Source: Candidatus Rokuibacteriota bacterium (GTDB lineage Bacteria; Methylomirabilota; Methylomirabilia; Rokubacteriales; CSP1-6). Taken from it: a DNA stretch of 64,000 bases. Positions within the stretch are counted from its first letter, which is position 1, and each line of letters starts with the position of its first letter. Shown piece after piece: positions 1 to 64,000 of the stretch. The position numbers and the translations under genes are program-made. The stretch spans positions 1 to 64,000 of the forward strand of contig VGLJ01000009.1 of assembly GCA_016866775.1 (NCBI GenBank), written 5' to 3'. The notes under the pieces were generated by a model. The model saw nothing but the letters and a program-made list of their open reading frames with translations. It was not told the origin of the DNA and searched no databases.

Positions 1-274
1 CGGGCCCGGCATCGCAGATCTGGGCGTACCGCAGCAGCGCGGGATCGACGGCCGCCACGTGCGCGGGCAGCCCCCCGGAGAGGCTCCAGTGCAATGCGTC
101 GATCAATACCGACGCGTTCGCCCGCTTCGATCGCGCGACCACGTGCGCCGCGGGGGTGAGCGTGCGCACGCCCGTGTAGACCGCGAACTCGAGACAGACC
201 TGCAGCCCGTACTGCGCGGCGCGATCGCAGAGGTCGCAGAAGCGCTCGAGCGTCCGCGACAGTGTCCGGGTCAC
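1..274 (-). CDS. Sugar phosphate isomerase/epimerase-like TIM-barrel protein, N-terminally truncated and cut by the window edge
   Basis: Translating the minus strand from a GTG at 274 gives a frame that stays open to the window edge. It contains ERFCDLCDRAAQYGLQVCLEF-like residues, then VLIDALHWSLSGG and YAQICDAGP. These match the middle and C-terminal half of xylose isomerase-like TIM-barrel proteins, with the metal-binding Glu of CLEF and the Asp and His of LIDALHW. Family members carry about 90 residues before this point. Here only about ten are possible, because the sensor gene upstream occupies the same DNA and ends four bases before the GTG. The gene therefore looks N-terminally truncated. 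Whether a product is made is unknown, and the C-terminus lies outside the window. Confidence 0.55.
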   Translation of the reverse strand, partial: MTRTLSRTLERFCDLCDRAAQYGLQVCLEFAVYTGVRTLTPAAHVVARSKRANASVLIDALHWSLSGGLPAHVAAVDPALLRYAQICDAGP

Positions 275-278
275 GGCG

Positions 279-1469
279 CTAGGGCGACGGCGGCTCCGGA
301 GCCGAGCGACGGAGGTCGAGCAGCGCGTCCATGCTCTCCCCGCGCCGCTCGAACGCGAGCTGCGTGATGTTGATCATGCGGCGCACGATCTCGCGGACGG
401 CTTCCGCGTTCCGGATGGCGTCGTCGATCTGGGTCTTGTGCGCGGGGTCCTCGACCTCGCGCGCGAGCAGCGCGAGCTGTCCGAGCAGCGGGTTGAGCGG
501 GTTCAGGATCTCGTGCGCGGTCGCGCGCGCGAGCGCGGCGACGCTTCGCAGGACCTCGCGCTGCGCGTCCTCGCTCCGCTTGCGCTCCGTGTGGTCGAGC
601 AGCTCACCTTCGACGCGCCACACGCCGGGCTCGTCCTCGAACTTCGCCACGGTCGCGAGGACGCAGCGCTGCCGCCCGTCGGCGCGGAGCAGCCGCAGCT
701 CGACGTCGCTCACCGCGTCCTCGGAGCCGAGGCGCGTGACGAGCCGCTCCCACTCGCGAGGATCGGCGAGGAGCTCGGCGAAGCGCCGGCCCAGGACCGC
801 GTCGCGCGTGTCGGCGCCCATGATCTTCGCGAGCGACAGGTTGCCGTCGATGGTCCGGCCGTCCATGCTCGCGACGAAGGTGCCGGCCGGACTGCGATCG
901 AACAGCGCGCGATACCGCTGCTCGGTGATCCTGAGCTTGTGCTCGAGGTCGATGCCCTGGCGCCGGCGGCGGACGAGCGACGCGATGGACGGGCCGAGGT
1001 TCGCAAGGTCCTCGACGAGCTCGACGTCCAGCTCGCGGGGTCGCGTGTCGAAGAAGGAGAGGATCACCGCGGGATCCTCCCCAGGCACCGGCAGCGTGAG
1101 AGCGCAGCGCAGTCCGAAATCCCTGGCGAACGACGCGCGCGCGAAGCGCGGCTCCTCGAGGACGTCATTCGTGACGATCGGCGCGCGTGATTCCCAGGCG
1201 GCACCGGGGAGCCCGACGCCCCGGTCGATGACGAATCCGAGCACGATGTCGACGAAGGGCCGGTGCGCCTCGTCGCGGCAGTAGGACACCGGCACCATCT
1301 CCAGCGTGGCGCCGTCCGGCCGCGCGAGCCACGCCTCCGCGACGGCCCAGGCGTGCGCTTCCGACAACAGGCGGAGGACCGTCGCGAGCGCGCGGTCGAC
1401 GTCCTCGTGCCGGCAGGCGGCGCGTACCGCTTTGCGGAGGCGGAGCGTCTCCGCCTGGCGCTGGCTCAT
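279..1469 (-). CDS. GAF-PAS-HisKA sensor protein without an ATPase domain
   Basis: The product is 396 residues. A GAF-like sensor domain covers about 10-165, a PAS domain about 183-295 (YRALFDRSPAGTFV), and a histidine-kinase dimerisation helix about 310-375 with the H-box H319-E320 in ATAHEILNPLNP. The chain then ends after a short tail. No N, G1 or G2 box of the HATPase_c domain is present, so it cannot autophosphorylate by itself. It could be a phosphoacceptor partner for another kinase, or a truncated kinase. The ATG at 1469 overlaps the TGA of the upstream M20 gene as ATGA, which fixes the start and indicates translational coupling. There is no membrane segment, so the protein is cytoplasmic. 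Confidence 0.8.
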   Translation of the reverse strand: MSQRQAETLRLRKAVRAACRHEDVDRALATVLRLLSEAHAWAVAEAWLARPDGATLEMVPVSYCRDEAHRPFVDIVLGFVIDRGVGLPGAAWESRAPIVTNDVLEEPRFARASFARDFGLRCALTLPVPGEDPAVILSFFDTRPRELDVELVEDLANLGPSIASLVRRRRQGIDLEHKLRITEQRYRALFDRSPAGTFVASMDGRTIDGNLSLAKIMGADTRDAVLGRRFAELLADPREWERLVTRLGSEDAVSDVELRLLRADGRQRCVLATVAKFEDEPGVWRVEGELLDHTERKRSEDAQREVLRSVAALARATAHEILNPLNPLLGQLALLAREVEDPAHKTQIDDAIRNAEAVREIVRRMINITQLAFERRGESMDALLDLRRSAPEPPSP

Positions 1470-2818
1470 CCGAGGAAGAGCTCGCAGGTGTCGAGCCACG
1501 CCTGCGTCGTGAGCCCGAGCGATTCCACGTCGACGCGCTCGTCGTTGCCGTGGACGCGCGAGCCCATCGCCTCGGCGGTGACCGCGCGCGAGAAGAGGCC
1601 GAACCCGTACGCCACCGCGCCGTGCTCGCGGAAGTACGGCGCGTCGGTGAAGCCGAGGATGAGCTTCGGCAAGAGCTTCGCGCCGGGATAGTGGCCGTCG
1701 ACGACCGTCGCGAGCACGTCCCACAGCGGCGTGCCCGTCGGCGACGACGACGCGTTCTTCGAGAACAGCTTCTCGATCGTCACGTGCTCCATCAGGTCGC
1801 CGAGCGCCTTGTCGAGGTGGCGGCGCACCTCGTCCTCGGTGTCGCCGGGCACGGTGCGGATGTCCACCTCGATGTCGGCGATGTTGGGGATGACGTTCGT
1901 CTTCAGGCCCGCGTGACAGATGTTCGGCGAGAACGTCGTGTGGGTGTTGGACCAGAGGATCTTCGCGAGCGCCGTGGGCAGCGCGTCGATCGACTCTTCC
2001 ACGCTCACCGGATCCATCAGCGCCTGCTTGATCCCGGGATCGAGGTCGAGCGAGCCCACGAACCCGCGCCACAGCTCGTCGACGTAGGGCGCGGGGCGGT
2101 AGTCCGCGAGGCGCGTGATGATCTGCGCGGCCTTCACGAGCGCGTTGTCCGCGCGGTACGGCGTCGAGCCGTGGCCCGGCGTCCCCTTCACGCGGAGGCG
2201 CCGCCACGCGACGCCCTTTTCGCCGACGTGGACGACCACGTTGAGCGTGCCGCCGTGCGCGCTGACCGTGCCGCCGTTCTCGGTCAGCACGTAGTCCGCG
2301 CGCAGCGCGTCCCAGTGCTTCTTGCAGACGTACCCCGCCCCGTGGAGCCCGCCCGCCTCTTCGTCGGCGCACGCGAGATAGACCAGCGTGCCGCGCGGCC
2401 TCCATCCCTTCTTCGCCAGCGTCTTGAACGCGACGGCCTGCGACGCCGTGAGGTTCAGCATGTCGACGGCGCCGCGACCCCACACCTCGCCGTTCACGAG
2501 CTCACCGCCGAACGGATCGCGGCTCCACGTCTGCGGCGTGACCGGGACCACGTCCGTGTGGCCCATCAGACACAGGGTCGGCGCCGTGGGATCGCTGCCC
2601 TCGATGCGCGCCACGAGGCTCGTGCGCCCGGGCGCGCCGTCGGGCTGGAACACCTGGACGTCGAGGCCGCTGCCCTCGAGGTACGCGCGCAGCGTGTCGC
2701 TGTTGCGCACTTCGTGGCCGGACGCGATGCTGCCGTCGTTCACGCACTGGTTGCGGATGAGCTGCTGCAGCAGCTCGACGGTCTGGCCGCTCAACGCCTC
2801 GTTCATGATTCCGGCCAC
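1466..2818 (-). CDS. M20/M25/M40 family metallo-hydrolase (carboxypeptidase/deacylase type)
   Basis: This is a zinc-dependent amidohydrolase of the M20 family, which removes acyl or amino-acid groups from small peptides or N-acyl amino acids. With the GTG start it has 450 residues. Metal motifs are visible: GHTDVVPV (H87, D89), GRGAVDM (D119) and ADEEAGG (E153/E154, the general base and a ligand), with further ligands expected in TENGG and FTDAPYFREHG. The lid/dimerisation insert follows residue 200. The start is ambiguous: GTG at 2818 has a GGGGAAG ribosome site, while an in-frame ATG at 2806 is four codons downstream. No signal peptide is seen. It is divergent from the peptide ABC operon, so it may process imported peptides, but that is inference. 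Confidence 0.88.
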   Translation of the reverse strand: MAGIMNEALSGQTVELLQQLIRNQCVNDGSIASGHEVRNSDTLRAYLEGSGLDVQVFQPDGAPGRTSLVARIEGSDPTAPTLCLMGHTDVVPVTPQTWSRDPFGGELVNGEVWGRGAVDMLNLTASQAVAFKTLAKKGWRPRGTLVYLACADEEAGGLHGAGYVCKKHWDALRADYVLTENGGTVSAHGGTLNVVVHVGEKGVAWRRLRVKGTPGHGSTPYRADNALVKAAQIITRLADYRPAPYVDELWRGFVGSLDLDPGIKQALMDPVSVEESIDALPTALAKILWSNTHTTFSPNICHAGLKTNVIPNIADIEVDIRTVPGDTEDEVRRHLDKALGDLMEHVTIEKLFSKNASSSPTGTPLWDVLATVVDGHYPGAKLLPKLILGFTDAPYFREHGAVAYGFGLFSRAVTAEAMGSRVHGNDERVDVESLGLTTQAWLDTCELFLG

Positions 2819-2855
2819 GATATCACTTCCCCGGCCGCCCGCCGTCGGTCACGTC

Positions 2856-2884
2856 TGGACTTGCCTCGCGAATCTCACGATAAT
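2856..2884 (+). promoter_or_regulatory. Candidate sigma-70-type promoter for the peptide ABC operon
   Basis: TGGACT at 2856-2861 and GATAAT at 2879-2884 are separated by 17 bases, the optimal spacing. Four of six and five of six bases match the consensus. The predicted start lies about 45 bases before the ATG at 2935, leaving room for the GGGAGG ribosome site. The stretch is unusually AT-rich for this DNA. No experimental support. Confidence 0.4.
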
Positions 2885-2934
2885 CGGCCCTCCGGAGAGG
2901 GGCCCGAGCGCGCCGCTTCGAACAGGGAGGCGTC

Positions 2935-4959
2935 ATGAGAAAGCGTACCGTCCGATCCCGACTCACAGTCGCCCTCGTCGCGGGAGTCGTCAGTTGCGTC
3001 GTCGTGGTCGGCGCGGTGGCGCAGAGCAAGAACGCTTACATCGGCAAGCTCGAAGGCCCGGAAGTCGTCACCGATCCCGCGAAGTTCCCCAAGACGTTCA
3101 AAGAAGCGCCGCAGCTCGCGGCCCTCGTGAAGGCGGGCAAGCTGCCGCCCGTCGCCGAGCGCATCGGGCAGGACCCGCTCGTCCTCAAGCCGCTGAAGGA
3201 GATCGGGAAATACGGCGGCACGTGGCGCGCCGGCTTCACGGGCCCGGCGGACTTCTGGAACGGCTTCCGCTGCTGCTCCGGGCCCGACCATCTCATGTTC
3301 TGGGACTACACGGGCGACAAGGTCGTGCCGAACCTCGCCAAGGGCCTCGAGATGCAGGACGGCGGCAAGACGTGGCTCCTGCACCTGCGCCGCGGCATGA
3401 AGTGGAGCGACGGCAAGCCCTTCACCGCCGACGACTTCGTGTTCTGGTACGAGGACATCTACAAGAACAAGGACCTCGTCCCCACGCCGTCATCCGCCAT
3501 GGCGATCAACGGCAAGCAGGGATCGATCGAGAAGGTCGACACCCACACGGTGCGCTACAGGTTCCCCGAGCCGTACTTCATGTTCCCCGACGTGCTCGCC
3601 GGCTCCACGGAGCTCGCGGGGCAGATGTGGGGGTATCGCGCGCTGGGCGGCTTCGCGCCGGCGCACTACATGAAGCAGTTCCTTCCGAAGTACGCGGGAC
3701 AGGCCGAGCTCGACAAGAAGGCGAAGGACGCGAAGTTCGACAGCTGGGTGCGCCTGTTCGTCGCCCAGAACGACTGGGCCCGCAACCCGGATCTTCCCGT
3801 GCTGTCGCCGTGGAAGACCGCGACGCCGATCAACACGCCCACGTGGACGCTCGAACGCAACCCGTACAGCGTGTTCGTCGACACCGCGGGGAACCAGCTT
3901 CCGTACATCGACAAGGTCGTGCTGACGCTGGCGGAGAACCTCGAGGTGCTCAACCTGCGCGCGATCGCGGGTGAGTACGACTACGCCTCCCGCCACGTCG
4001 ACCTGGGCAAGCTCCCCGTCTTCATCGAGAACCAGCAGAAGGGCAACTACAAGGTCCACCTCGATCCCGGCGACTACTGCGACCTGATCATCAAGTTCAA
4101 CCTCAACTACGACGCCGACCCGGAGATCGGGAAGTGGTTCAACACCGCCGACTTCCGGCGCGCGCTCTCGCTCGGCATCGACCGGGCCCAGATCAACGAA
4201 ACGTTCTGGCTCGGCACGGGCACGCCGGGCTCGGTCGTGCCCGCGGATCACAACAAGTACAATCCCGGGCCGCAGTACCGGAAGCTCTGGTCGACGCTCG
4301 ACGTCAAGAAAGCCAACGAGATGCTCGACAAGATCGGGCTCTCGAAGAAGGACGCGGAAGGCTATCGCATGCGCGCCGACGGCAAGGGCCGGCTGCGCAT
4401 CGAGATCATGACGCTCGGCGGCCAGTTCGTGCAGTACACGCAGATCTCCGAAATGATCCGTGAGCAGTGGAAGAAGATCGGCATCGACCTGAGGGTGCAG
4501 GAAGTGGAGCGGAGCCTCGCGCTCAAGCGCACCGCCGCGAACGAGCAGCAGCTCGGCGCCTGGAACAACGACGGCAGCGAGCACCTCTTCACGTTCCCGC
4601 TCCACGTGTTCCCGTTCGAGGTCGACGCCGTCGCGTCCTCGGGGCCGCTCTACGCGAGGTGGTTCCAGTCCGGCGGCACGCAGGGGAAGGAGCCCGAGCC
4701 GCGGATGAAGGAGCTGATGGACAAGTGGAGGAAGGCGTTCGGCGTGCCCGAGAAGGAGCGCATCCAGCTCGGCAAGGAGGTCTGGAAGATCGCCGCCGAG
4801 GAGGTCTACATCATCGGCGTGGTCGGTCAGGCCCCGGCCGCCATGGGTGTGCGTGTCGTCAAGAACAGCATGGGCAACATCCCGGCGCGCATGTACAACA
4901 GCCCGGACGGCAAGACGCCGGGCATCTCGCGGCCGGCGACGTTCTTCTGGAAGAACTGA
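2935..4959 (+). CDS. ABC transporter substrate-binding protein, family 5 (peptide/nickel type)
   Basis: This is the extracytoplasmic solute-binding protein of a peptide-type ABC importer. The 674-residue product starts with a basic region and a hydrophobic core (residues 1-29) ending in AVAQS, a signal-peptide pattern. The SBP_bac_5 core follows, with the early-domain motif TWLLHLRRGMKWSDGKPFTADDFVFWYED around residues 143-172. Later motifs FRRALSLGIDR and RMRADGKGRLRIEI are also typical. At 674 residues it is longer than the usual 500-550, as in the subgroup common in alpha-proteobacteria and Rokubacteria. A strong ribosome site (GGGAGG) precedes the ATG. It is the first gene of a five-gene operon that continues with two permeases and two ATPases. 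The ligand cannot be told from sequence. Confidence 0.92.
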   Translation: MRKRTVRSRLTVALVAGVVSCVVVVGAVAQSKNAYIGKLEGPEVVTDPAKFPKTFKEAPQLAALVKAGKLPPVAERIGQDPLVLKPLKEIGKYGGTWRAGFTGPADFWNGFRCCSGPDHLMFWDYTGDKVVPNLAKGLEMQDGGKTWLLHLRRGMKWSDGKPFTADDFVFWYEDIYKNKDLVPTPSSAMAINGKQGSIEKVDTHTVRYRFPEPYFMFPDVLAGSTELAGQMWGYRALGGFAPAHYMKQFLPKYAGQAELDKKAKDAKFDSWVRLFVAQNDWARNPDLPVLSPWKTATPINTPTWTLERNPYSVFVDTAGNQLPYIDKVVLTLAENLEVLNLRAIAGEYDYASRHVDLGKLPVFIENQQKGNYKVHLDPGDYCDLIIKFNLNYDADPEIGKWFNTADFRRALSLGIDRAQINETFWLGTGTPGSVVPADHNKYNPGPQYRKLWSTLDVKKANEMLDKIGLSKKDAEGYRMRADGKGRLRIEIMTLGGQFVQYTQISEMIREQWKKIGIDLRVQEVERSLALKRTAANEQQLGAWNNDGSEHLFTFPLHVFPFEVDAVASSGPLYARWFQSGGTQGKEPEPRMKELMDKWRKAFGVPEKERIQLGKEVWKIAAEEVYIIGVVGQAPAAMGVRVVKNSMGNIPARMYNSPDGKTPGISRPATFFWKN

Positions 4960-4979
4960 GGTAACCGGAGGGCACGACG

Positions 4980-5969
4980 GTGCTCGCGTACGTCGGCCGT
5001 CGTGCCCTCCTCGCCGTCTTCACCGTCTGGGCGATCTCCGTCCTCTCGTTCGCGATCATCCAGCTTCCGCCCGGCGACTACGTGACGTCGTACATCGCGC
5101 AGATGGCGTCGACGGGCAGCGTCGTGTCCGAAGAAGAGGCGCAGCAGCTCCGCATCCAGTACGGCCTCGGGCAGCCGTACTACGTCCAGTATCTGAAGTG
5201 GATGAACCTGGTCGTGCGCGGCGAGTTCGGCATGTCGATGGAGTGGCGCCGGCCCGTCACCGAGGTGATCGGTGACCGGTTGTGGCTGACGATGGTCGTC
5301 TCCCTCGCGGCGCTCGTGCTCACGTGGGTGCTCGCGCTGCCGATCGGCATCTATTCCGCGGTCCGCCAGTACTCACCCGGCGACTACGCCGCGACGTTCG
5401 TCGGCTTCATCGGCCTCGCGGTCCCGAACTTCCTGCTCGCGCTCGTCCTGCTCTACTTCGGGTTCGTGTTCCTCAACGCGCACGTCGGCGGGCTCTTCTC
5501 GCCGGAGATGCAGGACGCGGAGTGGTCCGGGGCGCGCGTGTGGGACCTGATGAAGCACCTGCCGATGCCGGCGCTGATCCTCGGGCTCGCGGGCACGGCC
5601 CAGCAGATCCGCATCATGCGCGCGAACCTCCTCGACGAGCTGCGCAAGCCGTACGTCGTGACCGCGCGCTCGAAAGGCCTGACCGAGCTGCGGCTGATCC
5701 TCAAGTATCCGGTGCGCGTGGCGCTGAACCCGTTCGCGAGCACGATCGGCTACACGCTGCCGTACATCGTGTCGGGCAGCATCATCGTCTCGCTCGTCCT
5801 CGGGCTGCCGACCGTGGGGCCGCTGCTGCTCAAGGCGCTCATCGCGCAGGACATGTTCCTCGCGGGCACGATCGTGCTGCTCCTCGGCCTGATGACCGTC
5901 ATCGGCACGCTGATCTCGGACATCCTCCTCGTGTGGATCGATCCCCGGATCCGCCTCGAGGAGACGTAA
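4980..5969 (+). CDS. ABC transporter permease, DppB/OppB family
   Basis: This is the inner-membrane permease subunit of the peptide-type importer. The 329-residue product has an N-terminal membrane helix (AVFTVWAISVLSFAIIQLPPGDY) followed by a periplasmic loop. The BPD_transp_1 core of five or so helices follows. The cytoplasmic EAA loop that docks the ATPase is recognisable around TARSKGLTELRLILKYPVRVALNP. The start is GTG at 4980, 20 bases after the binding-protein stop and preceded by GGAGGG. It abuts the next permease directly (TAA then GTG). Its length and layout are normal for DppB. Confidence 0.92.
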   Translation: MLAYVGRRALLAVFTVWAISVLSFAIIQLPPGDYVTSYIAQMASTGSVVSEEEAQQLRIQYGLGQPYYVQYLKWMNLVVRGEFGMSMEWRRPVTEVIGDRLWLTMVVSLAALVLTWVLALPIGIYSAVRQYSPGDYAATFVGFIGLAVPNFLLALVLLYFGFVFLNAHVGGLFSPEMQDAEWSGARVWDLMKHLPMPALILGLAGTAQQIRIMRANLLDELRKPYVVTARSKGLTELRLILKYPVRVALNPFASTIGYTLPYIVSGSIIVSLVLGLPTVGPLLLKALIAQDMFLAGTIVLLLGLMTVIGTLISDILLVWIDPRIRLEET

Positions 5970-7121
5970 GTGGCCGTCCTCGCGCCGCCGACCACGCCCG
6001 CGCACGAGCCCGCGCCGCTCGCGCTGCCCGAGCAGCGGATCTTCGTCGCGTCGCAGTGGCAGCTCATGTGGTGGCGCTTCCGCAAGCACAGGCTCGCGAT
6101 GGTGAGCAGCGTGATCGTCATCGGCTTCTACCTGGTCGTGCTCGGCGCGGACTTCCTCGCCTACGCCGACCCGGACAGGTCCGAGGCGCAGCGCTCGCTC
6201 ATGCCGCCGCAGCGCGTCTACTTCTTCGACGGCTGGCGCTTCGCGCCGTACGTCCACGGCTTCAAGGGCGCGCGCGATCCGAACACGTTCAAGCGTGTCT
6301 ACGTGGCGGATCCCACGCAGAAAGTGCCCGTGCGGTTCTTCGCCGAGGGCTTCGAGTACAGATTCCTCGGGCTGATCCCGACGACGCGGCACCTGATCGG
6401 CGTCGACCGCGGCCGCGACGCGTCGACGACGATCTTCCTGCTCGGCACCGACCTGCAGGGGCGCGATCTCTGGTCGCGCCTGATGTACGGCACGCGCATC
6501 TCGCTCACGATCGGGCTCCTCGGCGTGACCATGAGCCTCGTGCTCGGCGTGGTCCTCGGCGGGCTCTCCGGCTTCTACGGCGGCATCACCGACACGATCA
6601 TCCAGCGCACGATCGAGATCTTGCGATCGATCCCCACGATCCCGCTGTGGATGGGTCTCGCCGCGGCGCTGCCGCGGGAGTGGACGATCCTGCAGGTCTA
6701 CTTCGCGATCACCATCATCATCTCGCTGCTCGGGTGGACGGAGCTCGCGCGCGTGGTGCGCGGGCGCTTCCTCGCGATGCGCGAGGAAGACTTCGTGGTC
6801 TCCGCGCGGCTCGTGGGCTGCAGCCAGCTCCGCACGATCTTCGTGCACATGGTGCCGTCGTTCATGAGCCACATCATCGCCGCCACCACGCTCGCGCTGC
6901 CCGCGATGATCATCAGCGAGACCGCGCTGAGCTTCCTCGGCCTGGGCCTGCGCCCGCCCGCGATCAGCTGGGGCGTGCTGCTGCAGCAGGCGCAGAACGT
7001 GCAGACCGTGGCGATCTCGCCGTGGCTGATGCTCCCCGCGGTCCCCGTCATCATCGCCGTCATGGCGTTCAACTTCCTGGGCGACGGGCTGAGAGACGCC
7101 GCGGACCCCTATGGCCGCTGA
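5970..7121 (+). CDS. ABC transporter permease, DppC/OppC family
   Basis: This is the second permease of the importer, pairing with the DppB-like subunit. It has 383 residues. An N-terminal cytoplasmic stretch leads into a first membrane helix (MVSSVIVIGFYLVVLGADFLAY). A long periplasmic region of about 130 residues follows, with the conserved LLGTDLQGRDLWSRLMYGTRISL segment before the permease core. The EAA loop is at SARLVGCSQLRTIFVHMVPS. The large N-terminal extension is typical of the OppC_N subgroup. The GTG start immediately follows the preceding stop, and the 3' end overlaps the next gene by 11 bases. Confidence 0.92.
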   Translation: MAVLAPPTTPAHEPAPLALPEQRIFVASQWQLMWWRFRKHRLAMVSSVIVIGFYLVVLGADFLAYADPDRSEAQRSLMPPQRVYFFDGWRFAPYVHGFKGARDPNTFKRVYVADPTQKVPVRFFAEGFEYRFLGLIPTTRHLIGVDRGRDASTTIFLLGTDLQGRDLWSRLMYGTRISLTIGLLGVTMSLVLGVVLGGLSGFYGGITDTIIQRTIEILRSIPTIPLWMGLAAALPREWTILQVYFAITIIISLLGWTELARVVRGRFLAMREEDFVVSARLVGCSQLRTIFVHMVPSFMSHIIAATTLALPAMIISETALSFLGLGLRPPAISWGVLLQQAQNVQTVAISPWLMLPAVPVIIAVMAFNFLGDGLRDAADPYGR

Positions 7122-8103
7122 GCCGCTCCTGTCGGTGCGCAACCTGAAGACCTATTTCGCCCAGGACGAAGGTCTCGTGAAGGCCGTCGACGGCGTGAGC
7201 TTCGACGTCGCGCCGGGCTCGACGATGGCGATCGTCGGCGAGAGCGGATGCGGGAAGAGCGTGACGGCGCGGTCGATCCTTCGCATCGTCGACCGGCCGG
7301 GGCGCATCGTCGAGGGCGAGATCCTCTTCCGCCGCGGCGAGGCGGCGACGGACCTCGCGACGCTGGACGCGAACGGCGCCGAGATGCGCGCGATCCGCGG
7401 CGCCGAGATCGCGCTCATCTTCCAGGAGCCGATGTCGTCGTTCAGCCCCGTGCACAGCGTGGGCAACCAGATCGACGAGGCGATCCTCCTCCACCAGGCG
7501 GTGAGCCGGCGCGGCGCGCGCGACAAGACCATCGAGATGCTCCGGCGCGTCGGCGTGCCGTCGCCGGAGGAGCGCGTCGACCAGCTCTCGAACCAGCTCA
7601 GCGGCGGCCTGCGGCAGCGCGCGATGATCGCCATGGCCCTCTCCTGCCAGCCGACGCTGCTGATCGCCGACGAGCCGACGACCGCCCTCGACGTCACGAC
7701 GCAGACGCAGATCCTCGAGCTGATGCGCCAGCTGCAGAAGGAAGACGGCATGGCGATCATGCTGATCACGCACGACCTCGGCGTGGTCGCGGAGATGGCG
7801 ACCGACGTCGCGGTGATGTACCTCGGGCGCGTGGTCGAGCAGGCGCCGGTGGACGCGATCTTCCACGACCCGAAGCACCCGTACACGCGCGCGCTGCTGC
7901 GCTCGATCCCGCGTATTCGTTCGCGGACGCGCGAGCGGCTGACGCCGATCGCGGGCAGCGTGCCGCATCCCTTCGACCGGCCGCACGGCTGCTCGTTCCA
8001 TCCGCGCTGCACGGACTTCATCGCGGGCCGGTGCGACGCGAGCGCGCCGGAGCTCGGTCCGGCCGGCCCCGGCCACGCCGTGAGCTGCTTCCTCTACGAA
8101 TGA
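7111..8103 (+). CDS. ABC transporter ATP-binding protein, OppD/DppD type
   Basis: This is one of two nucleotide-binding subunits of the importer. In 330 residues it shows Walker A GESGCGKS (43-50), the Q-loop [12 protein letters not shown], the signature LSGGLRQRA, Walker B LLIADEPT and the switch histidine in ITHDLGVV. The C-terminal oligopeptide-transport extension has GCSFHPRC and a further cysteine (AGRCDAS). In the OppD/DppD family these cysteines can hold an Fe-S cluster. It overlaps the upstream permease by 11 bases and ends in an ATGA overlap with the partner ATPase. Confidence 0.93.
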
Positions 8104-9104
8104 CGGCGCCGCTGCTCACGGTCAGCGGGCTTCGCAAGCACTTCCCGATCCGGAAGGGCTTCCTCAAGCGCACCGTCGGGCATGTGCGTGCGGTCGACGG
8201 CGTCGACTTCCACATCGACGAGGGCGAGACGCTGGGGCTCGTCGGCGAGAGCGGCTGCGGGAAGACGACGACCGCGCGGTGTCTGCTGCGCGCGATCGAG
8301 CCGACGGCCGGCACGATCACGATGCGCGTGAACGGCGGTGACGTAAACATCGGCGCGCTCGGCCGGTCGGAGCTCCGCGCGCTCCGGCGCCAGATGCAGA
8401 TGATCTTCCAGGACCCGTTCACGTCGCTGAACCCGCGGATGACGCTGCTCGACCTCGTCGGCGAGCCGCTGCTCGTCCACGGCATGAAGAGCCGCCGCGA
8501 GCGCGAAGACCGCGTGGCGGATCTTCTGCGCCGCGTCGGGCTCCGGCCCGAGTACATGCGGCGGTTTCCGCACGCGTTCAGCGGCGGCGAGCGCCAGCGC
8601 ATCGGGATCGCGCGCGCGCTCGCGCTGCATCCGCGCCTCGTCGTGGCGGACGAGCCGGTGTCAGCGCTCGACGTCTCGGTTCAGGCACAGATCCTGAACC
8701 TGCTGCTCGATCTCCAGGCGGACTTCGGACTGACCTACCTCTTCGTCGCGCACGACCTCAGTGTGGTCCGCCACATCAGCAACCGCGTGGCGGTGATGTA
8801 CGTCGGGCGCATCGTGGAGCTGGGCGGGACCGACCGGATCTTCAGCGCGCCGAAGCATCCGTACACGGCGGCGCTCCTCGCTGCCGTGCCGGAGCCGGAC
8901 CCGCGCGCGCGTGGCAAGCGCATCATGCTCCAGGGCGACGTCGCGAACCCGGCGAAGCCGCCCAGCGGCTGCCACTTCCATCCGCGCTGCCCCCACGCGA
9001 TCGATCGCTGCCGCACCGAGGTGCCGGTGCAGCAGCCTATCGCTCCCGGCCACGTGGTCGCGTGCCACCGCGCGCAGGAGCTGAAGCTCCCCGGCGTCGA
9101 CTGA
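8100..9104 (+). CDS. ABC transporter ATP-binding protein, OppF/DppF type
   Basis: This is the second ATPase of the importer (334 residues). It has the OppF hallmark of a long first loop ([24 protein letters not shown]), Walker A GESGCGKT (49-56), Q-loop [13 protein letters not shown], signature FSGGERQRI, Walker [12 protein letters not shown] and switch VAHDLSVV. The C-terminal [10 protein letters not shown] cysteine region is present. The start is set by the ATGA overlap with the stop of the OppD-like gene at 8100-8103. It is the last gene of the operon and ends nine bases before a convergent gene. All subunits needed for a complete transporter lie in 2935-9104. Confidence 0.93.
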
Positions 9105-9113
9105 ACACCGCCC

Positions 9114-10379
9114 TCAGCGCGACGGCTTCCAGCCGATCCGCTCAGCGTCGAACGTCACGCTGAGGAAGACGATCGCCATCTCGTCCGTCGTGCCGTCGCC
9201 CCAGCTCACCGGACGCGGCGGCCGGTTCGGCTGGCGCGGGTTCTCGGCGGAGTTGTCGAACACCGCGACCATGTCGATCCGCGTGTTCTGCGGCAGCGGG
9301 ACGGGCTTCGCGAACATGTAGGCCCCCTGCCAGTTGAAGTCCCAGTCGTCGATGTGGATCAGCGGGCGGACGGTGCCGTCGGGATACGTCGCCGTCACCG
9401 TCATCGCGCGCCCGAGCAGGTGCATGTGCGGCGAGATCGCGTTCGCGTGGAGGTCCCGACCGAACGGCACCGTCCACGACGCGCGCACTTCGTGGCGGCG
9501 CTCGCCGGGCGGGATCGTGAACGTGCGGTTCAGGATCGGGATGCTGCGCTGGCGCTTGTCGATCGGCCCCGTGGCGAAGTGGAGCGCCATGCGCGTGCGA
9601 TCGCTGCGGGTCGTCGGTCCGCTGTTGTGGTAGTGCATCTGCAGCACGACGTTCGCGCCTTTCGGCAGCAGCATGCCGACGCCGTCCTCCAGCACCCGCG
9701 GCCGGATGCCCGGCGCCCACCCCGAGAGCCCACCCGCCGACGCGAAGCCGGGACCGCCGAAACACGTGTAGCCGAGACCGGGTTCGCCGTGATCGAGCCG
9801 CTCCGCCGCACCCGTCGTGTCGATGTACGAGAGGATGTGGTGGACGAGCTTCCGATCGCCCGGGGCGTACTCGGCCTTCGTGACCCAGCGATCCTCCGGA
9901 AAGTTCGTCGGGATCACGAAGCAGCGGTACACGTCGCCGGCGCGCGCGGGCACGGTGTACGTCTCCGCCATCTCGAGCACGTGATCGGGCGCCCCGAGTG
10001 TCCATCCCTTTGGGAACACGACCGGCGGCGGCAGCTTCGCGGGATCGCCCTCGGGCGCGCCCGCCGCGACCCAGCGCACGAGCGTGGTGAGCTCGGTCTC
10101 GGACAGCCGGCGCGATCCGAGGAAGTCGCCGAACCCGGGCACCGGCTTCCACGGCGGCATCGCCCGTCCCTGCACGGCGTCGCGAATGTCGTCCCGCCGC
10201 TGATACACGTCGCGATAGGTGAGCAGCGAAAACGGCGCGTGCTCGCCGGGGCGATGACAGGTCTGACAGCGCTGCTGCAGGATCGGCGCGACGTGCTCGC
10301 TGAAGGTCGGCGGCTCCAGCGCCGGTGCCGTGCTCGCGAGCAGCACCACCGCCAGAGCCGCCGTCAACAGCCCGCGCAT
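9114..10379 (-). CDS. Secreted cytochrome c-copper type II monooxygenase-like fusion protein
   Basis: The product is 421 residues. A signal peptide (1-20) is followed by a c-type heme site CQTCH (38-42), with AMPPW as a possible axial-Met region. A two-domain copper monooxygenase-like part follows, resembling peptidylglycine alpha-hydroxylating and dopamine beta monooxygenases. H180-H181 in KLVHHILSY match the first copper pair, and H249 in LQMHYHNSG matches its third ligand. H318-x-H320 in SPHMHLLG match the HxH of the second copper. The substrate is unknown and the active site is periplasmic. A tethered heme could deliver electrons to the copper centres. It is the last gene of a minus-strand run, four bases after the amidohydrolase. 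Confidence 0.75.
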   Translation of the reverse strand: MRGLLTAALAVVLLASTAPALEPPTFSEHVAPILQQRCQTCHRPGEHAPFSLLTYRDVYQRRDDIRDAVQGRAMPPWKPVPGFGDFLGSRRLSETELTTLVRWVAAGAPEGDPAKLPPPVVFPKGWTLGAPDHVLEMAETYTVPARAGDVYRCFVIPTNFPEDRWVTKAEYAPGDRKLVHHILSYIDTTGAAERLDHGEPGLGYTCFGGPGFASAGGLSGWAPGIRPRVLEDGVGMLLPKGANVVLQMHYHNSGPTTRSDRTRMALHFATGPIDKRQRSIPILNRTFTIPPGERRHEVRASWTVPFGRDLHANAISPHMHLLGRAMTVTATYPDGTVRPLIHIDDWDFNWQGAYMFAKPVPLPQNTRIDMVAVFDNSAENPRQPNRPPRPVSWGDGTTDEMAIVFLSVTFDAERIGWKPSR

Positions 10380-10383
10380 CGGA

Positions 10384-11541
10384 CTACTTGATCAGGCCGT
10401 AGAAGCGCCCCGCGTTGTCGCAGGTCATGGCCTCCGTCACCGCTTCGGGCAGGTGCTTGAATTGCTCGCTGATGTACTTCTCGGATTCCGGCCACACCCC
10501 GTCCGGATGCGGATAGTCGGAGCCCCACATCAGCGTCTCGAGGCCCATCTCGTCGATGAGCTTCGTGCCCACGCGATCGTACTGGAACGTCGCCTTGCAC
10601 TGACGGCGCCAGTATTCGCTCGGCAGCATCTTCAGCGGCAGGTCGTGGTACTGGTCCTGGAACTCGAAGTCCATGCGGTCGAGAACGTACGGGATCCAGC
10701 CGATGCCGCTCTCGCCGAAAACCACGCGGATGTTTGGATAGCGCTCGAACACCGCCTTGCCCATGAGCGAGGTGAGGATGTTCGCGAGCGTGATCTGGAA
10801 CATGCAGAGGCCGCTGTACGTGAGCGCGCGCTGGGTGAGGCCCGTGTACTTGTTGCGCAGGTCCGGCGACACCGACGGGAACGTGTGGAAGTGCAGCGGC
10901 AGGTTGACCTCGTTCATCGCCGCCCACAGCGGCTCCCACTGGTCGTGCCACATCGGCTCCATCTCCCACGAGCACGAGAGCTCGATGCCTCGGAAGCCCA
11001 TCTTGGCGACGCGATGCACTTCCTTCACCGCGGCATCGATGTCGCCGTACGGCAGGTTCGCGAGGCCGATGTGCCGGTCCGGATACTGCGCGATGAAGTC
11101 CGCCATCCACGTGTTGTAGATGCGGACCATCTCGTTCGACGCCTCGATGTCCTTCAGCTTCGCGGCGGCGGCGAGGATCCCGTAGATGACCTCGGCGTCG
11201 ACGCCGTCACGATCCATCTCCTTGATGCGCAGGTCCGGATCGCCCGGGCGGCGGATGCCCTTGCTGCCGTCGGTGTAGAGGCCGGTCGACGCCATCACGT
11301 CGACGCGCAGCTGCTTGCCCGGCTGGTACTTGGTGCCCGACGCGCCCACACCGCCGGCGATCCCGAACTTGATGGCGCCGCCCTTCGCGACCCACCACTT
11401 GTCGCCGTTGGCGTCGGGCTGCGGGTCGACATACGGCATCCGGTCCTTGAGGTTCGCCGGCGCTTCCGACGTGAACAGATCGGGAGGCAGCCAGATGAGA
11501 TCGAGGTGACAGTCCGCGGAAATGCGCCGGTATTCCCTCAT
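10384..11541 (-). CDS. Amidohydrolase family 2 (ACMSD-like) protein
   Basis: This is a TIM-barrel metal hydrolase or decarboxylase related to aminocarboxymuconate-semialdehyde decarboxylase (385 residues, no signal peptide). The N-terminal metal motif, usually HxH, appears as ADCHLDL. Later ligands are expected in LPLHFHTF and in the C-terminal MWGSDYPHPDGVWPES, where a catalytic Asp is standard in the family. The chain ends in CDNAGRFYGL, the normal terminus. It overlaps the upstream epimerase by ATGA. In this kind of genome such proteins accompany CoA-transferases and binding proteins, but the substrate is not deducible. Confidence 0.85.
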   Translation of the reverse strand: MREYRRISADCHLDLIWLPPDLFTSEAPANLKDRMPYVDPQPDANGDKWWVAKGGAIKFGIAGGVGASGTKYQPGKQLRVDVMASTGLYTDGSKGIRRPGDPDLRIKEMDRDGVDAEVIYGILAAAAKLKDIEASNEMVRIYNTWMADFIAQYPDRHIGLANLPYGDIDAAVKEVHRVAKMGFRGIELSCSWEMEPMWHDQWEPLWAAMNEVNLPLHFHTFPSVSPDLRNKYTGLTQRALTYSGLCMFQITLANILTSLMGKAVFERYPNIRVVFGESGIGWIPYVLDRMDFEFQDQYHDLPLKMLPSEYWRRQCKATFQYDRVGTKLIDEMGLETLMWGSDYPHPDGVWPESEKYISEQFKHLPEAVTEAMTCDNAGRFYGLIK

Positions 11542-12485
11542 GCCCTTCCTCCTGTGACCAGCGGGAGCCCTTCGGAACGTCGCACGTCGTTGATCACCTC
11601 GAGCACCCGCGTGTGCAGGCCGGGGAACTCGATGCCGAACTCCTTGGTGAGCCGGCTGTTGTCGACCAGGTAGTTGCCGGAGTCTTCACGCCCGCCGTCC
11701 TCCGCGAACGTGATCTTCGCATCCGGGAGGAATCCGCGCACGATTTCCGCGAGCTCGCCGAGGCTCACGGGAATGCCGCCCGAGTTGTAGAGATGGTGGC
11801 GGGGCGCCTCGGCCATGAGGACGCGGAGAAAAATTTCCGCAATGTCCTCCACGTGGATGAGCGTGCGCATCAGGCCCTTCTTCGGAAGATGCACCGGCTT
11901 CCCGCGGGCGGCTTCCACCATGATTTGCACGTGATCGACGGATCCGCGCACCTTGTCGGGCCCGGTCACGTTCGCGGGACGGACGCCGACGATCGACATG
12001 CCGTAGTTCTTGATGTACTTCTGCGCCTGGAACTCGTTGAACATCTTGTGCATCGCGTACTGGCTCGTGCCGTAGTGAGGATCGTCCTCGGTCGCGAGCC
12101 GGTCGCCGAACTTGCTCTGCTGCCCGCTCACGGCGATCGAGCTCGCGTACACCACGCGCTTGACGCCGGTGAGGCGCGCCGCCTCGAAGCAGTTGTCCAT
12201 GCCGAGAACGTCGAGGCGCATGACCTGGTGCGGATTGCCCTCGCCCGCGCCGAGCCCGTACGCGAGGTTGATGACTCGCTCGGGCTTGACGTCGAGCATG
12301 ATGCGGATGACGTCCTCGAACTGCGTGATGTCGCCGCGGATGACCGGCGCGCCGATCGGGACGTCGGCGAACGCCGCGGCGCCGGGGTTCAGGTCCACCC
12401 CGATCACCGATTCGCCGCGCGCGACCAGCTTCCTGACGAGCCGCGGCCCGATGAAGCCCGTCGCGCCGAGCACCAGCGTCGACAT
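11538..12485 (-). CDS. NAD(P)-dependent epimerase/dehydratase (extended SDR)
   Basis: This 315-residue Rossmann-fold sugar epimerase/dehydratase-type enzyme has the nucleotide motif GATGFIG (residues 7-13) and an acidic residue at the end of beta-2 (VIGVDLN), which suggests NAD. The catalytic Y-x-x-x-K is YAMHK, preceded by the ASSIAVSG serine region. The substrate domain has VRPANVTGPDKVRG and the typical HVEDIAE. A GGGC-like ribosome site precedes the ATG at 12485, and the 3' end is coupled to the amidohydrolase by ATGA. It may act on a nucleotide sugar or another hydroxy-acyl substrate. Confidence 0.87.
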   Translation of the reverse strand: MSTLVLGATGFIGPRLVRKLVARGESVIGVDLNPGAAAFADVPIGAPVIRGDITQFEDVIRIMLDVKPERVINLAYGLGAGEGNPHQVMRLDVLGMDNCFEAARLTGVKRVVYASSIAVSGQQSKFGDRLATEDDPHYGTSQYAMHKMFNEFQAQKYIKNYGMSIVGVRPANVTGPDKVRGSVDHVQIMVEAARGKPVHLPKKGLMRTLIHVEDIAEIFLRVLMAEAPRHHLYNSGGIPVSLGELAEIVRGFLPDAKITFAEDGGREDSGNYLVDNSRLTKEFGIEFPGLHTRVLEVINDVRRSEGLPLVTGGRA

Positions 12486-12495
12486 AGCGCCCTCT

Positions 12496-12873
12496 CTACG
12501 CGTCAGGGATGCGTGTGGACTGCCAGGCGATCATGCGCCAGTTTCCGCCGCTGTTCTTGTAGACGGCCAGGTAGCGGACGGTGAACCGGTTGTCCTTGCC
12601 GTCGCGCTCGACGTGCATCTCGGACGTGCCGTTCACGATCCCGACGTCCCCGTGGACGCGCACCGCGCGGTCGCGCGGCGCGATGCCGCGATAGTGCGGC
12701 TTGCCGCCACGCAGGTTGGCGACGTGCTCCGCCTTCGTCTCCTGGCGCGCGGTCGAGTGCACGTAGGTGAGGTCGTCCGCGAGCGCGGCGTCGAGCGCGG
12801 GCCAGTCTTCCTTGCGCATCGCCTCGAACCGCCGGTCGTCGGCCTGGAGGACGGCAGCTTCCGTGGGCGTCAT
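12496..12873 (-). CDS. NTF2-like/SnoaL-like protein (nuclear transport factor 2 family)
   Basis: This is a small cone-shaped alpha+beta protein of 125 residues. The ATG at 12873 was chosen because a near-perfect ribosome site, AAGGAGAGG, lies six bases upstream. An earlier in-frame ATG (12891) would place that site inside the coding region. The helix LQADDRRFEAMRKEDWPALDAALADDLTYVH and the strands GIAPRDRAVRVHGDVGIVNGTSEMHV and YLAVYKNSGGNWRMIAWQSTRI fit the DUF4440/SnoaL pattern. The function is unknown. Such proteins act as isomerases, lyases or small-molecule-binding subunits. Confidence 0.8.
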   Translation of the reverse strand: MTPTEAAVLQADDRRFEAMRKEDWPALDAALADDLTYVHSTARQETKAEHVANLRGGKPHYRGIAPRDRAVRVHGDVGIVNGTSEMHVERDGKDNRFTVRYLAVYKNSGGNWRMIAWQSTRIPDA

Positions 12874-12887
12874 GGTCCTCTCCTTGA

Positions 12888-12924
12888 ACATGGGGCCCCC
12901 ACAGCTGAGGACCCCCAAACCCCC
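12888..12924. repeat. G/C-tract intergenic repeat, copy A
   Basis: On the plus strand this reads ACATGGGGCCCCC, then CAGCTGAGGA, then runs of C separated by AAA. It fills the gap between two minus-strand genes and abuts the ribosome site of the downstream one. The same skeleton occurs at 63367-63401 in the same position relative to its gene, and in shortened form at 27301-27331. The GGGGCCCC core is a palindrome able to form a hairpin. Confidence 0.6.
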
Positions 12925-12925
12925 A

Positions 12926-13327
12926 TTACCACAGCGGGGTGGTGTTCATCGCCGAAACGTGGGCGGAGACCACCTTCCAGCCGACGTCCGCAAATCGTAC
13001 CCAAGTTTGGCTCTGCCGGCCGATCAAATCGCGGCCCCGCACCTTGAACTCGAGGTTCACGGTCGCGAAGTCGCGGCCGAGCGTGAGGATCTCCAGCCGG
13101 ATGCGCTTCTCCTTGATGCCGGGCCCCGGCGGGCGCGCGACCCGGTGCGCGTGGATCTCGTCGAAGCCGTAGCCGTGCTCGGTCATCGCGTACCGGATCG
13201 TGTGCGGGCTCCGCCAGAACGTGTTGTCGAGGACGTCGACGTCCTTGTCGATCAGCGCCTGCTCGTAGCGCTCGAACAGCGCGCGCACTTCGGCGACGAC
13301 TTCCGGAATGTTGGGAGTCATGTCCAT
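12926..13327 (-). CDS. AtzH/HpxZ-like NTF2-fold protein (DUF3225 family)
   Basis: This 133-residue protein resembles the AtzH-like family, which includes HpxZ of oxalurate catabolism and AtzH of cyanuric acid degradation. Diagnostic stretches are LFERYEQALIDKDVDVLDNTFW, SPHTIRYAMTEHGYG, RDFATVNLEF and GRQSQTWVRF followed by VVSAHVS. The start is taken as ATG 13327 (MDMTPNIPEVV); ATG 13321 is a close alternative. It follows the amidase gene by seven bases. The same neighbourhood, an amidase plus this fold, occurs in the atz and hpx systems, where AtzH acts as an amidohydrolase. A role in hydrolysing a small amide or urea derivative is therefore plausible. Confidence 0.78.
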   Translation of the reverse strand: MDMTPNIPEVVAEVRALFERYEQALIDKDVDVLDNTFWRSPHTIRYAMTEHGYGFDEIHAHRVARPPGPGIKEKRIRLEILTLGRDFATVNLEFKVRGRDLIGRQSQTWVRFADVGWKVVSAHVSAMNTTPLW

Positions 13328-13334
13328 CGTGTCA

Positions 13335-14510
13335 TCACGGCGCACAACCGGCAAGGGCGTTCGCCACCGCGATCAGCGCGGCGTCGCTGCCGCGCCCGCC
13401 GAGGATCGAGAGGCCTACCGGAACACCGTCGACCTCGGCCCCCGGGATCGTGATCTGCGGCACGCCCGTCAGCCCGCCGTGCGCGGCGAGACAGAGGATG
13501 CGGGAGCGCAGCGGGTCGAGCGTCGGAAGCGGCAGTCCCTTCTTCGGCGCGGGACACGGCGTCGTCGGCATGCACAGGGCCGTACCGGGAGGGAGCAGCC
13601 ACGCGAGCCGTGCGCGCGCTTCCATCCGCATCAAGGCCGCCCACTGCCGCTCGCTCTCGGAGACCGTGGTCGAGAGCGCGAGGTTGCGCGCGACGCTGAA
13701 TTGCATCCGCGGGTTGTCGCGCTCGATCCAGTCCCTGAACGTGAGCCACGCCTCGTGGCGTTGCAGCGTCGTCTGCGCCTTGCCCCACACCGAGAGGCCG
13801 GGCGGTGCCAGCAGGTCTTCGCGAACGTCGCGCACGAGCGTCGACAGCTTCTTCACCATCGGCTGCAGGGCGGCCGCTGTCTCGGGATCGGCGAAGCCGA
13901 ACGCGTCGACCGCGATGACGAGCCGGAGCGGCAGGCCCGCGGCAAGCGACTCGCCGAGCATGACCGCGGAGACGCGCGCGAACGTTGCCGCGTCGCGCGC
14001 GAACCATCCCGTCGTGTCGGCGCTCGGGGCCTGCGGCAGCATGCCGGTGAGATCGAGCCGGCCGTGCGTCGGACGGATGCCGTAGAGCCCGCAGAAGCTC
14101 GCGGGCACGCGCACCGAGCCGCCCGTGTCGGTGCCGAGCGCGGTGTCACAGAGGCCTTGCGCGACGGCCGAGGCAGAGCCGGACGACGAGCCGCCGGGCA
14201 CGCGGTCGGGCGCCTTCGGGTTGAGCGCCGTGCCTTCGAACGGGTTCTCGCCGAGGATGCCGAGCGACACCTCGTCGGTGATCGTCTTGCCGATCAACGT
14301 GGCGCCGGCGTCGAGCAGCCGCTGCACCGCCCACGCGTGCTTCGCGGGGACCGGATGCTGCTTCGCCCAGTCGGGGTTACCGCCGCCCGTCGGGTGGCCG
14401 GCCACGTCGAACAGGTCCTTCGCGGCGAACGTGAGACCCGCGAGCGGTCCGCTCGGCGCACCTGCGACCCGTACGGACGTGCCGGGGACGAACGGGCCGG
14501 TTGAAGCCAT
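13335..14510 (-). CDS. Amidase signature family protein (AtzE-like)
   Basis: The product is 391 residues with the Ser-cisSer-Lys amidase triad. K31 is in TFAAKDLFDV, the serine-rich loop is PGGSSSGSA (105-113), and the nucleophile S132 is in DTGGSVRVPASFCG. The C-terminal part has ALCMPTTPCPAP and GLTGVPQITIPG, normal for the family. It is on the short side (many are 450-480). The ATG at 14510 lies five bases after the stop of the TRAP-type binding protein gene. With the AtzH-like gene downstream, it probably hydrolyses a carboxamide in a small nitrogen-containing compound. Cytoplasmic. Confidence 0.87.
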   Translation of the reverse strand: MASTGPFVPGTSVRVAGAPSGPLAGLTFAAKDLFDVAGHPTGGGNPDWAKQHPVPAKHAWAVQRLLDAGATLIGKTITDEVSLGILGENPFEGTALNPKAPDRVPGGSSSGSASAVAQGLCDTALGTDTGGSVRVPASFCGLYGIRPTHGRLDLTGMLPQAPSADTTGWFARDAATFARVSAVMLGESLAAGLPLRLVIAVDAFGFADPETAAALQPMVKKLSTLVRDVREDLLAPPGLSVWGKAQTTLQRHEAWLTFRDWIERDNPRMQFSVARNLALSTTVSESERQWAALMRMEARARLAWLLPPGTALCMPTTPCPAPKKGLPLPTLDPLRSRILCLAAHGGLTGVPQITIPGAEVDGVPVGLSILGGRGSDAALIAVANALAGCAP

Positions 14511-14515
14511 GGTCC

Positions 14516-15433
14516 TCAGCTGAGGCCGGCGAGCAGGGTCGGGTCGAAGTCGCGCTCGAGCCTCGCGCGCACAGGCCGGACAGCGTCGACGAACGCGGCG
14601 TGCTCCGCGGGCGTCAGGTGGACGACCTCGTTCTCGCGCGGATCGAGCTTCGCGAGCACCTCCTGATCTTCCGAGATCGCCAGGCGGCGCTGAAGCGTCG
14701 TGGCCTCGCGCGCCGCCTCGTCCACAGCGCGCCGTACGTCGTCCGGCCAGGACTCGTAGTGGCTCGCGTTGCAGAGCAGGAAGCTCGCGCCGAAGAAGTG
14801 ACCCGTCAGCGTGATGTGGCGATGGTACTTGTGCACGCCGAAGACGTAGATGCTGGTCAGCGGGTTGTCGTGGGCGTCGACCGTGTCGCCGCCGACCTCC
14901 TGCACGAAGCGCTTGATGTCGATGGCCATCGGCACGAAGCCGAGCGCGCGGAACACCTCGCCGTGCAGCGCGCTGCCCTGCGTGCGGATCCTGAGCCCGC
15001 GGCAATCGTCCGGCCGGCGGATCGGCCGGACCTTGTTGGTGAGATGGCGAAAGCCGTTGTCCCAGCGGCCGAGCACGCGGAACGGCGTGGTCGCGTGCAT
15101 GCGTCGCACGAACCGGTCGCCCAGCGCGCCGTCGAGCGCGCGCCATACCGTCGCGCGGTCGCGCACGACGAACGGCAGCTCGAGGAGCGCGAGCTCGGGG
15201 ACGTCCCTGCTGAACCGCACCGTGGACATGTAGCAGAGCGAGAGCTCGCCCTTCTCGACCATCACCGGCAGATCGGCCGAGGGCCGTCCGAGATCCAGCA
15301 CGCTCGGAATCAGCTCGAAGCCGATCCGGTCGCCGAGCTTCTGCGCGAGGAGCTCGCCGAGCCGGCGCGCCGCCTGGTTGTGGATCGACGCCGGCGGCTG
15401 GTAGCCGCCGGCCTTGATCGCGAGCGCGGTCAC
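14516..15433 (-). CDS. TRAP transporter DctP-like solute-binding protein without a signal peptide
   Basis: This 305-residue DctP-family protein shows the typical LRIRTQGSALHGEVFRALGF substrate-binding segment (with the conserved Arg), MAIDIKRFVQEVGGDTVDAHDNPLTSIYVF and HITLTGHFFGASFLLCN. The first residues, MTALAIKAGGYQPPASIHN, begin straight at the first beta-strand, and no secretion signal is seen. The DctQ and DctM membrane subunits are also absent from the window. The ATG overlaps the stop of the VOC gene by four bases, so the start is well fixed. It may be a cytoplasmic ligand-binding or chaperone-like protein, or a transporter component that lost its signal. Confidence 0.8.
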   Translation of the reverse strand: MTALAIKAGGYQPPASIHNQAARRLGELLAQKLGDRIGFELIPSVLDLGRPSADLPVMVEKGELSLCYMSTVRFSRDVPELALLELPFVVRDRATVWRALDGALGDRFVRRMHATTPFRVLGRWDNGFRHLTNKVRPIRRPDDCRGLRIRTQGSALHGEVFRALGFVPMAIDIKRFVQEVGGDTVDAHDNPLTSIYVFGVHKYHRHITLTGHFFGASFLLCNASHYESWPDDVRRAVDEAAREATTLQRRLAISEDQEVLAKLDPRENEVVHLTPAEHAAFVDAVRPVRARLERDFDPTLLAGLS

Positions 15434-16356
15434 GCGACCTCGACCAGCTCGATCGCCTCGCGGCTCGGGCCCTCGATCATCACCGCGCGCGCGGTGCCGA
15501 GCTTGTACGGCTCCTCGAGGAGCCTGACGCCTTCGCCGCGGAGCTTGGCGATCCAGGCGTCGAGGTCGCCGACGCTCAGCGCGATGTGATCGTAGAGGTG
15601 CCCGCGCGAGCTCACCATCGGCTGATCGGCCTGGCGCATGTACGCCGGGAACATCACATCCCCGAAGATGACCGCCGCGGACGGCGAGCGGAACATCCCT
15701 CCGCGCTCGAGCGCCGGCCAGCTGCGCTCGGTACCGCGCGCCACCTTGCAGGTCGCTTCCGTGAGCGGCGTGTCGCTCGTGCGTCCCGCGGGCACGCCCG
15801 CGTTGAGATGCGTCTGGTACCAGAGCTGTGCGCAGAACGGATCGTCGTGGAAGAAGTGCACGTGGTTGAAGCGCTCCGCCGGGTAGTTACCGGCGTACTC
15901 CACGAGCGCCTTGTCCGGCCCCGCCATGTAGCCGAAGCCGCCCTTCCGCGTCGGCTGCACGCCCTTCGCGATCGCGTCGGCGATCTGCGCCTTCGTGAGG
16001 CCCGGCGTGCGGTTCACGCTCGGCCACGTGTCGCTGCTGACGAAGACCGAGCCGCCCTCGTCGGTGGTGTACAGCGGCAACAACGTGACGTCCGCGCGGG
16101 ACGTGTACGTGGCGAGGCTGGCGTGCGTGTCGGTCACGTGCCAGCCGAAGTGCCAGATCGCGGTCTGCGGCGACGTCGGTGGAGGCGTGCCGACTTTCGT
16201 GAACAGCACGAGCACGTCGTTCGGCGCCGCGAGCGCGGGCAGGCCGCCCCACGTCGTCTTGGTGCTCCTCGGAAAGTGGCGGACGTAGAAGTCGATCGCG
16301 GCGTCCGGATCGACGGAGTTCAGGTGGAGGTGATGGAAGCCCGGCGCCGGAAGCAT
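15430..16356 (-). CDS. VOC superfamily (glyoxalase/extradiol dioxygenase-fold) protein
   Basis: The product is 308 residues with paired beta-alpha-beta-beta-beta modules. FHHLHLNSVDPDAAIDFYVRHF opens the first. RFNHVHFFHDDP and GHLYDHIALSVGDLDAWIAKLRGEGVRLLEEP give later metal-ligand histidines. A terminal Glu ligand is likely in REAIELVEV. The ATG at 16356 has a perfect AAAGGAGG ribosome site, which settles the start although the frame is open well upstream. It is the first gene of the minus-strand run towards 12496 and is coupled to the TRAP-type gene. A ring-cleaving or isomerase role is possible. The substrate is unknown. Confidence 0.83.
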   Translation of the reverse strand: MLPAPGFHHLHLNSVDPDAAIDFYVRHFPRSTKTTWGGLPALAAPNDVLVLFTKVGTPPPTSPQTAIWHFGWHVTDTHASLATYTSRADVTLLPLYTTDEGGSVFVSSDTWPSVNRTPGLTKAQIADAIAKGVQPTRKGGFGYMAGPDKALVEYAGNYPAERFNHVHFFHDDPFCAQLWYQTHLNAGVPAGRTSDTPLTEATCKVARGTERSWPALERGGMFRSPSAAVIFGDVMFPAYMRQADQPMVSSRGHLYDHIALSVGDLDAWIAKLRGEGVRLLEEPYKLGTARAVMIEGPSREAIELVEVA

Positions 16357-16390
16357 GGCAGCCTCCTTTGAAGATGCCTCTGGGCGAGAG

Positions 16391-16396
16391 TATAAG
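16391..16396 (+). promoter_or_regulatory. Candidate -10 box (TATAAG), possibly leaderless
   Basis: TATAAG lies in the 46-base gap between two divergent genes, six bases before the ATG at 16403. If used, transcription would begin at or within a base or two of the start codon. No good -35 hexamer is visible. Confidence 0.35.
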
Positions 16397-16402
16397 CGCA
16401 GC

Positions 16403-17743
16403 ATGAACGAGACACGGACGCTCGCGCGGTTCGTGGCGGAGACGACGTTCGGCGGTCTGCCGCGCGGGCTCGTCGAGAACTGCAAGATCGCCGTGCTCGA
16501 CACCCTCGGCGCCGGATTCGTCGGCGCCGTGCAACCGTGGGCGCAGCGCATCGTCACGGTCGTCCGGTCGCTCGGCGGCACGCCGGAGGCATCCGTCATC
16601 CATCAGGACTGGCGGACGGACGTGTCGCGTGCCGCGCTCGCGAACGGCGTGCTCATCGGCGCGTTCGAGTGCGAGCCGCTCACCGGCTCGCACGCCAGCG
16701 GCACCGTGCTGCCGGCCGCGCTCGCCGTCTGTCAGCGCGAGCGATTCGACGGCGCGTCGTTCCTCACCGCGCTGGCGCTCGGCTTCGAAGTGTCGGCGCG
16801 GATCGCGCGCACCGCCGTCGGCCTCGAAACGGTTCGCGGCTTCCACAACCCGGGCACGCAGGGACCGTTCGGCGCGGCCGCCGCGGTCGGCAAGCTGTAC
16901 GCGTTCGACCAGGATCGGCTGACCAGCGCGATGGGCATCGCGGGCTCGTCGAGCGCGGGTCTCCTGGAGTTCGCGTGGAGCGGCGGCGACACCAAGCGCC
17001 TGCATCTCGGCCGCGCGAGCCAGCTCGGGCTCGAGAGCGCGCTGCTGGCGCGCAACGGCGTGCGCGGGCCGGCGACCGTGCTCGAAGGCCGCTCCGGCTA
17101 CTTCAACGCGTTCTCGACGCCGCCGCGCATGGAGAAGCTCGTCGAGAGGCTGGGCGCCGACTGGGCGATCGAGCCTCCGTCGCTCAAGTCATACGCCACG
17201 CACGTCACGCAGCAGGCCGTGGTCGCGGCGATCCAGGATCTCAAGCGCGAGCATCCGCTCGATCCCGCGAGGATCACGCGCGTGCTGATCCGCGGCGCGC
17301 CGCGGATCATGGAGGAGCGGCACATGGAGCGCGCGCCGCACGACGTCCTCGGCGGACAGTACAGCCTGCCGTTCACCACGGCGGTCGCGCTGACGCGCGA
17401 TCTCTCGAACCCGCTCGCGTACGACGAGGCCGCCGTGCACGATCCGCTCGTGCGGGACCTCGCGCGGCGCATCGAGCTCGAGCCGGTCGCGGACGATCAT
17501 GCGGACGCGCACCACTTCTGGCCGGCCGAGCTGCTCGTGGAGTGCGCGGGCGAGCGCCACACGCGGCGGACGCGTCCGCACAAGGGCGCGCCGTCCAATC
17601 CGTTCACCTGGGACGACGCCTGCGAGAAGTTCCGGCGCTACACCGCCTCGATCCTCGACCCGGCGCGGGCTTCAGCGCTCATCGAGGCCGTCAGCCGCCT
17701 GGAGAAGGTGGCCGACATGGCGGACGTCGCCGCGCTCGTCTAG
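16403..17743 (+). CDS. MmgE/PrpD family protein
   Basis: This 446-residue protein belongs to the family of 2-methylcitrate dehydratase (PrpD), immune-responsive gene 1/cis-aconitate decarboxylase and iminodisuccinate epimerase. Its all-helical domain starts at TRTLARFVAETTFGGLPRGLVENCKIAVLDTLGAGFVG. The substrate-site region ECEPLTGSHASGTVLPAALAV and FHNPGTQGPFGAAAAVGKLYAFD follow. The lid domain contains LKSYATHVTQQAVVAAIQDL and GGQYSLPFTTAVALTRD. It ends in a 4-base convergent overlap with the HpaB-like gene. It probably catalyses (de)hydration, decarboxylation or epimerisation of a small tricarboxylate-like acid. No propionate-cycle partners are adjacent. Confidence 0.87.
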   Translation: MNETRTLARFVAETTFGGLPRGLVENCKIAVLDTLGAGFVGAVQPWAQRIVTVVRSLGGTPEASVIHQDWRTDVSRAALANGVLIGAFECEPLTGSHASGTVLPAALAVCQRERFDGASFLTALALGFEVSARIARTAVGLETVRGFHNPGTQGPFGAAAAVGKLYAFDQDRLTSAMGIAGSSSAGLLEFAWSGGDTKRLHLGRASQLGLESALLARNGVRGPATVLEGRSGYFNAFSTPPRMEKLVERLGADWAIEPPSLKSYATHVTQQAVVAAIQDLKREHPLDPARITRVLIRGAPRIMEERHMERAPHDVLGGQYSLPFTTAVALTRDLSNPLAYDEAAVHDPLVRDLARRIELEPVADDHADAHHFWPAELLVECAGERHTRRTRPHKGAPSNPFTWDDACEKFRRYTASILDPARASALIEAVSRLEKVADMADVAALV

Positions 17744-19188
17744 TCCCGCCCCAGGAAGTCGCGGACGCGGTCGGCGGCCTCGCGCTTCGGGTAGAGCGCG
17801 TTCAGGATGCGGGCGCGCGTGAGCGGGTCGCTGGCGAAGAAGCGCTCGTAGAGCACCTGCCGGCTGCCGAACGCGCTCCCCGCCACGTCCCACGCGAGAC
17901 GGAACAGCTTCACGCGATCCCGCGCCGTGGCGGCGTCGGTGGCGAGGTACTGCTCGATGGCCGGCGCCAGCGGTCCGCGGAAGTCCGCTTCGCTCGGCGT
18001 GATCATGAAGCTGCTGGAGCCGAGGAGCTGCAGGATCTCGATCATCCGCGGGTACGCGGTCATGAAGAGGTTGCGCGAGCTCTCCACGGGAAGCTGCGCC
18101 GGACACATCACGCCCCACTCGTCGAGCGTCGCGTCGGCTTCCGACGCGCGCATGCACGCCCGGATCAGCTCGGTCTGGAGCATCAGCTCGCCGAGGCGCT
18201 CCTCGGCGTGCGGGAGCTGCGCGTTGCCGAGCGTCTCCGTCATCAGGAGCGCCACGCCCAGCACGAACTCGCACTTCGCGAGGTTCTTGGCCGCGCCCTG
18301 GTGCGCGGTGTGGACGTTCGAGTGCGTCTTGAGCCCGGTGCCGTTGACGAGGTCGACGTCTCCGAAGAGGAACACGCGCTCCCACGGTACGACCACGTCG
18401 TCGAAGAACACGACGCAGTCCATCTCCTCGAACCGCGAGCCGAGCGGGTGATCGAAGCGCGAGCGCTCGAGGTCGAAGCTCTCGCGGCAGAGGAACTGGA
18501 GCCCGGGCGTGCCGCACGGGATCGCGAAGTTGATCGCGAAGGGGCTCGCGCCCGGGGCCATCCGCCCGAGGCGCGGCGAGTACACGGCGATCTCGTCGGC
18601 GAGCGGCCCGAGCGTGGCGAGGATGCGCGCGCCGCGCACGACGAGCCCGGCGTCCGTCTCGCGGACGACGCGGAGGGCGGTCCCCTCCTCCAGCTTGAAC
18701 GTGCCCGCCGTGTCGCGGCTGCGCTGGAGGTTGATGAGCGCGTGCGTCAGCGTGAGGTCGTGCCGGGTGATGTGCTCGTGGTAGCGCCGGACGTTGTCGG
18801 CGAACTCCGGCCGCGCCTGCGCGAAGTAGGGCGCCGCGCCCGCCCAGGCGGCGAAGTTCACGTTCATGAAGTCCGGCGTGCGGCCCATCATCCCGCACGT
18901 CGCGCGCGCCCAGTGCAGCATCATCACGCGCCGGCGCTCGAGCTCCTCCCTCGTGCGCGGGATGATGAACGAGAGGCCTTCGCGCTCGCCGGTCGCGGGC
19001 GCGACGTACGTCATCTCGTCGCGCAGGGCGGGATCGTGCTGCATGTCGTAGAGGGCGGCGATCGTCCGCGCGCCGTTGCGGAGCCCGGGGTGTGTCGTGA
19101 CGTCCTTGACCCGTTCGCCGCCGAGCCAGACGTGGCGCTCCTGGCTCCGCAGCCCGTCGAGGTATTGCTGGCCCGTGCGTGCCGGCAT
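17740..19188 (-). CDS. 4-hydroxyphenylacetate 3-monooxygenase-family (HpaB-like) oxygenase
   Basis: The product is 482 residues with the normal length and layout of the FADH2-dependent HpaB/4-hydroxybutyryl-CoA dehydratase superfamily. It starts RTGQQYLDGLRSQERHVWLGGERVKDV and has HALINLQRSRD, GLVVRGARILATLGPLADEIAVY and MDCVVFFDDVVVPWERVFLFGDV. The absence of the Fe-S ligand cysteines of 4-hydroxybutyryl-CoA dehydratase favours a flavin monooxygenase or a related acyl-CoA-type oxidase. No flavin reductase (HpaC) is next to it. A small-domain PNPOx protein at 47395 is too far away to pair with confidence. The C-terminus overlaps the PrpD-like gene by four bases. Confidence 0.85.
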   Translation of the reverse strand: MPARTGQQYLDGLRSQERHVWLGGERVKDVTTHPGLRNGARTIAALYDMQHDPALRDEMTYVAPATGEREGLSFIIPRTREELERRRVMMLHWARATCGMMGRTPDFMNVNFAAWAGAAPYFAQARPEFADNVRRYHEHITRHDLTLTHALINLQRSRDTAGTFKLEEGTALRVVRETDAGLVVRGARILATLGPLADEIAVYSPRLGRMAPGASPFAINFAIPCGTPGLQFLCRESFDLERSRFDHPLGSRFEEMDCVVFFDDVVVPWERVFLFGDVDLVNGTGLKTHSNVHTAHQGAAKNLAKCEFVLGVALLMTETLGNAQLPHAEERLGELMLQTELIRACMRASEADATLDEWGVMCPAQLPVESSRNLFMTAYPRMIEILQLLGSSSFMITPSEADFRGPLAPAIEQYLATDAATARDRVKLFRLAWDVAGSAFGSRQVLYERFFASDPLTRARILNALYPKREAADRVRDFLGRD

Positions 19189-19215
19189 CGCCGCCTATGA
19201 TACGCGGCGCGCGGG

Positions 19216-20244
19216 TCAGGGCATCGGCACCTCGAAGCGGGCCGCGATGCGGGCGAGGTCGTCGAGCGTCCCGCGCGCGAGCGGGATGCCGTCGCGGCTC
19301 CGCCGAGCGAGCTCGCGATCGCCGCGCTCGCCCGGCACGAGGAGCTCCTCGACGCCGGGCTCCCGCGGCAATGCCTTGATCGTCGCGACCAGCCGCTCGA
19401 CCTCCGCGCGAAACACCGCCGGGTCGGCGAAGCGCGCGACGTCGATCGCGAGCACGAGCCCGTTCTGCGTGTGGCGGCGCTCGGCCGGCGCGCGGCTGAA
19501 CGTCTCGGCGACGATCGGATTCGAGGCGACGAGGCTCGCGAGGCACTCGATCATCAGCGAGAGGCCCGAGCCCTTGTAGTCGCCGAGCGGACGCGGAATC
19601 GTCGCCTTCGCCGGATCGGTCGTCGGCGCCCCCTGGTCGTCGAGCGCGAGGCCGGGCGGAATCGGACGTCCCGCCCGGCGCGCCTGCGCGAGGCCGCCGG
19701 CCGAGATGACGCTCGTGGCCATGTCGAGCACGAGCGGCCCGCGCGCGCCTCCCGGCACCGCGATGGAGACCGGGCTGGTCGAGACCGCGGCGGCGCGCGC
19801 GCCGTGGTACGCCATCATCGGCACCGACGCGGCGAACGCGATCGCCGCCATCCCTCCACGAGCGGCAGCCGACGTGTAGTAGCCGAGCGCGGCGGTGTGC
19901 GTGGTGCGCCGGGCGAGCGCGAAGCCGATGCCCACCTCGCGCGCCTTCTCCATCGCCGCCGCGCACGCCGTCGTCATCGCGACCGGCCCCGGCGCGCGGT
20001 CCATGTCGAACATCACCGCCGCCGGTGTCTCGGTGGCGACCGTGATCGTGGCCGTGGGATTGAGATCGCCGGCGTCGAGCAGCCGTACGTACATCGGGAT
20101 GCGCGCCACGCCGTGGGACTCGACGCCGCGAAGGTCGGCCCACACGAGGACGTCGGCGATGGTCGTGGCGTGATCGTCCGAGAGGCCGGCGGCGACGAAG
20201 ATGTCGCGCGTGAACCGCCGCAGCGCCGCGGCGGCGACGGTCAC
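19216..20244 (-). CDS. Ldh family oxidoreductase (malate/ureidoglycolate/lactate dehydrogenase type 2)
   Basis: This is an NAD(P)-dependent 2-hydroxyacid dehydrogenase of the malate/L-sulfolactate type (342 residues). It begins with the helix ALRRFTRDIFVAAGLSDDHATTIADVLVWADLRGVESHGVARIP, containing the catalytic SHG histidine. Nucleotide-binding features are VGIGFALARRTTHTAALGYYTSAAA, then PLVLDMATSVISAGGL and GDYKGSGLSLMIECLA. The GTG start at 20244 overlaps the TGA of the upstream hydrolase. The hydrolase-dehydrogenase pairing suggests that an ester or lactone is opened and the resulting hydroxy acid oxidised. That link is inferred. Confidence 0.87.
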   Translation of the reverse strand: MTVAAAALRRFTRDIFVAAGLSDDHATTIADVLVWADLRGVESHGVARIPMYVRLLDAGDLNPTATITVATETPAAVMFDMDRAPGPVAMTTACAAAMEKAREVGIGFALARRTTHTAALGYYTSAAARGGMAAIAFAASVPMMAYHGARAAAVSTSPVSIAVPGGARGPLVLDMATSVISAGGLAQARRAGRPIPPGLALDDQGAPTTDPAKATIPRPLGDYKGSGLSLMIECLASLVASNPIVAETFSRAPAERRHTQNGLVLAIDVARFADPAVFRAEVERLVATIKALPREPGVEELLVPGERGDRELARRSRDGIPLARGTLDDLARIAARFEVPMP

Positions 20245-21098
20245 GCGGGGAAGTAGCGGTCGAGCCAGTGCCGCACGAGGCTGACGACGAGCGGGTTCTT
20301 CTCCGAGAACAGGAAGTGGTCGACGCCGGCGACGAGGTGCAGGTCGGTCGGCTGGCCGGCGCGCAGGAACAGGTCGATCGACTGCTCGGTGGGCGTGACC
20401 GAGTCGCTCGCGGGATGCAGGAGCAGGAGCGGCCGCGGCGCGATCTGGCCCACGACGTCGTTCGCGCGGAAGTTGTACATGCTCTCGACGACGTCGAACG
20501 GGAACTCCATGATCGAGCCCGTCGAGAGGTTGCCCCTCAGGTGCGACGGGATCGGGACGATGTCGTAGCGCGGCACCATCAGCGTCTCTCCGCGCTCGCG
20601 CTTGCGCCGGCCTTCCTCCATCATCGCGGTGAAGCGCGCCCACGCCTCGGGCGACTCGTGCTGCTTCCGGAACTTCTTCACCCCGTCGCCCCAGCCGCCG
20701 CTCGAGATGCACGCGGCGACGCGCGCGTCGCCGCCGGCGGCGTAGACGGCGACGGCCGCGCCGAAGCTCTGGCCGATGACCCCGATGCGATCGGGATCGA
20801 CGTCGGCCCGCCCGGCGAGGGCCGTCAGCGCGTGCTTCGTGTCCTCGACCTGCTCGAGACAGATCACGCGCCCCCGCGGGCCCTCGCTCTCGCCGCAGCC
20901 GCGCATGTCGAACCGCAGCGCGACGTAGCCGAGCTCCGCGAGCATCGTGGCCGTCGTCACCGACCCGCCGCTGTCCTTGTTGCTCCCGAAGCCGTGGAGG
21001 ACGAGGAAGCCGGGGCGGCGGCGCGCGCCACCCTCGGGCACGTGCACCATTCCGGCGAGCTTCAGGCCGTCGGACACGAACGAAATGCGCTCGGTCAT
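20241..21098 (-). CDS. Alpha/beta hydrolase
   Basis: This 285-residue serine hydrolase has the oxyanion motif LHGFGSNKDSGG, the nucleophile elbow GQSFG, an acid in HPASDSVTP and a His in AGVDHFLFSEKNP near the C-terminus. The ATG at 21098 is preceded by GGAGGGGG, so a longer in-frame extension upstream is not needed. It is the first gene of a two-gene operon with the Ldh-like dehydrogenase and is divergent from the thioesterase operon. An esterase or lactonase role is likely. The substrate is not deducible. Confidence 0.87.
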   Translation of the reverse strand: MTERISFVSDGLKLAGMVHVPEGGARRRPGFLVLHGFGSNKDSGGSVTTATMLAELGYVALRFDMRGCGESEGPRGRVICLEQVEDTKHALTALAGRADVDPDRIGVIGQSFGAAVAVYAAGGDARVAACISSGGWGDGVKKFRKQHESPEAWARFTAMMEEGRRKRERGETLMVPRYDIVPIPSHLRGNLSTGSIMEFPFDVVESMYNFRANDVVGQIAPRPLLLLHPASDSVTPTEQSIDLFLRAGQPTDLHLVAGVDHFLFSEKNPLVVSLVRHWLDRYFPA

Positions 21099-21119
21099 CA
21101 AGCCCCCTCCGCTCGTCAC

Positions 21120-21125
21120 TATAAT
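21120..21125 (+). promoter_or_regulatory. Candidate -10 box (TATAAT) for the thioesterase/dioxygenase operon, leaderless
   Basis: A perfect TATAAT sits eight bases before the ATG at 21134 in a 35-base divergent gap. Transcription would then start at or next to the A of the start codon. No ribosome site precedes that ATG, which fits a leaderless transcript. No clear -35 hexamer is visible. Confidence 0.4.
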
Positions 21126-21133
21126 CCGTCGGG

Positions 21134-22018
21134 ATGACCCCGCAACACGTCGAGCAGGCACGCGCGCGGTTCTCGAAGGTGGCCTTCGCCGAGCATCTCG
21201 GCATCAGTGTCGCCGAGCTCGCGCGCGATCGTGCCGTGCTCGTCCTGCCGTACCGGCGCGAGCACATGAACGCGGGCGGCCTGCTCAACGGCGGCGCGAG
21301 CGCGTCGCTCCTCACGATGACGGGCACGCTCGCGGCCTGGACCGGGGTCGACCTCGACACGAAGACCGACCTCCGCTGCGTGGACCTGTCGCTGCAGTAT
21401 CTCGACGCCGGGCGGGACGGTGACGACGTCATCGCGGACGCGCGCGTGCTGCGGCGCGGGCGTGACGTCGTGTTCCTCGAGGTGGAAGCGCGCTCGCGCG
21501 CCGGCGTCGCGATCTCGAAGGGCCTGCTCACCTACCAGACGGCGGATCACGGCGCTCGCACGCCGCGGCTCCGCGCCGATCCCAGGCTGCTGCCGCCGCC
21601 GGCGCCGCCGGCCGCTCCCGGCAAGCACCGCCTGTTCGACGGCTACGTGGAGAAGCTCGAGATGACGCCGGTCCACGAGACGCCGGGACGCACGCGCGTG
21701 CGGATGCCGTGCACGCCCGCGCACGCCGACGAGACCGGGCAGCTGCACGCGGGCGCGATCGCCTCCATCGTCGACATCGCGGCCGTCGCCGCCTCGTGGT
21801 CGCTCATCCCCCGCCGCGCCGGTACGCGCGGCTCCACCATCGCCATGCAGATCAGCTTCCCGGCCACGACCGGCGAAGGCGTCGTCGCCGACGCGCACGT
21901 GCAGCAACGGTCCGAGTCGTTGCTCTTCAGCACCGTGCACGTCACCGGCGCGACGTCCGGTCAGCTCGTCGCGCTCGGGCAGGTCAGCTATCGCCTGCTG
22001 GAGCCGTGGCCCGAGTGA
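21134..22018 (+). CDS. Double-hotdog acyl-CoA thioesterase (PaaI-like tandem)
   Basis: The product is 294 residues with two hotdog domains. Domain 1 (about 1-135) has HMNAGGLLNGGASASLLTMTGTLAA. Domain 2 (about 165-290) has CTPAHADETGQLHAGAIASIVDIAAVAASWS. Both segments match the PaaI motif in which a helix carries the catalytic acid. Tandem hotdogs normally fold as one pseudo-dimer. The role would be hydrolysis of an aryl- or acyl-CoA. It is the first gene of a plus-strand series, its stop overlaps the ATG of the LLM gene by one base, and the ring-hydroxylating dioxygenase set lies downstream. Confidence 0.85.
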   Translation: MTPQHVEQARARFSKVAFAEHLGISVAELARDRAVLVLPYRREHMNAGGLLNGGASASLLTMTGTLAAWTGVDLDTKTDLRCVDLSLQYLDAGRDGDDVIADARVLRRGRDVVFLEVEARSRAGVAISKGLLTYQTADHGARTPRLRADPRLLPPPAPPAAPGKHRLFDGYVEKLEMTPVHETPGRTRVRMPCTPAHADETGQLHAGAIASIVDIAAVAASWSLIPRRAGTRGSTIAMQISFPATTGEGVVADAHVQQRSESLLFSTVHVTGATSGQLVALGQVSYRLLEPWPE

Positions 22019-22998
22019 TGCACGTCGGGCTGAGCCCGCTCCAGAGCGGCGGCGACTTCGACGCGACGATCGCGGAGTGCGAGCGCGCCGAGGCCGCGGG
22101 CTTCGACTCCGTGTGGCTCGGCGAGCATCACAACAGCATCCTGCTCTATCCGGCACCGCTCGTCGGGCTCGCCGCGATCGCCGCGCGCACGCGGCGCGTG
22201 CGTCTCGGCACCGGCGTGCTGCTACTGCCGCTCTACCATCCGCTCGCGGTCGCGGAGGAAGCGGCGATGGTCGACGTCATCTCACGGGGCCGCCTGATCC
22301 TCGGCGTCGGCGCGGGCTACGCGCCCGAAGAATTCGCGGCGTTCGGCGTCTCCATCAAGGAGCGCGGCAGCCGGCTCGACGAGGCCGTGCCGTTGATCCA
22401 CCGCCTCTGGACGGAGGACGGCGTCACGCATGCGGGCCGGCACTATCGGATCGAAGGCGCGACGCTGCGGCCGCAGCCGGTGCAAGAGCCGCGTCCGCCG
22501 ATGTGGTTCGCCGGCTGGGTCGGGCCCGCGCTGCGCCGCGCGGGGCGCCTCGGCGACGCGTGGCTCGGCGGCCCATCGGCGAAGCTCGACGAGCTCGCCG
22601 CCTGCACGCGCATGTATCGCGACGCGCGGAGAGCGGCGGGCCGCGGGGACGGCGGCGAGGTCGCGCTGATGCGGTACGTCTTCGTCGCCGAGAGCCTCGA
22701 ACGCGCGCGCGCCGTCGCGGGCGATGCGTTCATCCGGTCGTTCGAAGCGACCTATTTCCGGTGGCCGCACCCGGTCGTCAAGCGCCCGCCGGGCGACCTG
22801 ACGATCGAACGCCTCGCCGAGGACCGCATCATCCTCGGCGACCCCGCGAGCTGCGCGCGCCAGATCGAGCGCTTCGGGAGGGAGCTCGGGCTCACGCACC
22901 TGATCTGCCGCATGTCGGTCGCCGGCATCCCGGCCGACGCGTCGCGCGCGTCGATGGAGCTCTTCACGCGCGAGGTCATGCCGGCGCTGCGCCTATAA
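22018..22998 (+). CDS. LLM class F420/FMN-dependent oxidoreductase
   Basis: This luciferase-like TIM-barrel flavin enzyme (326 residues) begins MHVGLSPLQSGGDFDATIAECERAEAAGFDSVWLGEHHN, the typical first strand and helix. It continues with RVRLGTGVLLLPLYHPLAVAEEAAMVDVISRGRLILGVGAGY and PPMWFAGWVGPALRRAGRLGDAWLGG. The start is fixed by a TGATG overlap with the thioesterase. It could be a monooxygenase or dehydrogenase using FMN or F420. It is co-transcribed with acyl-CoA and dioxygenase genes, so a role in the same catabolic route is reasonable. Confidence 0.88.
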   Translation: MHVGLSPLQSGGDFDATIAECERAEAAGFDSVWLGEHHNSILLYPAPLVGLAAIAARTRRVRLGTGVLLLPLYHPLAVAEEAAMVDVISRGRLILGVGAGYAPEEFAAFGVSIKERGSRLDEAVPLIHRLWTEDGVTHAGRHYRIEGATLRPQPVQEPRPPMWFAGWVGPALRRAGRLGDAWLGGPSAKLDELAACTRMYRDARRAAGRGDGGEVALMRYVFVAESLERARAVAGDAFIRSFEATYFRWPHPVVKRPPGDLTIERLAEDRIILGDPASCARQIERFGRELGLTHLICRMSVAGIPADASRASMELFTREVMPALRL

Positions 22999-22999
22999 T
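22994..22999 (+). promoter_or_regulatory. Candidate -10 box (TATAAT) before the SDR-dioxygenase genes
   Basis: A perfect TATAAT overlaps the stop codon of the LLM gene, 30 bases before the SDR start. The leader would contain the GAGGAGG ribosome site. No convincing -35 hexamer is visible. It suggests that the dioxygenase genes can be transcribed separately from the two genes upstream. Confidence 0.35.
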
Positions 23000-23029
23000 C
23001 GGAGCCCCTTCGACGAGGAGGCCACGACG

Positions 23030-23821
23030 ATGGGCTGGCTCGACGGGCAGGTGGCGCTGGTGACGGGCGGCGGCTCGGGCATCGGACGCGCGATCGTGAC
23101 GCGCTTCATCCAGGAAGGCGCGCGCGTCGGCGTGATGGATCGCGTCGGCGCGCGGACCGAGAAGCTGCAGGCCGAGTACGGCAAGCTGGTCACGACGATC
23201 GGCGGCGACGTGGCGCGGCTCGACGACAACAAGCGAGCGGTGTCCACAACGGTGGACGCCTTCGGCCGGCTCGACATCTTCGTGGGCAACGCCGGCGTGT
23301 TCGACCGCGCGGTGCCCCTCGCCGACATTCCCGACGACCAGCTCTCCGCGGCGTGCGACGAGCTGTTCGCCGTCAACGTGAAGGGATGCCTCTTCGGCGC
23401 GAAGGCCGCGCTCCCCGAGCTTCAGAAGACCGGCGGCTGCATGATCTTCACCGCGTCCGTGGCGGGCATGAACTCGGGCGGAGGCGGCGCGATCTACACC
23501 GCGTCGAAGCACGCCGTCATCGGGCTGATCCGCCAGCTCGCCACCGAGCTTGCGCCCCGGGTCCGGGTGAACGGCGTCGCGCCCGGCGGCACGCGCACCG
23601 ACCTCAGAGGTCTGGCCGTGCTCGGCCAGGACGATCGGACGCACTTCGCCGATCCCGATGTCGAGGAGCGGCTGCGCGCGAACAATCCCTTGCATATGAT
23701 GCTCGAGCCGGACGATCTCGCGGGCGCGTACGTGTTCCTCGCGTCCCCGAGCGCGCGCGGCATGACCGGGACCGTCGTGACCGTGGATGCGGGCAGCATG
23801 CTGCGGATGCGCCGCCGCTGA
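23030..23821 (+). CDS. Short-chain dehydrogenase, probable cis-dihydrodiol dehydrogenase
   Basis: The product is 263 residues with cofactor motif TGGGSGIGR (12-20), NAG in VGNAGVF, catalytic Ser in FTASVAG and Y-x-x-x-K in YTASK. The overall pattern ([21 protein letters not shown], long loop before [20 protein letters not shown]) resembles the BphB/HcaB type. These oxidise cis-dihydrodiols, made by Rieske dioxygenases, to catechols. The alpha subunit of such a dioxygenase starts 13 bases downstream, which supports that call. It has a strong GAGGAGG ribosome site. Confidence 0.85.
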
Positions 23822-23834
23822 GGGAGGGTCGCTC

Positions 23835-25109
23835 ATGGCAACCGATGTCAGCCGGCTGGTCGACGCCGAGAACGGCCGCATCAGCCGCCGCATCTTCATC
23901 GAGCAGGAGATCTACGAGCAGGAGCTCGAGCGGATCTTCGCCCGGTGCTGGCTCTTCCTCTGCCACGAGTGCCAGATCCCGCGGCCCGGAGATTTCTTCA
24001 CCACCTACATGGGCGAGGACCCGGTCCTCGTCGTGCGCGACGGCAACGGACAGGTCGGCGCGTTCCTGAACGTCTGCCGGCACCGCGGCAATCGCCTGTG
24101 CCGCGCCGAGGCGGGCAACGCCGCGAGCTTCACGTGCGCCTATCACGGGTGGACGTACCGCAACGACGGGCGGCTGGTCGGCGTGCCGTTCATCAAGGAG
24201 GCGTACCACAACGCGCTCGAGCGCGAGCGCTGGGGTCTCATCCCCGTCGCGCAGGTCGAGAGCTACAAGGGCCTCGTGTTCGCGACGTTCGATGCCGAGG
24301 CACCGCCGCTGCGCGAATACCTCGGCGAGATGGCGTGGTACCTCGACGCGTTCTTCGACCGCCGCGAAGGCGGCATCGAAGTCGTCGGCGGGCTGCACAA
24401 GTGGATCATGCCGTGCAACTGGAAGCTGCCCGCCGAGAACTTCGCGGGCGACGGCTATCACGTCACCTGGAGTCACGTCTCGGCGATTCGCGCGGGGTTC
24501 GGCGGTGACTTTCGCGTCGGCGCCGATCCGACGGGCGTAGCGCTCTCGCCGGGCAACGGCCACTGCGTGATGACCGTCGGCGCGAACATGAACGCTGACC
24601 CGCCGGCGCCCGAGATCCAGGCGTACGAGGAGAAGATCTTCCCCGAGATCGTGCAACGTCTCGGACCGCGCGCGGGCACCCTCAAGCCCGTCGCGGGCAC
24701 GGTGTTTCCGAACTTCTCCATGCTCAAACCGACGTCGCGCACGTTCCGCGTCTGGCATCCCCGCGGTCCCGAGAAGACCGAAGTGTGGGCGTGGGTCTAC
24801 GTGGACAAGGCGGCGCCGCCCGAGGTGAAGGAAGCCAACCGGCTCGCGGGCGTGCGCGTCTTCGGTCCCGCCGGCGTGTTCGAGCAGGACGACATGGACA
24901 ACTGGCAGGCGTGCACGCAGACCGGCCGCGGCGTCGTCGCGCGCAGGCATCCGCTGAACTACGAGATGGGGCTCGGACACGACCGCTGGAACGACGATCT
25001 CAAGGCCGTGGCCAGCGACTACCGCTTCAGCGAGAGCAACCACCGCCAGTTCTACCAGCGCTGGGCGCAGCTCATGGCCGCCGAGAAGTGGTCGGAGCTC
25101 AAGAGCTGA
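23835..25109 (+). CDS. Aromatic ring-hydroxylating dioxygenase, alpha subunit (Rieske oxygenase)
   Basis: The product is 424 residues. The Rieske [2Fe-2S] ligands are C81-x-H83 ([10 protein letters not shown]) and C101-x2-H104 (CAYHGW). The catalytic domain contains [14 protein letters not shown], with the bridging D206 and iron ligands H209 and H214. The third ligand (Asp) is in the FEQDDMDNW segment at 349-357. The length is typical of group II/III oxygenases such as biphenyl or benzoate types. The start has GGGAGGG 6-7 bases upstream. The beta subunit follows with a TGATG overlap. Ferredoxin and reductase genes are not adjacent, so electrons must come from elsewhere. Confidence 0.93.
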
Positions 25110-25645
25110 TGGCCGACGACCTTCTCCGCGACGTCGAGCAGTTCTTCTACCGCGAAGCGCGACTGCTGGACGAGCGGCGCTTCCACGAGTGGCTCGAGCT
25201 CTTCACCGACGACGTGCGGTACTGGATGGCGGGCCGCCGGACGCGCTATCCACAGTCGAGCAAGGCCATCACGGTCCTTGCCGGCACCCGCCGCGACGAC
25301 GGCGACATCGAGGACGAGCTGCCACTCCTCGACGAGACCAAGACGACGCTCATCGGGCGCGTCGCGCGCATCGACACGGGCATGGCGTGGGGCGAGGATC
25401 CGCCGTCGCGCACGCGCCACATCATCACCAACGTCGAGGTCGAGCCCGGCGCCACCGCCTCCGAGCTGACGGTGTACTCGAACTTCCTCGTCTACCGGAC
25501 GCGCGCGGAGACCGAGCAGGACCTGTACGTCGGCGCGCGGCAGGACGTCCTTCGATCGGTCGACGGTGCGTGGAAGATCGCCGGCCGCAAGCTCATCCTC
25601 GACCAGAACGTGCTCTTGCCGAAGAACGTGAGCGTCTTTTTTTGA
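25109..25645 (+). CDS. Aromatic ring-hydroxylating dioxygenase, beta subunit
   Basis: This 178-residue NTF2-fold small subunit of a Rieske dioxygenase (BphE/HcaF-like) shows VEQFFYREARLLDERRFHEWLELFTDDVRYWM at the start, RVARIDTGMAWGEDPPSRTRHIITNVEV in the middle, and DVLRSVDGAWKIAGRKLILDQNVLLPKN near the end. It is structural, holding the alpha3beta3 hexamer. The start overlaps the alpha-subunit stop (TGATG). The coding end runs through seven T residues into the stop, and this T-run also contains the TTG start of the next gene. Confidence 0.93.
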   Translation: MADDLLRDVEQFFYREARLLDERRFHEWLELFTDDVRYWMAGRRTRYPQSSKAITVLAGTRRDDGDIEDELPLLDETKTTLIGRVARIDTGMAWGEDPPSRTRHIITNVEVEPGATASELTVYSNFLVYRTRAETEQDLYVGARQDVLRSVDGAWKIAGRKLILDQNVLLPKNVSVFF

Positions 25646-26112
25646 GCGACTGGAGCAAGGTCGCCCGGCCGATTCCCGTCCCGAACGAGTGGACGAAGCC
25701 GTTCTGGGACTCGGCGAAGCAGGGCGTCTTGTCGCTGCAGCGCTGCCAGGCGTGCCGGCGCTTCCAGCACCCGCCCTACCCGACGTGCGTGAACTGCATG
25801 GCGATCGATCTCGCGTTCGAGCCCGTCAGCGGCAAGGGCGCGATCTACACGTACACGATCATGTATCACGCGGGTGACAAGCGGTTCGCCGCCGCGGTGC
25901 CGTACGCGAGCATCATCGTCGAGCTGGACGACGCGCCCGGCGCGCTCATGGCCGCGAATCTCCTCGACGCGCCCTACACCGAGGCGAAGGTGGGGCGGCG
26001 CGTGGAAGTCACCTTCGAGCGGCTGAACGACGACATCACGCTGCCGCAGTTCCGGCTGGAGGGGTTTGGGGTCCGCCAGTCGCGGGGCGCCATGTCCGAG
26101 GAGTCGGCGTGA
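25642..26112 (+). CDS. DUF35/OB-fold zinc-ribbon acyl-CoA-binding protein
   Basis: The product is 156 residues. An N-terminal helix (PNEWTKPFWDSAKQGVLSLQRC) leads into a rubredoxin-like zinc ribbon with C35, C38, C49 and C52, followed by an OB-fold (GKGAIYTYTIMYHAGDKRF, VELDDAPGALMAANLL, VGRRVEVTFERL). Such ChsH2-like proteins are obligate partners of thiolase-fold proteins; in steroid catabolism the DUF35-Ltp2 complex is an aldolase. The start appears to be TTG at 25642, overlapping the beta-subunit stop. No other in-frame start gives the complete helix. The end overlaps the thiolase-like gene by four bases, so the pair is probably co-translated. Confidence 0.85.
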   Translation: MSDWSKVARPIPVPNEWTKPFWDSAKQGVLSLQRCQACRRFQHPPYPTCVNCMAIDLAFEPVSGKGAIYTYTIMYHAGDKRFAAAVPYASIIVELDDAPGALMAANLLDAPYTEAKVGRRVEVTFERLNDDITLPQFRLEGFGVRQSRGAMSEESA

Positions 26113-27296
26113 TGTGGGCGCATCGCTGCGAGGTCGCGGTGAGCGGCGTGGGCTTCTCGAAAGTCACGCGCTCGGCGGAGATTCCCCTCGCCGCGCACGC
26201 GCTCGAAGCCGTGAAGGCCGCGGTCGAAGACTCCGGGCTGTCGATGTCGGACGTCGACGGGCTCGCGACGTATCCGGAGCTGCCCGCGACGGGCCACGCG
26301 GTCATCGACGGCGTCACCATCGTGTCCGTGAACTGCATGATGGCGATGCTCAAGCTGCCGAACCTGAGCTGGCACATCCAGGTCGAGACCGTGAACATCG
26401 GCGGCGCCTTCCAGCAAGCCGTGAACGCGCTGCTCGCCGGCGTCTGCAAGTACGCCGTGGTCTGGCGCGCCATGCATAATCCGAAAGGCACGTACCAGAA
26501 CCTGCCGGGCACGTACGCGCAAGGACCGGCGCAGTTCACCGCGCCGTACGGCTTCGGCGGTCCCGGGCAAGGCATGGCCGTCGCGTACACGCGCTGGCTC
26601 GAAACGCACGGGCAGAGCCGCGAGAAAATGGCCACGCTCGCCGTCACCCAGCGCCGGCACTGCCACATGAACCCGCACGCGTACTTCCACAAGCAGCCGC
26701 TCACGCGCGAGGACTATCTCAGCTCGCGCATGGTGGCGTATCCCTTCTGCCTCTACGACTGCGACATCCCCGTGCAGGGCGCCGTCGCCGTCGTGCTGAC
26801 GACCGCCGAGCGCGCGCGCGATCTGAAGCCGCGCCCCGCGTACCTCGCGGGCTACGGGCAGCGCCTCAAGTTCGAGGTCACGGGACGCATCGGCAGCCTG
26901 AGCAGCTACATGGACGGCGGCCGCAGCTCGTCGAGCCTCACGTGGGAGCGCTCGGGCTTCGCGCCGAAGGACGTGGACGTGGCGCAGATCTACGACGGCT
27001 TCTCCGCGTCCGTGATCTACGGCCTCGAGTCCTACGGCTTCTGCAAGGAAGGCGAAGCGCTCGACTTCATCCAGAACGGGCGCATCGAGCTCGACGGCGA
27101 GCTGCCGCTGAACACGTTCGGGGGCAGCCTCAGCACCGGGCGAATCCACGGGCTCTGGCACATCATCGAGGGCGCGCTGCAGGCGTCGGGACGCGCGGGC
27201 GAGCGCCAGGTGAAGGACGTGAACGTCTCGTTCGTCGGCGCGAGCGCACCGATCGTGACGGGCACCACCTTTATCTTCGTCCGCGAGCCGTACTGA
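26109..27296 (+). CDS. Thiolase-fold protein lacking the thiolase catalytic residues (SCP2/Ltp2-like)
   Basis: The product is 395 residues with an overall SCP2-thiolase layout. The position of the nucleophilic cysteine reads VNIGG (residues 95-99), with no Cys. The NEAF-like segment is QIYDGFSA with Y295. The region that normally carries the GHP histidine reads GGSLSTGRIHG (338-348), and the C-terminal Cys motif reads FVGASAP. It therefore cannot catalyse a normal Claisen condensation or thiolysis. Ltp2-type retro-aldolases show the same kind of loss and pair with a DUF35 protein, as this gene does through a 4-base overlap. A carbon-carbon lyase or aldolase role on an acyl-CoA is the best inference. 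Confidence 0.85.
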   Translation: MMWAHRCEVAVSGVGFSKVTRSAEIPLAAHALEAVKAAVEDSGLSMSDVDGLATYPELPATGHAVIDGVTIVSVNCMMAMLKLPNLSWHIQVETVNIGGAFQQAVNALLAGVCKYAVVWRAMHNPKGTYQNLPGTYAQGPAQFTAPYGFGGPGQGMAVAYTRWLETHGQSREKMATLAVTQRRHCHMNPHAYFHKQPLTREDYLSSRMVAYPFCLYDCDIPVQGAVAVVLTTAERARDLKPRPAYLAGYGQRLKFEVTGRIGSLSSYMDGGRSSSSLTWERSGFAPKDVDVAQIYDGFSASVIYGLESYGFCKEGEALDFIQNGRIELDGELPLNTFGGSLSTGRIHGLWHIIEGALQASGRAGERQVKDVNVSFVGASAPIVTGTTFIFVREPY

Positions 27297-27302
27297 TTGC
27301 AT

Positions 27303-27321
27303 GGGGGGCTCCGGGCCCCCC
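27303..27321. terminator. Strong hairpin between convergent genes; short member of the G/C repeat family
   Basis: GGGGGGC (27303-27309) pairs with GCCCCCC (27315-27321) around the loop TCCGG, a perfect 7-bp stem. It lies seven bases after the thiolase-like stop and before the convergent sulfatase-like gene, where a bidirectional terminator is expected. No T-tract follows, so intrinsic termination is not certain. Apart from this hairpin and the C-rich run after it, I see nothing in 27297-27386. Confidence 0.45.
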
Positions 27322-27386
27322 CACGCCCCCCACGCTGCAACCGCCCCGGCGGAGCCGTGGCGGTGCTCGTCATACCGGCGGTGCCG

Positions 27387-28976
27387 TCAATAGATCGGCC
27401 GGCCCAGGCTCGTGTAGTCCTTCGGCGGCGCCGAGCGATAGCGCGTGAGCCACCTGACCACGCCGTCCGTGTCGGCGACGGAGCCGCGGAGGATCGCCAG
27501 GACCAGGTCATGCGTGCCGAGCGTGTTGAACCGGTCGTCGATGTGCGCCGCGCGTCCGCCGACCGGCGGGCGCACGAGGAACGGCACGCGCGGATCCGAC
27601 GTGCGGCGCCAGCGATCGGAGCTCACCACGAGCCACGTGCGGTCGTCGAGGCGCGCGCGCTCCAGGCCGCGCCGTAGCTCGCCGACGAGGCGATCGACGA
27701 GCGCGAGGTTGTCGAGATACTCCGCCTCCGCGCCCGTGAAGTTCCACGGCGTGATGTGTCCCGTGGCCGGATCGTAGATGCCCGGCGGCTGCGGCAGCGG
27801 CAGATGGAGCAGGACGAGGCCGAAGCGGCCGTTGGTCGCGGTGCGGAGCCCCACGTCGCCGAGTTCCGCGAAGCGCGCGATCGCCAGGCGGCGGACGTGC
27901 ACCGGTGGCAGCAGGCTTCCCCACTGGTTGCGGAGCGCCTGCCCGACCGTGTGGCCGCGCGTCTGCTCGTAGGCGACGGACGGTCTCCACTCCGCGAGCC
28001 CCAGCGCGCTCCCGAGCACGCGCGGATAGGGCACATGCCATCCGACCACCGCGGTGTCGTAGCCGAACACGCGCGCGCGCGCGAACACGTTGGGGTGGGT
28101 GCTCCATCGCGCGGTCTTGCCGTCCGCCATGGTCAGCTCGAGATCGTTCGGGCTCAGCGGAGCGACGGCGACGACGGGGCGGCCGGTGATGAGGGCCGGC
28201 ATCGAGACCTCGGCCGTCCCGGCCGGCGGCCGCGCGGCATCGGCGAACACCGACTCGCGCCGGAGGCGATCGAGCTCCGGCAGCTCGAGCCCGGGCGGAC
28301 GCGACTCGAAGGTGACGCCGTGATCGAGCGCGGTGAAGAGGACCCACACGACGCGGCGGAGGCTCGGTGGCGCCGTCTTGAACGGTGTCGGCTCGACCAG
28401 ACGCCACATCGGGCCGCCGGCCAGCTCGAGGAACATCCAGAGCGCGTGCGCGAGGGTGACGATCGCGACCGGCGAGAGAGCCAGCGCACTCCCGCGAATC
28501 ACGCGCAGCATCGGCCGCGGCCAGCGGAACGACGCGGCGACGATCGCGGCGGCGAGAACCAGCAGCCCGGGCGGGCCGAGCGTCTCCACCCATCGGCCGA
28601 GCGCGTCGTACGTGATGCGCGCGAAGTTGAGCGCGACGAGCAGCATCGTCGCCGCGAGAACGGCGGCGACACGACGGACGACGCGGTGGCGGACGCGCCG
28701 GCTCGCCTGCGCGCCGACGAAGCCGACCGCGGCGACGGCGACGACGTTCAGGATGAAGGCGAGGAGCGTGGGCGCGCCGAGCGGCTGGTTATAGAAGTCC
28801 CGGTCCGCGCGGAAGAGCGTCTCCTTGCTCGTCTGGCTGAAGCACAGCGCGGACAGCGCGAGGCAGGCGAGCGCGTCGAGCGTGTGCTCGCGCCGTGTCG
28901 CGAACCGCCACGTGCGCCACGCGCGCGACGGCGTCACCGGCGCGCTGCGATACCACGTGAGCGGCGGCTCGGCCAC
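27387..28976 (-). CDS. Membrane-anchored sulfatase-like (alkaline phosphatase superfamily) protein
   Basis: The product is 529 residues. About five hydrophobic segments lie in the first 190 (for example LLAFILNVVAVAAVGFVGA and GLLVLAAAIVAAS). A periplasmic domain follows that resembles the sulfatase/phosphoethanolamine transferase fold. RPPGLELPELDRLRRESVFADAARPPAGTAEVSMPALITGRP matches the region carrying the catalytic Thr/Ser/Cys. A Thr in PPAGTAEVS is the candidate nucleophile and no sulfatase C-x-P-x-R is present. VVSSDRWRRTSDPRVPFLV is the late metal-site region. It may transfer or remove phosphoryl groups on envelope molecules. The amidohydrolase gene lies only three bases upstream. Confidence 0.75.
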   Translation of the reverse strand: MAEPPLTWYRSAPVTPSRAWRTWRFATRREHTLDALACLALSALCFSQTSKETLFRADRDFYNQPLGAPTLLAFILNVVAVAAVGFVGAQASRRVRHRVVRRVAAVLAATMLLVALNFARITYDALGRWVETLGPPGLLVLAAAIVAASFRWPRPMLRVIRGSALALSPVAIVTLAHALWMFLELAGGPMWRLVEPTPFKTAPPSLRRVVWVLFTALDHGVTFESRPPGLELPELDRLRRESVFADAARPPAGTAEVSMPALITGRPVVAVAPLSPNDLELTMADGKTARWSTHPNVFARARVFGYDTAVVGWHVPYPRVLGSALGLAEWRPSVAYEQTRGHTVGQALRNQWGSLLPPVHVRRLAIARFAELGDVGLRTATNGRFGLVLLHLPLPQPPGIYDPATGHITPWNFTGAEAEYLDNLALVDRLVGELRRGLERARLDDRTWLVVSSDRWRRTSDPRVPFLVRPPVGGRAAHIDDRFNTLGTHDLVLAILRGSVADTDGVVRWLTRYRSAPPKDYTSLGRPIY

Positions 28977-28979
28977 GCG

Positions 28980-30071
28980 CTAGCGCTTGACGCCGAGCAA
29001 CCTCGCGGCCGTCTCGCCGAGCATGGCCCGGCGCTCCGCGTTGCTGAAGCCCGGCGTCTTCAGGATGTGATCGACGGCCTTGTCCTGCCAGGGAATCGGA
29101 TGGTCGGTGCCGATGACGAGCCGGTTCACGCCGACTTCCGCCGCGAGGTGGCGCAGCGCCTCGGGCGTGAAGACCAGCGTGTCGTAATACATCTGCTTCA
29201 GATACTCCGTCGGCTTCTTCTTCAGCTTCACGCCGGTGTCCATGTCCGGCGCCACGCGCAGGCTGTTGTCGGAGCGCGCCGCGTACGACGGCAGGAACCC
29301 GCCGCCGTGCGCCGAGCAGATCTTGAGGCCGGGGAAGCGGTCCAGCGTGCCCTCGAAGATCAGGTGCGAGAGCGCGATGGTGGTGTCGAGCGGATTGCCG
29401 ATCGTGTTCTCGAGCCACCCCTGCCCCTGCAGCCGCCGCTTGAGATCCGGCGTGCTCTGCGGGTGGATGAAGATGAGGACACCGAGCTCCTCGGCCTTCG
29501 CCCAGAACGGATGGAACTTCGGATGGGAGAACTCGTCGCCGGCGACGCTCGCGCCGACGGCGGCGCCGCGCAGCCCGAGCGTCTTCACGCCGTCCACGAG
29601 CTCCTGCACGGCGAGGTCGGGGAACTGCAGCGCGACCGACGCGAAGGCGACGAAGCGGTCCGGATACGCCGCGCAGAACTCGGCGAGCCGCTCGTTCTGG
29701 ATCTTGATGACCTGCGTGACGACGTCGCGCTCGGCCCGGTACCACCGCGGGTTGATGCTGAGCGCTTCCATGTCGATGCCCTGCTTGTCCATCTCGGCGA
29801 TGCGCCGCGGGCCGACTTCCTCGATGCCGGGCCCGCGATGATCGGAGGGGTCCAGCCCCAGCAGCGCGTACGCCTCGGGGATCAGGCAGTGCGCGTGCAC
29901 GTCGATCGTCCTCGCGCGCTTGCCGCCGACGACGACCTCGCGCCGGCGCCCGACGACCGACAGCTTCGCGCCACGCCCGGCGGGCTTCGACCGCGCCTTG
30001 CCTCGCGCACGCGCGGCGGCGATGAGGTCGCACTCGGTGAAGGCGATGGCGGCGTTGGTCGCGCTCTTCAT
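28980..30071 (-). CDS. Amidohydrolase family 2 (ACMSD-like) metal-dependent hydrolase
   Basis: This 363-residue TIM-barrel protein has TIDVHAHCLIPEA, where HAH is the HxH metal motif. It continues with VLIFIHPQST, where a His ligand is expected, KICSAHGGGFLPSYAARSDN, and LVIGTDHPIPWQ with the catalytic Asp. The N-terminus has a basic, non-hydrophobic extension of about 50 residues with several Lys/Arg clusters, so the true start could be further in. The gene sits one base after the CoA-transferase stop and upstream of the sulfatase-like gene. It may decarboxylate or hydrolyse an acid fed by the CoA-transferase system, which is an inference from position only. Confidence 0.85.
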   Translation of the reverse strand: MKSATNAAIAFTECDLIAAARARGKARSKPAGRGAKLSVVGRRREVVVGGKRARTIDVHAHCLIPEAYALLGLDPSDHRGPGIEEVGPRRIAEMDKQGIDMEALSINPRWYRAERDVVTQVIKIQNERLAEFCAAYPDRFVAFASVALQFPDLAVQELVDGVKTLGLRGAAVGASVAGDEFSHPKFHPFWAKAEELGVLIFIHPQSTPDLKRRLQGQGWLENTIGNPLDTTIALSHLIFEGTLDRFPGLKICSAHGGGFLPSYAARSDNSLRVAPDMDTGVKLKKKPTEYLKQMYYDTLVFTPEALRHLAAEVGVNRLVIGTDHPIPWQDKAVDHILKTPGFSNAERRAMLGETAARLLGVKR

Positions 30072-30072
30072 C

Positions 30073-32634
30073 TCAGATGACTCCCTCGTCGGTCAGGGTT
30101 TTGATCTCGGCGGAGGACATCCCGAGCAATTCGCCGTAGACGTAGTCGTTGTCCTCGCCGTAGCACGGCGCGCCGCGGTCGATGCGGCCGCCGATGTACG
30201 CGGGGCTCGCGCTCAGCTTGATCGGCACCTCGGCGATGGGCCAGCGGCCGATCTTCGTGCCCGTCACCTCGGTCAGCCACTCGAGCGCGGCGAGCTGCGG
30301 ATCGCGGTCGCAGCGGTCGCCCGCCGTCTGACAGACGCCGGCCGGCACGCCGGCGCGCTGCAGCGCCATCATCGTCTCGTACCCGTCGCGCGATGTCGTC
30401 CAGCCCGCCACGAGCGCGTCGAGCGCGTCGTGGTGCTTCAGGCGGCCCGCGAGATCCTTGAACCGGACGTCGCTCGCCCACTCCGGATGTCCCGCGACCT
30501 GCGCCAGCGCGCGCCACTCGGCGTCGGTGAAGCAGGCGATCGCGATCCATCGATCCACGCCGAGCGACGGATACGCGCCGTGCGGCGCCGCCGGCTTGTG
30601 CGGCGAGCGGTTGCCGTAGCGCGACCAGATGCGCCCGTTCGCCGACCAGTCGAGGATCGCGGTGCCGCTGATGAGCAGCCCGACTTCCGCCTGCGACGCG
30701 TCCACCCACTGCCCTTCGCCCGTGCGCTCGCGATGGAACAGCGCCGTCAGCATGGCGAGCGCGAAGCTGTACGCGCCCATCCAGTCGAGATACGAGTAGC
30801 CCCACCCCGCCGGCGGCGCGGGCTCGGGAAGTCCCGACATCTCCGACAGGCCGGAGAACGAGTTCGCGACGGGACCGACGGTGCGGAAGCGCCCGTACGT
30901 GCCCTGCGCGCCCATGCCCGACTGCTGGACGTAGATGATGTCGGGCTTGATCGCGCGCATCGCGTCGTAGCCGAGGCCCCAGCTGTCGAGCACGCCCGGC
31001 GAGAAGCCTTCCGCGACGATGTCGGACATCGCGACGAGGCGGCGCGCGATCTCGAGCCCCTTCGGATGCCGCACGTTGAGCGAGACCCCGCGCTTGCCCG
31101 GGTTCTTGTTGTTGAACTGCCCGCCCATGTCGGGATCGGTGACACCCTGGAGCGGCCCCGTGGCCGCGTCGCGCGCGGCGCGTCCGCCGATCGGTGCCAT
31201 CGCCGCCATGCGCGTGTCCGGATGACTCTTGAGCTCGACCTTGATGCTTTCCGCGCCGAACGCGGCGAGGAATCGCGTGCCGCCGGCCGAGGCGAGGAAC
31301 CACGTGAAGTCGAGGATGCGGATGCCGTGCAGCGGGAACGGCTTGCCGCGCGGCGAGAGCGGCTCGCCGGCCGGCGGACGCGCGTCCGGCGCGGCGACCG
31401 GAAGCTCGCGCGTCCGTTCGGGCGTGACGGTCGCCGCGTCCTCATCGAGCAGCGGCGCGCGTCGGCCGACCGTCCACGCCGTGCGCGTCGCCAGCCACTT
31501 GCTCGTCGCGTAGCGGAACGCGCGGCCCAGCTCCGGATGCTCGATGTCCGTGCAGCTCTTCCGCACGAGCCAGTGCTCGTCCATCGCGTTCTCGTGCGGC
31601 TTGCGGAGCGGCGCCCAGAGCATCCCGGCTTCCTGCGCCTCGCGCCACGGCACGTGCTCGTAGGTGAACGCGCGCACGAAGCGCTGCACCGCTTCCATCG
31701 CGTGGTCGCGCTTCGCCACGCTCGGGCCCGTGCCGGGAACGAACCGGCCGCTGGTCGGGAGCGTCGACTTCTCGGCGTCGAGACCGGCCTCGATGCCGTA
31801 CTTCTCGAGCAGCGCGACGAGCGCCTTGGTCTCGCCCGGCCGCGTGCCGAGGTTCGCCATCACCCAGCGCCCGTCCTTCGTGTGCACGATCGACGGATGC
31901 GGCGTCACGCCCTCGCGCGCGTGCCGGCTCGTCTGCCGCATCACGAGCGCGCGCCGCATCACCCACGTCATCAGGTCGACCTCGGTGGATTTCGCGACGG
32001 CCTCGTGGATCGCGCACGACACCTTCTGCCCCTGGCCCGTCCGCCAGCGGTAGAGCAGTGCGGCGACGATGGAGAACGCGAGCTGCTCGCCGGCGATGTG
32101 GAACGCGTGCCACATCTGCGGCGCGATCGGCGGCAGGTCGTACTGGCCGCCGGGCGCCGGATCGTAGCCGCAATTCATCATCACGCCGCCGAGCGCCAGG
32201 TGAATCAGGTCCGAGCCCTTGAAGTCGGCCCACGGCCCGTGATCACCGAACGGCGAGACGCGTGCGACGATCAGCGCGGGCGTCTGCCGCATGAGCGCGT
32301 CCGCGCTCAACCCCAGACGATCCAGCTCCCCGCGTGGCGTGGACTCCAGAAGGATGTCGGCGCTGGCGACGAGCGCCCGGAATCGCTCGCGGTCGCGCTC
32401 CTGATGCAGATCGAGCACGAGCGAGCGCTTGCCGCGGTTGTACTGCCAGAAGAACAGCGAGCGCTCGGGATCCTCGCGGTCTTCGTAGAAGGGGCCGAGG
32501 CGCCGCGTGGGGTTCCCGCCGGGCGGCTCGATCTTGATGACGTCGGCGCCGAGCCCCGCGAGCGTCAGCCCGCAGTATTCCGCCTGCTCGTCGGCCAGCT
32601 CGATGACGCGGATGCCGGTCAGCGGACCCTTCAT
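30073..32634 (-). CDS. Fused tandem CaiB/BaiF (family III) CoA-transferase
   Basis: The product is 853 residues with two complete family III CoA-transferase units. The first covers about 1-400 (starts LTGIRVIELADEQAEYCGLTLAGLGADVIKIEPPGG) and the second about 433-853 (starts LHGIRILDFTWFLASAGGTRFLAAFGAESIKVE). The acyl-anhydride-forming Asp aligns with D617 in SYLDWMGAY in the second unit. The equivalent place in the first unit is F178 (MWHAFHIAG), so only one half looks catalytic. The ATG at 32634 follows a GGAGAG ribosome site. It transfers CoA between carboxylic acids; the substrate is unknown. It is divergent from a peptide-type binding protein and precedes an amidohydrolase. Confidence 0.87.
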   Translation of the reverse strand: MKGPLTGIRVIELADEQAEYCGLTLAGLGADVIKIEPPGGNPTRRLGPFYEDREDPERSLFFWQYNRGKRSLVLDLHQERDRERFRALVASADILLESTPRGELDRLGLSADALMRQTPALIVARVSPFGDHGPWADFKGSDLIHLALGGVMMNCGYDPAPGGQYDLPPIAPQMWHAFHIAGEQLAFSIVAALLYRWRTGQGQKVSCAIHEAVAKSTEVDLMTWVMRRALVMRQTSRHAREGVTPHPSIVHTKDGRWVMANLGTRPGETKALVALLEKYGIEAGLDAEKSTLPTSGRFVPGTGPSVAKRDHAMEAVQRFVRAFTYEHVPWREAQEAGMLWAPLRKPHENAMDEHWLVRKSCTDIEHPELGRAFRYATSKWLATRTAWTVGRRAPLLDEDAATVTPERTRELPVAAPDARPPAGEPLSPRGKPFPLHGIRILDFTWFLASAGGTRFLAAFGAESIKVELKSHPDTRMAAMAPIGGRAARDAATGPLQGVTDPDMGGQFNNKNPGKRGVSLNVRHPKGLEIARRLVAMSDIVAEGFSPGVLDSWGLGYDAMRAIKPDIIYVQQSGMGAQGTYGRFRTVGPVANSFSGLSEMSGLPEPAPPAGWGYSYLDWMGAYSFALAMLTALFHRERTGEGQWVDASQAEVGLLISGTAILDWSANGRIWSRYGNRSPHKPAAPHGAYPSLGVDRWIAIACFTDAEWRALAQVAGHPEWASDVRFKDLAGRLKHHDALDALVAGWTTSRDGYETMMALQRAGVPAGVCQTAGDRCDRDPQLAALEWLTEVTGTKIGRWPIAEVPIKLSASPAYIGGRIDRGAPCYGEDNDYVYGELLGMSSAEIKTLTDEGVI

Positions 32635-32690
32635 GGGACTCTCCACACCGGGGATTCTATGCGACTCACGTTCGTGCCACGATAGCGCCG

Positions 32691-34211
32691 ATGCGAAGGC
32701 TCGCCGTGGTCGCGCTTCTCCTTTTCGCGTCGGCCGGCCCGCTCCACGCGGCGCCCGAAGGCACGGTGACGTGGGGCGCGCACGTGTCGCTCGCCGCACG
32801 CTGGCTCGATCCCGCCGAGACCGAAGCCGTCATCATCCCGTTCATGGTGCTCTACGCGCTCCACGACGCGCTGGTGAAGCCGATGCCCGGCGGGGTCAGC
32901 ACGCCGAGCCTCGCGGAGTCGTGGTCGATGTCGAAGGACGGGCTCGTGTACGAGTTCGCGCTGCGCAAGGGCCCGAAGTTCCACAACGGCGATCCGGTGA
33001 CGGCGGAGGACGTCAGGTTCTCCTTCGAGCGCTATCGCGGCGCGGCCGCCAAGCTGCTCAAGGAGAAGGTCCGCGAGGTGCAGGTGGTCGACGCCGCGCG
33101 CGTGCGGTTCCACCTCAAGGAGCCGTGGCCCGACTTCATGACGTTCTACGGGACGTCGGCGTCCGGCGCCGGCTGGATCGTGCCGAAGAAGTACGTCGAG
33201 CGCGTCGGCGACGAGGGGTTCAAGAAGGCGCCGATCGGCGCGGGGCCGTACCGGTTCGTCTCGTTCACGCCCGGTGTGGAGCTCGTCGCCGAAGCGGTCG
33301 ACGGGTACTGGCGGAAAACGCCGAGCGTGAAGCGGATCGTGTTGAAGGTGATGCCCGAGGACACCACGCGCGCCGCGGCGCTGAAGAAGGGCGACGTCGA
33401 CATCGTGTTCCAGCTGATGGGACCGGTGGCCGAGGACGTCCGGCGCACGCCGAGTCTCAGGATCGTGTCCGCGCGGACCTACGGCGTCGTCTGGCTCGAT
33501 CTTCCCGACCAGTGGGATCCGAAATCGCCGTGGCACGACAGACGTGTTCGCCAGGCGGCGAGTCTCGCGATCGATCGTCAGGCGGTGAGCCAGGCGGAGT
33601 CGCTCGGCCTCTCGCGCCCGACGGGCTCGATCATTCCGCGCGCATTCGAGTTCGCGCTGGCGCTCGAGCCTCCGGCGTACGATCCGGGCAAGGCGAAGCA
33701 GCTCCTCACCGAGGCCGGGTATCCGAACGGGTTCGACGCCGGTGACTTCTATCCGTATCCGCCCTTCACCTCCATGGGCGAGGCGCTCGCCGGCTATCTC
33801 TCCGCGATCGGCATCCGGTCGCGCATCCGGACGATGGAGCGCGCGGCGTTCTTCACCGCGTGGCGCGAGCGGAAGCTCAAGGGCGTGATCATGGTCTTGA
33901 ACGGCACCGGCGGGAACGCGGCGACACGCATCGAAGCGTTCGCGACGCGCGCGGGGTTCTATGCGGGCGGCGCGATTCCCGAAGTCGAAGACCTGTTCCA
34001 GCGGCAGGCGCGCGAGATGGATCGCGCAAAGCGCGAAGCCCTGCTGCACCAGATCCAGCGCCTCCTGCACGACCGCATCGTGCACGCGCCCGTCTGCGAG
34101 ATCGGCCCGATCACCGGGATCGGTCCCCGCGTCGACGTGCCGGCCGTCGGGCTGATCCCGGGCTATCCGTATTCCGCCCCGTACGAGGACGTGAAGCTGA
34201 AGAAGCCGTGA
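32691..34211 (+). CDS. ABC transporter substrate-binding protein, family 5
   Basis: The product is 506 residues. A signal peptide (1-20, ending PLHAAPEG) is followed by an SBP_bac_5 fold with SWSMSKDGLVYEFALRKGPKFHNGDPVTAEDVRFSFERYRG near the N-terminus and AASLAIDRQAVSQAE in the middle. Its length is normal. Unlike the protein at 2935 it has no permease or ATPase genes nearby, so it must work with a transporter encoded elsewhere. It is coupled to the LLM gene by a GTGA overlap, which suggests uptake followed by flavin-dependent oxidation. Confidence 0.9.
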   Translation: MRRLAVVALLLFASAGPLHAAPEGTVTWGAHVSLAARWLDPAETEAVIIPFMVLYALHDALVKPMPGGVSTPSLAESWSMSKDGLVYEFALRKGPKFHNGDPVTAEDVRFSFERYRGAAAKLLKEKVREVQVVDAARVRFHLKEPWPDFMTFYGTSASGAGWIVPKKYVERVGDEGFKKAPIGAGPYRFVSFTPGVELVAEAVDGYWRKTPSVKRIVLKVMPEDTTRAAALKKGDVDIVFQLMGPVAEDVRRTPSLRIVSARTYGVVWLDLPDQWDPKSPWHDRRVRQAASLAIDRQAVSQAESLGLSRPTGSIIPRAFEFALALEPPAYDPGKAKQLLTEAGYPNGFDAGDFYPYPPFTSMGEALAGYLSAIGIRSRIRTMERAAFFTAWRERKLKGVIMVLNGTGGNAATRIEAFATRAGFYAGGAIPEVEDLFQRQAREMDRAKREALLHQIQRLLHDRIVHAPVCEIGPITGIGPRVDVPAVGLIPGYPYSAPYEDVKLKKP

Positions 34212-35122
34212 CGGCGCTCGACGGGCCGCCGAAGCGCTTCGCCGAGCTCGTCGAGCAGGCACGGCTCGCGGATCGCCTCGGCTACGCGTCGATCACCAAG
34301 GGCATGCACCACAGCGCCGCGCCGTGGCGCGACCTCCAGCCGTTCCCGTTCCTCTCGCGCATCATGGCCGAGGCGCCGAGCGTGCGGCTCAACTTCGGGC
34401 TCGCGCTGCTCTCGCTCCACAAGCCGCTCGACATCGCGGAGCAGATCGCCACCGTCGACGTCATGAGCGGCGGGCGCGTGATCTTCGGCGTCGCGCTCGG
34501 CTATCGCGACGTCGAGTACCTGGCGTTCGGCACCGGGCAGAAGGAGCGCGTGCGGCGGTTCGAGGAGAATCTCGCGGCGATCAAGCGCCCGTGGACCGAA
34601 GACGCGGTCGACATGACCGGCTCGCACTTCACGCTCGCGGGCGCGCCGGTGGGCACCAAGCCGCTGCAGAAGCCGCATCCGCCGATCTGGATCGGCGCCA
34701 ACGCGGACCCGGCGATCCGCCGCGCGGCGCGGCTCGGTGACTGCTGGTACGTCAACCCGCACAACCGCATCGACACGATCGTGCGCCAGGTGGAGGTCTA
34801 CAAGCGTGCGCTCGACGAGGCCGGCAAGCCGTTTCCGCGCGAGTTTCCCGCGCGGCGCGAGGTGTTCGTGGCGCGCTCGCGCGAGGAGGCGATCCGCGTC
34901 TGCGCGCCGTACCTCGGCGCCGAGTTCGAGGAGCTGCTCCGCGATCGCTTCGTGCTCGGATCGCCGGACGAAGTCGCCGAGGCGATCCTGAAGCTCCACC
35001 GCGCCACCGGCATCAACCACCTGATCATGAGCGTGCAGAGGCCGGGCATGCCGCAGAGTCTCGTCCTCGACGAGCTGCGGATGCTCGCCGAGGACGTCTT
35101 CCCGAGGGTGCGCGCGGGCTGA
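34208..35122 (+). CDS. LLM class flavin-dependent oxidoreductase, short at the N-terminus
   Basis: The product is 304 residues of luciferase-like fold: FAELVEQARLADRLGYASITKGMH, RLNFGLALLSLHKPLDIAEQIATVDVMSGGRVIFGVALGYRDVEY and HPPIWIGANADPAIRRAARLGDCWYVNPHNR. The first beta-strand, normally at residues 1-10 (MxFG...), is missing; the chain starts MTALDGPPKRFAELV at the GTG overlapping the upstream stop. No better upstream start exists in that frame. The segment APYLGAEFEELL also looks shorter than in relatives I remember, where a loop intervenes. The protein is probably active if the barrel tolerates this, but it may be a decayed copy. Confidence 0.8.
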   Translation: MTALDGPPKRFAELVEQARLADRLGYASITKGMHHSAAPWRDLQPFPFLSRIMAEAPSVRLNFGLALLSLHKPLDIAEQIATVDVMSGGRVIFGVALGYRDVEYLAFGTGQKERVRRFEENLAAIKRPWTEDAVDMTGSHFTLAGAPVGTKPLQKPHPPIWIGANADPAIRRAARLGDCWYVNPHNRIDTIVRQVEVYKRALDEAGKPFPREFPARREVFVARSREEAIRVCAPYLGAEFEELLRDRFVLGSPDEVAEAILKLHRATGINHLIMSVQRPGMPQSLVLDELRMLAEDVFPRVRAG

Positions 35123-35126
35123 GGTC

Positions 35127-36320
35127 CTAGATGACGCCGTCGCGCTTCAGGGCGGCGAGCTCCTCGGACGTGCAGCCGAGCTCCTTGCCGTAGATCTCCT
35201 CGTTGTTCGCGCCGAGCAGCGGCGCCGGCGTCACGGTCGTCGGCGACGCCGACAGGCGCACCGGGTTCCCGGGGAACATGACGCGTCCGCGCGTCGGATG
35301 ATCGAGCGGCACCATCATCTGACGTTCGGCGAGCGACGCGTCGGCCAGGAGCTCGGCGGTGTCGAGGACCGCGCCGCACGGGACGCCGACGGCGCCGAGG
35401 ATCTCCGTCGCCTCGTGCTTCGTCCGCTTCTCGGTCCATGCCTCGACCATCGCGTCGATCTCGTCCTGATGCTGCGCGCGGCCGCGCGGGGTCTTGAAGC
35501 GCGGATCGTCGGCGAGCTCGGGACGTCCGAGCACGCCGACGAGCGCCTTCCACATCTCGATCGAGGCGCAGTGGATGTACACGTAGTCGTTCGGCCCGAA
35601 CGGCCGGCAGCGGAACAGGTTGGACGGCGCCGTCACCTGCGATTTGGTGCCGAGGCGCGGCGTCGCTTTCCCCGTCACGTAGGGGTCGCGGAAGCGGATG
35701 CGAATGAGGTTCACGACCGCGTCTTGCTGCGCGACCTCCACGCGCTGCCCCTCGCCCGTCGCCTGCCGCTGCACGATCGCGGCGAGGATGCCGATGGCGC
35801 AATGCATGCCGGTGTTCGTGTCGCCGATGCCGGCGTTGATGCGCACCGGAACCTCGGGGGAGCCCGTGAGGCTGATCGCGCCGCCCATCGCCTGCGCGAC
35901 GGGCTCGAAGCTCTTGAACTGGGCGTACGGCCCGGTGCTGCCGAACCCCTTGATGGACGCCGCGACGACGCGCGGGTTGATCTGACGGAGGCGCTCGTAG
36001 CCGAGTCCGAGACGGTCCATCGCCCCGGGCCCGAGGTTCTCGACGACGACGTCGGCGCCTGCCACCATCTTCTCGAACATCACGCGTCCGCGCTCCGACT
36101 TCAGATTCAGCGTGACGCTCTTCTTGTTCGCGTTGAGCAGCACGAAGTACCACGAGTCGAGGTCGGGCTGGTCCGACATCGTCGTCCGGGTGACCTCTCC
36201 ACCGGGCGGCTCGACCTTCACGACGTCCGCGCCCAGCCAGGCGAGCATCTCGGTGCACGTCGGCCCCGCTTCGTACTGGGTGAGATCGAGCACGCGGATG
36301 CCGTCGAGGGCCTTGCCCAT
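35127..36320 (-). CDS. CaiB/BaiF family III CoA-transferase
   Basis: The product is 397 residues of the formyl-CoA:oxalate CoA-transferase superfamily. It starts LDGIRVLDLTQYEAGPTCTEMLAWLGADVVKVEPPGGEVTR. The catalytic Asp is D167 in NAGIGDTNTGMH, matching the aspartyl-CoA site of Frc. The C-terminus EEIYGKELGCTSEELAALKRDGVI is standard. A GGAGGAC ribosome site precedes the ATG at 36320, so the longer open frame upstream is not used. It exchanges CoA between organic acids. It follows the chimeric gene at 36329, whose tail is an amidohydrolase end, so the original partner of this transferase was probably an amidohydrolase. Confidence 0.9.
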   Translation of the reverse strand: MGKALDGIRVLDLTQYEAGPTCTEMLAWLGADVVKVEPPGGEVTRTTMSDQPDLDSWYFVLLNANKKSVTLNLKSERGRVMFEKMVAGADVVVENLGPGAMDRLGLGYERLRQINPRVVAASIKGFGSTGPYAQFKSFEPVAQAMGGAISLTGSPEVPVRINAGIGDTNTGMHCAIGILAAIVQRQATGEGQRVEVAQQDAVVNLIRIRFRDPYVTGKATPRLGTKSQVTAPSNLFRCRPFGPNDYVYIHCASIEMWKALVGVLGRPELADDPRFKTPRGRAQHQDEIDAMVEAWTEKRTKHEATEILGAVGVPCGAVLDTAELLADASLAERQMMVPLDHPTRGRVMFPGNPVRLSASPTTVTPAPLLGANNEEIYGKELGCTSEELAALKRDGVI

Positions 36321-36328
36321 GTGTCCTC

Positions 36329-37006
36329 CTACCAGGGGGTCGATGACAGCCGGAAGAAGCGCGCCGCGTTCTCCCACATCAGCTTCTGCAGCGCGGACTC
36401 CCCGAGCACCTTGCGCCACTCGACATGCGTGTGGACCTTCAGGCCCATGCCCTGCGCGACCGCCCGCGTTTGGTCGGCCTCGAATGGCTTGCTCACGTTC
36501 GCCGGATTGAACAGGATGCCGATCCTGGACACCTTGGGCACGGCCTCCCGCAGCAGCGCGACCCGCTTCGGGCTCAGCTCCGTCGTCACGCAGGTGACGC
36601 CGGTGACGTTGCCGCCCGGCCGCGCGAGGCTCGCGACGAACCCGACGGCCAGCGCATCGCAGGCGAACATGACGATGGGAATCGTCGCGGTGGTCTTCTT
36701 GGCCGATGAGATCGCCTCGTCGCCGAAGGCCATGATGACGTCCACGTTGAGATCGACGAGCTCCCGCGCGAGCGCGTTCATCCGGTCGTGCTTGCCCTCA
36801 CCGAACCGGTACTCGATCACGACGTTCTGCCTGTCGGTATAGCCGAGCTCGCGGAGGCGCTGCACGAAGGCCTCCGGGCGCGCCGTCGCGCCGACCGACA
36901 AGAACCCGATGCGAGGGATCTTCTGCGCCGGCTGTGCCCCGGCAGCGAGCGGTGCGGCGAGGAGGCCGAACGCGAGGGCGGCTGTGAGCCCGGCACGTCT
37001 GAGCAT
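36329..37006 (-). pseudogene. Chimeric gene: ABC substrate-binding protein (TRX/ABC_sub_bind family) fused to an amidohydrolase C-terminus
   Basis: The frame encodes 225 residues. Residues 1-24 are a signal peptide (LAAGAQPAQ). Residues 30-192 are an ABC_sub_bind-type periplasmic binding protein (PRIGFLSVG, RLRELGYTDRQNVVIEYRFGEG, LARPGGNVTGVTC, RVALLREAVPKVSRIGILFNPAN). At about residue 193 the similarity stops, although family members run to about 320. The last 30 residues, with LQKLMWENAARFFRL, match the end of amidohydrolase family 2 proteins. Neither half is complete. This looks like an in-frame deletion joining two same-strand genes near 36420-36430. A frozen binding-protein fragment might still be exported, but function is doubtful. 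Confidence 0.75.
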
Positions 37007-37101
37007 GGCGAGGATCTTCGGTCAGCCGTCCATCCCGCGCAACCCGAGCCTGCCCTGGGATACCATGCGCGACACATCGTCCTCACGGAGGCGTCTCACC
37101 G

Positions 37102-37812
37102 ATGGCCACGAAGATCGAGCCGCTCGCGCCGGAGATGGAGAAGATCATCGACGTCTCGCAGACGATTCAGCACCTGGCAGACGTGCCCGGCCAGGGCGTG
37201 ACGGTGTTCAAGGGCCCGACGAACCGCGCCAACGGCCTGACGCGCGATCTCCAGGGTCGGCTGCTCGCGTGCGAGCACGACAGCCGGAGAGTCACCCGGC
37301 AAGAGCTCGACGGCCGCCTCACCGTGATCGCGAACAGCTTCCAGGGCCGCCGCTCAACCGCCCCAACGACGTGGTGGTGAAGTCCGACGGCTGCATCTAC
37401 TTCACCGATCCGTGGACGAGTCCCCGGGCGCCCGAGCAGTGGGATCTGAACATCGTCGGCGTGTATCGCATCACGCCCGATCTCGGCACGATGAGCCTGC
37501 TCGTCTCCGACTTCGTGCTCCCGAACGGGCTCGCCTTCTCGCCGGACGAGACGGTGCTCTACATCAACGACACGCGCCGCAAGCACATCCGCGCCTTCGA
37601 TCTCCTTCCGAACGGCACGCTGGCGAAGCAGACCGACCGGATCTTCGCCGACCTGCAGGGCGACGAGCCGGGCGTGCGGCGGCGACGACTGGACGACGCT
37701 CTATTTCACGAGCCGCAACCACCTGGGTGCCCTCAACGTCAAGATTCCGGGCGTTCCCGTGCCGCTCGGATCATCGCAGACAGGCGGTCCGGCGAGAGCG
37801 GCGGCGCGGTAA
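37102..37812 (+). pseudogene. SMP-30/gluconolactonase-like gene, frameshifted and internally deleted
   Basis: The beta-propeller lactonase sequence is split over frames. It runs from ATG 37102 to about 37352, is missing one C near CGCCGCTCAAC, then continues in another frame (RPNDVVVKSDGCIYFTDPW, VLPNGLAFSPDETVLYINDTRRKHIRAFD). At about 37672-37682 it jumps from DEPGV to GDDWTTLYFTSRNHLG, back in the first frame and lacking about 40 residues compared with the intact neighbour at 37837. The last sixteen or so codons come from unrelated DNA, the molybdenum hydroxylase remnant on the other strand. No functional lactonase can result. Confidence 0.85.
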
Positions 37813-37818
37813 TCGGAA
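37743..37818 (-). pseudogene. Remnant of a xanthine dehydrogenase-family large-subunit gene, C-terminal end only
   Basis: Read on the minus strand, this piece encodes ITAPPLSPDRLSAMIRAA followed by a few codons and a stop. The intact gene at 41738 ends ITALPLSPDRLSALIRAA, so 16 of 18 residues agree. At DNA level about 57 bases match at roughly 86% (37760-37816 against 41752-41808, my alignment by eye). It is antisense to the tail of the broken SMP-30 gene. Nothing else of the large subunit is seen here, so a second copy was lost except for its end. Confidence 0.75.
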
Positions 37819-37836
37819 CCTGACCCGGAGGACTCG

Positions 37837-38751
37837 ATGGCCCAGCTCGACGTTCGTGACAAGCATGTGCACGATCTCATCGCCCCTGACGCCGCCGTCG
37901 ACCGCATCGCCGGCGGCCTGACATTCACCGAAGGACCGGTGTGGCGTCGCGGCGCGCTGCTCTTCAGCGACATCCCGAACCAGCGCATCGCGCGCTGGCG
38001 CCGGCTGCCCGAGGGACCCGAGCTGACCACGTTCGCGACGGGCATGTCGAACGGCCTGACGCTGGACCTGCAGGGGCGCGTGCTGGCGGCGGAGCACAAC
38101 GGCCGCCGCGTGACTCGCGTCGCCGACGACGGGACGCGCACGGTGCTCGCCGAGCACTTCCAGGGCAAGCGGCTCAACAGCCCCAACGACATCGTGGTGA
38201 AGTCCGACGGCGCGATCTACTTCACCGACCCTCCGTATGGAGTACAGCCGAGCAGGCCGGGCACGGTACGACCCGAGGGTTGGTGGAAACACCCGATCCC
38301 GGGGAAGGAGCAGTCGATTCAGGGCGTGTACCGGATCTCGCCGGACGGCCGGCTCGACCTCGTCGCGGACGATTTCGCCCTACCGAACGGTCTCGCGTTC
38401 TCGCCCGACGAGTCGGTGCTCTACATCGACGACTCGGCTCACAAGCACATCCGCGCCTTCGACGTCCGTCCGGACGGCACGCTGACCGGCAGTCGCGTCC
38501 TGCTCGACATGGCGTCGAACGATCCCGGCGTGCCCGACGGCTTGAAGATCGACGTGCAGGGTAACGTCTTCTGCACGGGCCCGGGGGGAGTGTGGGTGTG
38601 CCGTCCCGACGGCGCATTCCTCGGGCGCCTCGTGTTGCCCGAGCTGCCGGCGAATCTCGGGTGGGCGGAGGACGGCAGCGTCCTTCACGTCACGGCGCGC
38701 ACGAGTGTGTATCGAGTGGAGACGCGGACACGGGGGACACTGTTGGGGTGA
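37837..38751 (+). CDS. SMP-30/gluconolactonase/LRE family protein
   Basis: This 304-residue six-bladed beta-propeller lactonase is intact. Metal-site and blade motifs are visible: GLTFTEGPVWRRGALLFSDI (metal Glu), NSPNDIVVKSDGAIYFTDPPYG (Asn and Asp), LPNGLAFSPDESVLYIDDSAHKHIRAFD (Asn and Asp) and GVPDGLKIDVQGNVFCTGPGGVWV. No signal peptide, so cytoplasmic. It probably opens a sugar or other lactone. The broken homologue immediately upstream suggests a former tandem duplication or two related genes of which only this one survived. It has a GGAGGA ribosome site and ends six bases before a convergent gene. Confidence 0.9.
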   Translation: MAQLDVRDKHVHDLIAPDAAVDRIAGGLTFTEGPVWRRGALLFSDIPNQRIARWRRLPEGPELTTFATGMSNGLTLDLQGRVLAAEHNGRRVTRVADDGTRTVLAEHFQGKRLNSPNDIVVKSDGAIYFTDPPYGVQPSRPGTVRPEGWWKHPIPGKEQSIQGVYRISPDGRLDLVADDFALPNGLAFSPDESVLYIDDSAHKHIRAFDVRPDGTLTGSRVLLDMASNDPGVPDGLKIDVQGNVFCTGPGGVWVCRPDGAFLGRLVLPELPANLGWAEDGSVLHVTARTSVYRVETRTRGTLLG

Positions 38752-38757
38752 GCTCGG

Positions 38758-39765
38758 TCACTTCCACACGCGCCCGAACACGCGCAGCAGATTCTCGCCG
38801 AGCACCTTGCGCACGTCGGCCGCCGAGAACCCGGCGCGGCGGAGCGCGGCCGTGAGCGCCGGGAGCTTCGACGGCACCTCGATCCCCTTCGGATACTTGT
38901 ACGGGGGCGGCGGGTAGTTCTTCGGGCTCCAGCGGCCCTCGCGCACGAGCCGCGCGTACATCGCTCTCCCTTCCGCCGCCTTGATGAATGGCCACTGGCC
39001 CTGGTAGTAGTCGATGCCGACGGAGACGTGGTCGACACCGACCTTGCCCGCGATGTAGTCCGCGTGCCGCACCAGCTCGTCGACGGTCGGCCACCGCCGC
39101 CGGCTGACGAATGCGGGAAAGCCGACGAGCCCGATGACGCCGCCGCTGGCCGCGACCGCCTTGATCTGATCGTCGCGGATGTTCCGGCCGGAGTCGTGCA
39201 CGGCGTACGCGTTCGCGTGCGAGAAGATGCACGGAGCGCTCGACACCTCCATCGCCTCCATCGTCGTGCGATGACCGGTGTGCGAGAGATCCACCACCAT
39301 GCCGACCCGGTTCATCTCGCGCACGACGCGGCGCCCGAAGTCGGACAGGCCGGAGTTCGCCGGCTCCTCGCACCCGTCACCGACCCAGTTCCGCGTGTTG
39401 TACGTGAGCTGGGCGACGCGGACGCCGAGCCGGTAGTAGAGCGCGACGAGCTCGGGGTTGCGCTCGAAGGGCTGCGTGTTCTGGAAGTGGAAGATGATGC
39501 CGAGCTTCCTCTGCCGCTTCGCACGGCGGACGTCCGCCACGGTGGTCACGTGGAGCAGCGTGTCCGGCAACCGCGACAGGCGTGCGTGCCACGTCGCGAG
39601 CTTCGTCATCGTCGACGGGAGATCGTCGTCGGCCGCGACCGTCGGCCCGATGGCGGTGACGCCGCCGCGGATCCACTCGTCGAGGTAGCGCTCCGTGCCG
39701 GCGAGCGGGCAGACGAGGTCGATGACGATCGACTGCTCGTGTAGCGTGCGTACGGACGGGCTCAC
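38758..39765 (-). CDS. Peptidase M19 (membrane/renal dipeptidase)-like protein lacking the N-terminal HxD
   Basis: The product is 335 residues with M19 features: VVDLSHTGHRTTMEAMEVSSAPCIFSHANAYAVHDSGRNIRDDQIKAVAASGGVIGLVGFPAFV (DLSH and SHAN metal ligands), VSVGIDYYQG with the Asp, and the terminal LGENLLRVFGRVW. Canonical enzymes start with a DGHxD metal motif, and here that place reads SIVIDLVCPLAG. The usual bridging Glu region reads IIFHFQNTQP. The binuclear zinc site is therefore altered and activity may differ. The GTG start at 39765 overlaps the upstream stop (GTGA). The upstream neighbour is a predicted cell-wall sugar salvage enzyme, which would suit a dipeptidase acting on cell-wall peptides. 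Confidence 0.8.
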   Translation of the reverse strand: MSPSVRTLHEQSIVIDLVCPLAGTERYLDEWIRGGVTAIGPTVAADDDLPSTMTKLATWHARLSRLPDTLLHVTTVADVRRAKRQRKLGIIFHFQNTQPFERNPELVALYYRLGVRVAQLTYNTRNWVGDGCEEPANSGLSDFGRRVVREMNRVGMVVDLSHTGHRTTMEAMEVSSAPCIFSHANAYAVHDSGRNIRDDQIKAVAASGGVIGLVGFPAFVSRRRWPTVDELVRHADYIAGKVGVDHVSVGIDYYQGQWPFIKAAEGRAMYARLVREGRWSPKNYPPPPYKYPKGIEVPSKLPALTAALRRAGFSAADVRKVLGENLLRVFGRVWK

Positions 39766-41711
39766 AGCCGAGCGATCAGCCGCGCCAGCACCGGATACTC
39801 TTGCCGGACCTCGACCACTTCGGCCTTGAGGAGCCGGAGCGCTTCGGGCACGTGCTTCAAGAAGTACGTCTTGCCCTTCATGGCGGACAGGAATCCGTAG
39901 GCGCCCAGCGCCTGCATGTGACGCTGGAGACGGCACGGGATGAGGCTCCGCGTGAAGCTCTGTGCGTCGAACGCCGCGTGGCTCGCCATCTCGCTCACGT
40001 AATAGCCGAGCAGCCGCTCACGCACACCGTCGTCGAGACGATAGTAGGGATCCCAGAGCACCGAGGCCACGTCGTAGGCGGGCGGCGCCATGCGCGCGCC
40101 CTGGTAGTCGATGAAGCGCGGGACGCCGGCGTGGATCATGATGTTCTGGCACTGGAAGTCCCGGTGAATGATGGTCTTCGCCACGCCACCGACGCGGGTG
40201 GCGAGCGAGTGGAGCTCCTCATCGAGCGCGGGCCGGTTCTCGACCTCGCGCTTGCGGAGCCCCATGACGAAGCGGTCCAGGAAATACGTGGTCTCCCACC
40301 GGAAATAGTCGTAGTCGAAGACGCGCGTCTTGAGCGGCAGGCACGTGTCGACGTGCTGCGTCGCCGTCGCATGGAGCGTGACGAGGCTTCGCAGGACGCT
40401 CCGATAGAGCTGCTCGATGCCCCGGCTGTCATGGGGAAGCTTGAGATACGCGTACAGCGGGGTATCGCCGAGGTCTTCGAAGAGCGCGCGCTTGCTGTCG
40501 GGGTCGGCCGCGAGGAGCGCGGGCACCGGCACCGCGTGACGGGCGAAGAACTCGGTGTACACGAGATGCCGCTCGAAGTCCGGATCCTCCGGGCGGCATT
40601 CCATCATCACCGCCGTGCGGCCGTCGTGCCGGACGCGAAAGTACCGCCGCTCCGATCCCCCGAGGCCGATGAGGATGGCGTCGCACCATCCGGCGTTCCT
40701 TGCGCCACTTCCCCAATGGGCTCGCAGCAGCGGATCGCTCAGGGCCACCTGCTTTTTCTCGACGGCGGCGAGCGCAGGCTGCACGTCGGACTCCGCGAGG
40801 GCGACCACGTAGTCCGGCCCGATGATCGCGTTCTCGTGACTGCCCGAGACGTCGGCGCCCGGCATGACGATGCAGTTCGTGAGGCGTGATCCGTCGCGCA
40901 CCGTGCTGCCCGATTCCACGACGACGTATCCGTCGATCTCGATGCGACCGCAGCGGGCAGCGGAAGAGAGATAGACCGTCTCGCCGTCATCGCGGAGCGC
41001 ATCGAGCACGCCGCGCGTGTACGTCGCGGGATCCCCCACGTCGTTCCAGTAGCAGCCGGTGACGTCGAATGCACGGATCTTGTGTCCGGCCTTCGAGGCC
41101 GCGATCCAGGCGACCGTGGCATGGGAAACGCCCGCGGGCAGGAACGTCAGGATCTCCGGCGAATAGACCGCGATGCCGGTATAGGCGACCTTGTCGGCGA
41201 CCGTCGACGGGTCCGGCTTCGACGCGCCCGGATTCTCCACGTCGAGGACCTGGCCGTGCTCGTCGACGACCACGTTGCTCAGGTGCGGCAGCCGGTGGCA
41301 GACGAGGGTCGCGGTGTTGCCCGAAGACAGATGGGCCTCGATCAGACGGGAGAAATCGATGTCGAGCAGGATGTCCGGGTTGTGGACGATGAAGGGGCCC
41401 CGCGACAGCCAGGCCTCGGCGTTCTTCAGCGCGCCGCCGGTGCCGAGGATCGGATCTTCGGGGAAGAAGACGATGCGGTCGCGCCAGGGCGACGCCGCGG
41501 CCCAGGCGCGCAGCAGCTCCGCCTTCCAGTGGAGGTTGATACCGATCTCGCCGCCGCAGGCCGCGGCGAGCTTCTCCAGCGTGCGCTCGATGATCGGCTT
41601 GCCCAGGATCGGCACCAGCGGCTTGGGCAGGTGCTTCGTGACGGGTCTCAGCCGCTCGCCCAGGCCTGCGGCCGGCAGAAAGACGGCGACCGCGTGTTTC
41701 GGCATCGTCAA
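39762..41711 (-). CDS. Bifunctional nucleotidyltransferase-kinase fusion resembling MurU-AmgK
   Basis: The product is 649 residues. The N-terminal part (about 8-240) is a sugar-1-phosphate nucleotidyltransferase with LPAAGLGERLRPVTKHLPKPLVPI and GTGGALKNAE, then NDVGDPATY. A short left-handed helix tail follows (GYVVVESGSTVRDGS, IVMPGADVSGSHENAIIG, about 258-300). The C-terminal part (about 340-649) is an aminoglycoside phosphotransferase-like kinase with GGSERRYFRV, the catalytic HRDFQCQN (H517, D519, N523) and the metal motif DYQGAR (D535). AmgK and MurU are the separate kinase and uridylyltransferase that salvage N-acetylmuramate in Pseudomonas. This chain combines both folds. The exact sugar is not proven. 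Confidence 0.82.
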   Translation of the reverse strand: MTMPKHAVAVFLPAAGLGERLRPVTKHLPKPLVPILGKPIIERTLEKLAAACGGEIGINLHWKAELLRAWAAASPWRDRIVFFPEDPILGTGGALKNAEAWLSRGPFIVHNPDILLDIDFSRLIEAHLSSGNTATLVCHRLPHLSNVVVDEHGQVLDVENPGASKPDPSTVADKVAYTGIAVYSPEILTFLPAGVSHATVAWIAASKAGHKIRAFDVTGCYWNDVGDPATYTRGVLDALRDDGETVYLSSAARCGRIEIDGYVVVESGSTVRDGSRLTNCIVMPGADVSGSHENAIIGPDYVVALAESDVQPALAAVEKKQVALSDPLLRAHWGSGARNAGWCDAILIGLGGSERRYFRVRHDGRTAVMMECRPEDPDFERHLVYTEFFARHAVPVPALLAADPDSKRALFEDLGDTPLYAYLKLPHDSRGIEQLYRSVLRSLVTLHATATQHVDTCLPLKTRVFDYDYFRWETTYFLDRFVMGLRKREVENRPALDEELHSLATRVGGVAKTIIHRDFQCQNIMIHAGVPRFIDYQGARMAPPAYDVASVLWDPYYRLDDGVRERLLGYYVSEMASHAAFDAQSFTRSLIPCRLQRHMQALGAYGFLSAMKGKTYFLKHVPEALRLLKAEVVEVRQEYPVLARLIARL

Positions 41712-41737
41712 GAGCTTATCGCTCGCGGACGGTCAAG

Positions 41738-44050
41738 CTATCGAGAATCGCCTGCCGCTCGGATCAGCGCCGACAGGCGGTCGGGTGAGAGCGGCAGCGC
41801 GGTGATCGAGACGCCGAGCGGCGCCAGCGCGTCGGCGACGGCATTCGCGACCGCGGCGCCGCACCCGGAGCTGCCGCCCTCGCCCGCGCCCTTGACGCCG
41901 AGCGGGTTGAGCGGCGTCGGCGTCTCCTCGAGGATCCGGACCTCCGTCGACTCCGGCATCTCCATCACCGTGGGCACCAGATACTCCATGAACGTGGTGG
42001 TGAGCAGCTGGCCCTGCTCGTCATACACGAGCTCCTCCAGCAGCGCGCCGCCGATGCCCTGCGCGAGCGCGCCCACGAGCTGGCCTTCGACGATCATCGG
42101 ATTGATCGCCTTACCGATGTCGTAGGCGATCGCGTACTTGAGGATCTTCACGGTCCCCGTCGCGACGTCGACCTCGACGACCGCGGCGTGGCATCCGTAC
42201 GGATACGTCATCATCGGCGCTTCGAAGAAGTGCGCGGCGTAGAGCCCCGGCTCCATGTCCGGAGGCCCGGGCACCGCCGCGCGCGCCAGCTCGCGGAACG
42301 TCACCCTGCGGTCCGGCACGCCGCGCACGTGCACCGCGCCGTCGTCGAGCACGAGATCGTCGGCGGCCGCCTCGAGCAGCGTGGACGCGACACGGAAGAT
42401 CTTCGCGCGCACCTTGCGCGCGGCTTCGAGCGCGGCCGGCAGCGCGACCGAAGCGCCGCGGCTCGCGAAGCCGCCGACGCCGAACGGCACGCGCGCGCTG
42501 TCGCCGTGCACCACGGTGATCTTCTCCGGCGAGACGTTCAGCTCGTCGGCGCACACCTGCGCGAGCGTCGTCTCGATCCCCTGCCCCACCGACGCCACGC
42601 CGGAGTAGACGACGACGTGGCCCGTCGCATCGATCTCGACGCGCGCGTACTCCCACGGGCCGAGCCCGGCCTTCTCGACGAGAAAGCCGACGCCGATCCC
42701 GATGGAGCGGCCCTGGCGTCGCGCCTCCGCCTGCTCGCGCCGCGCGGACTCGTAGTCGAGCGCGGCGAGCGCCTTGTCGAGCGCCGACGCGTAGTCGCCG
42801 CAGTCGTACACCGTGCGCTGGGCCAGGGCGCCGCCGCCGACGTCGTACGGCATCTCGTCGGGCGTGATGAAGTTGCGGCGCCTGAGCTCGAGCGGATCGA
42901 CGCCGAGCTTCCGGGCGGCGATGTCCATCAGCCGCTCGCGCACGAACGTGCCCTCGTAGCGGCCGGGTCCGCGATACGTCCCCGTGGGCGTCTTGTTGGT
43001 GAGCACGCACCGCGCCTCGGCCGTGTAGTGAGGAATCCGGTACGGTCCCGGCAGCAACGCCGCGGTGAGCTCGGGCACGACGACGCCGTGCGTGCGGATG
43101 TATCCACCGAGGTCCACCATGAAATGGTCCACGAGCGCCACGATCCGGCCGTCGCGATCGAAGCCGATCTCGACGTCGTGGTACTGCTGCCGCGAGTGGT
43201 TGGCCGCCATCAGGTGCTCGCGGCGGTCCTCGATCCACTGCACCGGCCGGCCGAGCCGCTTCGCGCTCCACGGCACCAGGAAGTCTTCCGGGTAGAACTC
43301 GCCGCGCACGCCGAAGCCGCCGCCGACCTCGAGCTCGGTGAACTGGATCAGGTGCTCGGGGTGGCCGAGGAGATCGGCGAGCACGCGACGATTGAAGTGC
43401 GGGATCTTCGCCACGCCCCACAGGCGGAGCATCCCGGTGCCCGCATCGAACGCCGCCGTCAACCCGCGTGTCTCCATCGGGATACCGGTGTGCCGCTGGA
43501 CGGCGAGGCGCTCGCGCACGCGGACGTGCGCGGCGGCCATCGCGGCGGTCGCATCGCCCTTGCGCGTGTGGAGCGTGGTCGCCACGTTGCCGCCGACGGC
43601 GTCGTGGAGCACGGGCGTGCCAGCCTCCACCGAGCGCCGCGCGTCGGCGACGGCCGGCAGCGGCTCGTAGTCGACTTCCATCACGTCCAGCGCGTCCTCG
43701 GCGAGGTAGCGGCTCTCGGCGACGACGAACGCCACGGGCTCGCCGACGTAGCGAACCTTCTCGCTCGCGAGCGGCCGCTGCAGGCAGACGACGTTGCCGG
43801 CCTGGTGGCCGAGTCGCGTCGGGATGCGGCCGACGTCGCCGAGGTCGTCGAAGGTCACGACGGCGACGACGCCGGGAAGCGCGAGCGCGGCCTTCGAGCG
43901 GATCTCGCCGAGGCGCGCGTGCGCGTGCGGCGATCGCAGCACCGCGCCGTGCAGCAGCCCGGGCAGCCGGAAGTCGGCGGCGTATTTTCCACGGCCGGTG
44001 AGCAGCCGCCGGTCTTCGAGGCGTCGCACGCTTCGTCCGATCGCCGGCAT
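41738..44050 (-). CDS. Xanthine dehydrogenase-family molybdopterin-binding subunit (CoxL-like, form II type)
   Basis: This is the large catalytic subunit of a molybdenum hydroxylase (770 residues). It starts GRSVRRLEDRRLLTGRGKYAADF. It has VGGGFGVRGEFYPED for cofactor binding, TYRGPGRYEGTFVRERLMD in place of the form I CO-dehydrogenase loop, GVASVGQGIETTLAQVCADELNV, and the catalytic Glu in KGAGEGGSSGCG near the end. It lacks the VAYRCSFR loop, so oxidation of an aldehyde or N-heterocycle is more likely than CO. The ATG at 44050 is five bases from the 2Fe-2S subunit stop. A remnant of a homologue lies at 37743-37818. Confidence 0.92.
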   Translation of the reverse strand: MPAIGRSVRRLEDRRLLTGRGKYAADFRLPGLLHGAVLRSPHAHARLGEIRSKAALALPGVVAVVTFDDLGDVGRIPTRLGHQAGNVVCLQRPLASEKVRYVGEPVAFVVAESRYLAEDALDVMEVDYEPLPAVADARRSVEAGTPVLHDAVGGNVATTLHTRKGDATAAMAAAHVRVRERLAVQRHTGIPMETRGLTAAFDAGTGMLRLWGVAKIPHFNRRVLADLLGHPEHLIQFTELEVGGGFGVRGEFYPEDFLVPWSAKRLGRPVQWIEDRREHLMAANHSRQQYHDVEIGFDRDGRIVALVDHFMVDLGGYIRTHGVVVPELTAALLPGPYRIPHYTAEARCVLTNKTPTGTYRGPGRYEGTFVRERLMDIAARKLGVDPLELRRRNFITPDEMPYDVGGGALAQRTVYDCGDYASALDKALAALDYESARREQAEARRQGRSIGIGVGFLVEKAGLGPWEYARVEIDATGHVVVYSGVASVGQGIETTLAQVCADELNVSPEKITVVHGDSARVPFGVGGFASRGASVALPAALEAARKVRAKIFRVASTLLEAAADDLVLDDGAVHVRGVPDRRVTFRELARAAVPGPPDMEPGLYAAHFFEAPMMTYPYGCHAAVVEVDVATGTVKILKYAIAYDIGKAINPMIVEGQLVGALAQGIGGALLEELVYDEQGQLLTTTFMEYLVPTVMEMPESTEVRILEETPTPLNPLGVKGAGEGGSSGCGAAVANAVADALAPLGVSITALPLSPDRLSALIRAAGDSR

Positions 44051-44055
44051 GACCG

Positions 44056-44541
44056 TCAGGGTCTCGCCGAGGCGGCGCGCGACCGCGCGGCGGTGAGCGC
44101 CGCCGTCACGATGTTGCGATAGCCCGTGCAGCGGCACAGGTTGCCGGAGATCGCCTCGCGGACCTGCGCGTCCGACGGGTTCGGGCACTCGCGCAGCAGG
44201 CACGTCAACGTCATCAGGAAGCCCGGCGTGCAGAAGCCGCACTGCAGGCCGTGATGTTCGCGAAACGCCTCCTGCAAAGGATCGAGGGTCTCGCCGTTCG
44301 CCAGGCCCTCCACCGTCTCGATCTCGTGGCCGTCCATCTGTGCCGCGAACAGGAGACACGAGCGCACGGCGGCGCCGTCGACGATGACGGTGCACGCGCC
44401 GCATACGCCGTGCTCGCAGCCGAGGTGGGTGCCCGTGAGATCGAGGTCGTCGCGCAGGAAGTCGGCCAGCGTCTTGCGCACCTCGACGGTTTTCTCGACA
44501 CGACGCCCGTTGACCGTGACGCGGACCGTGCGCTCGATCAT
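44056..44541 (-). CDS. 2Fe-2S subunit of the molybdenum hydroxylase (CoxS-like)
   Basis: The product is 161 residues with the plant-type cluster (C42, C47, C50, C62 in [12 protein letters not shown]...SCLLF) and the helical-domain cluster (C101, C104, C136, C138 in QCGFCTPG...GNLCRCTGY). It carries electrons from the molybdenum centre to FAD. The 5' end overlaps the FAD subunit by four bases. The gene order FAD, 2Fe-2S, Mo (M-S-L) is the usual one, so the three subunits form one enzyme. Length and motifs are normal. Confidence 0.93.
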
Positions 44542-45437
44542 CGCCGGTCGCTCTTCGCGCGCTCCGCGCCGGCCGCGGCGCGCTCGGCCGCCCGTGCGAG
44601 CGCACGCGCGCTCAGCACGCGAGCGAGCTGCGCGCGGTATTCGCTCGACGCATGCAGATCGCCATCCGGTCGAAGGCCCGCGACGACACGGCGGCCCACC
44701 TCCTCGAACGCGGCGGGCGTCGGCCTGGCGCCGACCAGCGTGCGGACCGCGTCGCGCGCGACGACCGGCGTCGGCCCCACACCGGTCAGCGCGAGCGCGC
44801 CGGCCGTGCAGACACCCGCCTCGTCGACCGTCACGGTCGCCGCGACGCCGACCAGCGCGAAGTCGCCGTGGCGGCGGCTCACTTCGAGAAAGGCAACGCC
44901 CGTGCGCGGCGGCGTGACCGGAACGCGCACTTCCACGAGCAGCTCGTCGGGCTCGGCCGCGGTGGTCAGATACGCCACGAAGTAGCGGTCAGGCGTCAGC
45001 ACGCGCTCGCCGCGCGCCGATCGCAGCACGAGCTCGCCATCGAGCGCCGCGACCACCGCCGGGAGCTCCGCGGCCGGATCGGCGTGCGCGAGACTGCCGC
45101 CGATCGTCCCGCGGTTGCGGATCTGCACGTGACCGATCTGCGGCATCGCCTCGGCGAGGAGCGGACAGCGCTCGCGCACGAGCGCGGAGGTCTCGACGGC
45201 GCGCTGACGCGTCATCGCGCCGATCGTGAGATGGCCATCGTCGACACGGATGCCGGCGAGGCCGGCGACGTCGTTCAAGTCCAGCAGGTGCGCCGGCCGC
45301 ACCAGGCGGAAATTGAGCAGCGGCACGAGGCTCTGGCCGCCGGCCAGCACCTTCGCGTCCTCGCCGTGCTGCGCCAGGACCCCGAGCGCCTCGTCGAGGG
45401 ACCGCGGAATCAGGTAGTCGAAGCGTGGCGGCTTCAT
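44538..45437 (-). CDS. FAD-binding subunit of the molybdenum hydroxylase (CoxM-like)
   Basis: This 299-residue FAD_binding_5/CO_deh_flav_C protein shows FDYLIPRSLDEALGVLAQHGEDAKVLAGGQSLVPLLNFRL for FAD pyrophosphate binding and NRGTIGGSLAHADPAAELPAVVAALDGELVL for the second contact. The C-terminal domain has RRHGDFALVGVAATV and LTGVGPTPV. It passes electrons to an external acceptor. It is the first gene of the trio, divergent from the BNR-repeat gene with a 52-base gap that contains TATACT for the opposite direction. Confidence 0.93.
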   Translation of the reverse strand: MKPPRFDYLIPRSLDEALGVLAQHGEDAKVLAGGQSLVPLLNFRLVRPAHLLDLNDVAGLAGIRVDDGHLTIGAMTRQRAVETSALVRERCPLLAEAMPQIGHVQIRNRGTIGGSLAHADPAAELPAVVAALDGELVLRSARGERVLTPDRYFVAYLTTAAEPDELLVEVRVPVTPPRTGVAFLEVSRRHGDFALVGVAATVTVDEAGVCTAGALALTGVGPTPVVARDAVRTLVGARPTPAAFEEVGRRVVAGLRPDGDLHASSEYRAQLARVLSARALARAAERAAAGAERAKSDRR

Positions 45438-45452
45438 GGCGGCGCGAGAGAC

Positions 45453-45458
45453 TATACT
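45453..45458 (+). promoter_or_regulatory. Candidate -10 box (TATACT) before the BNR-repeat gene
   Basis: TATACT lies 32 bases before the ATG at 45490, in the gap divergent from the molybdenum hydroxylase operon. The leader contains AGAGGGGGG as a ribosome site. No good -35 hexamer is visible. Confidence 0.35.
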
Positions 45459-45489
45459 TCACGAGCGACAACGCCAGAGGGGGGCGCCC

Positions 45490-46455
45490 ATGCCCGTGGA
45501 CTTCAACATCTGCCTGGGAACCGCGGGTTGGGGCGTCTGGCACAGTCCCGACGCTGGAAAATCGTGGACGCGCCACCGGAAGCCGTTTCCCCTCAACTCG
45601 CGCATCCAGGCCTTGGTGGTCCACCCCGGGGACGCGCGGATCATCTACGCGGCCGGAGATACCGGCGTCTTCCGGAGCCACGACGCCGGTGCGAAGTGGG
45701 AGCGCCTCGGCCGGCAAGGCGACCTGCCGACGGTCTGGTCGCTCGCCATCGATCCCGTCGACCCGCAGGTGGTCTTCGCGGGCACCCGACCGGCCGGCGT
45801 GTATCGCTCGCGTGACGGTGGCGTCCACTGGGAGCATCTGAACGTCGACATCGCCAAGGAGTGCTCGATCGGCACGCCGTTCGTCACGAGCGTGATGGTC
45901 GATCCCGACGATCACCGCACGGTCTTCGTCGGCGTCGAGATCGACGGCGTCTTCCGGAGTCGCGACGGCGGCGACACCTGGACGCATCTGGCGGGCGGCC
46001 TCTACGATCCGGACATGCACGCGATGACGATCGCGCGCACGAGCCCGAAGCGCGTCTGGGCCAGCACCAACGGCGAGCTGTTCTCGAGCGTCGACATGGG
46101 CGAGACGTGGACGGCGATCGGCGTCAAGCAGAAGTGGCCGCTGCCGTACGCGCGGGGGCTCGCGGTGAAGTCCGATGACGCCTCCGTGCTCTTCGCCGGC
46201 TGCGGCCAGACGACGACCGGAGAGATGGGCTACGTGTTGCGAACGAGCGACTTCGGCGAGACGTGGGACACGCTGAAGCTTCCGGATCGCGCCAACTCCA
46301 CGCTGTGGGGGCTCGCGACCCATCCCGCGAACGGCAACCGGATCGTCGCGTTCAGTCTCTTCGGCGAGGTGTTCATCACCGAGGACGCCGGCGAGTCGTG
46401 GACGAAGGTGCCGCGCGAGTTCGGCGAGATCCGCACGGCGGCGTGGCTGCCATGA
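45490..46455 (+). CDS. BNR/Asp-box repeat beta-propeller protein (sialidase/VPS10-like)
   Basis: The product is 321 residues with seven Asp-boxes of form S/T-x-D-x-G-x-x-W spaced about 40-55 residues apart: SPDAGKSW, SHDAGAKW, SRDGGVHW, SRDGGDTW, SVDMGETW, TSDFGETW and TEDAGESW. This is a beta-propeller of six to seven blades. None of the arginine triad or FRIP motif of true sialidases is seen and there is no signal peptide. The function is unknown; a cytoplasmic binding propeller is likely. The start at 45490 (MPVDFNICLGTAGWG) was chosen for its ribosome site. It is coupled to the next gene by ATGA. Confidence 0.83.
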   Translation: MPVDFNICLGTAGWGVWHSPDAGKSWTRHRKPFPLNSRIQALVVHPGDARIIYAAGDTGVFRSHDAGAKWERLGRQGDLPTVWSLAIDPVDPQVVFAGTRPAGVYRSRDGGVHWEHLNVDIAKECSIGTPFVTSVMVDPDDHRTVFVGVEIDGVFRSRDGGDTWTHLAGGLYDPDMHAMTIARTSPKRVWASTNGELFSSVDMGETWTAIGVKQKWPLPYARGLAVKSDDASVLFAGCGQTTTGEMGYVLRTSDFGETWDTLKLPDRANSTLWGLATHPANGNRIVAFSLFGEVFITEDAGESWTKVPREFGEIRTAAWLP

Positions 46456-47384
46456 AGACGCTGACGCTCGAATCGACCGCGCCGTTCCAGGGCCTGGCCG
46501 AGCTGGTCGCCTACGACGAGGGGCTCTTCGAGAAGGAAGGCGTCCGCGTCGAGTGGGTCGACCGCGACGAGGGCGCCCCGAAGAGGAAGACCGCGGTCGA
46601 CGTCACCAGCCCTCGAGGTCTCGACCCGTTCACGAGTCACGGCCGCATGTTCGAGCAGGGCAAGGCCGACCTGTACAACGCGTGCGAGTGGGGCAACTAC
46701 TGCCGCGTGCAGGCCACCGGCGTCAAGAGCCGGCAGCTCGGCCGGCGCGCGATCATCGCGTACGGCGCGATCGTCGTCTCGCCCGACTCGCCGGTCTACA
46801 CGCCGCAACAGCTCGCGCACCGGAGGGTCGGCGTCCCGTTCTATTTCGGAACGCACTACCTCGCGCTGCAGCTGCTCGAGGGATTCTTGCCGCGGGACGC
46901 CATCAACGTGTGCCACGCGCCGAACGGCTCCCGCCCTCGCCTCGCGTCGCTGCTCCGCGGCGAGGTCGAGGCGACGACGGTCACCGAGCCCTACGTCACG
47001 CTCGCCGAGAAAAAGGGCTGCCGGACGATCTGCGCCGGCTTCTTCCATGGGACCGAGGTCGGCTCCGAACGCGTCGATGCCGAGACCTACGCCGCGTTCA
47101 ACCGCGCGGTGCGCGAGGCCGTGCGCCGCATCAACGCGAACAAGCGCGCCTACCTCCACTACTTCATCGACTACCACGGCGCCGAGGATCCCGAGGTCGC
47201 CGCGCTCACCGTCGACGACCTGCGCGAGAGCCGCATCGTGGTGTGCGATCCGGCGCCGATTCCCCTCGACGAGATGCAGCGCACGTTCGACTGGCTGAAG
47301 AGCTGGGGCATGCTGGAAACGACGGCGTCGCCGTTCGATCTCGTCGATCTCGACATCCAGCGGGAAGCGCACGCGAATCTCTGA
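46452..47384 (+). CDS. NMT1/SsuA-like periplasmic binding-protein fold without a signal peptide
   Basis: The product is 310 residues. It starts MKTLTLESTAPFQGLAELVAYDEGLFEKEGVRVEWVD, which is the first strand and helix of an ABC_sub_bind/NMT1 protein. It continues with QQLAHRRVGVPFYFGTHYLALQLLEGFL, RPRLASLLRGEVEATTVTEPYVTLAE and a C-terminal helical part. No secretion signal is possible, because the ATG overlaps the BNR gene's stop and the chain begins at strand one. It may be a cytosolic biosynthetic relative (as for THI5/NMT1) or a ligand-sensing protein. A nitrate/taurine-type ABC ATPase and permeases without a binding protein occur at 53682-55950, but this protein would need export to serve them. 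Confidence 0.8.
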   Translation: MKTLTLESTAPFQGLAELVAYDEGLFEKEGVRVEWVDRDEGAPKRKTAVDVTSPRGLDPFTSHGRMFEQGKADLYNACEWGNYCRVQATGVKSRQLGRRAIIAYGAIVVSPDSPVYTPQQLAHRRVGVPFYFGTHYLALQLLEGFLPRDAINVCHAPNGSRPRLASLLRGEVEATTVTEPYVTLAEKKGCRTICAGFFHGTEVGSERVDAETYAAFNRAVREAVRRINANKRAYLHYFIDYHGAEDPEVAALTVDDLRESRIVVCDPAPIPLDEMQRTFDWLKSWGMLETTASPFDLVDLDIQREAHANL

Positions 47385-47394
47385 GGAGGAGCCC

Positions 47395-47832
47395 GTGGCC
47401 AGGATCCCGAAAGTGCTGCACGAGCACATCAACACCGCCTTTCCCGCAACGCCGTGCCTCGTCGCCACCGTCCTGCCGAACGGGTTCGCGCAGGTGAGCC
47501 CGCGCGGCAGCACCATGGTGTTCAACGATGAGCACCTCGCGCTCTGGGAGCGGGGCAAGGGATCGACCACGGCCAACATGAAGGACGGCACGAAAGTCAC
47601 CGTGTTCTTCCGGAAGCCGGCGCTGCGTGAAGCCGGCATCTTGCCGAAGGGCGGCCTTGCGCGCTTCTACGGCACCGCGAAGCTCCACACGTCGGGCCCG
47701 GTGTACGAAGAGGTCTGGACTCGCCTGGTCCAGCCGGAGAAGGAGCGCGATCCGCAGAAGAAGGGGTGCGCCGTCCTCATCCAGATCGAGCGCGCGGAAG
47801 ATCTCGACGGCGCGCCGCTGGCGCTGGAGTAG
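47395..47832 (+). CDS. Pyridoxamine 5'-phosphate oxidase-family flavin-binding protein
   Basis: This 145-residue split-barrel protein starts with GTG at 47395 (ARIPKVLHEHINTAFPATPCLVATVLPNGFAQVSPRG). It continues with STTANMKDGTKVTVFFRKPALR and GLARFYGTAKLHTSGPVYEEVW. Such proteins bind FMN, F420 or heme and act as reductases or oxidases on small molecules. A GAGGAG ribosome site precedes the start. It lies in the same plus-strand run as the binding protein and the broken dioxygenase gene. The substrate is unknown. Confidence 0.83.
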   Translation: MARIPKVLHEHINTAFPATPCLVATVLPNGFAQVSPRGSTMVFNDEHLALWERGKGSTTANMKDGTKVTVFFRKPALREAGILPKGGLARFYGTAKLHTSGPVYEEVWTRLVQPEKERDPQKKGCAVLIQIERAEDLDGAPLALE

Positions 47833-47835
47833 CGC

Positions 47836-48495
47836 GTGATGAAGGTCACGCCGACGGGCGCCGTGCTCGGCGCGACGGTCGACGGGCTCGATCTGTCGCG
47901 GCCGCTGAGCGAGAGCGAGTTCGCGGACGTGCTCGTGGCGCTCGGGCGCTACGGCGTCCTGCGCTTCCCCGGCCAGGACCTCACGTCCCGGGCGCTGAAG
48001 GAGTTCGCCGAGCGGTTCGGCGACATCCAGGCCTCGATCAGCGGCAACTCCGGTCACGATCCCGAGGTGCCCGAGGTCGGCTTCCTGTCCAACATCAAGG
48101 AGAACGGGCGGTACATCGGCGCCCCGGACGCCGGACAGGACTGGCACACCGACATGTCGTATCGCGAGGTGATGGGGTTCGTGAACGTGCTGTACGGCGT
48201 GACGATTCCCCGGCGCGACGGCCGGGTGCTCGGCGGGACGGAGTTCTCGAACATGCACGCCGCGTACGACGGGCTTCCCGACGACGTGAAGGCGCGGCTG
48301 CGCGACGCGACCGCCGTCCACGACTTCGAGAAGTTCTGGGAGCACATGCGCCGCGACTAGGCCAGCACGCGACCCGCGTTGACGGACGAGCAGCGCCGCA
48401 AGCGTCCGCCCGTCACGCACCCCGTCTTCATGACGCATCCGATCACGGGACGGAAGGTGCTGTACGCGAACCCCGGCTACATTACGGCACGGTGA
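47836..48495 (+). pseudogene. TauD/TfdA family dioxygenase gene with in-frame amber codon and lost C-terminus
   Basis: The frame encodes an Fe(II)/2-oxoglutarate dioxygenase: VTPTGAVLGATVDGLDLSRPLSESEFADVL, VLRFPGQDLTSRALKEFAERFGD and DWHTDMSYRE with metal ligands H104 and D106. A TAG at 48358-48360 follows HMRRD. The same frame then continues with recognisable family sequence (RPPVTHPVFMTHPITGRKVLYANPGY) and stops at 48493-48495. The distal His metal ligand and the Arg that binds 2-oxoglutarate, normally in the last 70-80 residues, are absent. The 3' end collides with the end of the convergent kinase gene. The enzyme cannot be functional as read. Confidence 0.85.
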
Positions 48496-50051
48496 AATAG
48501 AACGTGGAGCCGCGGAACTCGGTGCTCTCGACCCAGATGCGGCCGCCGTGCAGCTCCACGAACTTCTTGCAGATGGCGAGACCGAGCCCGACGCCGCTGG
48601 TCGCGCGGCCGGGGACCGGCACCTGCCGGAACGGATCGAAGATCCACGGCAGCTCGGCGGCGGGAATGCCGCGGCCGGTGTCGGCGACGCTCACCTGCAC
48701 CGCGCCGGCCGTGGCGCGCGCGGTCACGACGCTGCTGCCCGACGCGGTGAACTTGATCGCGTTGCCGACGATGTTCAGCAGCACCTGCTTCAGCTTCGTC
48801 CGGTCCGCGAAGAGCGCCGGCAGGTCGCGCGCCGCGCGGCCCTCGAGCGTGACCCGCTTGCCGGCGAGCAGCGGGCGCGACGACTGCACGCACTCGTCCA
48901 CGAGCTCGTCGACGCGCACGTCCTCGGAGAGGAGCTCGGTCTTCCCGGCCTCGATCCGCGCGATGTCGAGGATCTCGTCGATCAGCCTGAGGAGGTGCGT
49001 GCTGTTCTCGTACATCGTGCGGATGTAGAGCGCCTGGGCCTCGGTGAGCTCGCCTTCGCCGCGGTTCAGCAGGACCTTCGAGAAGCCGATCACCGAGTTG
49101 AGCGGCGTGCGGAGCTCGTGGCTCATGCTGGCGAGGAACTGGCTCTTGGCGCGGCTCGCGGCCTCCGCCGCGTCCTTGGCGTCGCGCAGGGCCATCTCGG
49201 CCTGGACGCGATCGGTGATCTCCCGGTAGATCCCGAGCATCCCGATCGGCCGGCCCTCGCGATCGCGGACGATGTGGGTCCGCGGCTCGACGAACGCGAC
49301 GCGGCCGTCCTTGCGCCGCACCTCGACCAGCGGGCGCTGGGGCATCGCCTCGCCCGCCATCATGCGGCGGAGGTTGCCCATCGAGCGCGGCCTCTTCGGG
49401 GCTCACGAGGATGGCGAGGCCCTGACCGATCAGCTCGTCCCGGGTGTAGCCGGTGGACGTCTCGACGGCGCGGTTGACGCTGAGGATCGTGCCGTCCCCC
49501 GCGAACATCACCATCGGATCGTTCGCGTGCTCGAAGAGATCCCGGCAGCGCGCCTCGCTCTGGCTCAGCGTGGCCATCGCCTCCTCGTGGCGCTGGCTCG
49601 CCTGCCGCGCGACGCGGATCGCCGACACCATGCGCGCGCGCAGGACCTCGGCGGTGCGCGCGGTGAGCGCGACGTAGACGTTCGTCGCGTAGAGGAAGAA
49701 GAGCCAGCTGCGCTCGGCGCCCGAGACGTAGATCGCGAACGTCCACACGACGACGTCCGCCGCGGTGAACACGACGCCGAGATCGACGGCGGCGACCTTC
49801 TCCCACCAGAGAGAGCGCGCGAGCCAGGAGAGGAGCGAATAGAGGAGGATGCCGGTCGCGACCGGCCAGAGCGCCGCCCACGAGAACGTGTCGAGGATGA
49901 ACGCGTTGTGGAGGCCGACCGCCGCCACCACCATGAGGTTGCCGAGGAGACGAGCCTGCGGATAGACGACGAGGTTGAGCGAGCGGTTGCGGCGCGCCGT
50001 CTGCCGGCGCGCCTCCGCAGCGTCGAGGGTGATCTCCTCCGGGTCGCTCAA
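48482..50051 (-). pseudogene. Membrane-bound PAS sensor histidine kinase, split by a 2-base deletion
   Basis: Frame one, from a TTG at 50051 overlapping the upstream stop, gives about five membrane segments (LMVVAAVGLHNAFI, LWPVATGILLYSLLSWLA, VVFTAADVVVWTFAIYV, WLFFLYATNVYVALTA) and a PAS domain (CRDLFEHANDPMVMFAGDGTILSVNRAVETSTGYTRDELIG). At about 49383-49390 the reading frame must change to reach MGNLRRMMAG, a second PAS tail, HisKA (MSHELRTPLNSVIG) and HATPase_c (NIVGNAIKFT, DTGRGIP, GVGLGLAIC). Expected GCCGCGCGCTCG is GCCGCGCTCG, a loss of one GC unit. The combined length would be about 523 residues. It may be a true pseudogene, a phase-variable locus or a sequencing error. Confidence 0.85.
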
Positions 50052-50914
50052 CCGCCCGCGAACCTCTCCTCGACGTCGTGCCACCAGTCGAAGCCCACCT
50101 TGCGGAAGATGTCCATCGGTCCCATGACCGGACCGTCCTTCGGCCAGTCCGTCCCCGTGGCCTTGAGCTGCGCGAGCGCGCCTTCGATGGCGGGCACCGC
50201 CGCGCGCATGCAGACGCCGGGGAAGATCACGATCTTGAACCCGAGCCGCTCGAGCTCCGCCGCCTTCAGCGCGGGTGTCTTGCCGCCCTGCACCATGTTG
50301 GCGAGCAGCGGCGCCTTCACCTCCCGCGCGACGCGCTCGATCTCCTCGCGGCTCTGCGGCGCCTCGAAGAAGATCACGTCGGCGCCCGCCTCGCGATAGA
50401 GGTTGGCGCGGGCGATCGCGTCGTCGAGCCCGCTGACCGCGCGCGCGTCCGTGCGCGCGATGATCACGAGGTCCGGGTCGGTCCTGTACTCGACGGCCGC
50501 GCGGATCTTCTGCGCGAACTCCTTCGCGTCGAGGATCTGCTTGCCCGCGATGTGGCCGCACTTCTTCGGCGCCACCTGGTCCTCGAGGTGCAGCCCGGCC
50601 ACGCCGGCCTTCTCGTATTCGCGGACCGTGCGCACGACGTTGAGCGCGTTGCCGTAGCCGGTGTCGGCATCGGCGATGAGCGGGACCGTGAGGCAGCTCG
50701 TGAGGTGGCTCGCGTGCGTCGCCATCTCCGTCAGCGTGGTGAGGCCGAGGTCGGGCTGGCCGAGGTGCGACGCGGCGGTGCCGGCCCCGGTCATGTAGAC
50801 GGCCTTGAACCCGGCCGCCTCGATGAGCCGGGCGGAGATGCCGTCGTAGGCGCCGGGGGCCACGATGATGCCGGGCTCGTTCAGCATTTGGCGGAGTCTG
50901 GTGGTTGGTCGCAT
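50048..50914 (-). CDS. Isocitrate lyase/PEP mutase family protein
   Basis: This 288-residue TIM-barrel carboligase/lyase has VAPGAYDGISARLIEAAGFKAVYMTGAGTAAS at the start, the Mg-binding ADADTGYGN (81-89) and the active-site loop EDQVAPKKCGH with K117-K118-C119-G120-H121. The KKCGH cysteine marks lyases (isocitrate, methylisocitrate, dimethylmalate) rather than PEP mutase. At 288 residues it fits methylisocitrate or 2,3-dimethylmalate lyase. No 2-methylcitrate synthase is nearby, although a PrpD-like protein is at 16403. The TGA overlaps the TTG of the kinase gene. It is divergent from the Mur ligase gene by 14 bases. Confidence 0.88.
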   Translation of the reverse strand: MRPTTRLRQMLNEPGIIVAPGAYDGISARLIEAAGFKAVYMTGAGTAASHLGQPDLGLTTLTEMATHASHLTSCLTVPLIADADTGYGNALNVVRTVREYEKAGVAGLHLEDQVAPKKCGHIAGKQILDAKEFAQKIRAAVEYRTDPDLVIIARTDARAVSGLDDAIARANLYREAGADVIFFEAPQSREEIERVAREVKAPLLANMVQGGKTPALKAAELERLGFKIVIFPGVCMRAAVPAIEGALAQLKATGTDWPKDGPVMGPMDIFRKVGFDWWHDVEERFAGG

Positions 50915-50928
50915 GATGGGGAGAGTAT

Positions 50929-52344
50929 ATGACCGCGTATCACTTCTCGGGTATCGCGGGCCAGGGCACGAACCCGCTCGCGCGTCTGATGCGCGCGTGG
51001 GGCCACAGCGTGCAGGGCTCCGATCGCGCCTTCGATCAGGGCAAGCAGCGCGAGCTCGCGGCGACGCTCGCCACGCTCGGCATTCGCCTCCTGCCGCAGG
51101 ATGGCACCGCGATCGGTGCCGGCCTCGAGCGGTTCGTCTACTCGACCGCCGTCGAGGCGGAGACGCCCGAGGTACGGGCGGCGCGCACGCTCGGCATCGA
51201 GCGCGTGCCGCGGCCCGCGCTGCTCGCCGAGGTCGTCAACGGCGGCAATCCGGGCGTCGCGGTCGCGGGGACGAGCGGCAAGAGCACGGTGACCGGGATG
51301 ATCGGCTGGATGCTCCGTGACGCGGGCGTGCCGGCGACCGTCCTCGGCGGCGCCGCGCTCGTCGGCGAAGGCGTGATCGGCTGCTTCGCCGCCGGTCCAC
51401 ACGACGGTCCGGTCGTCGCCGAAGCGTGCGAGTCCGACGGCACGCTGGTCGGCTATCACCCCGGCATCGGCCTCATCCTCAACGTGAGCCGCGACCACGC
51501 GGAGATGGAGTCGCTCCGCGAGCAGTTCACGACGTTCGCCAAGCAATCGCGCACGCTGTGGGTGAACGCGGCGAGCGCGGAGGCGCGCGCGATCGGCGCG
51601 GCCGTCGACGCGCGCACGTTCGGCGTGGCCGACGACGCGGACGCGCGGCTGGTCGTGGAGAGCGCGGGGCCGGATCGCGCGCGCGGCACGCTGGTGGCCG
51701 ACGGTGCGCGCATCGCGCTCGACATTCCGCAGCCGGGACGGCACAACCTCGAGAATGCCGCGGCCGCGGCCGCGGTCGCGCACACGCTGGGCGTCGCGCC
51801 GGCAGCCATCGCGCGCGCGCTGGCCACGTTCCCCGGCGTCGCGCGCCGCTTCGACGTCGTCGGCACGACCGCGCGCGGTATCCGCGTGGTGGACGACTAC
51901 GCGCACAACGCGGACAAGATCCGCGCCGCCGTCACCACCGCGCAGGCGGCGGCCCGCGTCGTCGCCGTCTTCCAGCCGCACGGCTTCGGGCCGGCGCGCT
52001 TTCTGCGTCCGGAGCTCGCCGCGCTGCTGCCGCGGCTGCTGCGGCCGGACGACCGGTGGTGCTACGCGGAGATCTTCTACGCGGGCGGCACGGTGGCGAA
52101 GGACCTCTCGAGCCGCGAGCTCGCGGCCGATCTGCCCTCGGCGCTGCGCGCGGGCTACGCGAAGGACCACGCGGCGGTCGTCGACTGGGTGACGCGCGAA
52201 GCGAAGCCCGGCGACACCGTGCTGATCATGGGCGCGCGCGACCCCGACCTCCCCGCCCTCGCCCGCGCCGCCTTCGCCGCGCTCGATTCGCTATACTCCG
52301 GCATCGTCACCGCCGGAGGGAGCCATGCCCACGATCGAGCGTAA
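50929..52344 (+). CDS. mpl: Mur ligase family protein, Mpl (UDP-MurNAc:tripeptide ligase) type
   Basis: The product is 471 residues. The N-terminal UDP-binding Rossmann domain has FSGIAGQGTNPLARLMRAWGHSVQGSD. The ATP-binding domain has AVAGTSGKSTVTGMIGWML (P-loop 114-120) and NVSRDHAEM. The C-terminal ligase domain has FPGVARRFDVVGTTARGIRVVDDYAHNADKI and ILIMGARDP-like VLIMGARDPDL. The start and domain order match MurC/Mpl. Mpl joins UDP-MurNAc to the recycled tripeptide. I favour Mpl over MurC because no cell-division/mur cluster is present, but this is not decisive. The ribosome site is GGGGAGAG. The 3' end overlaps the next gene by 20 bases. Confidence 0.75.
   Translation: MTAYHFSGIAGQGTNPLARLMRAWGHSVQGSDRAFDQGKQRELAATLATLGIRLLPQDGTAIGAGLERFVYSTAVEAETPEVRAARTLGIERVPRPALLAEVVNGGNPGVAVAGTSGKSTVTGMIGWMLRDAGVPATVLGGAALVGEGVIGCFAAGPHDGPVVAEACESDGTLVGYHPGIGLILNVSRDHAEMESLREQFTTFAKQSRTLWVNAASAEARAIGAAVDARTFGVADDADARLVVESAGPDRARGTLVADGARIALDIPQPGRHNLENAAAAAAVAHTLGVAPAAIARALATFPGVARRFDVVGTTARGIRVVDDYAHNADKIRAAVTTAQAAARVVAVFQPHGFGPARFLRPELAALLPRLLRPDDRWCYAEIFYAGGTVAKDLSSRELAADLPSALRAGYAKDHAAVVDWVTREAKPGDTVLIMGARDPDLPALARAAFAALDSLYSGIVTAGGSHAHDRA
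52292..52297 (+). promoter_or_regulatory. Candidate -10 box (TATACT) inside the end of the Mur ligase gene
   Basis: TATACT lies 27 bases before the ATG at 52325, giving a leader of about 20 bases with GGAGGGAG as ribosome site. It is inside the upstream coding region. No clear -35 is seen. Confidence 0.3.
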
Positions 52345-53059
52345 CGGCGCCGCCATCTACTACGAGGAGTTCGGCCAGGGCTTTCCGATCCTGACGTTCG
52401 CCCCGGCGGGGCTGCAATCCACCATCGCGGTGTGGAGCCAGCCGTCGGCGCCCATCAACCCGACGACGGAGTTCGCGTCGAGCTTCCGCGTGATCGCGAT
52501 GGATCAGCGGAACGCCGGCGGCAAGTCGCGCGCGCCGATCAGCGCGCAGGACGGCTGGCACAGCTACCTCGGTGACCACCTCGCGGTGCTCGACCATCTG
52601 AAGATCGAGCGCTGCCACCTGTACGGCCAGTGCATCGGCGGCTCGTTCATCATGAGCATGCTGAAAGCCGCGCCCCGGCGCGTCGCATCGGCGGTCCTCG
52701 CGCAGCCGATCGGCCGCGTCGCCCCCGCGCTGCCCCCGCGTCCGCCGCGCTTCGAGGGGTGGGCCAAGACGCTGACCGACCACCCCGAAGTGAACGAGGC
52801 GGTGCTGGACTCGTTCTACAAGAACCTCTACGCGCCGGGCTTCGTCTACAGCGCCGACCGCGCGGTGGCGGGGGCGTGCACGACGCCGTGCCTGGTGATG
52901 GCCGGCAACGACGAGGCGCACCCGTATCCGATTTCGGAGGAGCTGGCGAAGATCCTGCCAACGGCCGAGTTCATTCAGGAGTGGAAGACGGGAGCCGCGC
53001 TCGACTCCGCGCGCGTGCGCGTCAAGGAGTTCCTGACGAAGCACACGCCGCGCGCGTAG
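52325..53059 (+). CDS. Alpha/beta hydrolase-fold protein with a cysteine at the nucleophile position
   Basis: The product is 244 residues with alpha/beta hydrolase order: YYEEFGQGFPILTFAPAGLQS, VIAMDQRNAGGKSRAP, and nucleophile elbow LYGQCIGGSF with C103 where most have Ser. A late strand is CLVMAGNDEAHPYP with a candidate acid. The usual C-terminal His loop reads QEWKTGAALDSARVRV and holds no obvious His. Dienelactone hydrolase also uses Cys but keeps its His. It may have altered catalysis or be non-catalytic. The ribosome site GGAGGGAG precedes the ATG, and the gene overlaps the Mur ligase end. Confidence 0.83.
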   Translation: MPTIERNGAAIYYEEFGQGFPILTFAPAGLQSTIAVWSQPSAPINPTTEFASSFRVIAMDQRNAGGKSRAPISAQDGWHSYLGDHLAVLDHLKIERCHLYGQCIGGSFIMSMLKAAPRRVASAVLAQPIGRVAPALPPRPPRFEGWAKTLTDHPEVNEAVLDSFYKNLYAPGFVYSADRAVAGACTTPCLVMAGNDEAHPYPISEELAKILPTAEFIQEWKTGAALDSARVRVKEFLTKHTPRA

Positions 53060-53080
53060 CGCGCGCCGCCGCCGCGCTCG

Positions 53081-53608
53081 TCAGGGGCGCGAGAACCTCT
53101 GCGCGTTGCCCATGTGCGGCCACGCGTACTGCTGGACGTTCGTCAGGATCTGCTTCAGGTGGTTGCGGTCGTGATGCACCCATTCCTGGAGCAGGTCCGC
53201 GACCCCGAGCTCGCCGACGGTCGGATGCAGGCCGACGCGCGCGAGAGCGTCGGGGCGCAGCGCGGCGACGAGCGCGACGCTCTGCTCGCGGACCTGCAGC
53301 ATCTCGACGAGGAGCGCATCGGCGCCCTTCTCGCAGTCCTTTCGTGCCTTCGAGACCTCGGCCGGATCCCACGGCTCCAGCTTCGGGCGGCCGTTCGCCA
53401 GGATGATCCGGATGCGGCCGGCGAACCCGCGGCGCTCGGCCTCGATGATGTGACCGAGCACGTCCTTGACACACCACTCGCCCGCCGCGGGATGCCAGCG
53501 CAGGATCGCGTCGGGGAGCGCGTGGACCTCGGCGGCGAACGCGGCCGCCGCGCCGCGCAGCATGGACGCCACGACGGACGGGCCGAGCGGAGTCGGCGTG
53601 ACAGACAT
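53081..53608 (-). CDS. DinB/YfiT-like four-helix metal-binding protein
   Basis: This 175-residue DinB superfamily protein has AFAAEVHALPDAILRWHPAAGEWCVKDVLGHIIEAERRGFAGRI in the first helices, with the metal His in VLGHIIE. The C-terminal pair is in LLQEWVHHDRNHLKQI. The three-His pattern marks a nickel or zinc site as in bacillithiol-S-transferase-like proteins. The function is not known. It converges on the alpha/beta hydrolase, and upstream (53609-53681) lies a hairpin that may end the ABC operon. Confidence 0.83.
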   Translation of the reverse strand: MSVTPTPLGPSVVASMLRGAAAAFAAEVHALPDAILRWHPAAGEWCVKDVLGHIIEAERRGFAGRIRIILANGRPKLEPWDPAEVSKARKDCEKGADALLVEMLQVREQSVALVAALRPDALARVGLHPTVGELGVADLLQEWVHHDRNHLKQILTNVQQYAWPHMGNAQRFSRP

Positions 53609-53659
53609 CGGATGCAGTCTGACACGCGTTCGTCGAGCCCGTCCAGCGCGCGTCAGGCC

Positions 53660-53676
53660 CCCGGCTTCGAGCCGGG
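53660..53676 (-). terminator. Hairpin downstream of the ABC permease genes
   Basis: CCCGGCT (53660-53666) pairs perfectly with AGCCGGG (53670-53676) around TCG. It starts six bases after the permease stop at 53682 on the minus strand. There is no clear T-run, so it may slow rather than stop transcription. Confidence 0.35.
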
Positions 53677-53681
53677 ATTCG

Positions 53682-54428
53682 TCACTGATCCCGCCAGTGG
53701 GAAAGGCGGTCGTTCAGCCAGTCGAGCGACAGCACGATCGCGATGGACGCGGCGGACACGAGCGCCGTGGCGGCGAAGAGCTCGGGGGCCTTGAAGCCGT
53801 TGGCGAGCGCCCCCATGACCGCGCCCATCCCGCGCACGCCGGCGAACATCTCGACCACCAGCACGCCGAGCAGGCAGAAGACGATGCCGAGCCGCATCCC
53901 CGCGAGCATCGAGGGCACGACCGCGGGCAGGATCACCTTCCAGTAGAGCTGCCACGTGCTCGCGCCGTACGCGCGCGCGACGGTGATCAGGGTGCGGTCG
54001 ACGTCCCTGACACCGCCGATCACGAGCAGCATGATCGGGAACGTCGCGTGCAGCGTGCCGTAGAGGATCGCCGGCGTCGTGCCGAAGCCCGTCAGCAGGA
54101 TGATCCACGGCAGGATGAGGATCTTCGGGATGCCGTAGGCCGCGATGACGAACGGGTTCAGCACGTCGCGCAGCACGCGCACGGAGCCGACGACGATCCC
54201 GAGGCTCACGCCGAGGACGACCGCGATCGCGTAGGCGATGGCGGTCTTCGCGAGCGTGTCGCCGAGGCCGCCGAGCGCACGGTCGCCGATCGTGCCGAGG
54301 GCGTGCACGACCGCCGACGGCGCGGGCACGAACGCGGCGTCGACCCAGCCGAGCCGGGCGGCGGCTTCCCACGCCGCGACGAGCGCGACGATCGACACCA
54401 CCTGCAGCGCGCGCACGCGCATCGTCAC
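53682..54428 (-). CDS. ABC transporter permease, SsuC/TauC family (distal copy)
   Basis: This 248-residue six-helix permease of the nitrate/sulfonate/taurine type has VVSIVALVAAWEAAARLG at the start, the long first loop with APSAVVHALGTIGD, and the EAA-type loop VARAYGASTWQLYWKVILPAVVPSMLAGMRLGI. It is the last gene of the ABC set and overlaps the preceding permease by four bases. Two non-identical permeases, one ATPase and no binding protein are encoded here, so the complete importer needs a binding protein from elsewhere. Confidence 0.9.
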   Translation of the reverse strand: MTMRVRALQVVSIVALVAAWEAAARLGWVDAAFVPAPSAVVHALGTIGDRALGGLGDTLAKTAIAYAIAVVLGVSLGIVVGSVRVLRDVLNPFVIAAYGIPKILILPWIILLTGFGTTPAILYGTLHATFPIMLLVIGGVRDVDRTLITVARAYGASTWQLYWKVILPAVVPSMLAGMRLGIVFCLLGVLVVEMFAGVRGMGAVMGALANGFKAPELFAATALVSAASIAIVLSLDWLNDRLSHWRDQ

Positions 54429-55171
54429 TCGCTCCAGCGCTGGGCGCGGTGCTCGACGAGACTCGCCAGCGCGTCCGAGGCGACGATCAGCACGAGCGTG
54501 ACGAGCACGAGCGCGACGTAGTCGGCGGTGCGCAGGAGGCCGTACGCGTGGTTGATCAGCGAACCGATCCCCTGCCGCGAGCCGAGGATCTCGCCGACGA
54601 TCACGCCGATGACCGTGAGGGCGAGCCCGGTGCGCAGGCCGCCGACGAGCGTGAACATCATCGCCGGCACCATCACCTTCACGAACGTCGTCAGCGGCGT
54701 CGCGCCGAACGCGCGGGCCACCGTGACGAGCTGCGGGCTCACCTGGCGGATGCCGGCCAGCACGGCGAGCGTGATCGGGAAGAAGCCGAGCAGGAACCCG
54801 AACGCGATCTTCGACGAGGAGTCGAGGCCGAAGAACAGCATCAGCGACGGGTACCAGACGACCGCGGGCACGGCGTAGAGCGCGGCGAGGATCGGGCCGT
54901 ACGCGCGGCCGAGCGTGCGGTAGAGGCCGAGCGCGAAGCCGATCGCGAGGCCGGCGAGCACGGCCATCGCGTAGGCGATGGCGATCTCGCGCGCGGTCAC
55001 GAGGAGATGGCGCGGCAGCTCGGGATAGCTGTCGAGCGTCAGCACCCGCACGAGCGCCGGGAGCACGACCGAAGGTGGCGCCGAGAGCAGCGGGTTGCTG
55101 AAGCGGGCGGCGCCTTCCCAGGCGAGCACCAGGGCGAGCACGAGCGCGAGCCGGATGGCGGCGACGGTCAC
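54425..55171 (-). CDS. ABC transporter permease, SsuC/TauC family (proximal copy)
   Basis: This 248-residue partner permease has VTVAAIRLALVLALVLAWEGAARFSNPLLSAPPSVVLPAL at the N-terminus, the EAA-loop VARAFGATPLTTFVKVMVPAMMFTLVGGLRTGLALTVIG and GSRQGIGSLINHAYG. The GTG start at 55171 overlaps the stop of the ATPase gene (GTGA). Together with 53682 it probably forms a heterodimeric pore, which is less common than the homodimer usual in this family. The substrate is not known. Confidence 0.9.
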   Translation of the reverse strand: MTVAAIRLALVLALVLAWEGAARFSNPLLSAPPSVVLPALVRVLTLDSYPELPRHLLVTAREIAIAYAMAVLAGLAIGFALGLYRTLGRAYGPILAALYAVPAVVWYPSLMLFFGLDSSSKIAFGFLLGFFPITLAVLAGIRQVSPQLVTVARAFGATPLTTFVKVMVPAMMFTLVGGLRTGLALTVIGVIVGEILGSRQGIGSLINHAYGLLRTADYVALVLVTLVLIVASDALASLVEHRAQRWSE

Positions 55172-55950
55172 GTCGACTCGGCGATCGCGCGCAGCGACTC
55201 CTCGCGGATCTCGCCCCAGAGCTTCGCGCGGAGGGCGACGATCTCCGGCGACTCGATCGCGCGCGGATAGTCCATCGGCAGGTCGAGCACCAGCTTGACG
55301 CGTCCCGGGCGCGCGGTCATCACCGCCACGCGCGTCGAGAGCGAGACGGCTTCCTGCAGGCTGTGCGTGACGAAGATGACCGTCTTGCGCGTGCGGCGCC
55401 AGATCTCGAGCAGCCACTCGCCCATGAGCACGCGCGTCTGCTCGTCGAGCGCGCCGAAGGGCTCGTCCATCAGCACGATCTTGGTGTCGAGCGCGAGCGC
55501 GCGCGCGATGGCCACGCGCTGCCGCATGCCGCCGGAGAGCTCGCGTGGATACTTCGCGGCGAACGGGCGGAGACCGAGCGGGCCGAGCAGGTCGCTCGCG
55601 ATCCGCCGCCGCTCCGCGCGTGGCGTCCCCTGCAGCTCGAGCCCGAACTCGACGTTCTCGAGCGCGGTCCGCCAGGGAAACAGCCCGGGATCCTGGAAGA
55701 CGGTGGCGACGCGCGTGGGATCCGGCCCGTCGACGGCCGCGCCGTCGACGCTGATATGGCCGTCATCGGGCGTCGCGAGCCCGCCGATCATGGCGAGCAG
55801 CGTGGACTTGCCGCATCCGGAGGGCCCGATGATTGTGCAGAACTCACCTTCGGAGACGCCGAGCGACACGTCTCTCAGCGCTTCGACGACGCCCGAGCGC
55901 GTCGTGTAGCGCTTCGACACACGGTCGACCACGATGAGCGCGCCCGCCAC
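55168..55950 (-). CDS. ABC transporter ATP-binding protein, SsuB/TauB (nitrate/sulfonate) family
   Basis: This 260-residue ATPase has Walker A GPSGCGKST (42-50), Q-loop VFQDPGLFPWRTALENVEFGLEL, signature ELSGGMRQRV, Walker B IVLMDEPFGALDEQTR and switch FVTHSLQEAVSLSTRV. The QDPGLFPW segment is typical of the TauB/SsuB group. The start is taken as GTG 55950 (VAGALIVVDRVSKRY). It is not well supported by a ribosome site, and a GTG 18 bases further in is possible. The gap to the upstream acyl-CoA dehydrogenase is 35 bases, so transcription may continue through from the acyl-CoA genes. Confidence 0.9.
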   Translation of the reverse strand: MAGALIVVDRVSKRYTTRSGVVEALRDVSLGVSEGEFCTIIGPSGCGKSTLLAMIGGLATPDDGHISVDGAAVDGPDPTRVATVFQDPGLFPWRTALENVEFGLELQGTPRAERRRIASDLLGPLGLRPFAAKYPRELSGGMRQRVAIARALALDTKIVLMDEPFGALDEQTRVLMGEWLLEIWRRTRKTVIFVTHSLQEAVSLSTRVAVMTARPGRVKLVLDLPMDYPRAIESPEIVALRAKLWGEIREESLRAIAEST

Positions 55951-55985
55951 GTCGAGAGGATACTCGACGCAGCCGCGAACGCGGC

Positions 55986-57125
55986 TCAGAGCTGGAGGAT
56001 TTCTCGCGCGATGGCCAGGCGCTGGATCTCGGAGGTGCCCTCGCCGATCTCGGTGAGCTTGGCGTCGCGGAAGATGCGCTCGACGGGAAACTCGGTGATG
56101 TAGCCCGCGCCGCCGTGGATCTGCACGGCGCGCGTCGCGGCCTTCATCGCGGCTTCGGACGCGAAGAGCTTCGCCATCGCCGCCGCGTGCATGGCCGGAC
56201 GGCCCTGGTCCTTGAGCCACGCCGCGCGCAGCGTGAGCAGGCGCGCGATCTCCACGTCCGTCGCCATCTCCGCGATCATCCCCTGCAAACCGTTGAACTC
56301 GGCGAGCGTCTTGCCGAACGCGTGGCGCTCCTTCATGTACCTCACGGCCTGGTCGACGGCGGCCTGCGCGATCCCGACGGCCATCGCGGCCATCGCGATG
56401 CGCCCGCCTTCGAGGACCTGCATCGCCTGGATGAAGCCCTGGCCGCGCTCGCCGATGAGGTTGCCGGCGGGAAGCCACGCGTCCTCGAAGATCAGCGGCG
56501 CGGTGTCGGAGGCGTGCAGCCCGAGCTTGCGATACGGCCGCCCCGGCGTGAAGCCCTTCGTGCCCTTCTCGACGAGGAACGCGGACACGCCCTTCGCGCC
56601 GCGGGGAGACGTTCGCGCCATCACCACCGCCACGCCGCCGACGCTGCCGTTGGTGATGAACGCCTTCTCGCCGTTCAGCACGAAGCCGCCGTCGCGCTCC
56701 TCGGCGCGCGTGCGCAGCGCCGCCGCGTCGGAGCCCGCGCCCGGCTCGGTGAGGCCCCACGCGGCGAGCATCTCGCCCGACGTGAGCTTCGGCAGGTACT
56801 TCGCCTTCTGCGCCTTCGAGGCGTGCATGGCGATGTGGTTGGTGCCGAGCGAGTTGTGCGCCCACATCCCGATGCCGACCGAGGCGTCGCCGCGATTCAG
56901 CTCCTCGACGATCAGCGCGTAGGAGACGTAGTCGAGGCCGGCGCCGCCGTAGTCCGGATCGACGAGCACGCCGAGGAAGCCGAGGCTCGCGAGCTTGGCG
57001 AAGATCTCGTGCGGGAACTCGTGGCGCTCGTCGTACGGCGCGATCTTCTCGCCGAGCTCCGCGTCCGCGAACTGCCGCGCGACGTCGCGGACCTGCTGCT
57101 GGTCTGCCGACAGCTCGACGTCCAT
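55986..57125 (-). CDS. Acyl-CoA dehydrogenase
   Basis: This 379-residue FAD enzyme of the short/medium-chain acyl-CoA dehydrogenase family has [33 protein letters not shown] at the start, [22 protein letters not shown] for FAD and substrate contacts, [26 protein letters not shown] and [22 protein letters not shown]. The terminal [17 protein letters not shown] carries the usual catalytic Glu. It is followed directly by ABC genes and preceded by the B12 subunit two bases away. It probably oxidises a short or branched acyl-CoA, passing electrons to the ETF encoded at 62369-64000. It is a paralogue of the enzyme at 61224. Confidence 0.92.
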
Positions 57126-57127
57126 CG

Positions 57128-57532
57128 TCAGACCGCGGCGCGGATGTGCTCGCGCACGAAGCGCACGATGTCCTGGGTGGAGGTGCCCGGCGTGAACAGC
57201 TCCTTCACGCCCATGGCCTTGAGCGCCGCGATGTCCTCGGGCGGGATGATGCCGCCGCCGAAGACGGCGACGTCGTCCGCGCCCTTCTCCTTCAGGAGCT
57301 CCAGCACGCGCTTGAAGAGATAGTTGTGCGCGCCGGACAGCACGCTGAGGCCGATGGCGTCGGCGTCCTCCTGGATCGCCGTCGCCACGATCTGCTCCGG
57401 CGTCTGGTGGAGGCCGGTGTAGATGACCTCGAACCCGGCGTCTCGGAGCGCCCGCGCAACGATCTTCGCGCCCCGGTCGTGGCCGTCGAGCCCCGGCTTG
57501 GCGACGACGACGCGCACGGATCGCTCCGTCAT
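57128..57532 (-). CDS. Cobalamin-binding (small) subunit of acyl-CoA mutase
   Basis: This 134-residue stand-alone B12-binding domain has DGHDRG (D16, H18, G21; the D-x-H-x-x-G motif whose His replaces dimethylbenzimidazole), then [38 protein letters not shown] and [12 protein letters not shown] with [11 protein letters not shown]. Its size matches the IcmB-type small subunit. The large catalytic subunit is at 59626, three genes upstream (ilvE, DinB and HIT lie between), so the two halves are in one operon but not adjacent. The ATG overlaps the HIT stop by four bases. Confidence 0.92.
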
Positions 57533-57954
57533 CCCTTGCCTCCGAGCGCGACCCGGATCTTCTCGGCGTTCGCCAGGATCTCGTCGCGATTGCCGGGCGT
57601 GAGCTGCCAGTCGAAGCCCTTGCCGTCGCGCACGAACCGCGGGATCAGGTGCAGGTGCAGATGCGGCACCGACTGGAAGGCCGCCGCGCCGTTGGCCTGC
57701 AGCATGTTCAGGCCGTCCGGCTTCAGCGCGTCGCGCAGCGCCCGCGCCACCCGCTTGGCCGCCGTGATGGCCGCCGCCAGATCCGCGGCGTCCGCGTCGA
57801 ACAGCGTCGGCTCGTGCGCCTTGATGATCACCAGGGTGTGCCCGGGGTTGAGCGGGTTGATGTCCATGATCGCGAAGGTGCGCTCGTCTTCGTAGATCTT
57901 CGCGGAGGGAATCTGCCCGTCGCGGATCTTGCAGAACACGCAGTCGCCAGTCAT
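57529..57954 (-). CDS. HIT family protein (nucleotide hydrolase/transferase)
   Basis: The product is 141 residues, with [46 protein letters not shown] typical of the HINT branch, ending with the catalytic triad [10 protein letters not shown]. It probably hydrolyses nucleoside phosphoramidates or similar adenylylated compounds. The ATG at 57954 overlaps the stop of the DinB gene (ATGA), and its own stop overlaps the B12 subunit start. Its presence inside an acyl-CoA operon may simply reflect co-transcription. Confidence 0.9.
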
Positions 57955-58448
57955 GCGGAGGCCCCCACTTTCGCCACGACGTCCTCCATCCGGTATCCGT
58001 AGATCTGCGGCGGCTCCGTCCCGGCGAGGGCGAGCCACGCGTCGAGCTGGCTCCTGTGATGGATCTCGTGCTCGGCCATCGCCATGAGGAAGCGCCACGC
58101 GCTGACGGTGCCGCCCTCCAGATCACGCAGCTTCTCGCGCAGCCGCGCGTCCGGCAGTGCCCCGAGCCGCGCCATCTCCACGCGGTGCACCTCGTCGAGC
58201 GTGGCGCGCGTCGCGTCCCACGCCGCGAACGGCGCGACGTCGAGGTCGGTCGTGAACCGGTCCTCCACGACCTTGGTGACGAAGAACCGCTCGGCGCCCG
58301 CGATGTGCCGCACGATCTGCCCGCACGTCCACTCGGTCTCGCGCGGCCGATAGGTCGCGGACTCCTCCGTGACGCGGGCGACGGCGGCGAGCGTCCGCCG
58401 CCGGACCCCGTCGAAGTACTGCACGAACTCCGCGACCGATGTGATCAC
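57951..58448 (-). CDS. DinB-like metal-binding four-helix protein
   Basis: The product is 165 residues with a GTG start at 58448. [40 protein letters not shown] contains the first metal His, and [22 protein letters not shown] carries the C-terminal His pair (EHEIHH). It is of the DinB_2 type. Similar proteins bind nickel or zinc and may act as thiol transferases. It is unrelated in detail to the DinB protein at 53081. It lies seven bases after ilvE and is coupled to the HIT gene. Confidence 0.85.
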
Positions 58449-58455
58449 GCCGCCC

Positions 58456-59526
58456 CTAGACGGTGACGGTCCAGCCGTGCGGGTCGGCGGTCGTGCCGTA
58501 CTGGATGCCGACGATCGTGTCGTAGAGCTTCTGCGTCAGCGGCCCGATGCCGCCGCCGTTCACGACGATGCGCTCGCCCTTGTACGCGAGCTCACCGACG
58601 GGCGAGATGACGGCCGCCGTGCCCGTGCCCCACACTTCCTGGAGCGTGCCCGTGTGGGCGGCGCCGACGAGCTCGTCGATGGTGATCGGCCGCTCCGACA
58701 CGCGCAGCTTCCACTCGCGCAGCAGCGCCAGCACCGAATCGCGCGTGACGCCCGCGAGGATCGTTCCCGCGAGCGGCGGCGTGATGATCTCGTCGCCGAT
58801 CTTCATCATGATGTTCATCGTGCCCACTTCCTCGATGTACTTCCGGTGCACGCCGTCGAGCCAGAGCACCTGCGTGAAGCCTTCGTGCTTCGCGTCCTCG
58901 GCCGCGTGGAGGCTCGCCGCGTAGTTGGCGGACGTCTTCGCCTCGCCCAGGCCGCCGACGACGGCACGGACGTAGGTGTCGATGACCTTGATCTTCACGG
59001 GCGCCATGCCCTCGGGGTAGTACGCGCCGACGGGCGAGAGGATGACGAAGTAGAGGTACTTCTTCGCCGGGCGCACGCCGAGGAACGGCTCGCTCGCGAT
59101 GATCGTCGGGCGAATGTAGAGCGACGTGCCGACCATCGACGGCACCCAGTCGCGGTCGATGTCGACGAGCGTGGTGAACGACTTCATCACCAGCTCGGGA
59201 TCGAGCGGCGGGATGCACATTTTCTCCGCGGTGCGGTTCAGGCGCGCCACGTGCTTGTCCGGGCGGAAGAGCCGGATCGTGCCGTCCTTCCCGCGGAACG
59301 CCTTCAGCCCCTCGAACAGGCCCTGGCCGTAATGCAGCACGGCCGTGGCCGGGTCGAGCGCGAGCGGGCCGTACGGCTCGACGCGCGGGTCGTACCAGCC
59401 CTTCTCGTCCTCGAAGTCGACGAGGAACATGTGATCCGTGAAATCCGTGCCGAAGGCCAGGTCCTTGTCCTTCGGCTTCTCCTTCTTCTGCGCCACCTTC
59501 GTGATGTGGATCGCGTCCCCACTCAT
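58456..59526 (-). CDS. ilvE: Branched-chain amino acid aminotransferase
   Basis: This 356-residue fold-type IV PLP enzyme, long (BCAT/ScrFIA) form, shows LALDPATAVLHYGQGLFEGLKAFRGKDGTIRLFRPDKHVARLN, SLYIRPTIIASEPFLGVRP, the PLP lysine K197 in GGLGEAKTSANYAAS and the phosphate loop GTGTAAVISPVGEL. It interconverts Leu, Ile and Val with their 2-oxo acids. Placed among acyl-CoA dehydrogenases and a mutase, it could be the first step of valine or isoleucine degradation. The ribosome site is AGGGGAG. A 99-base gap with a small open frame precedes it. Confidence 0.95.
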   Translation of the reverse strand: MSGDAIHITKVAQKKEKPKDKDLAFGTDFTDHMFLVDFEDEKGWYDPRVEPYGPLALDPATAVLHYGQGLFEGLKAFRGKDGTIRLFRPDKHVARLNRTAEKMCIPPLDPELVMKSFTTLVDIDRDWVPSMVGTSLYIRPTIIASEPFLGVRPAKKYLYFVILSPVGAYYPEGMAPVKIKVIDTYVRAVVGGLGEAKTSANYAASLHAAEDAKHEGFTQVLWLDGVHRKYIEEVGTMNIMMKIGDEIITPPLAGTILAGVTRDSVLALLREWKLRVSERPITIDELVGAAHTGTLQEVWGTGTAAVISPVGELAYKGERIVVNGGGIGPLTQKLYDTIVGIQYGTTADPHGWTVTV

Positions 59527-59539
59527 GGTGTCTCCCCTG

Positions 59540-59611
59540 CTATGCGGAATCCGGTGAGCCGGGTGCCCTCGTCAGTCGCGCGATCGTCGCACCGCGTCCA
59601 AGCCACGCCAT
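59540..59611 (-). CDS. Possible 23-residue small open reading frame ahead of ilvE
   Basis: An ATG at 59611 preceded by AGGGGAGACAGTG opens a frame of 23 codons (MAWLGRGATIARLTRAPG...) ending just before the ribosome site of ilvE. The upstream site resembles those of ilvE and etfA (GGGGAGAC). It has only two Leu and one Ile, so it is not an obvious branched-chain attenuator peptide. Apart from this frame I see nothing in 59527-59625. Confidence 0.25.
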   Translation of the reverse strand: MAWLGRGATIARLTRAPGSPDSA

Positions 59612-59625
59612 GGTCACTGTCTCCC

Positions 59626-61227
59626 CTAAAAGATGATCGGCTCGCGATACAAGCCGAAGACCTGGCGATAGACGTCGGAGATCTCGCCGAGGCTCGCGTA
59701 GTCCTTCACCGCGTCGACGAGCACCGGCATCAGGTTCCGGCCGTTGCGGCACGCGTCCGCGACCTGCTTGAGCCGCCGCTCCACCTTCGCCATGTCGCGC
59801 GCGGCCTTGAAGCGGCCCGTGCGCTCGATCTGCTCGAGCTCGACGCGCTCGTCGATCTTCAGGAAGTGGATCGGCTTCTCCTCGGCCATCACGTACTTGT
59901 TCACGCCGACGGTGATCTTTTCCCTCCGGTCCTCCATGAGCTGGGAGCGGTACGCGGCGTCCGCGATCTCCTTCTGCGGATAGCCCTCGTCGATCGCCGC
60001 GACCATCCCGCCCATGCGGTCGATCGTCGCGATGTACCCGGCGGCCGCCGCTTCCATCCGGTCCGTGAGCGACTCGACGAAGTACGAGCCGCCGAGCGGA
60101 TCGATCGTCAGCGCCGCCCCGGTCTCCTCCGCGATGATCTGCTGCGTGCGGAGGGCCACGGTGACGGCGTCTTCGGTCGGCAGCGCCCACGTCTCGTCGT
60201 AGGAGTTCGTGTGCAGCGACTGCGCGCCGCCCAGCACCGCGGCGAGCGCCTGCATCGCCACCCGCGCCACGTTGTTCAGCGGCTGCTGCGCGGTCGCGGA
60301 GACGCCGGCCGTCTGCGTGTGCGTGCGCAGGCGCATCGACTCCGGCCTCTTCGCGCCGTAGCGCTCCTTCATGTAGCGCGCCCACAGCCGCCGCGCGGCG
60401 CGCAGCTTCGCGATCTCCTCGAAGAAGTCGTTGTGGACGTCGAAGAAGAAGCTCAGCCGCGGGGCGAAGCTGTCGATGTCGAGCCCGCGCGCCAGCGCGG
60501 CCTCGACGTACGCGAGCCCGTCCGCGAGCGTGAACGCGAGCTCCTGCACGGCGGTCGAGCCCGCCTCGCGGATGTGGTAGCCGGAGATCGACACCGGGTT
60601 CCAGCGCGGCGCGTGCGCCGCCGTGAACTCGATCATGTCGGTCACGATCCGGACCGCGGGCTCCGGCGGGCAGATCCATTCCTTCTGCGCGATGAACTCC
60701 TTCAGCATGTCGTTCTGGATCGTTCCGCCGACACGACGCCAGGACACGCCCTGCTTCTCGGCGACGGCGAGATACATCGCGAGCGCGATCGACGCCGTGC
60801 AGTTGATCGTCATCGAGGTCGTCACGTCGCCGAGCGGGATGTCGGCGAACAGGCGCTCGAAGTCGTCCAGCGTGGAGATCGACACGCCTTCCTTGCCGAC
60901 CTCGCCGCGGGCCCGCGGATGATCGGCGTCGTAGCCCATCAGCGCCGGCATGTCGAAGGCGGTGGAGAGACCGGTCTGCCCTTCCTTCAAGAGGTACTTG
61001 AAGCGCGCGTTGGTGTCTTCCGGCCGGCCGAAGCCCGCGAACATCCGCATCGTCCACAGCCGTCCGCGGTACATCGTGGGATACACGCCGCGCGTGTACG
61101 GATACTCGCCCGGCGCGCCGAGCTTCTCGGCGTACGAGCCGGTCACGTCGTCCGGCGTGTAGAGCGCCTGGATCGGCAGCCCCGACAGCGTCTCGAAGCG
61201 CACGTCACGCTCAGGAGTCTCGCTCAT
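59626..61227 (-). CDS. Acyl-CoA mutase large (catalytic) subunit, isobutyryl-CoA mutase-like
   Basis: This 533-residue B12-dependent acyl-CoA mutase TIM barrel lacks the B12 domain. It is clearly of the methylmalonyl-CoA mutase family: [76 protein letters not shown]. Aligned without gaps (offset 26) to P. shermanii methylmalonyl-CoA mutase, Q171 and H218 match Q197 and H244. However, F63 replaces Tyr89 and Q181 replaces Arg207. Those two changes define isobutyryl-CoA mutase (F80, Q198 in Streptomyces IcmA). It should therefore rearrange isobutyryl-CoA and n-butyryl-CoA. The ATG at 61227 overlaps the preceding stop. Confidence 0.88.
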
Positions 61228-62372
61228 GCCTTGCCTCCGAGGACCGAGCGCGCGATGACGAGCTTCTGGATCTGGGACGTGCCCTCGTAGATCTGCGTGA
61301 TCTTCGCGTCGCGGAAGAAGCGCTCCACCTCGTACTCCTTGATGAAGCCGTAGCCGCCGTGGATCTGCACGGCGTCGGTCGTGACTTTCATCGCCATCTC
61401 GGCGGCGAAGAGCTTCGCCATCGCGGACTGCAGGGAGAACGGCCGGTGCGCGTCCTTGAGCGACGCGGCCTGCCAGATCAGGAGGCGCGCCCCCTCGATC
61501 GCCGTGGCCATGTCGGCGAGCATCCACTGCACCATCTGGTGCTGGCCGATCGGCACGCCGAACGATTTCCTCTCGCGCGCGTAGGCGAGCGCGCGCTCGT
61601 ACGCGCCCACCGCCAGCCCGAGCGCCTGCGCGGCGATGCCGATGCGCCCGCCGTCGAGCGACGCCATCGCGATCTTGAAGCCCTGGCCTTCCTCGCCGAG
61701 CCGGTGCTCCACCGGCACGCGGCAGTCCTCGAAGACGAACTCGGCGGTGTCCGACGCGCGGATGCCCAGCTTCTCCTCGGTCTTCGGGACGAGGAAGCCC
61801 GGACGCGACTTCTCGACGAGCAGCGCGGAGATGCCGTGGCTTCCCTTCGCCTGGTCGGTCTGCACGAAGACGAGCGCGGCCGAAGCCTCGCGCCCGCTGG
61901 TGATGAACACCTTGCGGCCGTTCACGACGTAGTGGCCGCCGTCGCGCACGGCGAGCGTGTGCTGGTTCGTGGCGTCGGAGCCCGCCTGGGGCTCCGTCAG
62001 CGCGAAGCAGCCGATCTCGTGCCCCGACGCGACGGGGCGGAGGAACCGCCCGCGCTGTGCGTCGGTGCCGTACTTGTGGATCGGATCGCAGAACAGCGAG
62101 TTGTTGACCGACATCACGACCGCGTGGCTGCCGCACACGCGGGCGATCTCTTCCATGGCGACGGCGTAGGAGAGGGTGTCGCCGCCCGCGCCGCCCCACC
62201 GCTCCGGGACCAGGATCCCCATCAGCCCGAGCTCGCCCATCCGCTTGATCGTCTCGTGCGGGAAGCGGGCGTCGCGGTCGATCTCCTGCGCGATGGGGCG
62301 GACTTCGCGCTCGGCGAAGTCGCGCGCCACCTCGCGGATCATCCGCTGCTCGTCGCTGAGGTCGAAGTTCAT
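61224..62372 (-). CDS. Acyl-CoA dehydrogenase (short/branched-chain type)
   Basis: The product is 382 residues. It starts [45 protein letters not shown] and substrate motifs are [22 protein letters not shown] and [48 protein letters not shown] carries the catalytic Glu of YEGTSQ. The family pattern is that of butyryl-CoA and short/branched-chain dehydrogenases. It lies between etfA and the mutase, overlapping each by four bases, so butyryl- or isobutyryl-CoA is the likely substrate. The ETF from the same operon is its electron acceptor. Confidence 0.93.
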
Positions 62373-63349
62373 GTCTCCAGCAGCTTCTTGAATTCCTGCG
62401 TCAGCGCGGGCACGACCTCGAAGAGGTCGGCGACGATGCCGTAGTCGGCGATCTTGAAGATCGGCGCCTCGGGATCCTTGTTGACGGCGACGATCACCTT
62501 CGACGTGCGCATGCCGGCGAGGTGCTGGATCGCGCCGGACACGCCGAAGCCGAGGTAGAGCTTCGGCGAGATCGTCCGTCCCGTCTGGCCGATCTGGAAC
62601 CGATGCGGACGCCACCCGGCGTCGACGGCGGCGCGCGAGGCACCGACGGCCGCGCCGATCACCTTGCCCATGGCTTCGAGGATCACGTAGTTCTCCGGAC
62701 CCTTCATGCCGCGGCCGCCGGAGATGACGATCTCGGCCTCGGTGAGCTCGGGCAGGCCGGTCGCCGCCTCCTCGCGACGCTCGACGAACTTCAGCTTCGC
62801 GTCCGGAATGCTCACGGAGGGCTTTTCGACCTGCGCCGTCTTCGCCACGCCGGCGTCGGCGGGGCGGAAGACGTTCGGGCGGAGCGTGGCGACCCACGGC
62901 CCCTTCGCCCACTTCACCTTCGACAGCAGCTTGCCGGCGTACACGGGCCGCGTGCCGACGAGCGCGTCGCCCTCCATCGCGAAGCCGACCGCGTCGGCGC
63001 AGAGCCCCACGCCGAGCCGCGCGGCGACGCGCGCGAGCAGCTCGCGCTGCCGGCTCGTCACCGGACCGAAGATCGCCTTCGGCGATTCCTTGCCCGCGAG
63101 CTCGGCGATGATCGGCGCCCACACTTCCCCGCGATACGGCGCGAGCGCGGCGTTCTCGACCATCCACACCTTGCTCGCCCCCCACTCGCCGAGCTGCTTG
63201 ACGCCCGCGTCGCTCGCCTTGTCGGTGAGCCACACGGCTTCGACGTTCCCGCCCGAGAGGCGACCGGCTTCACCGAGCGCCTCGGCCATCACCTTCTTCG
63301 GCATGCCCTGCCGATCGTCTTCGACAATCGTCCAGAACGCCCCTGCCAT
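62369..63349 (-). CDS. etfA: Electron transfer flavoprotein, alpha subunit
   Basis: The product is 326 residues. The N-terminal Rossmann-like half includes [27 protein letters not shown]. The C-terminal FAD domain has [71 protein letters not shown] and [34 protein letters not shown]. The ATG at 63349 has GGGGAGACGGGG upstream and is preferred to an in-frame ATG at 63370, which lies within the repeat-like block. It accepts electrons from acyl-CoA dehydrogenases and passes them to ETF-quinone oxidoreductase, which is not in the window. Confidence 0.95.
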
Positions 63350-63366
63350 CCCCGTCTCCCCTTTGG

Positions 63367-63401
63367 ACATGGGGCCCCGCACCCGGAGGACCCCACACCC
63401 C
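63367..63401. repeat. G/C-tract intergenic repeat, copy B
   Basis: The plus strand reads ACATGGGGCCCC, then GCACCCGGAGGACCCC, then ACACCCC. It is a close relative of 12888-12924. It fills the gap between etfB and etfA and abuts the etfA ribosome site. It holds a GGGGCCCC palindrome. Confidence 0.6.
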
Positions 63402-63402
63402 T

Positions 63403-64000
63403 TCAGATCGCTTTCGCGTCTTCCCTCAGCGAGCGCACGAGCTCCTTCACGGCCGTGGCGATGTCGCCGTCGATGATCCGACCCGGCGGGCGCGGCGGCA
63501 GCGCTTCGAGCTTCGTGATCGAGAGCTGCGGCGCGTCGGCGCCGAGGCCGAGATCGCCCGCCTTCACGTCTTTGATCTCTTTCTTCTTCGCGCCCATGAT
63601 CCCCTTCAGCGTCGGATAGCGCGGCTCGTTGAGGCCCTTCTGCGCCGCGAGCACCGCGGGGAGCGGGACGTCGAACACTTCGAGACCGCCTTCGACCTGC
63701 CGCGCGGCCTTCACGGTCTGGCCGTCGGCGTCGATCGTCTCTTCCATGATCCAGTAGGCGCACGGCCAGCCGAGCACCTCGGCGAGCTGCCCGCCGACGG
63801 CGCCCATGTCGTCGTCGATCGCCTGCCGGCCCACGAGCACGAGGCCCGGCTGCTCCTGCTTCACGACGGCGGCGAGCGCGCGCGCGGTCGTCAGCGTGTC
63901 GGCGTCGTTGAACGCGGGATCGTTGACGTGGATGGCGCGATCGGCGCCCATCGCGAGGCACGAGCGCAGCGCTTCCTTCGCGCGCTCGGGCCCGAGCGTC
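63403..64000 (-). CDS. etfB: Electron transfer flavoprotein, beta subunit (5' end outside the window)
   Basis: The visible part has about 199 residues of a family of about 250-260. The reading frame is open to the window edge, and the start lies beyond it. Recognisable segments are TLGPERAKEALRSCLAMGADRAIHV, LVLVGRQAIDDDMGAVGGQLAEVLGWPCAYW, VPLPAVLAAQKGLNEPRYPTLKGIMGAKKKEIKDV and the C-terminal GRIIDGDIATAVKELVRSLRED. The recognition loop that contacts acyl-CoA dehydrogenase is in the LNEPRYPTL region. It is the most upstream gene seen of the operon and is followed by etfA after the G/C repeat. Confidence 0.95.
   Translation of the reverse strand, partial: TLGPERAKEALRSCLAMGADRAIHVNDPAFNDADTLTTARALAAVVKQEQPGLVLVGRQAIDDDMGAVGGQLAEVLGWPCAYWIMEETIDADGQTVKAARQVEGGLEVFDVPLPAVLAAQKGLNEPRYPTLKGIMGAKKKEIKDVKAGDLGLGADAPQLSITKLEALPPRPPGRIIDGDIATAVKELVRSLREDAKAI

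Follow-up and report, generated by a model that had tools for sequence, protein, structure and literature searches.

Can a bacterial copper hydroxylase draw its electrons from a heme built into its own chain? The question is raised by a gene in the window, the whole stretch of 64,000 nucleotides from Candidatus Rokuibacteriota bacterium (contig VGLJ01000009.1) that was analysed, for which the initial annotation had proposed a c-type heme joined to a copper type II monooxygenase, with the heme replacing ascorbate or cytochrome b561 as electron donor. PHM and DBH are familiar from animals: PHM finishes peptide hormones, DBH makes noradrenaline, and vitamin C is their electron source. As described in PMC6123673 and PMC4846438, one copper of PHM and DBH (CuM) binds O2 and hydroxylates, the other (CuH) relays an electron, and ascorbate carries out two one-electron reductions; the crossing of electrons between the two coppers is presented as still debated (PMC4846438). 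Among the open-access papers listed by our searches, judged by titles and the starts of abstracts, we found no description of a heme-fused PHM-like enzyme. No NCBIfam model matches the window protein up to E 1, and the 68 aligned family members yield one weak match, to a lipoprotein family. Domain databases probably display the fusion already.

The gene lies on the minus strand, and the plus-strand reading of 9114-10379 gives an unrelated arginine- and histidine-rich translation. The initial annotation had delimited the open frame exactly but left its strand unstated, and the histidines that it named (H180, H181, H249, H318 and H320) are correctly numbered in the translation. Four motifs stand out in the protein, CQTCH at residues 38-42, HH at 180-181, HYH at 249-251 and HMH at 318-320, preceded by a probable signal peptide that the AlphaFold model renders as a helix over residues 2-15 with pLDDT 65-71.

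Table 1. Features of the heme-copper monooxygenase gene, in window coordinates.
Feature	Position	Strand	Evidence
Coding sequence, 421-aa heme-c/copper monooxygenase	9114..10379	-	Complete open frame and translation; relatives at 80 loci (best 80 of 151)
Probable Sec signal peptide, about residues 1-21	10317..10379	-	Hydrophobic leader in the sequence
Monoheme cytochrome c domain, about residues 22-125	10005..10316	-	Sub-threshold Pfam Cytochrome_CBB3, Haem_bd and PccH; weak PccH structural match; family alignment
Heme attachment motif CQTCH, residues 38-42	10254..10268	-	Row conservation
Met74 of the MPPW motif, likely distal heme ligand (putative role)	10158..10160	-	81/81 rows
Two-domain PHM-like copper core, residues 129-416	9132..9995	-	VIA-align over model residues 129-415/416; Foldseek; profile match
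His180-His181, CuH ligands (PHM H107, H108)	9837..9842	-	Conservation and profile alignment
His249, CuH ligand (PHM H172)	9633..9635	-	Conservation and profile alignment
His318-x-His320, CuM ligands (PHM H242, H244)	9420..9428	-	Conservation and profile alignment
Met401, CuM ligand (PHM M314)	9177..9179	-	Conservation and profile alignment
Gln351 of the IDDWDFNWQ motif, counterpart of PHM Q272	9327..9329	-	Conservation and profile alignment

We examined the fold of the copper part using an AlphaFold model of the window protein built from the family alignment (pLDDT 92.9, pTM 0.87). Foldseek matches the model to PHM with E 2.6e-15, and VIA-align superposes the two over 265 residues at 20% identity (Z 22.6, rmsd 2.9) and gives Z 21.1 for DBH, showing that the two-domain jelly-roll core of the PHM/DBH superfamily is present. 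A PDB search with a profile of 68 family members also reaches PHM (E 5e-14) and DBH (E 1.8e-6); the single window sequence, searched in the same database, returns no relevant match, and only the family profile reached the two enzymes. Against Pfam, the window protein stays below both gathering cut-offs, with 21.3 of the required 30 bits for PF01082 and 18.2 of 23 bits for PF03712, the latter cut-off being passed by matches in 19 of 99 Planctomycetota genomes. We take these sub-threshold scores as a sensitivity limit of the models, since fold and ligands were tested directly. Searched with PF03712 at E 1e-3, the protein's own genome gives nothing despite the presence of the gene, and Pfam-based absence is therefore weak evidence.

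The six copper ligands were located through the profile alignment, which sets the three-His CuH site and the two-His-one-Met CuM site on the PHM counterparts listed in Table 1; the PHM residue numbers used here are those that we take to equal the chain positions of 1opm plus 44. In the 81-row family alignment, H180, H181, H249 and H318 are invariant, and H320 and M401 are kept in 80 of 81 rows (M401 with one gap). Across 187 near-full-length frames from relatives, H180, H181, H249, H318 and M401 are each conserved in 186 and H320 in 185, and relatives as distant as 36% identity retain the six positions. Taken as an alignment result, the agreement of these positions with the PHM ligands is far beyond chance. 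Clustering of the ligands in space is predicted from this equivalence to PHM. The HH, HxH and HxH patterns that had been read as copper sites do contain the PHM ligands, but within 249-251 only H249 is a ligand position: H251 is histidine in 50 of 81 rows, as against 81 of 81 for H249. Apart from this, the conservation of all five named histidines in both sets, the PHM fold of the model and the placement of every ligand on its PHM counterpart bear out the initial assignment of a c-type heme and a copper type II monooxygenase. The sixth copper ligand, Met401, and the likely distal heme ligand, Met74, are absent from that assignment.

Residues beyond the ligand set were also compared with PHM. 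C153 and C206 occupy the positions of what we take to be the C81-C126 disulfide of PHM; both are cysteine in 39 of 81 rows, and 5 of the 42 rows that lack C206 have a cysteine at 153. In the wider set, the pair is found in 51 of 187 frames, and C153 without C206 in 18. The counterpart of PHM Q272, Q351, is glutamine in 81 of 81 rows and 184 of 187 frames, and that of PHM Q170, Q247, in 140 of 187 frames. In PHM, according to PMC6123673, Q272 and Q170 are linked to H108 and the substrate through a network of water molecules.

Ahead of the copper core, residues 22-125 form a small helical domain (pLDDT 85.7 in the model) with the CQTCH motif and a distal MPPW motif. C38 and Met74 are invariant over the 81 rows; C41 and H42 are each present in 80, the remaining row having a gap. 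The protein thus has the CxxCH and distal Met expected of a monoheme, class I-like cytochrome c, with Met74 as a putative ligand judged from its conservation. Structural comparison relates the domain to PccH (Z 6.7) and to the heme domain of hydrazine synthase alpha (Z 4.8), both weak matches, and a Foldseek search with the heme domain by itself reaches E 1.0 at best. The family profile finds the same two proteins in the PDB at similarly weak values (PccH E 0.057, hydrazine synthase heme domain E 0.069), so that the nearest solved relatives agree by two routes, both weak. Three matches to Cytochrom_C_asm over the cut-off in the protein's own genome indicate that the host is able to mature c-type heme.

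We asked how general this combination is. A copper-only profile of 38 sequences (A2), applied at a genome match threshold of 1e-5, has matches in 17 of 95 genomes of the window's phylum, 28 of 149 of the acidobacterial phylum and 58 of 149 of the planctomycete phylum. Copper-domain frames that are unique by their last 60 residues number 201, of which the 187 near-full-length ones were retained; most of the 14 dropped frames seem to be fragments of truncated or interrupted genes, and three are distant (L115, L215 and L216). CxxCH, a heme-profile match, MPP and all six copper ligands occur together in 180 of the 187 frames, a count in which the profile and many of the frames (77 named loci) derive from loci partly found via the heme motif. 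Among the exceptions, L004 is a frame break whose CQTCH sits in an overlapping frame, the frames of L116, L140, L146 and L160 contain no CxxCH, L077 lacks one copper ligand, and L198 1219-2586 has lost all six while keeping CxxCH. The CxxCH lies 88-102 residues from the start of the copper-domain match. A Pfam-first check, which avoids the heme-motif bias but draws on overlapping planctomycete genomes, gave 33 PF03712 matches in 24 of 99 Planctomycetota genomes; 30 loci were fetched, and all 30 have a CxxCH upstream in frame. At the level of sequence, the fusion is the rule among the relatives examined. The three distant frames (527-656 aa) are partial copper-domain matches with E 2e-13, 4e-13 and 1e-8, respectively; none matches the heme profile, and CxxCH is present in L115 and absent from L215 and L216, indicating that heme-less relatives may exist.

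These results together make it likely that the window protein works in the periplasm as a copper hydroxylase of the PHM/DBH superfamily that uses O2 and has an electron-entry domain of its own. The heme would take single electrons from a periplasmic donor and pass them to CuH (His180, His181 and His249); one electron would reach CuM (His318, His320 and Met401), where O2 would bind and a C-H bond would be hydroxylated, and CuH would deliver the second in the course of turnover, the way PHM and DBH work. In this way the heme would do the job of the two ascorbates in animals. The near-universal retention of the heme motif among the relatives examined strengthens the proposal that heme serves as the donor in place of ascorbate or cytochrome b561, and an ascorbate-independent, heme-fed copper hydroxylase family, in which electrons would move from heme to copper, is our best reading. 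The heme could also serve another role, as an electron acceptor or a sensor. If the flow were reversed, with the copper oxidising a substrate or a metal and the heme exporting the electrons, the protein would be a dehydrogenase or a metal oxidase. In other fusions c-type cytochromes often serve as electron acceptors, and the present data would fit either direction of flow, but the two-His-one-Met CuM site and the Q272 and Q170 counterparts form the O2-activating arrangement of PHM and DBH, and we regard reversed flow as unlikely.

Neighbouring genes bear on another alternative, that of a peroxide-driven copper peroxygenase or a peroxide-defence protein working with a redoxin, the heme merely priming the copper. 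A redoxin-like protein with a conserved Cys-Pro motif accompanies the monooxygenase in 38 of the 80 loci (L008, L009, L040, L044, L064 and others), fused N-terminally in 14, fused C-terminally in 2 and adjacent in 22, and three representatives are Redoxin/AhpC-TSA by Pfam. The other 42 loci, including all nine from Rokubacteria, have no redoxin in the stretch examined, which in L003 begins at the gene; a role as obligate partner is thereby ruled out, and a peroxygenase appears quite improbable. Both C153 and C206 are cysteine in none of the 22 proteins with an adjacent redoxin and in 9 of the 14 with an N-terminally fused one, and since adjacent and fused cases differ in this way, lineage is the simpler cause of the pattern. 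In six acidobacterial loci (L016, L032, L035, L036, L037 and L039), a same-strand gene lies directly downstream of the monooxygenase; that of L036 encodes a cytochrome P450 (Pfam E 9e-91) and the other five are its relatives (E 8e-159 or better). Redoxin and P450 neighbours were not used to assign a substrate.

In the window itself, the monooxygenase is the last gene of a tightly packed minus-strand run (9114-13354) that begins with an AtzH-like gene (142.3 bits against the HpxZ model, cut-off 135) and continues with SnoaL/DUF4440, NAD epimerase and Amidohydro_2 genes, the last of these separated from the monooxygenase by 4 bases. The run resembles an operon devoted to some organic compound. 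In the nine Rokubacteria loci, the other genes of the run have no relatives except for a 24%-identical amidohydrolase in L003, and the gene neighbourhood was dropped as a clue to the substrate, the run being largely not common to close relatives. Nine neighbouring frames from five Rokubacteria loci gave one short-chain dehydrogenase by Pfam and eight frames without a match, some of which are probably shadow frames for that reason. About 5 kb upstream of the monooxygenase and on the same strand lies a gene that we named VOC-like from its translation (15430-16338); it is 77% identical in two of the nine Rokubacteria loci (L002 14-343 and L004 755-1657) and is the only close shared neighbour found.

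The substrate pocket speaks to a further possibility, that the protein is a true peptidylglycine hydroxylase, acting on glycine-extended peptides as PHM does and relying on a separate lyase. Its fold and copper ligands are those of PHM, and genes that resemble a dipeptide-type ABC transporter, as judged from their translations, adjoin it on the other strand. However, the counterparts of PHM R240, N316 and Y318, which we take to be its peptide substrate-binding residues, are S316, I403 and F405 in the window protein. Position 316 is occupied by 14 different residues among the 187 relatives, by arginine in 6 of them, and asparagine is found at 403 in 3 and tyrosine at 405 in 16. The frame ends with the copper core and has no fused lyase domain. 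The transporter-like genes are convergent with the monooxygenase gene, and in the 80 loci relatives of their four membrane and ATPase genes occur in 1 to 6 loci each, those of the binding-protein gene in none. Because the peptide-binding residues of PHM are not conserved and the pocket varies, peptide amidation is unlikely, and we give a true peptidylglycine hydroxylase very little credence; the caution over the substrate in the initial annotation was well placed. A pocket that varies next to conserved metal sites suggests that the same reaction is carried out on several substrates and speaks against peptide amidation. Rather than a peptide with a C-terminal glycine, the enzyme probably acts on a small compound that is exported or lies outside the cell, and paralogues probably differ in their substrates. 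That the protein has no catalytic role and binds or senses copper instead is highly improbable: the L198 paralogue without the six ligands indicates that the scaffold may serve without copper, but Q351 and all six ligands, which make up two sites of different build, are retained in several phyla.

Heme-copper proteins of this kind are found in Rokubacteria, Acidobacteria, Planctomycetes, Verrucomicrobia, Armatimonadota, Bacteroidota (Saprospiraceae and Kapaibacterium) and Latescibacterota, and in a quick 116-row tree the window protein groups with Rokubacteria. Its own genome has one copy. The acidobacterial genome G209 has the gene in at least 15 distinct places among the matches listed, and the 14 unique near-full-length copies tallied in the stretches retrieved from it all keep the heme motif and the ligands. 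Six acidobacterial genomes (G178, G190, G209, G218, G227 and G236) have 20 to 24 copper-domain matches each, counts that include split genes and may therefore overstate the number of genes. As read from these matches, there is a large paralogue expansion in these genomes. In another acidobacterial genome (G110, L198 1219-14889), six heme-copper monooxygenase genes lie within 14 kb, one of them being the copy without copper ligands. Our analysis suggests that, where animals rely on vitamin C, these bacteria supply the copper enzyme with electrons from a heme in its own chain. More tentatively, and with some doubt on our part, a large bacterial branch of the PHM/DBH superfamily may have a standing covalent heme, work independently of ascorbate by passing electrons one at a time from heme to CuH and on to CuM, and have diversified into many substrate types; the ascorbate-dependent animal enzymes may descend from this form through loss of the heme domain or its replacement by DOMON. 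The family is a large set of predicted C-H hydroxylases in soil phyla. Since the electron donor of the bacterial form is coloured, can be followed over time and belongs to the same chain, electron entry could be watched directly.

Compared with known systems, the heme-fed hydroxylase proposed here is closest to PHM in its copper part, with which it shares the two-domain core fold, the six ligand positions, the Q272 and Q170 counterparts and, presumably, the position of the C81-C126 disulfide. It differs in its N-terminal heme c domain, in residues for the substrate carboxylate that are not conserved and in having no fused lyase. Geobacter PccH and the hydrazine synthase alpha heme domain, the nearest solved relatives of the heme domain by weak matches, are not fused to a copper monooxygenase. 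DBH has the same catalytic core and, like the bacterial protein, an extra domain ahead of it. In DBH this is DOMON, a beta-sandwich that, according to PMC4846438, folds like the cytochrome domain of cellobiose dehydrogenase and showed no binding pocket in a CASTp search reported there; in the bacterial protein it is a helical c-type heme domain. Pfam matches of the window protein up to E 10 include no DOMON but cytochrome c-type models instead, and the dimerisation helices that follow the core of DBH are not seen in the bacterial model. That a heme domain can feed a copper monooxygenase is known from cellobiose dehydrogenase and lytic polysaccharide monooxygenases, which are separate proteins with a b-type heme and the LPMO fold. 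RpNiR of Ralstonia pickettii, a three-domain heme-copper nitrite reductase, has cupredoxin copper sites, reduces nitrite and has a catalytic fold different from the PHM type. Its likeness to the bacterial protein, as we understand it, is that electrons can enter within one chain, the cytochrome domain being tethered to the copper enzyme, as PMC6278305 describes.

Follow-up and report, generated by a model that had tools for sequence, protein, structure and literature searches.

A cysteine-less thiolase-fold protein with an arginine-type active site, a DUF35 partner and a recurrent fused CoA-transferase: a candidate C–C lyase

The consistent genomic partner of the thiolase-fold protein (THL) and DUF35 protein described here is a fused type III CoA-transferase (CaiB2), and not the Rieske dioxygenase which adjoins them in the window, the whole 64,000-nucleotide stretch of Candidatus Rokuibacteriota DNA that was analysed. 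Judging by sequence, THL and DUF35 may constitute a cysteine-independent C–C lyase, most likely a retro-aldolase, which would act on a β-hydroxyacyl-CoA after CoA transfer by CaiB2; we give this reading about an even chance. Its active site defines a class within the thiolase superfamily, with one arginine whose role can be tested. The features concerned are collected in Table 1.

Table 1. Features of the window, with positions and strand
Feature	Position	Strand	Remark
SDR, candidate cis-dihydrodiol dehydrogenase	23030..23821	+	Adjoins Rieske α/β in two other genomes
Rieske dioxygenase α subunit (HcaE/BphA type)	23835..25109	+	Adjacency to the pair not conserved
Rieske dioxygenase β subunit	25109..25645	+	Elsewhere adjoins α, not the pair
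DUF35 / ChsH2-type zinc ribbon and OB-fold partner	25642..26112	+	TTG start; overlaps THL start
THL, thiolase-fold protein, 394 aa	26112..27296	+	YDGF / GRIHG / LYDCDIP class; no nucleophilic Cys, no GHP
Amidohydrolase-2 protein (ACMSD/γ-resorcylate decarboxylase-like)	28980..30071	-	Directly downstream of CaiB2
CaiB2, fused double type III CoA-transferase	30073..32646	-	Halves resemble two 9fn0 chains; Asp in N half only
α/β-hydrolase	52325..53059	+	71% identical to the hydrolase found in 14 beta/Roku loci next to the pair or CaiB2

The thiolase-fold protein and its active-site class

The frame at 26109–27296 of the plus strand is open, and the motifs VNIGG, GGSLSTGRIHG and FVGASAP, from which the original prediction started, are read in its translation just as reported there. 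Its likely start is the ATG at 26112, with the GTG at 26109 as an alternative; the former is preferred because orthologues start M-W-x-x-R-C, and all THL residues are counted from this methionine. The predicted overlap with a zinc-ribbon DUF35 gene is also there, the TGA of the latter (26110–26112) lying on the THL start, while at its other end the DUF35 start overlaps the stop codon of the Rieske β gene. Pfam finds Thiolase_C_1 in THL (113.9 bits) and two ChsH2-type domains, zf-ChsH2 and OB_ChsH2_C, in the DUF35 protein, whose zinc cysteines C35, C38, C49 and C52 are invariant in 13 homologues. The nearest solved relative of THL is TcLtp2 (PDB 6ok1, 5e-65), and that of the DUF35 protein is the DUF35 partner of TcLtp2 in the same entry (2e-16). 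An AF2 model of THL, built with 25 mostly close homologues, was poor (pLDDT 51).

Which catalytic residues, then, does THL retain? The nucleophilic Cys of canonical and SCP2-type thiolases is absent, its site reading VNIGG, and so are both catalytic His residues of thiolases (HDxF or NEAF, GHP), in place of which THL reads YDGF and GRI-HG. Present, by contrast, is the base Tyr of the YDxF/Y motif of Ltp2/Sal-type aldolases (Tyr294), and a DUF35 partner with a zinc ribbon and an OB fold, as in these aldolases, is encoded beside it; their acid, a second Tyr or the Cys of YDC, is absent, with Arg344 and Gly296 found instead. In TcLtp2, Tyr294 of YDHF is the base, the His of this motif provides the oxyanion hole and Tyr344 is the acid, whereas the catalytic residues of CtSal are Tyr302 and Cys304 (PMC12329534). 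Tyr294 of THL aligns with Tyr294 of TcLtp2, Gly296 with His296 and Arg344 with Tyr344, and the established acid–base pairs are incomplete in THL, which has neither Tyr344 of Ltp2 nor Cys304 of Sal. The original claim that all catalytic residues have been lost is thus correct for the thiolase set, but not for the aldolase base, Tyr294 being invariant.

This invariance extends to much of the surrounding site. In an alignment of 25 homologues, which takes in Chloroflexota relatives at 45% identity, Tyr294, Asp295, Gly296, Phe297, Gly343, Arg344, His346, Gly347, Asp216, Cys217 and Asp218 do not vary, and among the family members having YDGF, [YF]DCDIP occurs in 65/65 and TGRIHG in 63/65. Being invariant or nearly so in 65 members, and present in Chloroflexota at such a distance, these features are not due to chance. 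The nucleophile position, on the other hand, varies within the class (NIGG, CPD, QLGG), so that no Cys is needed there.

Comparison with paralogues from the same genome, homologues on plasmids and sequences from the PDB yields three main groups. True thiolases, including four own-genome paralogues, carry HDxF, GHP and mostly a Cys-Ala nucleophile motif; Tyr-type cysteine-less proteins, among them TcLtp2 and two own paralogues, carry YDxF and a Tyr before x-HG; and the class of the window (GR class) carries YDGF, GR-x-HG and DCD-x-P. The last is also found in Massilia, Sphingomonas, Mycobacterium intracellulare, Streptomyces and Rhodococcus, and no characterised member was found in the open-licence literature.

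In the tree, where as in the comparison PDB entries are represented by their aligned parts, shorter than the full chains, the GR class and a divergent RHA1 protein form a clade (100/99) on the Ltp2 side, grouping with Ltp2 and IpfD and apart from true thiolases, Sal, and the thiolases of the same genome with HDxF and GHP. AU tests, whose p values are lenient as the groups were named after the first tree, do not reject a union with Ltp2 (p 0.31), but reject one with CtSal (p 0.005) more clearly than one with true thiolases (p 0.033). The phylogeny called for by the original prediction hence gives the clade with Ltp2, while arguing only weakly against a place among true thiolases. Its proposal of kinship with cysteine-less thiolase-fold/DUF35 proteins is supported, the cluster including the retro-aldolase TcLtp2 and the genetically supported retro-aldolase component IpfD.

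As Arg344 is without precedent among the compared aldolases, THL could instead catalyse a cysteine-independent acyl transfer, a hydrolytic cleavage of 1,3-diketones or a condensation, in a PhlC-like or retro-Claisen manner. We consider this unlikely: PhlC and BbsB are more distant in sequence, BbsB and other thiolases retain HDxF and GHP, and the tree puts the GR class with Ltp2.

Distribution and genomic partners of the pair

A scan of genome contigs gave 78 THL loci from the best 80 of 106 matches. Among the matches listed, 72 loci at 80–93% identity belong to Rokubacteria, Betaproteobacteria and Alphaproteobacteria, followed, after a gap in identity, by six loci from Chloroflexota at 43–45%. 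Recovered genomes with the THL-DUF35 pair at 80–93% identity thus number about 70 and come from several phyla, which suggests a common substrate. Within the set of 60 genomes surrounding that of the window, THL is confined to three (G000, G007 and G028). From high identity combined with patchy presence we infer that horizontal spread with conservation of the substrate is suggested.

In every recovered locus with room for it, DUF35 lies upstream of THL, in a few at a distance of up to about 2.5 kb. On Streptomyces and Rhodococcus plasmids, a single reading frame joins DUF35 to a thiolase-fold protein of the GR class (L141:4473-6158, L143:4497-6152), which supports a physical complex.

In the window, the genes for the SDR, Rieske α and β, DUF35 and THL follow one another closely in a single run. 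In ipfABDEF of pIBU218, deacylation is accomplished by these same components (PMC9195938, PMC6063337), and there IpfD is likewise cysteine-less with YDxF, and an ibuprofen-type reaction could be imagined here, in which the Rieske enzyme ipso-hydroxylates an aryl-acyl-CoA and THL-DUF35 removes the acyl-CoA to leave a catechol. This is improbable, however, as Rieske genes adjoin the pair in no other recovered THL locus. The Rieske α subunit is found at 67–75% identity in 4 of 39 pair-carrying genomes, in each accompanied by β, in two also by the SDR, with DUF35 and THL elsewhere in the genome. Moreover, identities to the ibuprofen proteins are low (27.5% between IpfA and the α subunit, RHOa; 31% between IpfD and THL), the HcaE/BphA type of RHOa together with the SDR suggests an ordinary cis-dihydrodiol route, and the Rieske run has no adjoining CoA ligase.

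As the Rieske genes stand apart from the pair elsewhere, the arrangement in the window is local. The original prediction was right about the adjacency, but a functional partnership does not follow, each being found without the other in other genomes; the cleavage of an aromatic acyl side chain which it had derived from this neighbour is not supported for the family, though possible for this genome. The case is a caution against inferring a substrate from adjacency. Along with the Rieske and SDR genes, LLM, thioesterase and HpaB neighbours were dismissed as partners, since their adjacency is not conserved either. An HpaB-like flavin hydroxylase (17740-19188) and a three-gene molybdenum hydroxylase set (41738-45437), as read from the sequence, mark the window as a region devoted to catabolism in which several systems for oxidation come together.

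At a similar level of conservation, no gene other than that of CaiB2 recurs next to the pair. CaiB2 lies within about 8 kb of the pair in 22 loci, at 64–85% identity, and away from it in 43 of 45 further THL genomes, in some as contig-end fragments. In the betaproteobacterial family of genome G091, a CaiB2 orthologue is present in 19/19 genomes with THL and in 2/55 without it (Fisher 1e-15, or 1e-8 with genomes of at least 4 Mb only, both ignoring shared ancestry). Around the window's own genome, an orthologue at 84% or more is present in 3/3 genomes with THL and 0/57 without. The α/β-hydrolase follows a similar course in the G091 family (17/19 against 5/55), but is also found in several genomes without THL near the window's own. 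Taken together, the matched CoA-transferase and hydrolase provide a strong genomic lead to a catabolic step. Beside CaiB2 in about ten genomes (L113-L124), a second type of α/β-hydrolase replaces the betaproteobacterial one.

CaiB2 has the CoA_transf_3 fold in two dissimilar halves, which match the two chains of the benzylsuccinate CoA-transferase 9fn0. The Asp of the S-D motif is confined to the N-terminal half in 52/52 sequences, aligned without a motif filter, just as it is confined to one of the 9fn0 chains; following the precedent of formyl-CoA transferase, we take it to be the catalytic Asp. A possible precedent for the fusion of CoA-transferases is DddD. CaiB2 falls below the NCBIfam equivalog cut-offs of related transferases, and the window's genome contains 58 type III CoA-transferase matches to it, including another fused double protein (C52, 39%).

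In Chloroflexota, two separate CoA-transferase (CaiB) genes lie directly 5' of DUF35-THL, and neighbours of this kind also accompany more distant pairs carried by plasmids of Variovorax and Rhodococcus. Relatives of CaiB2 also adjoin Tyr-type THL proteins, in P. caribensis, Rhodococcus and locus L078, and CaiB2 therefore does not define the substrate of the lyase. In L078 (6583-12923), CaiB2 lies beside the pair and is followed by a second DUF35/thiolase-fold pair, of the Tyr type, and by a further CoA-transferase, an arrangement that looks like two such cleavages within a single pathway. A plasmid of Mycolicibacterium madagascariense (L148:8096-13168) carries a run of amidohydrolase, CaiB2 (57%), thiolase-fold protein and DUF35, in which the thiolase-fold protein has IQDPTSV in place of YDxF and has thus lost the base Tyr as well.

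Across 131 neighbours, the Pfam tally shows CoA_transf_3 8 times, Amidohydro_2 8 times and Abhydrolase_1 6 times, with no other strong recurrence, and no hydratase or dehydrogenase consistently adjoins the pair in the recovered loci. The amidohydrolase beside CaiB2 was rejected as a partner: it has a close relative in one locus only (L040, 62%), other nearby amidohydrolases not being orthologous. A literature search combining CoA-transferase, thiolase and Rokubacteria gave no match.

A possible reaction course

The proposal of a retro-aldol cleavage builds directly on the residue identities, their conservation within the class, the position in the tree and the co-occurrence with CaiB2; from these we infer the complex, its chemistry, the order of steps, the proton donor and the substrate. 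In a first step, CaiB2 would transfer CoA from a donor, by analogy succinyl-CoA, to a carboxylic acid. Within the THL-DUF35 complex, the DUF35 domain would give the pocket its shape and Tyr294 of YDGF would deprotonate the β-hydroxyl group, whereupon the Cα–Cβ bond would break, releasing an aldehyde or ketone, and the thioester enolate would be protonated and leave as acyl-CoA. As the acid of Ltp2, Tyr344, corresponds to Arg344 in THL, this reprotonation needs another donor, for which the set of Arg344, Asp218, Cys217 and His346, or a bound water, are candidates. Alternatively, the role of Arg344 together with Asp218 may be one of binding, either of a second carboxylate or of the oxyanion of the enolate.

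As to the substrate, the relatives of CaiB2 would lead us to guess at substituted succinates or other hydroxy-dicarboxylates. A broader and more tentative scenario, possible but not one we would favor, is that of a widespread, horizontally mobile two-enzyme pathway, in which a BbsEF-like CaiB2 activates an abundant soil acid and the arginine-type lyase performs the retro-aldol cleavage with a proton donor other than those of Ltp2 and Sal, possibly returning the CoA donor to CaiB2. That THL should be a catalytically inactive, lipid-transfer-like binding or scaffold protein, for which the loss of the thiolase catalytic residues and the annotation of relatives as lipid-transfer proteins might speak, is very improbable in view of the invariance of Tyr294, Arg344, Asp218 and His346 across phyla at 45% identity, the 80–93% identity of whole proteins and the constant DUF35 pairing, since such invariance and identity point to a constrained active site.

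Relation to known systems

The fold, the DUF35 partnership, cysteine-less aldolases and an IpfABDE-like gene architecture are all known already, and the original prediction of a new enzyme has to be narrowed, as acyl removal by a Rieske enzyme, a thiolase-fold protein and DUF35 has been described for ibuprofen (ipfABDEF; PMC9195938, PMC6063337). In the open-licence literature, no description was found either of the arginine-type active site or of its link with a fused CoA-transferase.

The Ltp2-ChsH2(DUF35) retro-aldolase of steroid side-chain degradation (6ok1) shares with the THL pair the thiolase fold, a DUF35 protein with a C4 zinc ribbon, the lack of the nucleophilic Cys, the base Tyr of YDxF and x-x-HG at the GHP site. 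It differs in that His296 is replaced by Gly, the acid Tyr344 by Arg and DCC by DCD in THL, and in that its DUF35 is the C-terminal domain of a hydratase subunit, whereas that of the window stands alone; the steroid gene set was not seen near THL. The Sal-Shy bile-acid aldolase (PDB 9myr) likewise combines a thiolase fold with DUF35 and has the base Tyr in YDxx, but Sal carries Cys304 (YDCY) and the complex a Cys3His1 zinc finger, as against YDGF and C4 in the window, and Sal is placed apart in the tree.

In the ibuprofen system, the retro-aldolase cleaves the dioxygenase product into propionyl-CoA and isobutylcatechol (PMC9195938; PMC6063337). As in the window, a thiolase-fold protein and a stand-alone DUF35 protein (IpfD-IpfE) are encoded in a run with Rieske α and β, and a retro-aldol removal of acyl-CoA has been proposed for the cysteine-less IpfD. 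IpfD is of the Tyr type, however, with a Tyr at the site of Arg344 and without the His of x-HG; the Rieske subunits, at 27–30% identity to those of the window, are not orthologous; activation is by a ligase (IpfF); and a linkage of the IpfABDE type, with Rieske α/β, thiolase-fold protein and DUF35, is found among the recovered loci in the window only.

The Bbs system differs from the window in its hosts and neighbours, the bss/bbs oxidation genes not being seen here, and BbsB, the benzoylsuccinyl-CoA thiolase, retains HDAF and GHP. In combining a DUF35 protein and a thiolase fold (BbsAB) with a two-part type III CoA-transferase (BbsEF), it nevertheless resembles the window, and the likeness extends to the transferase itself, the two chains of the BbsEF-type 9fn0 being matched by the halves of CaiB2, down to the Asp in only one of them.
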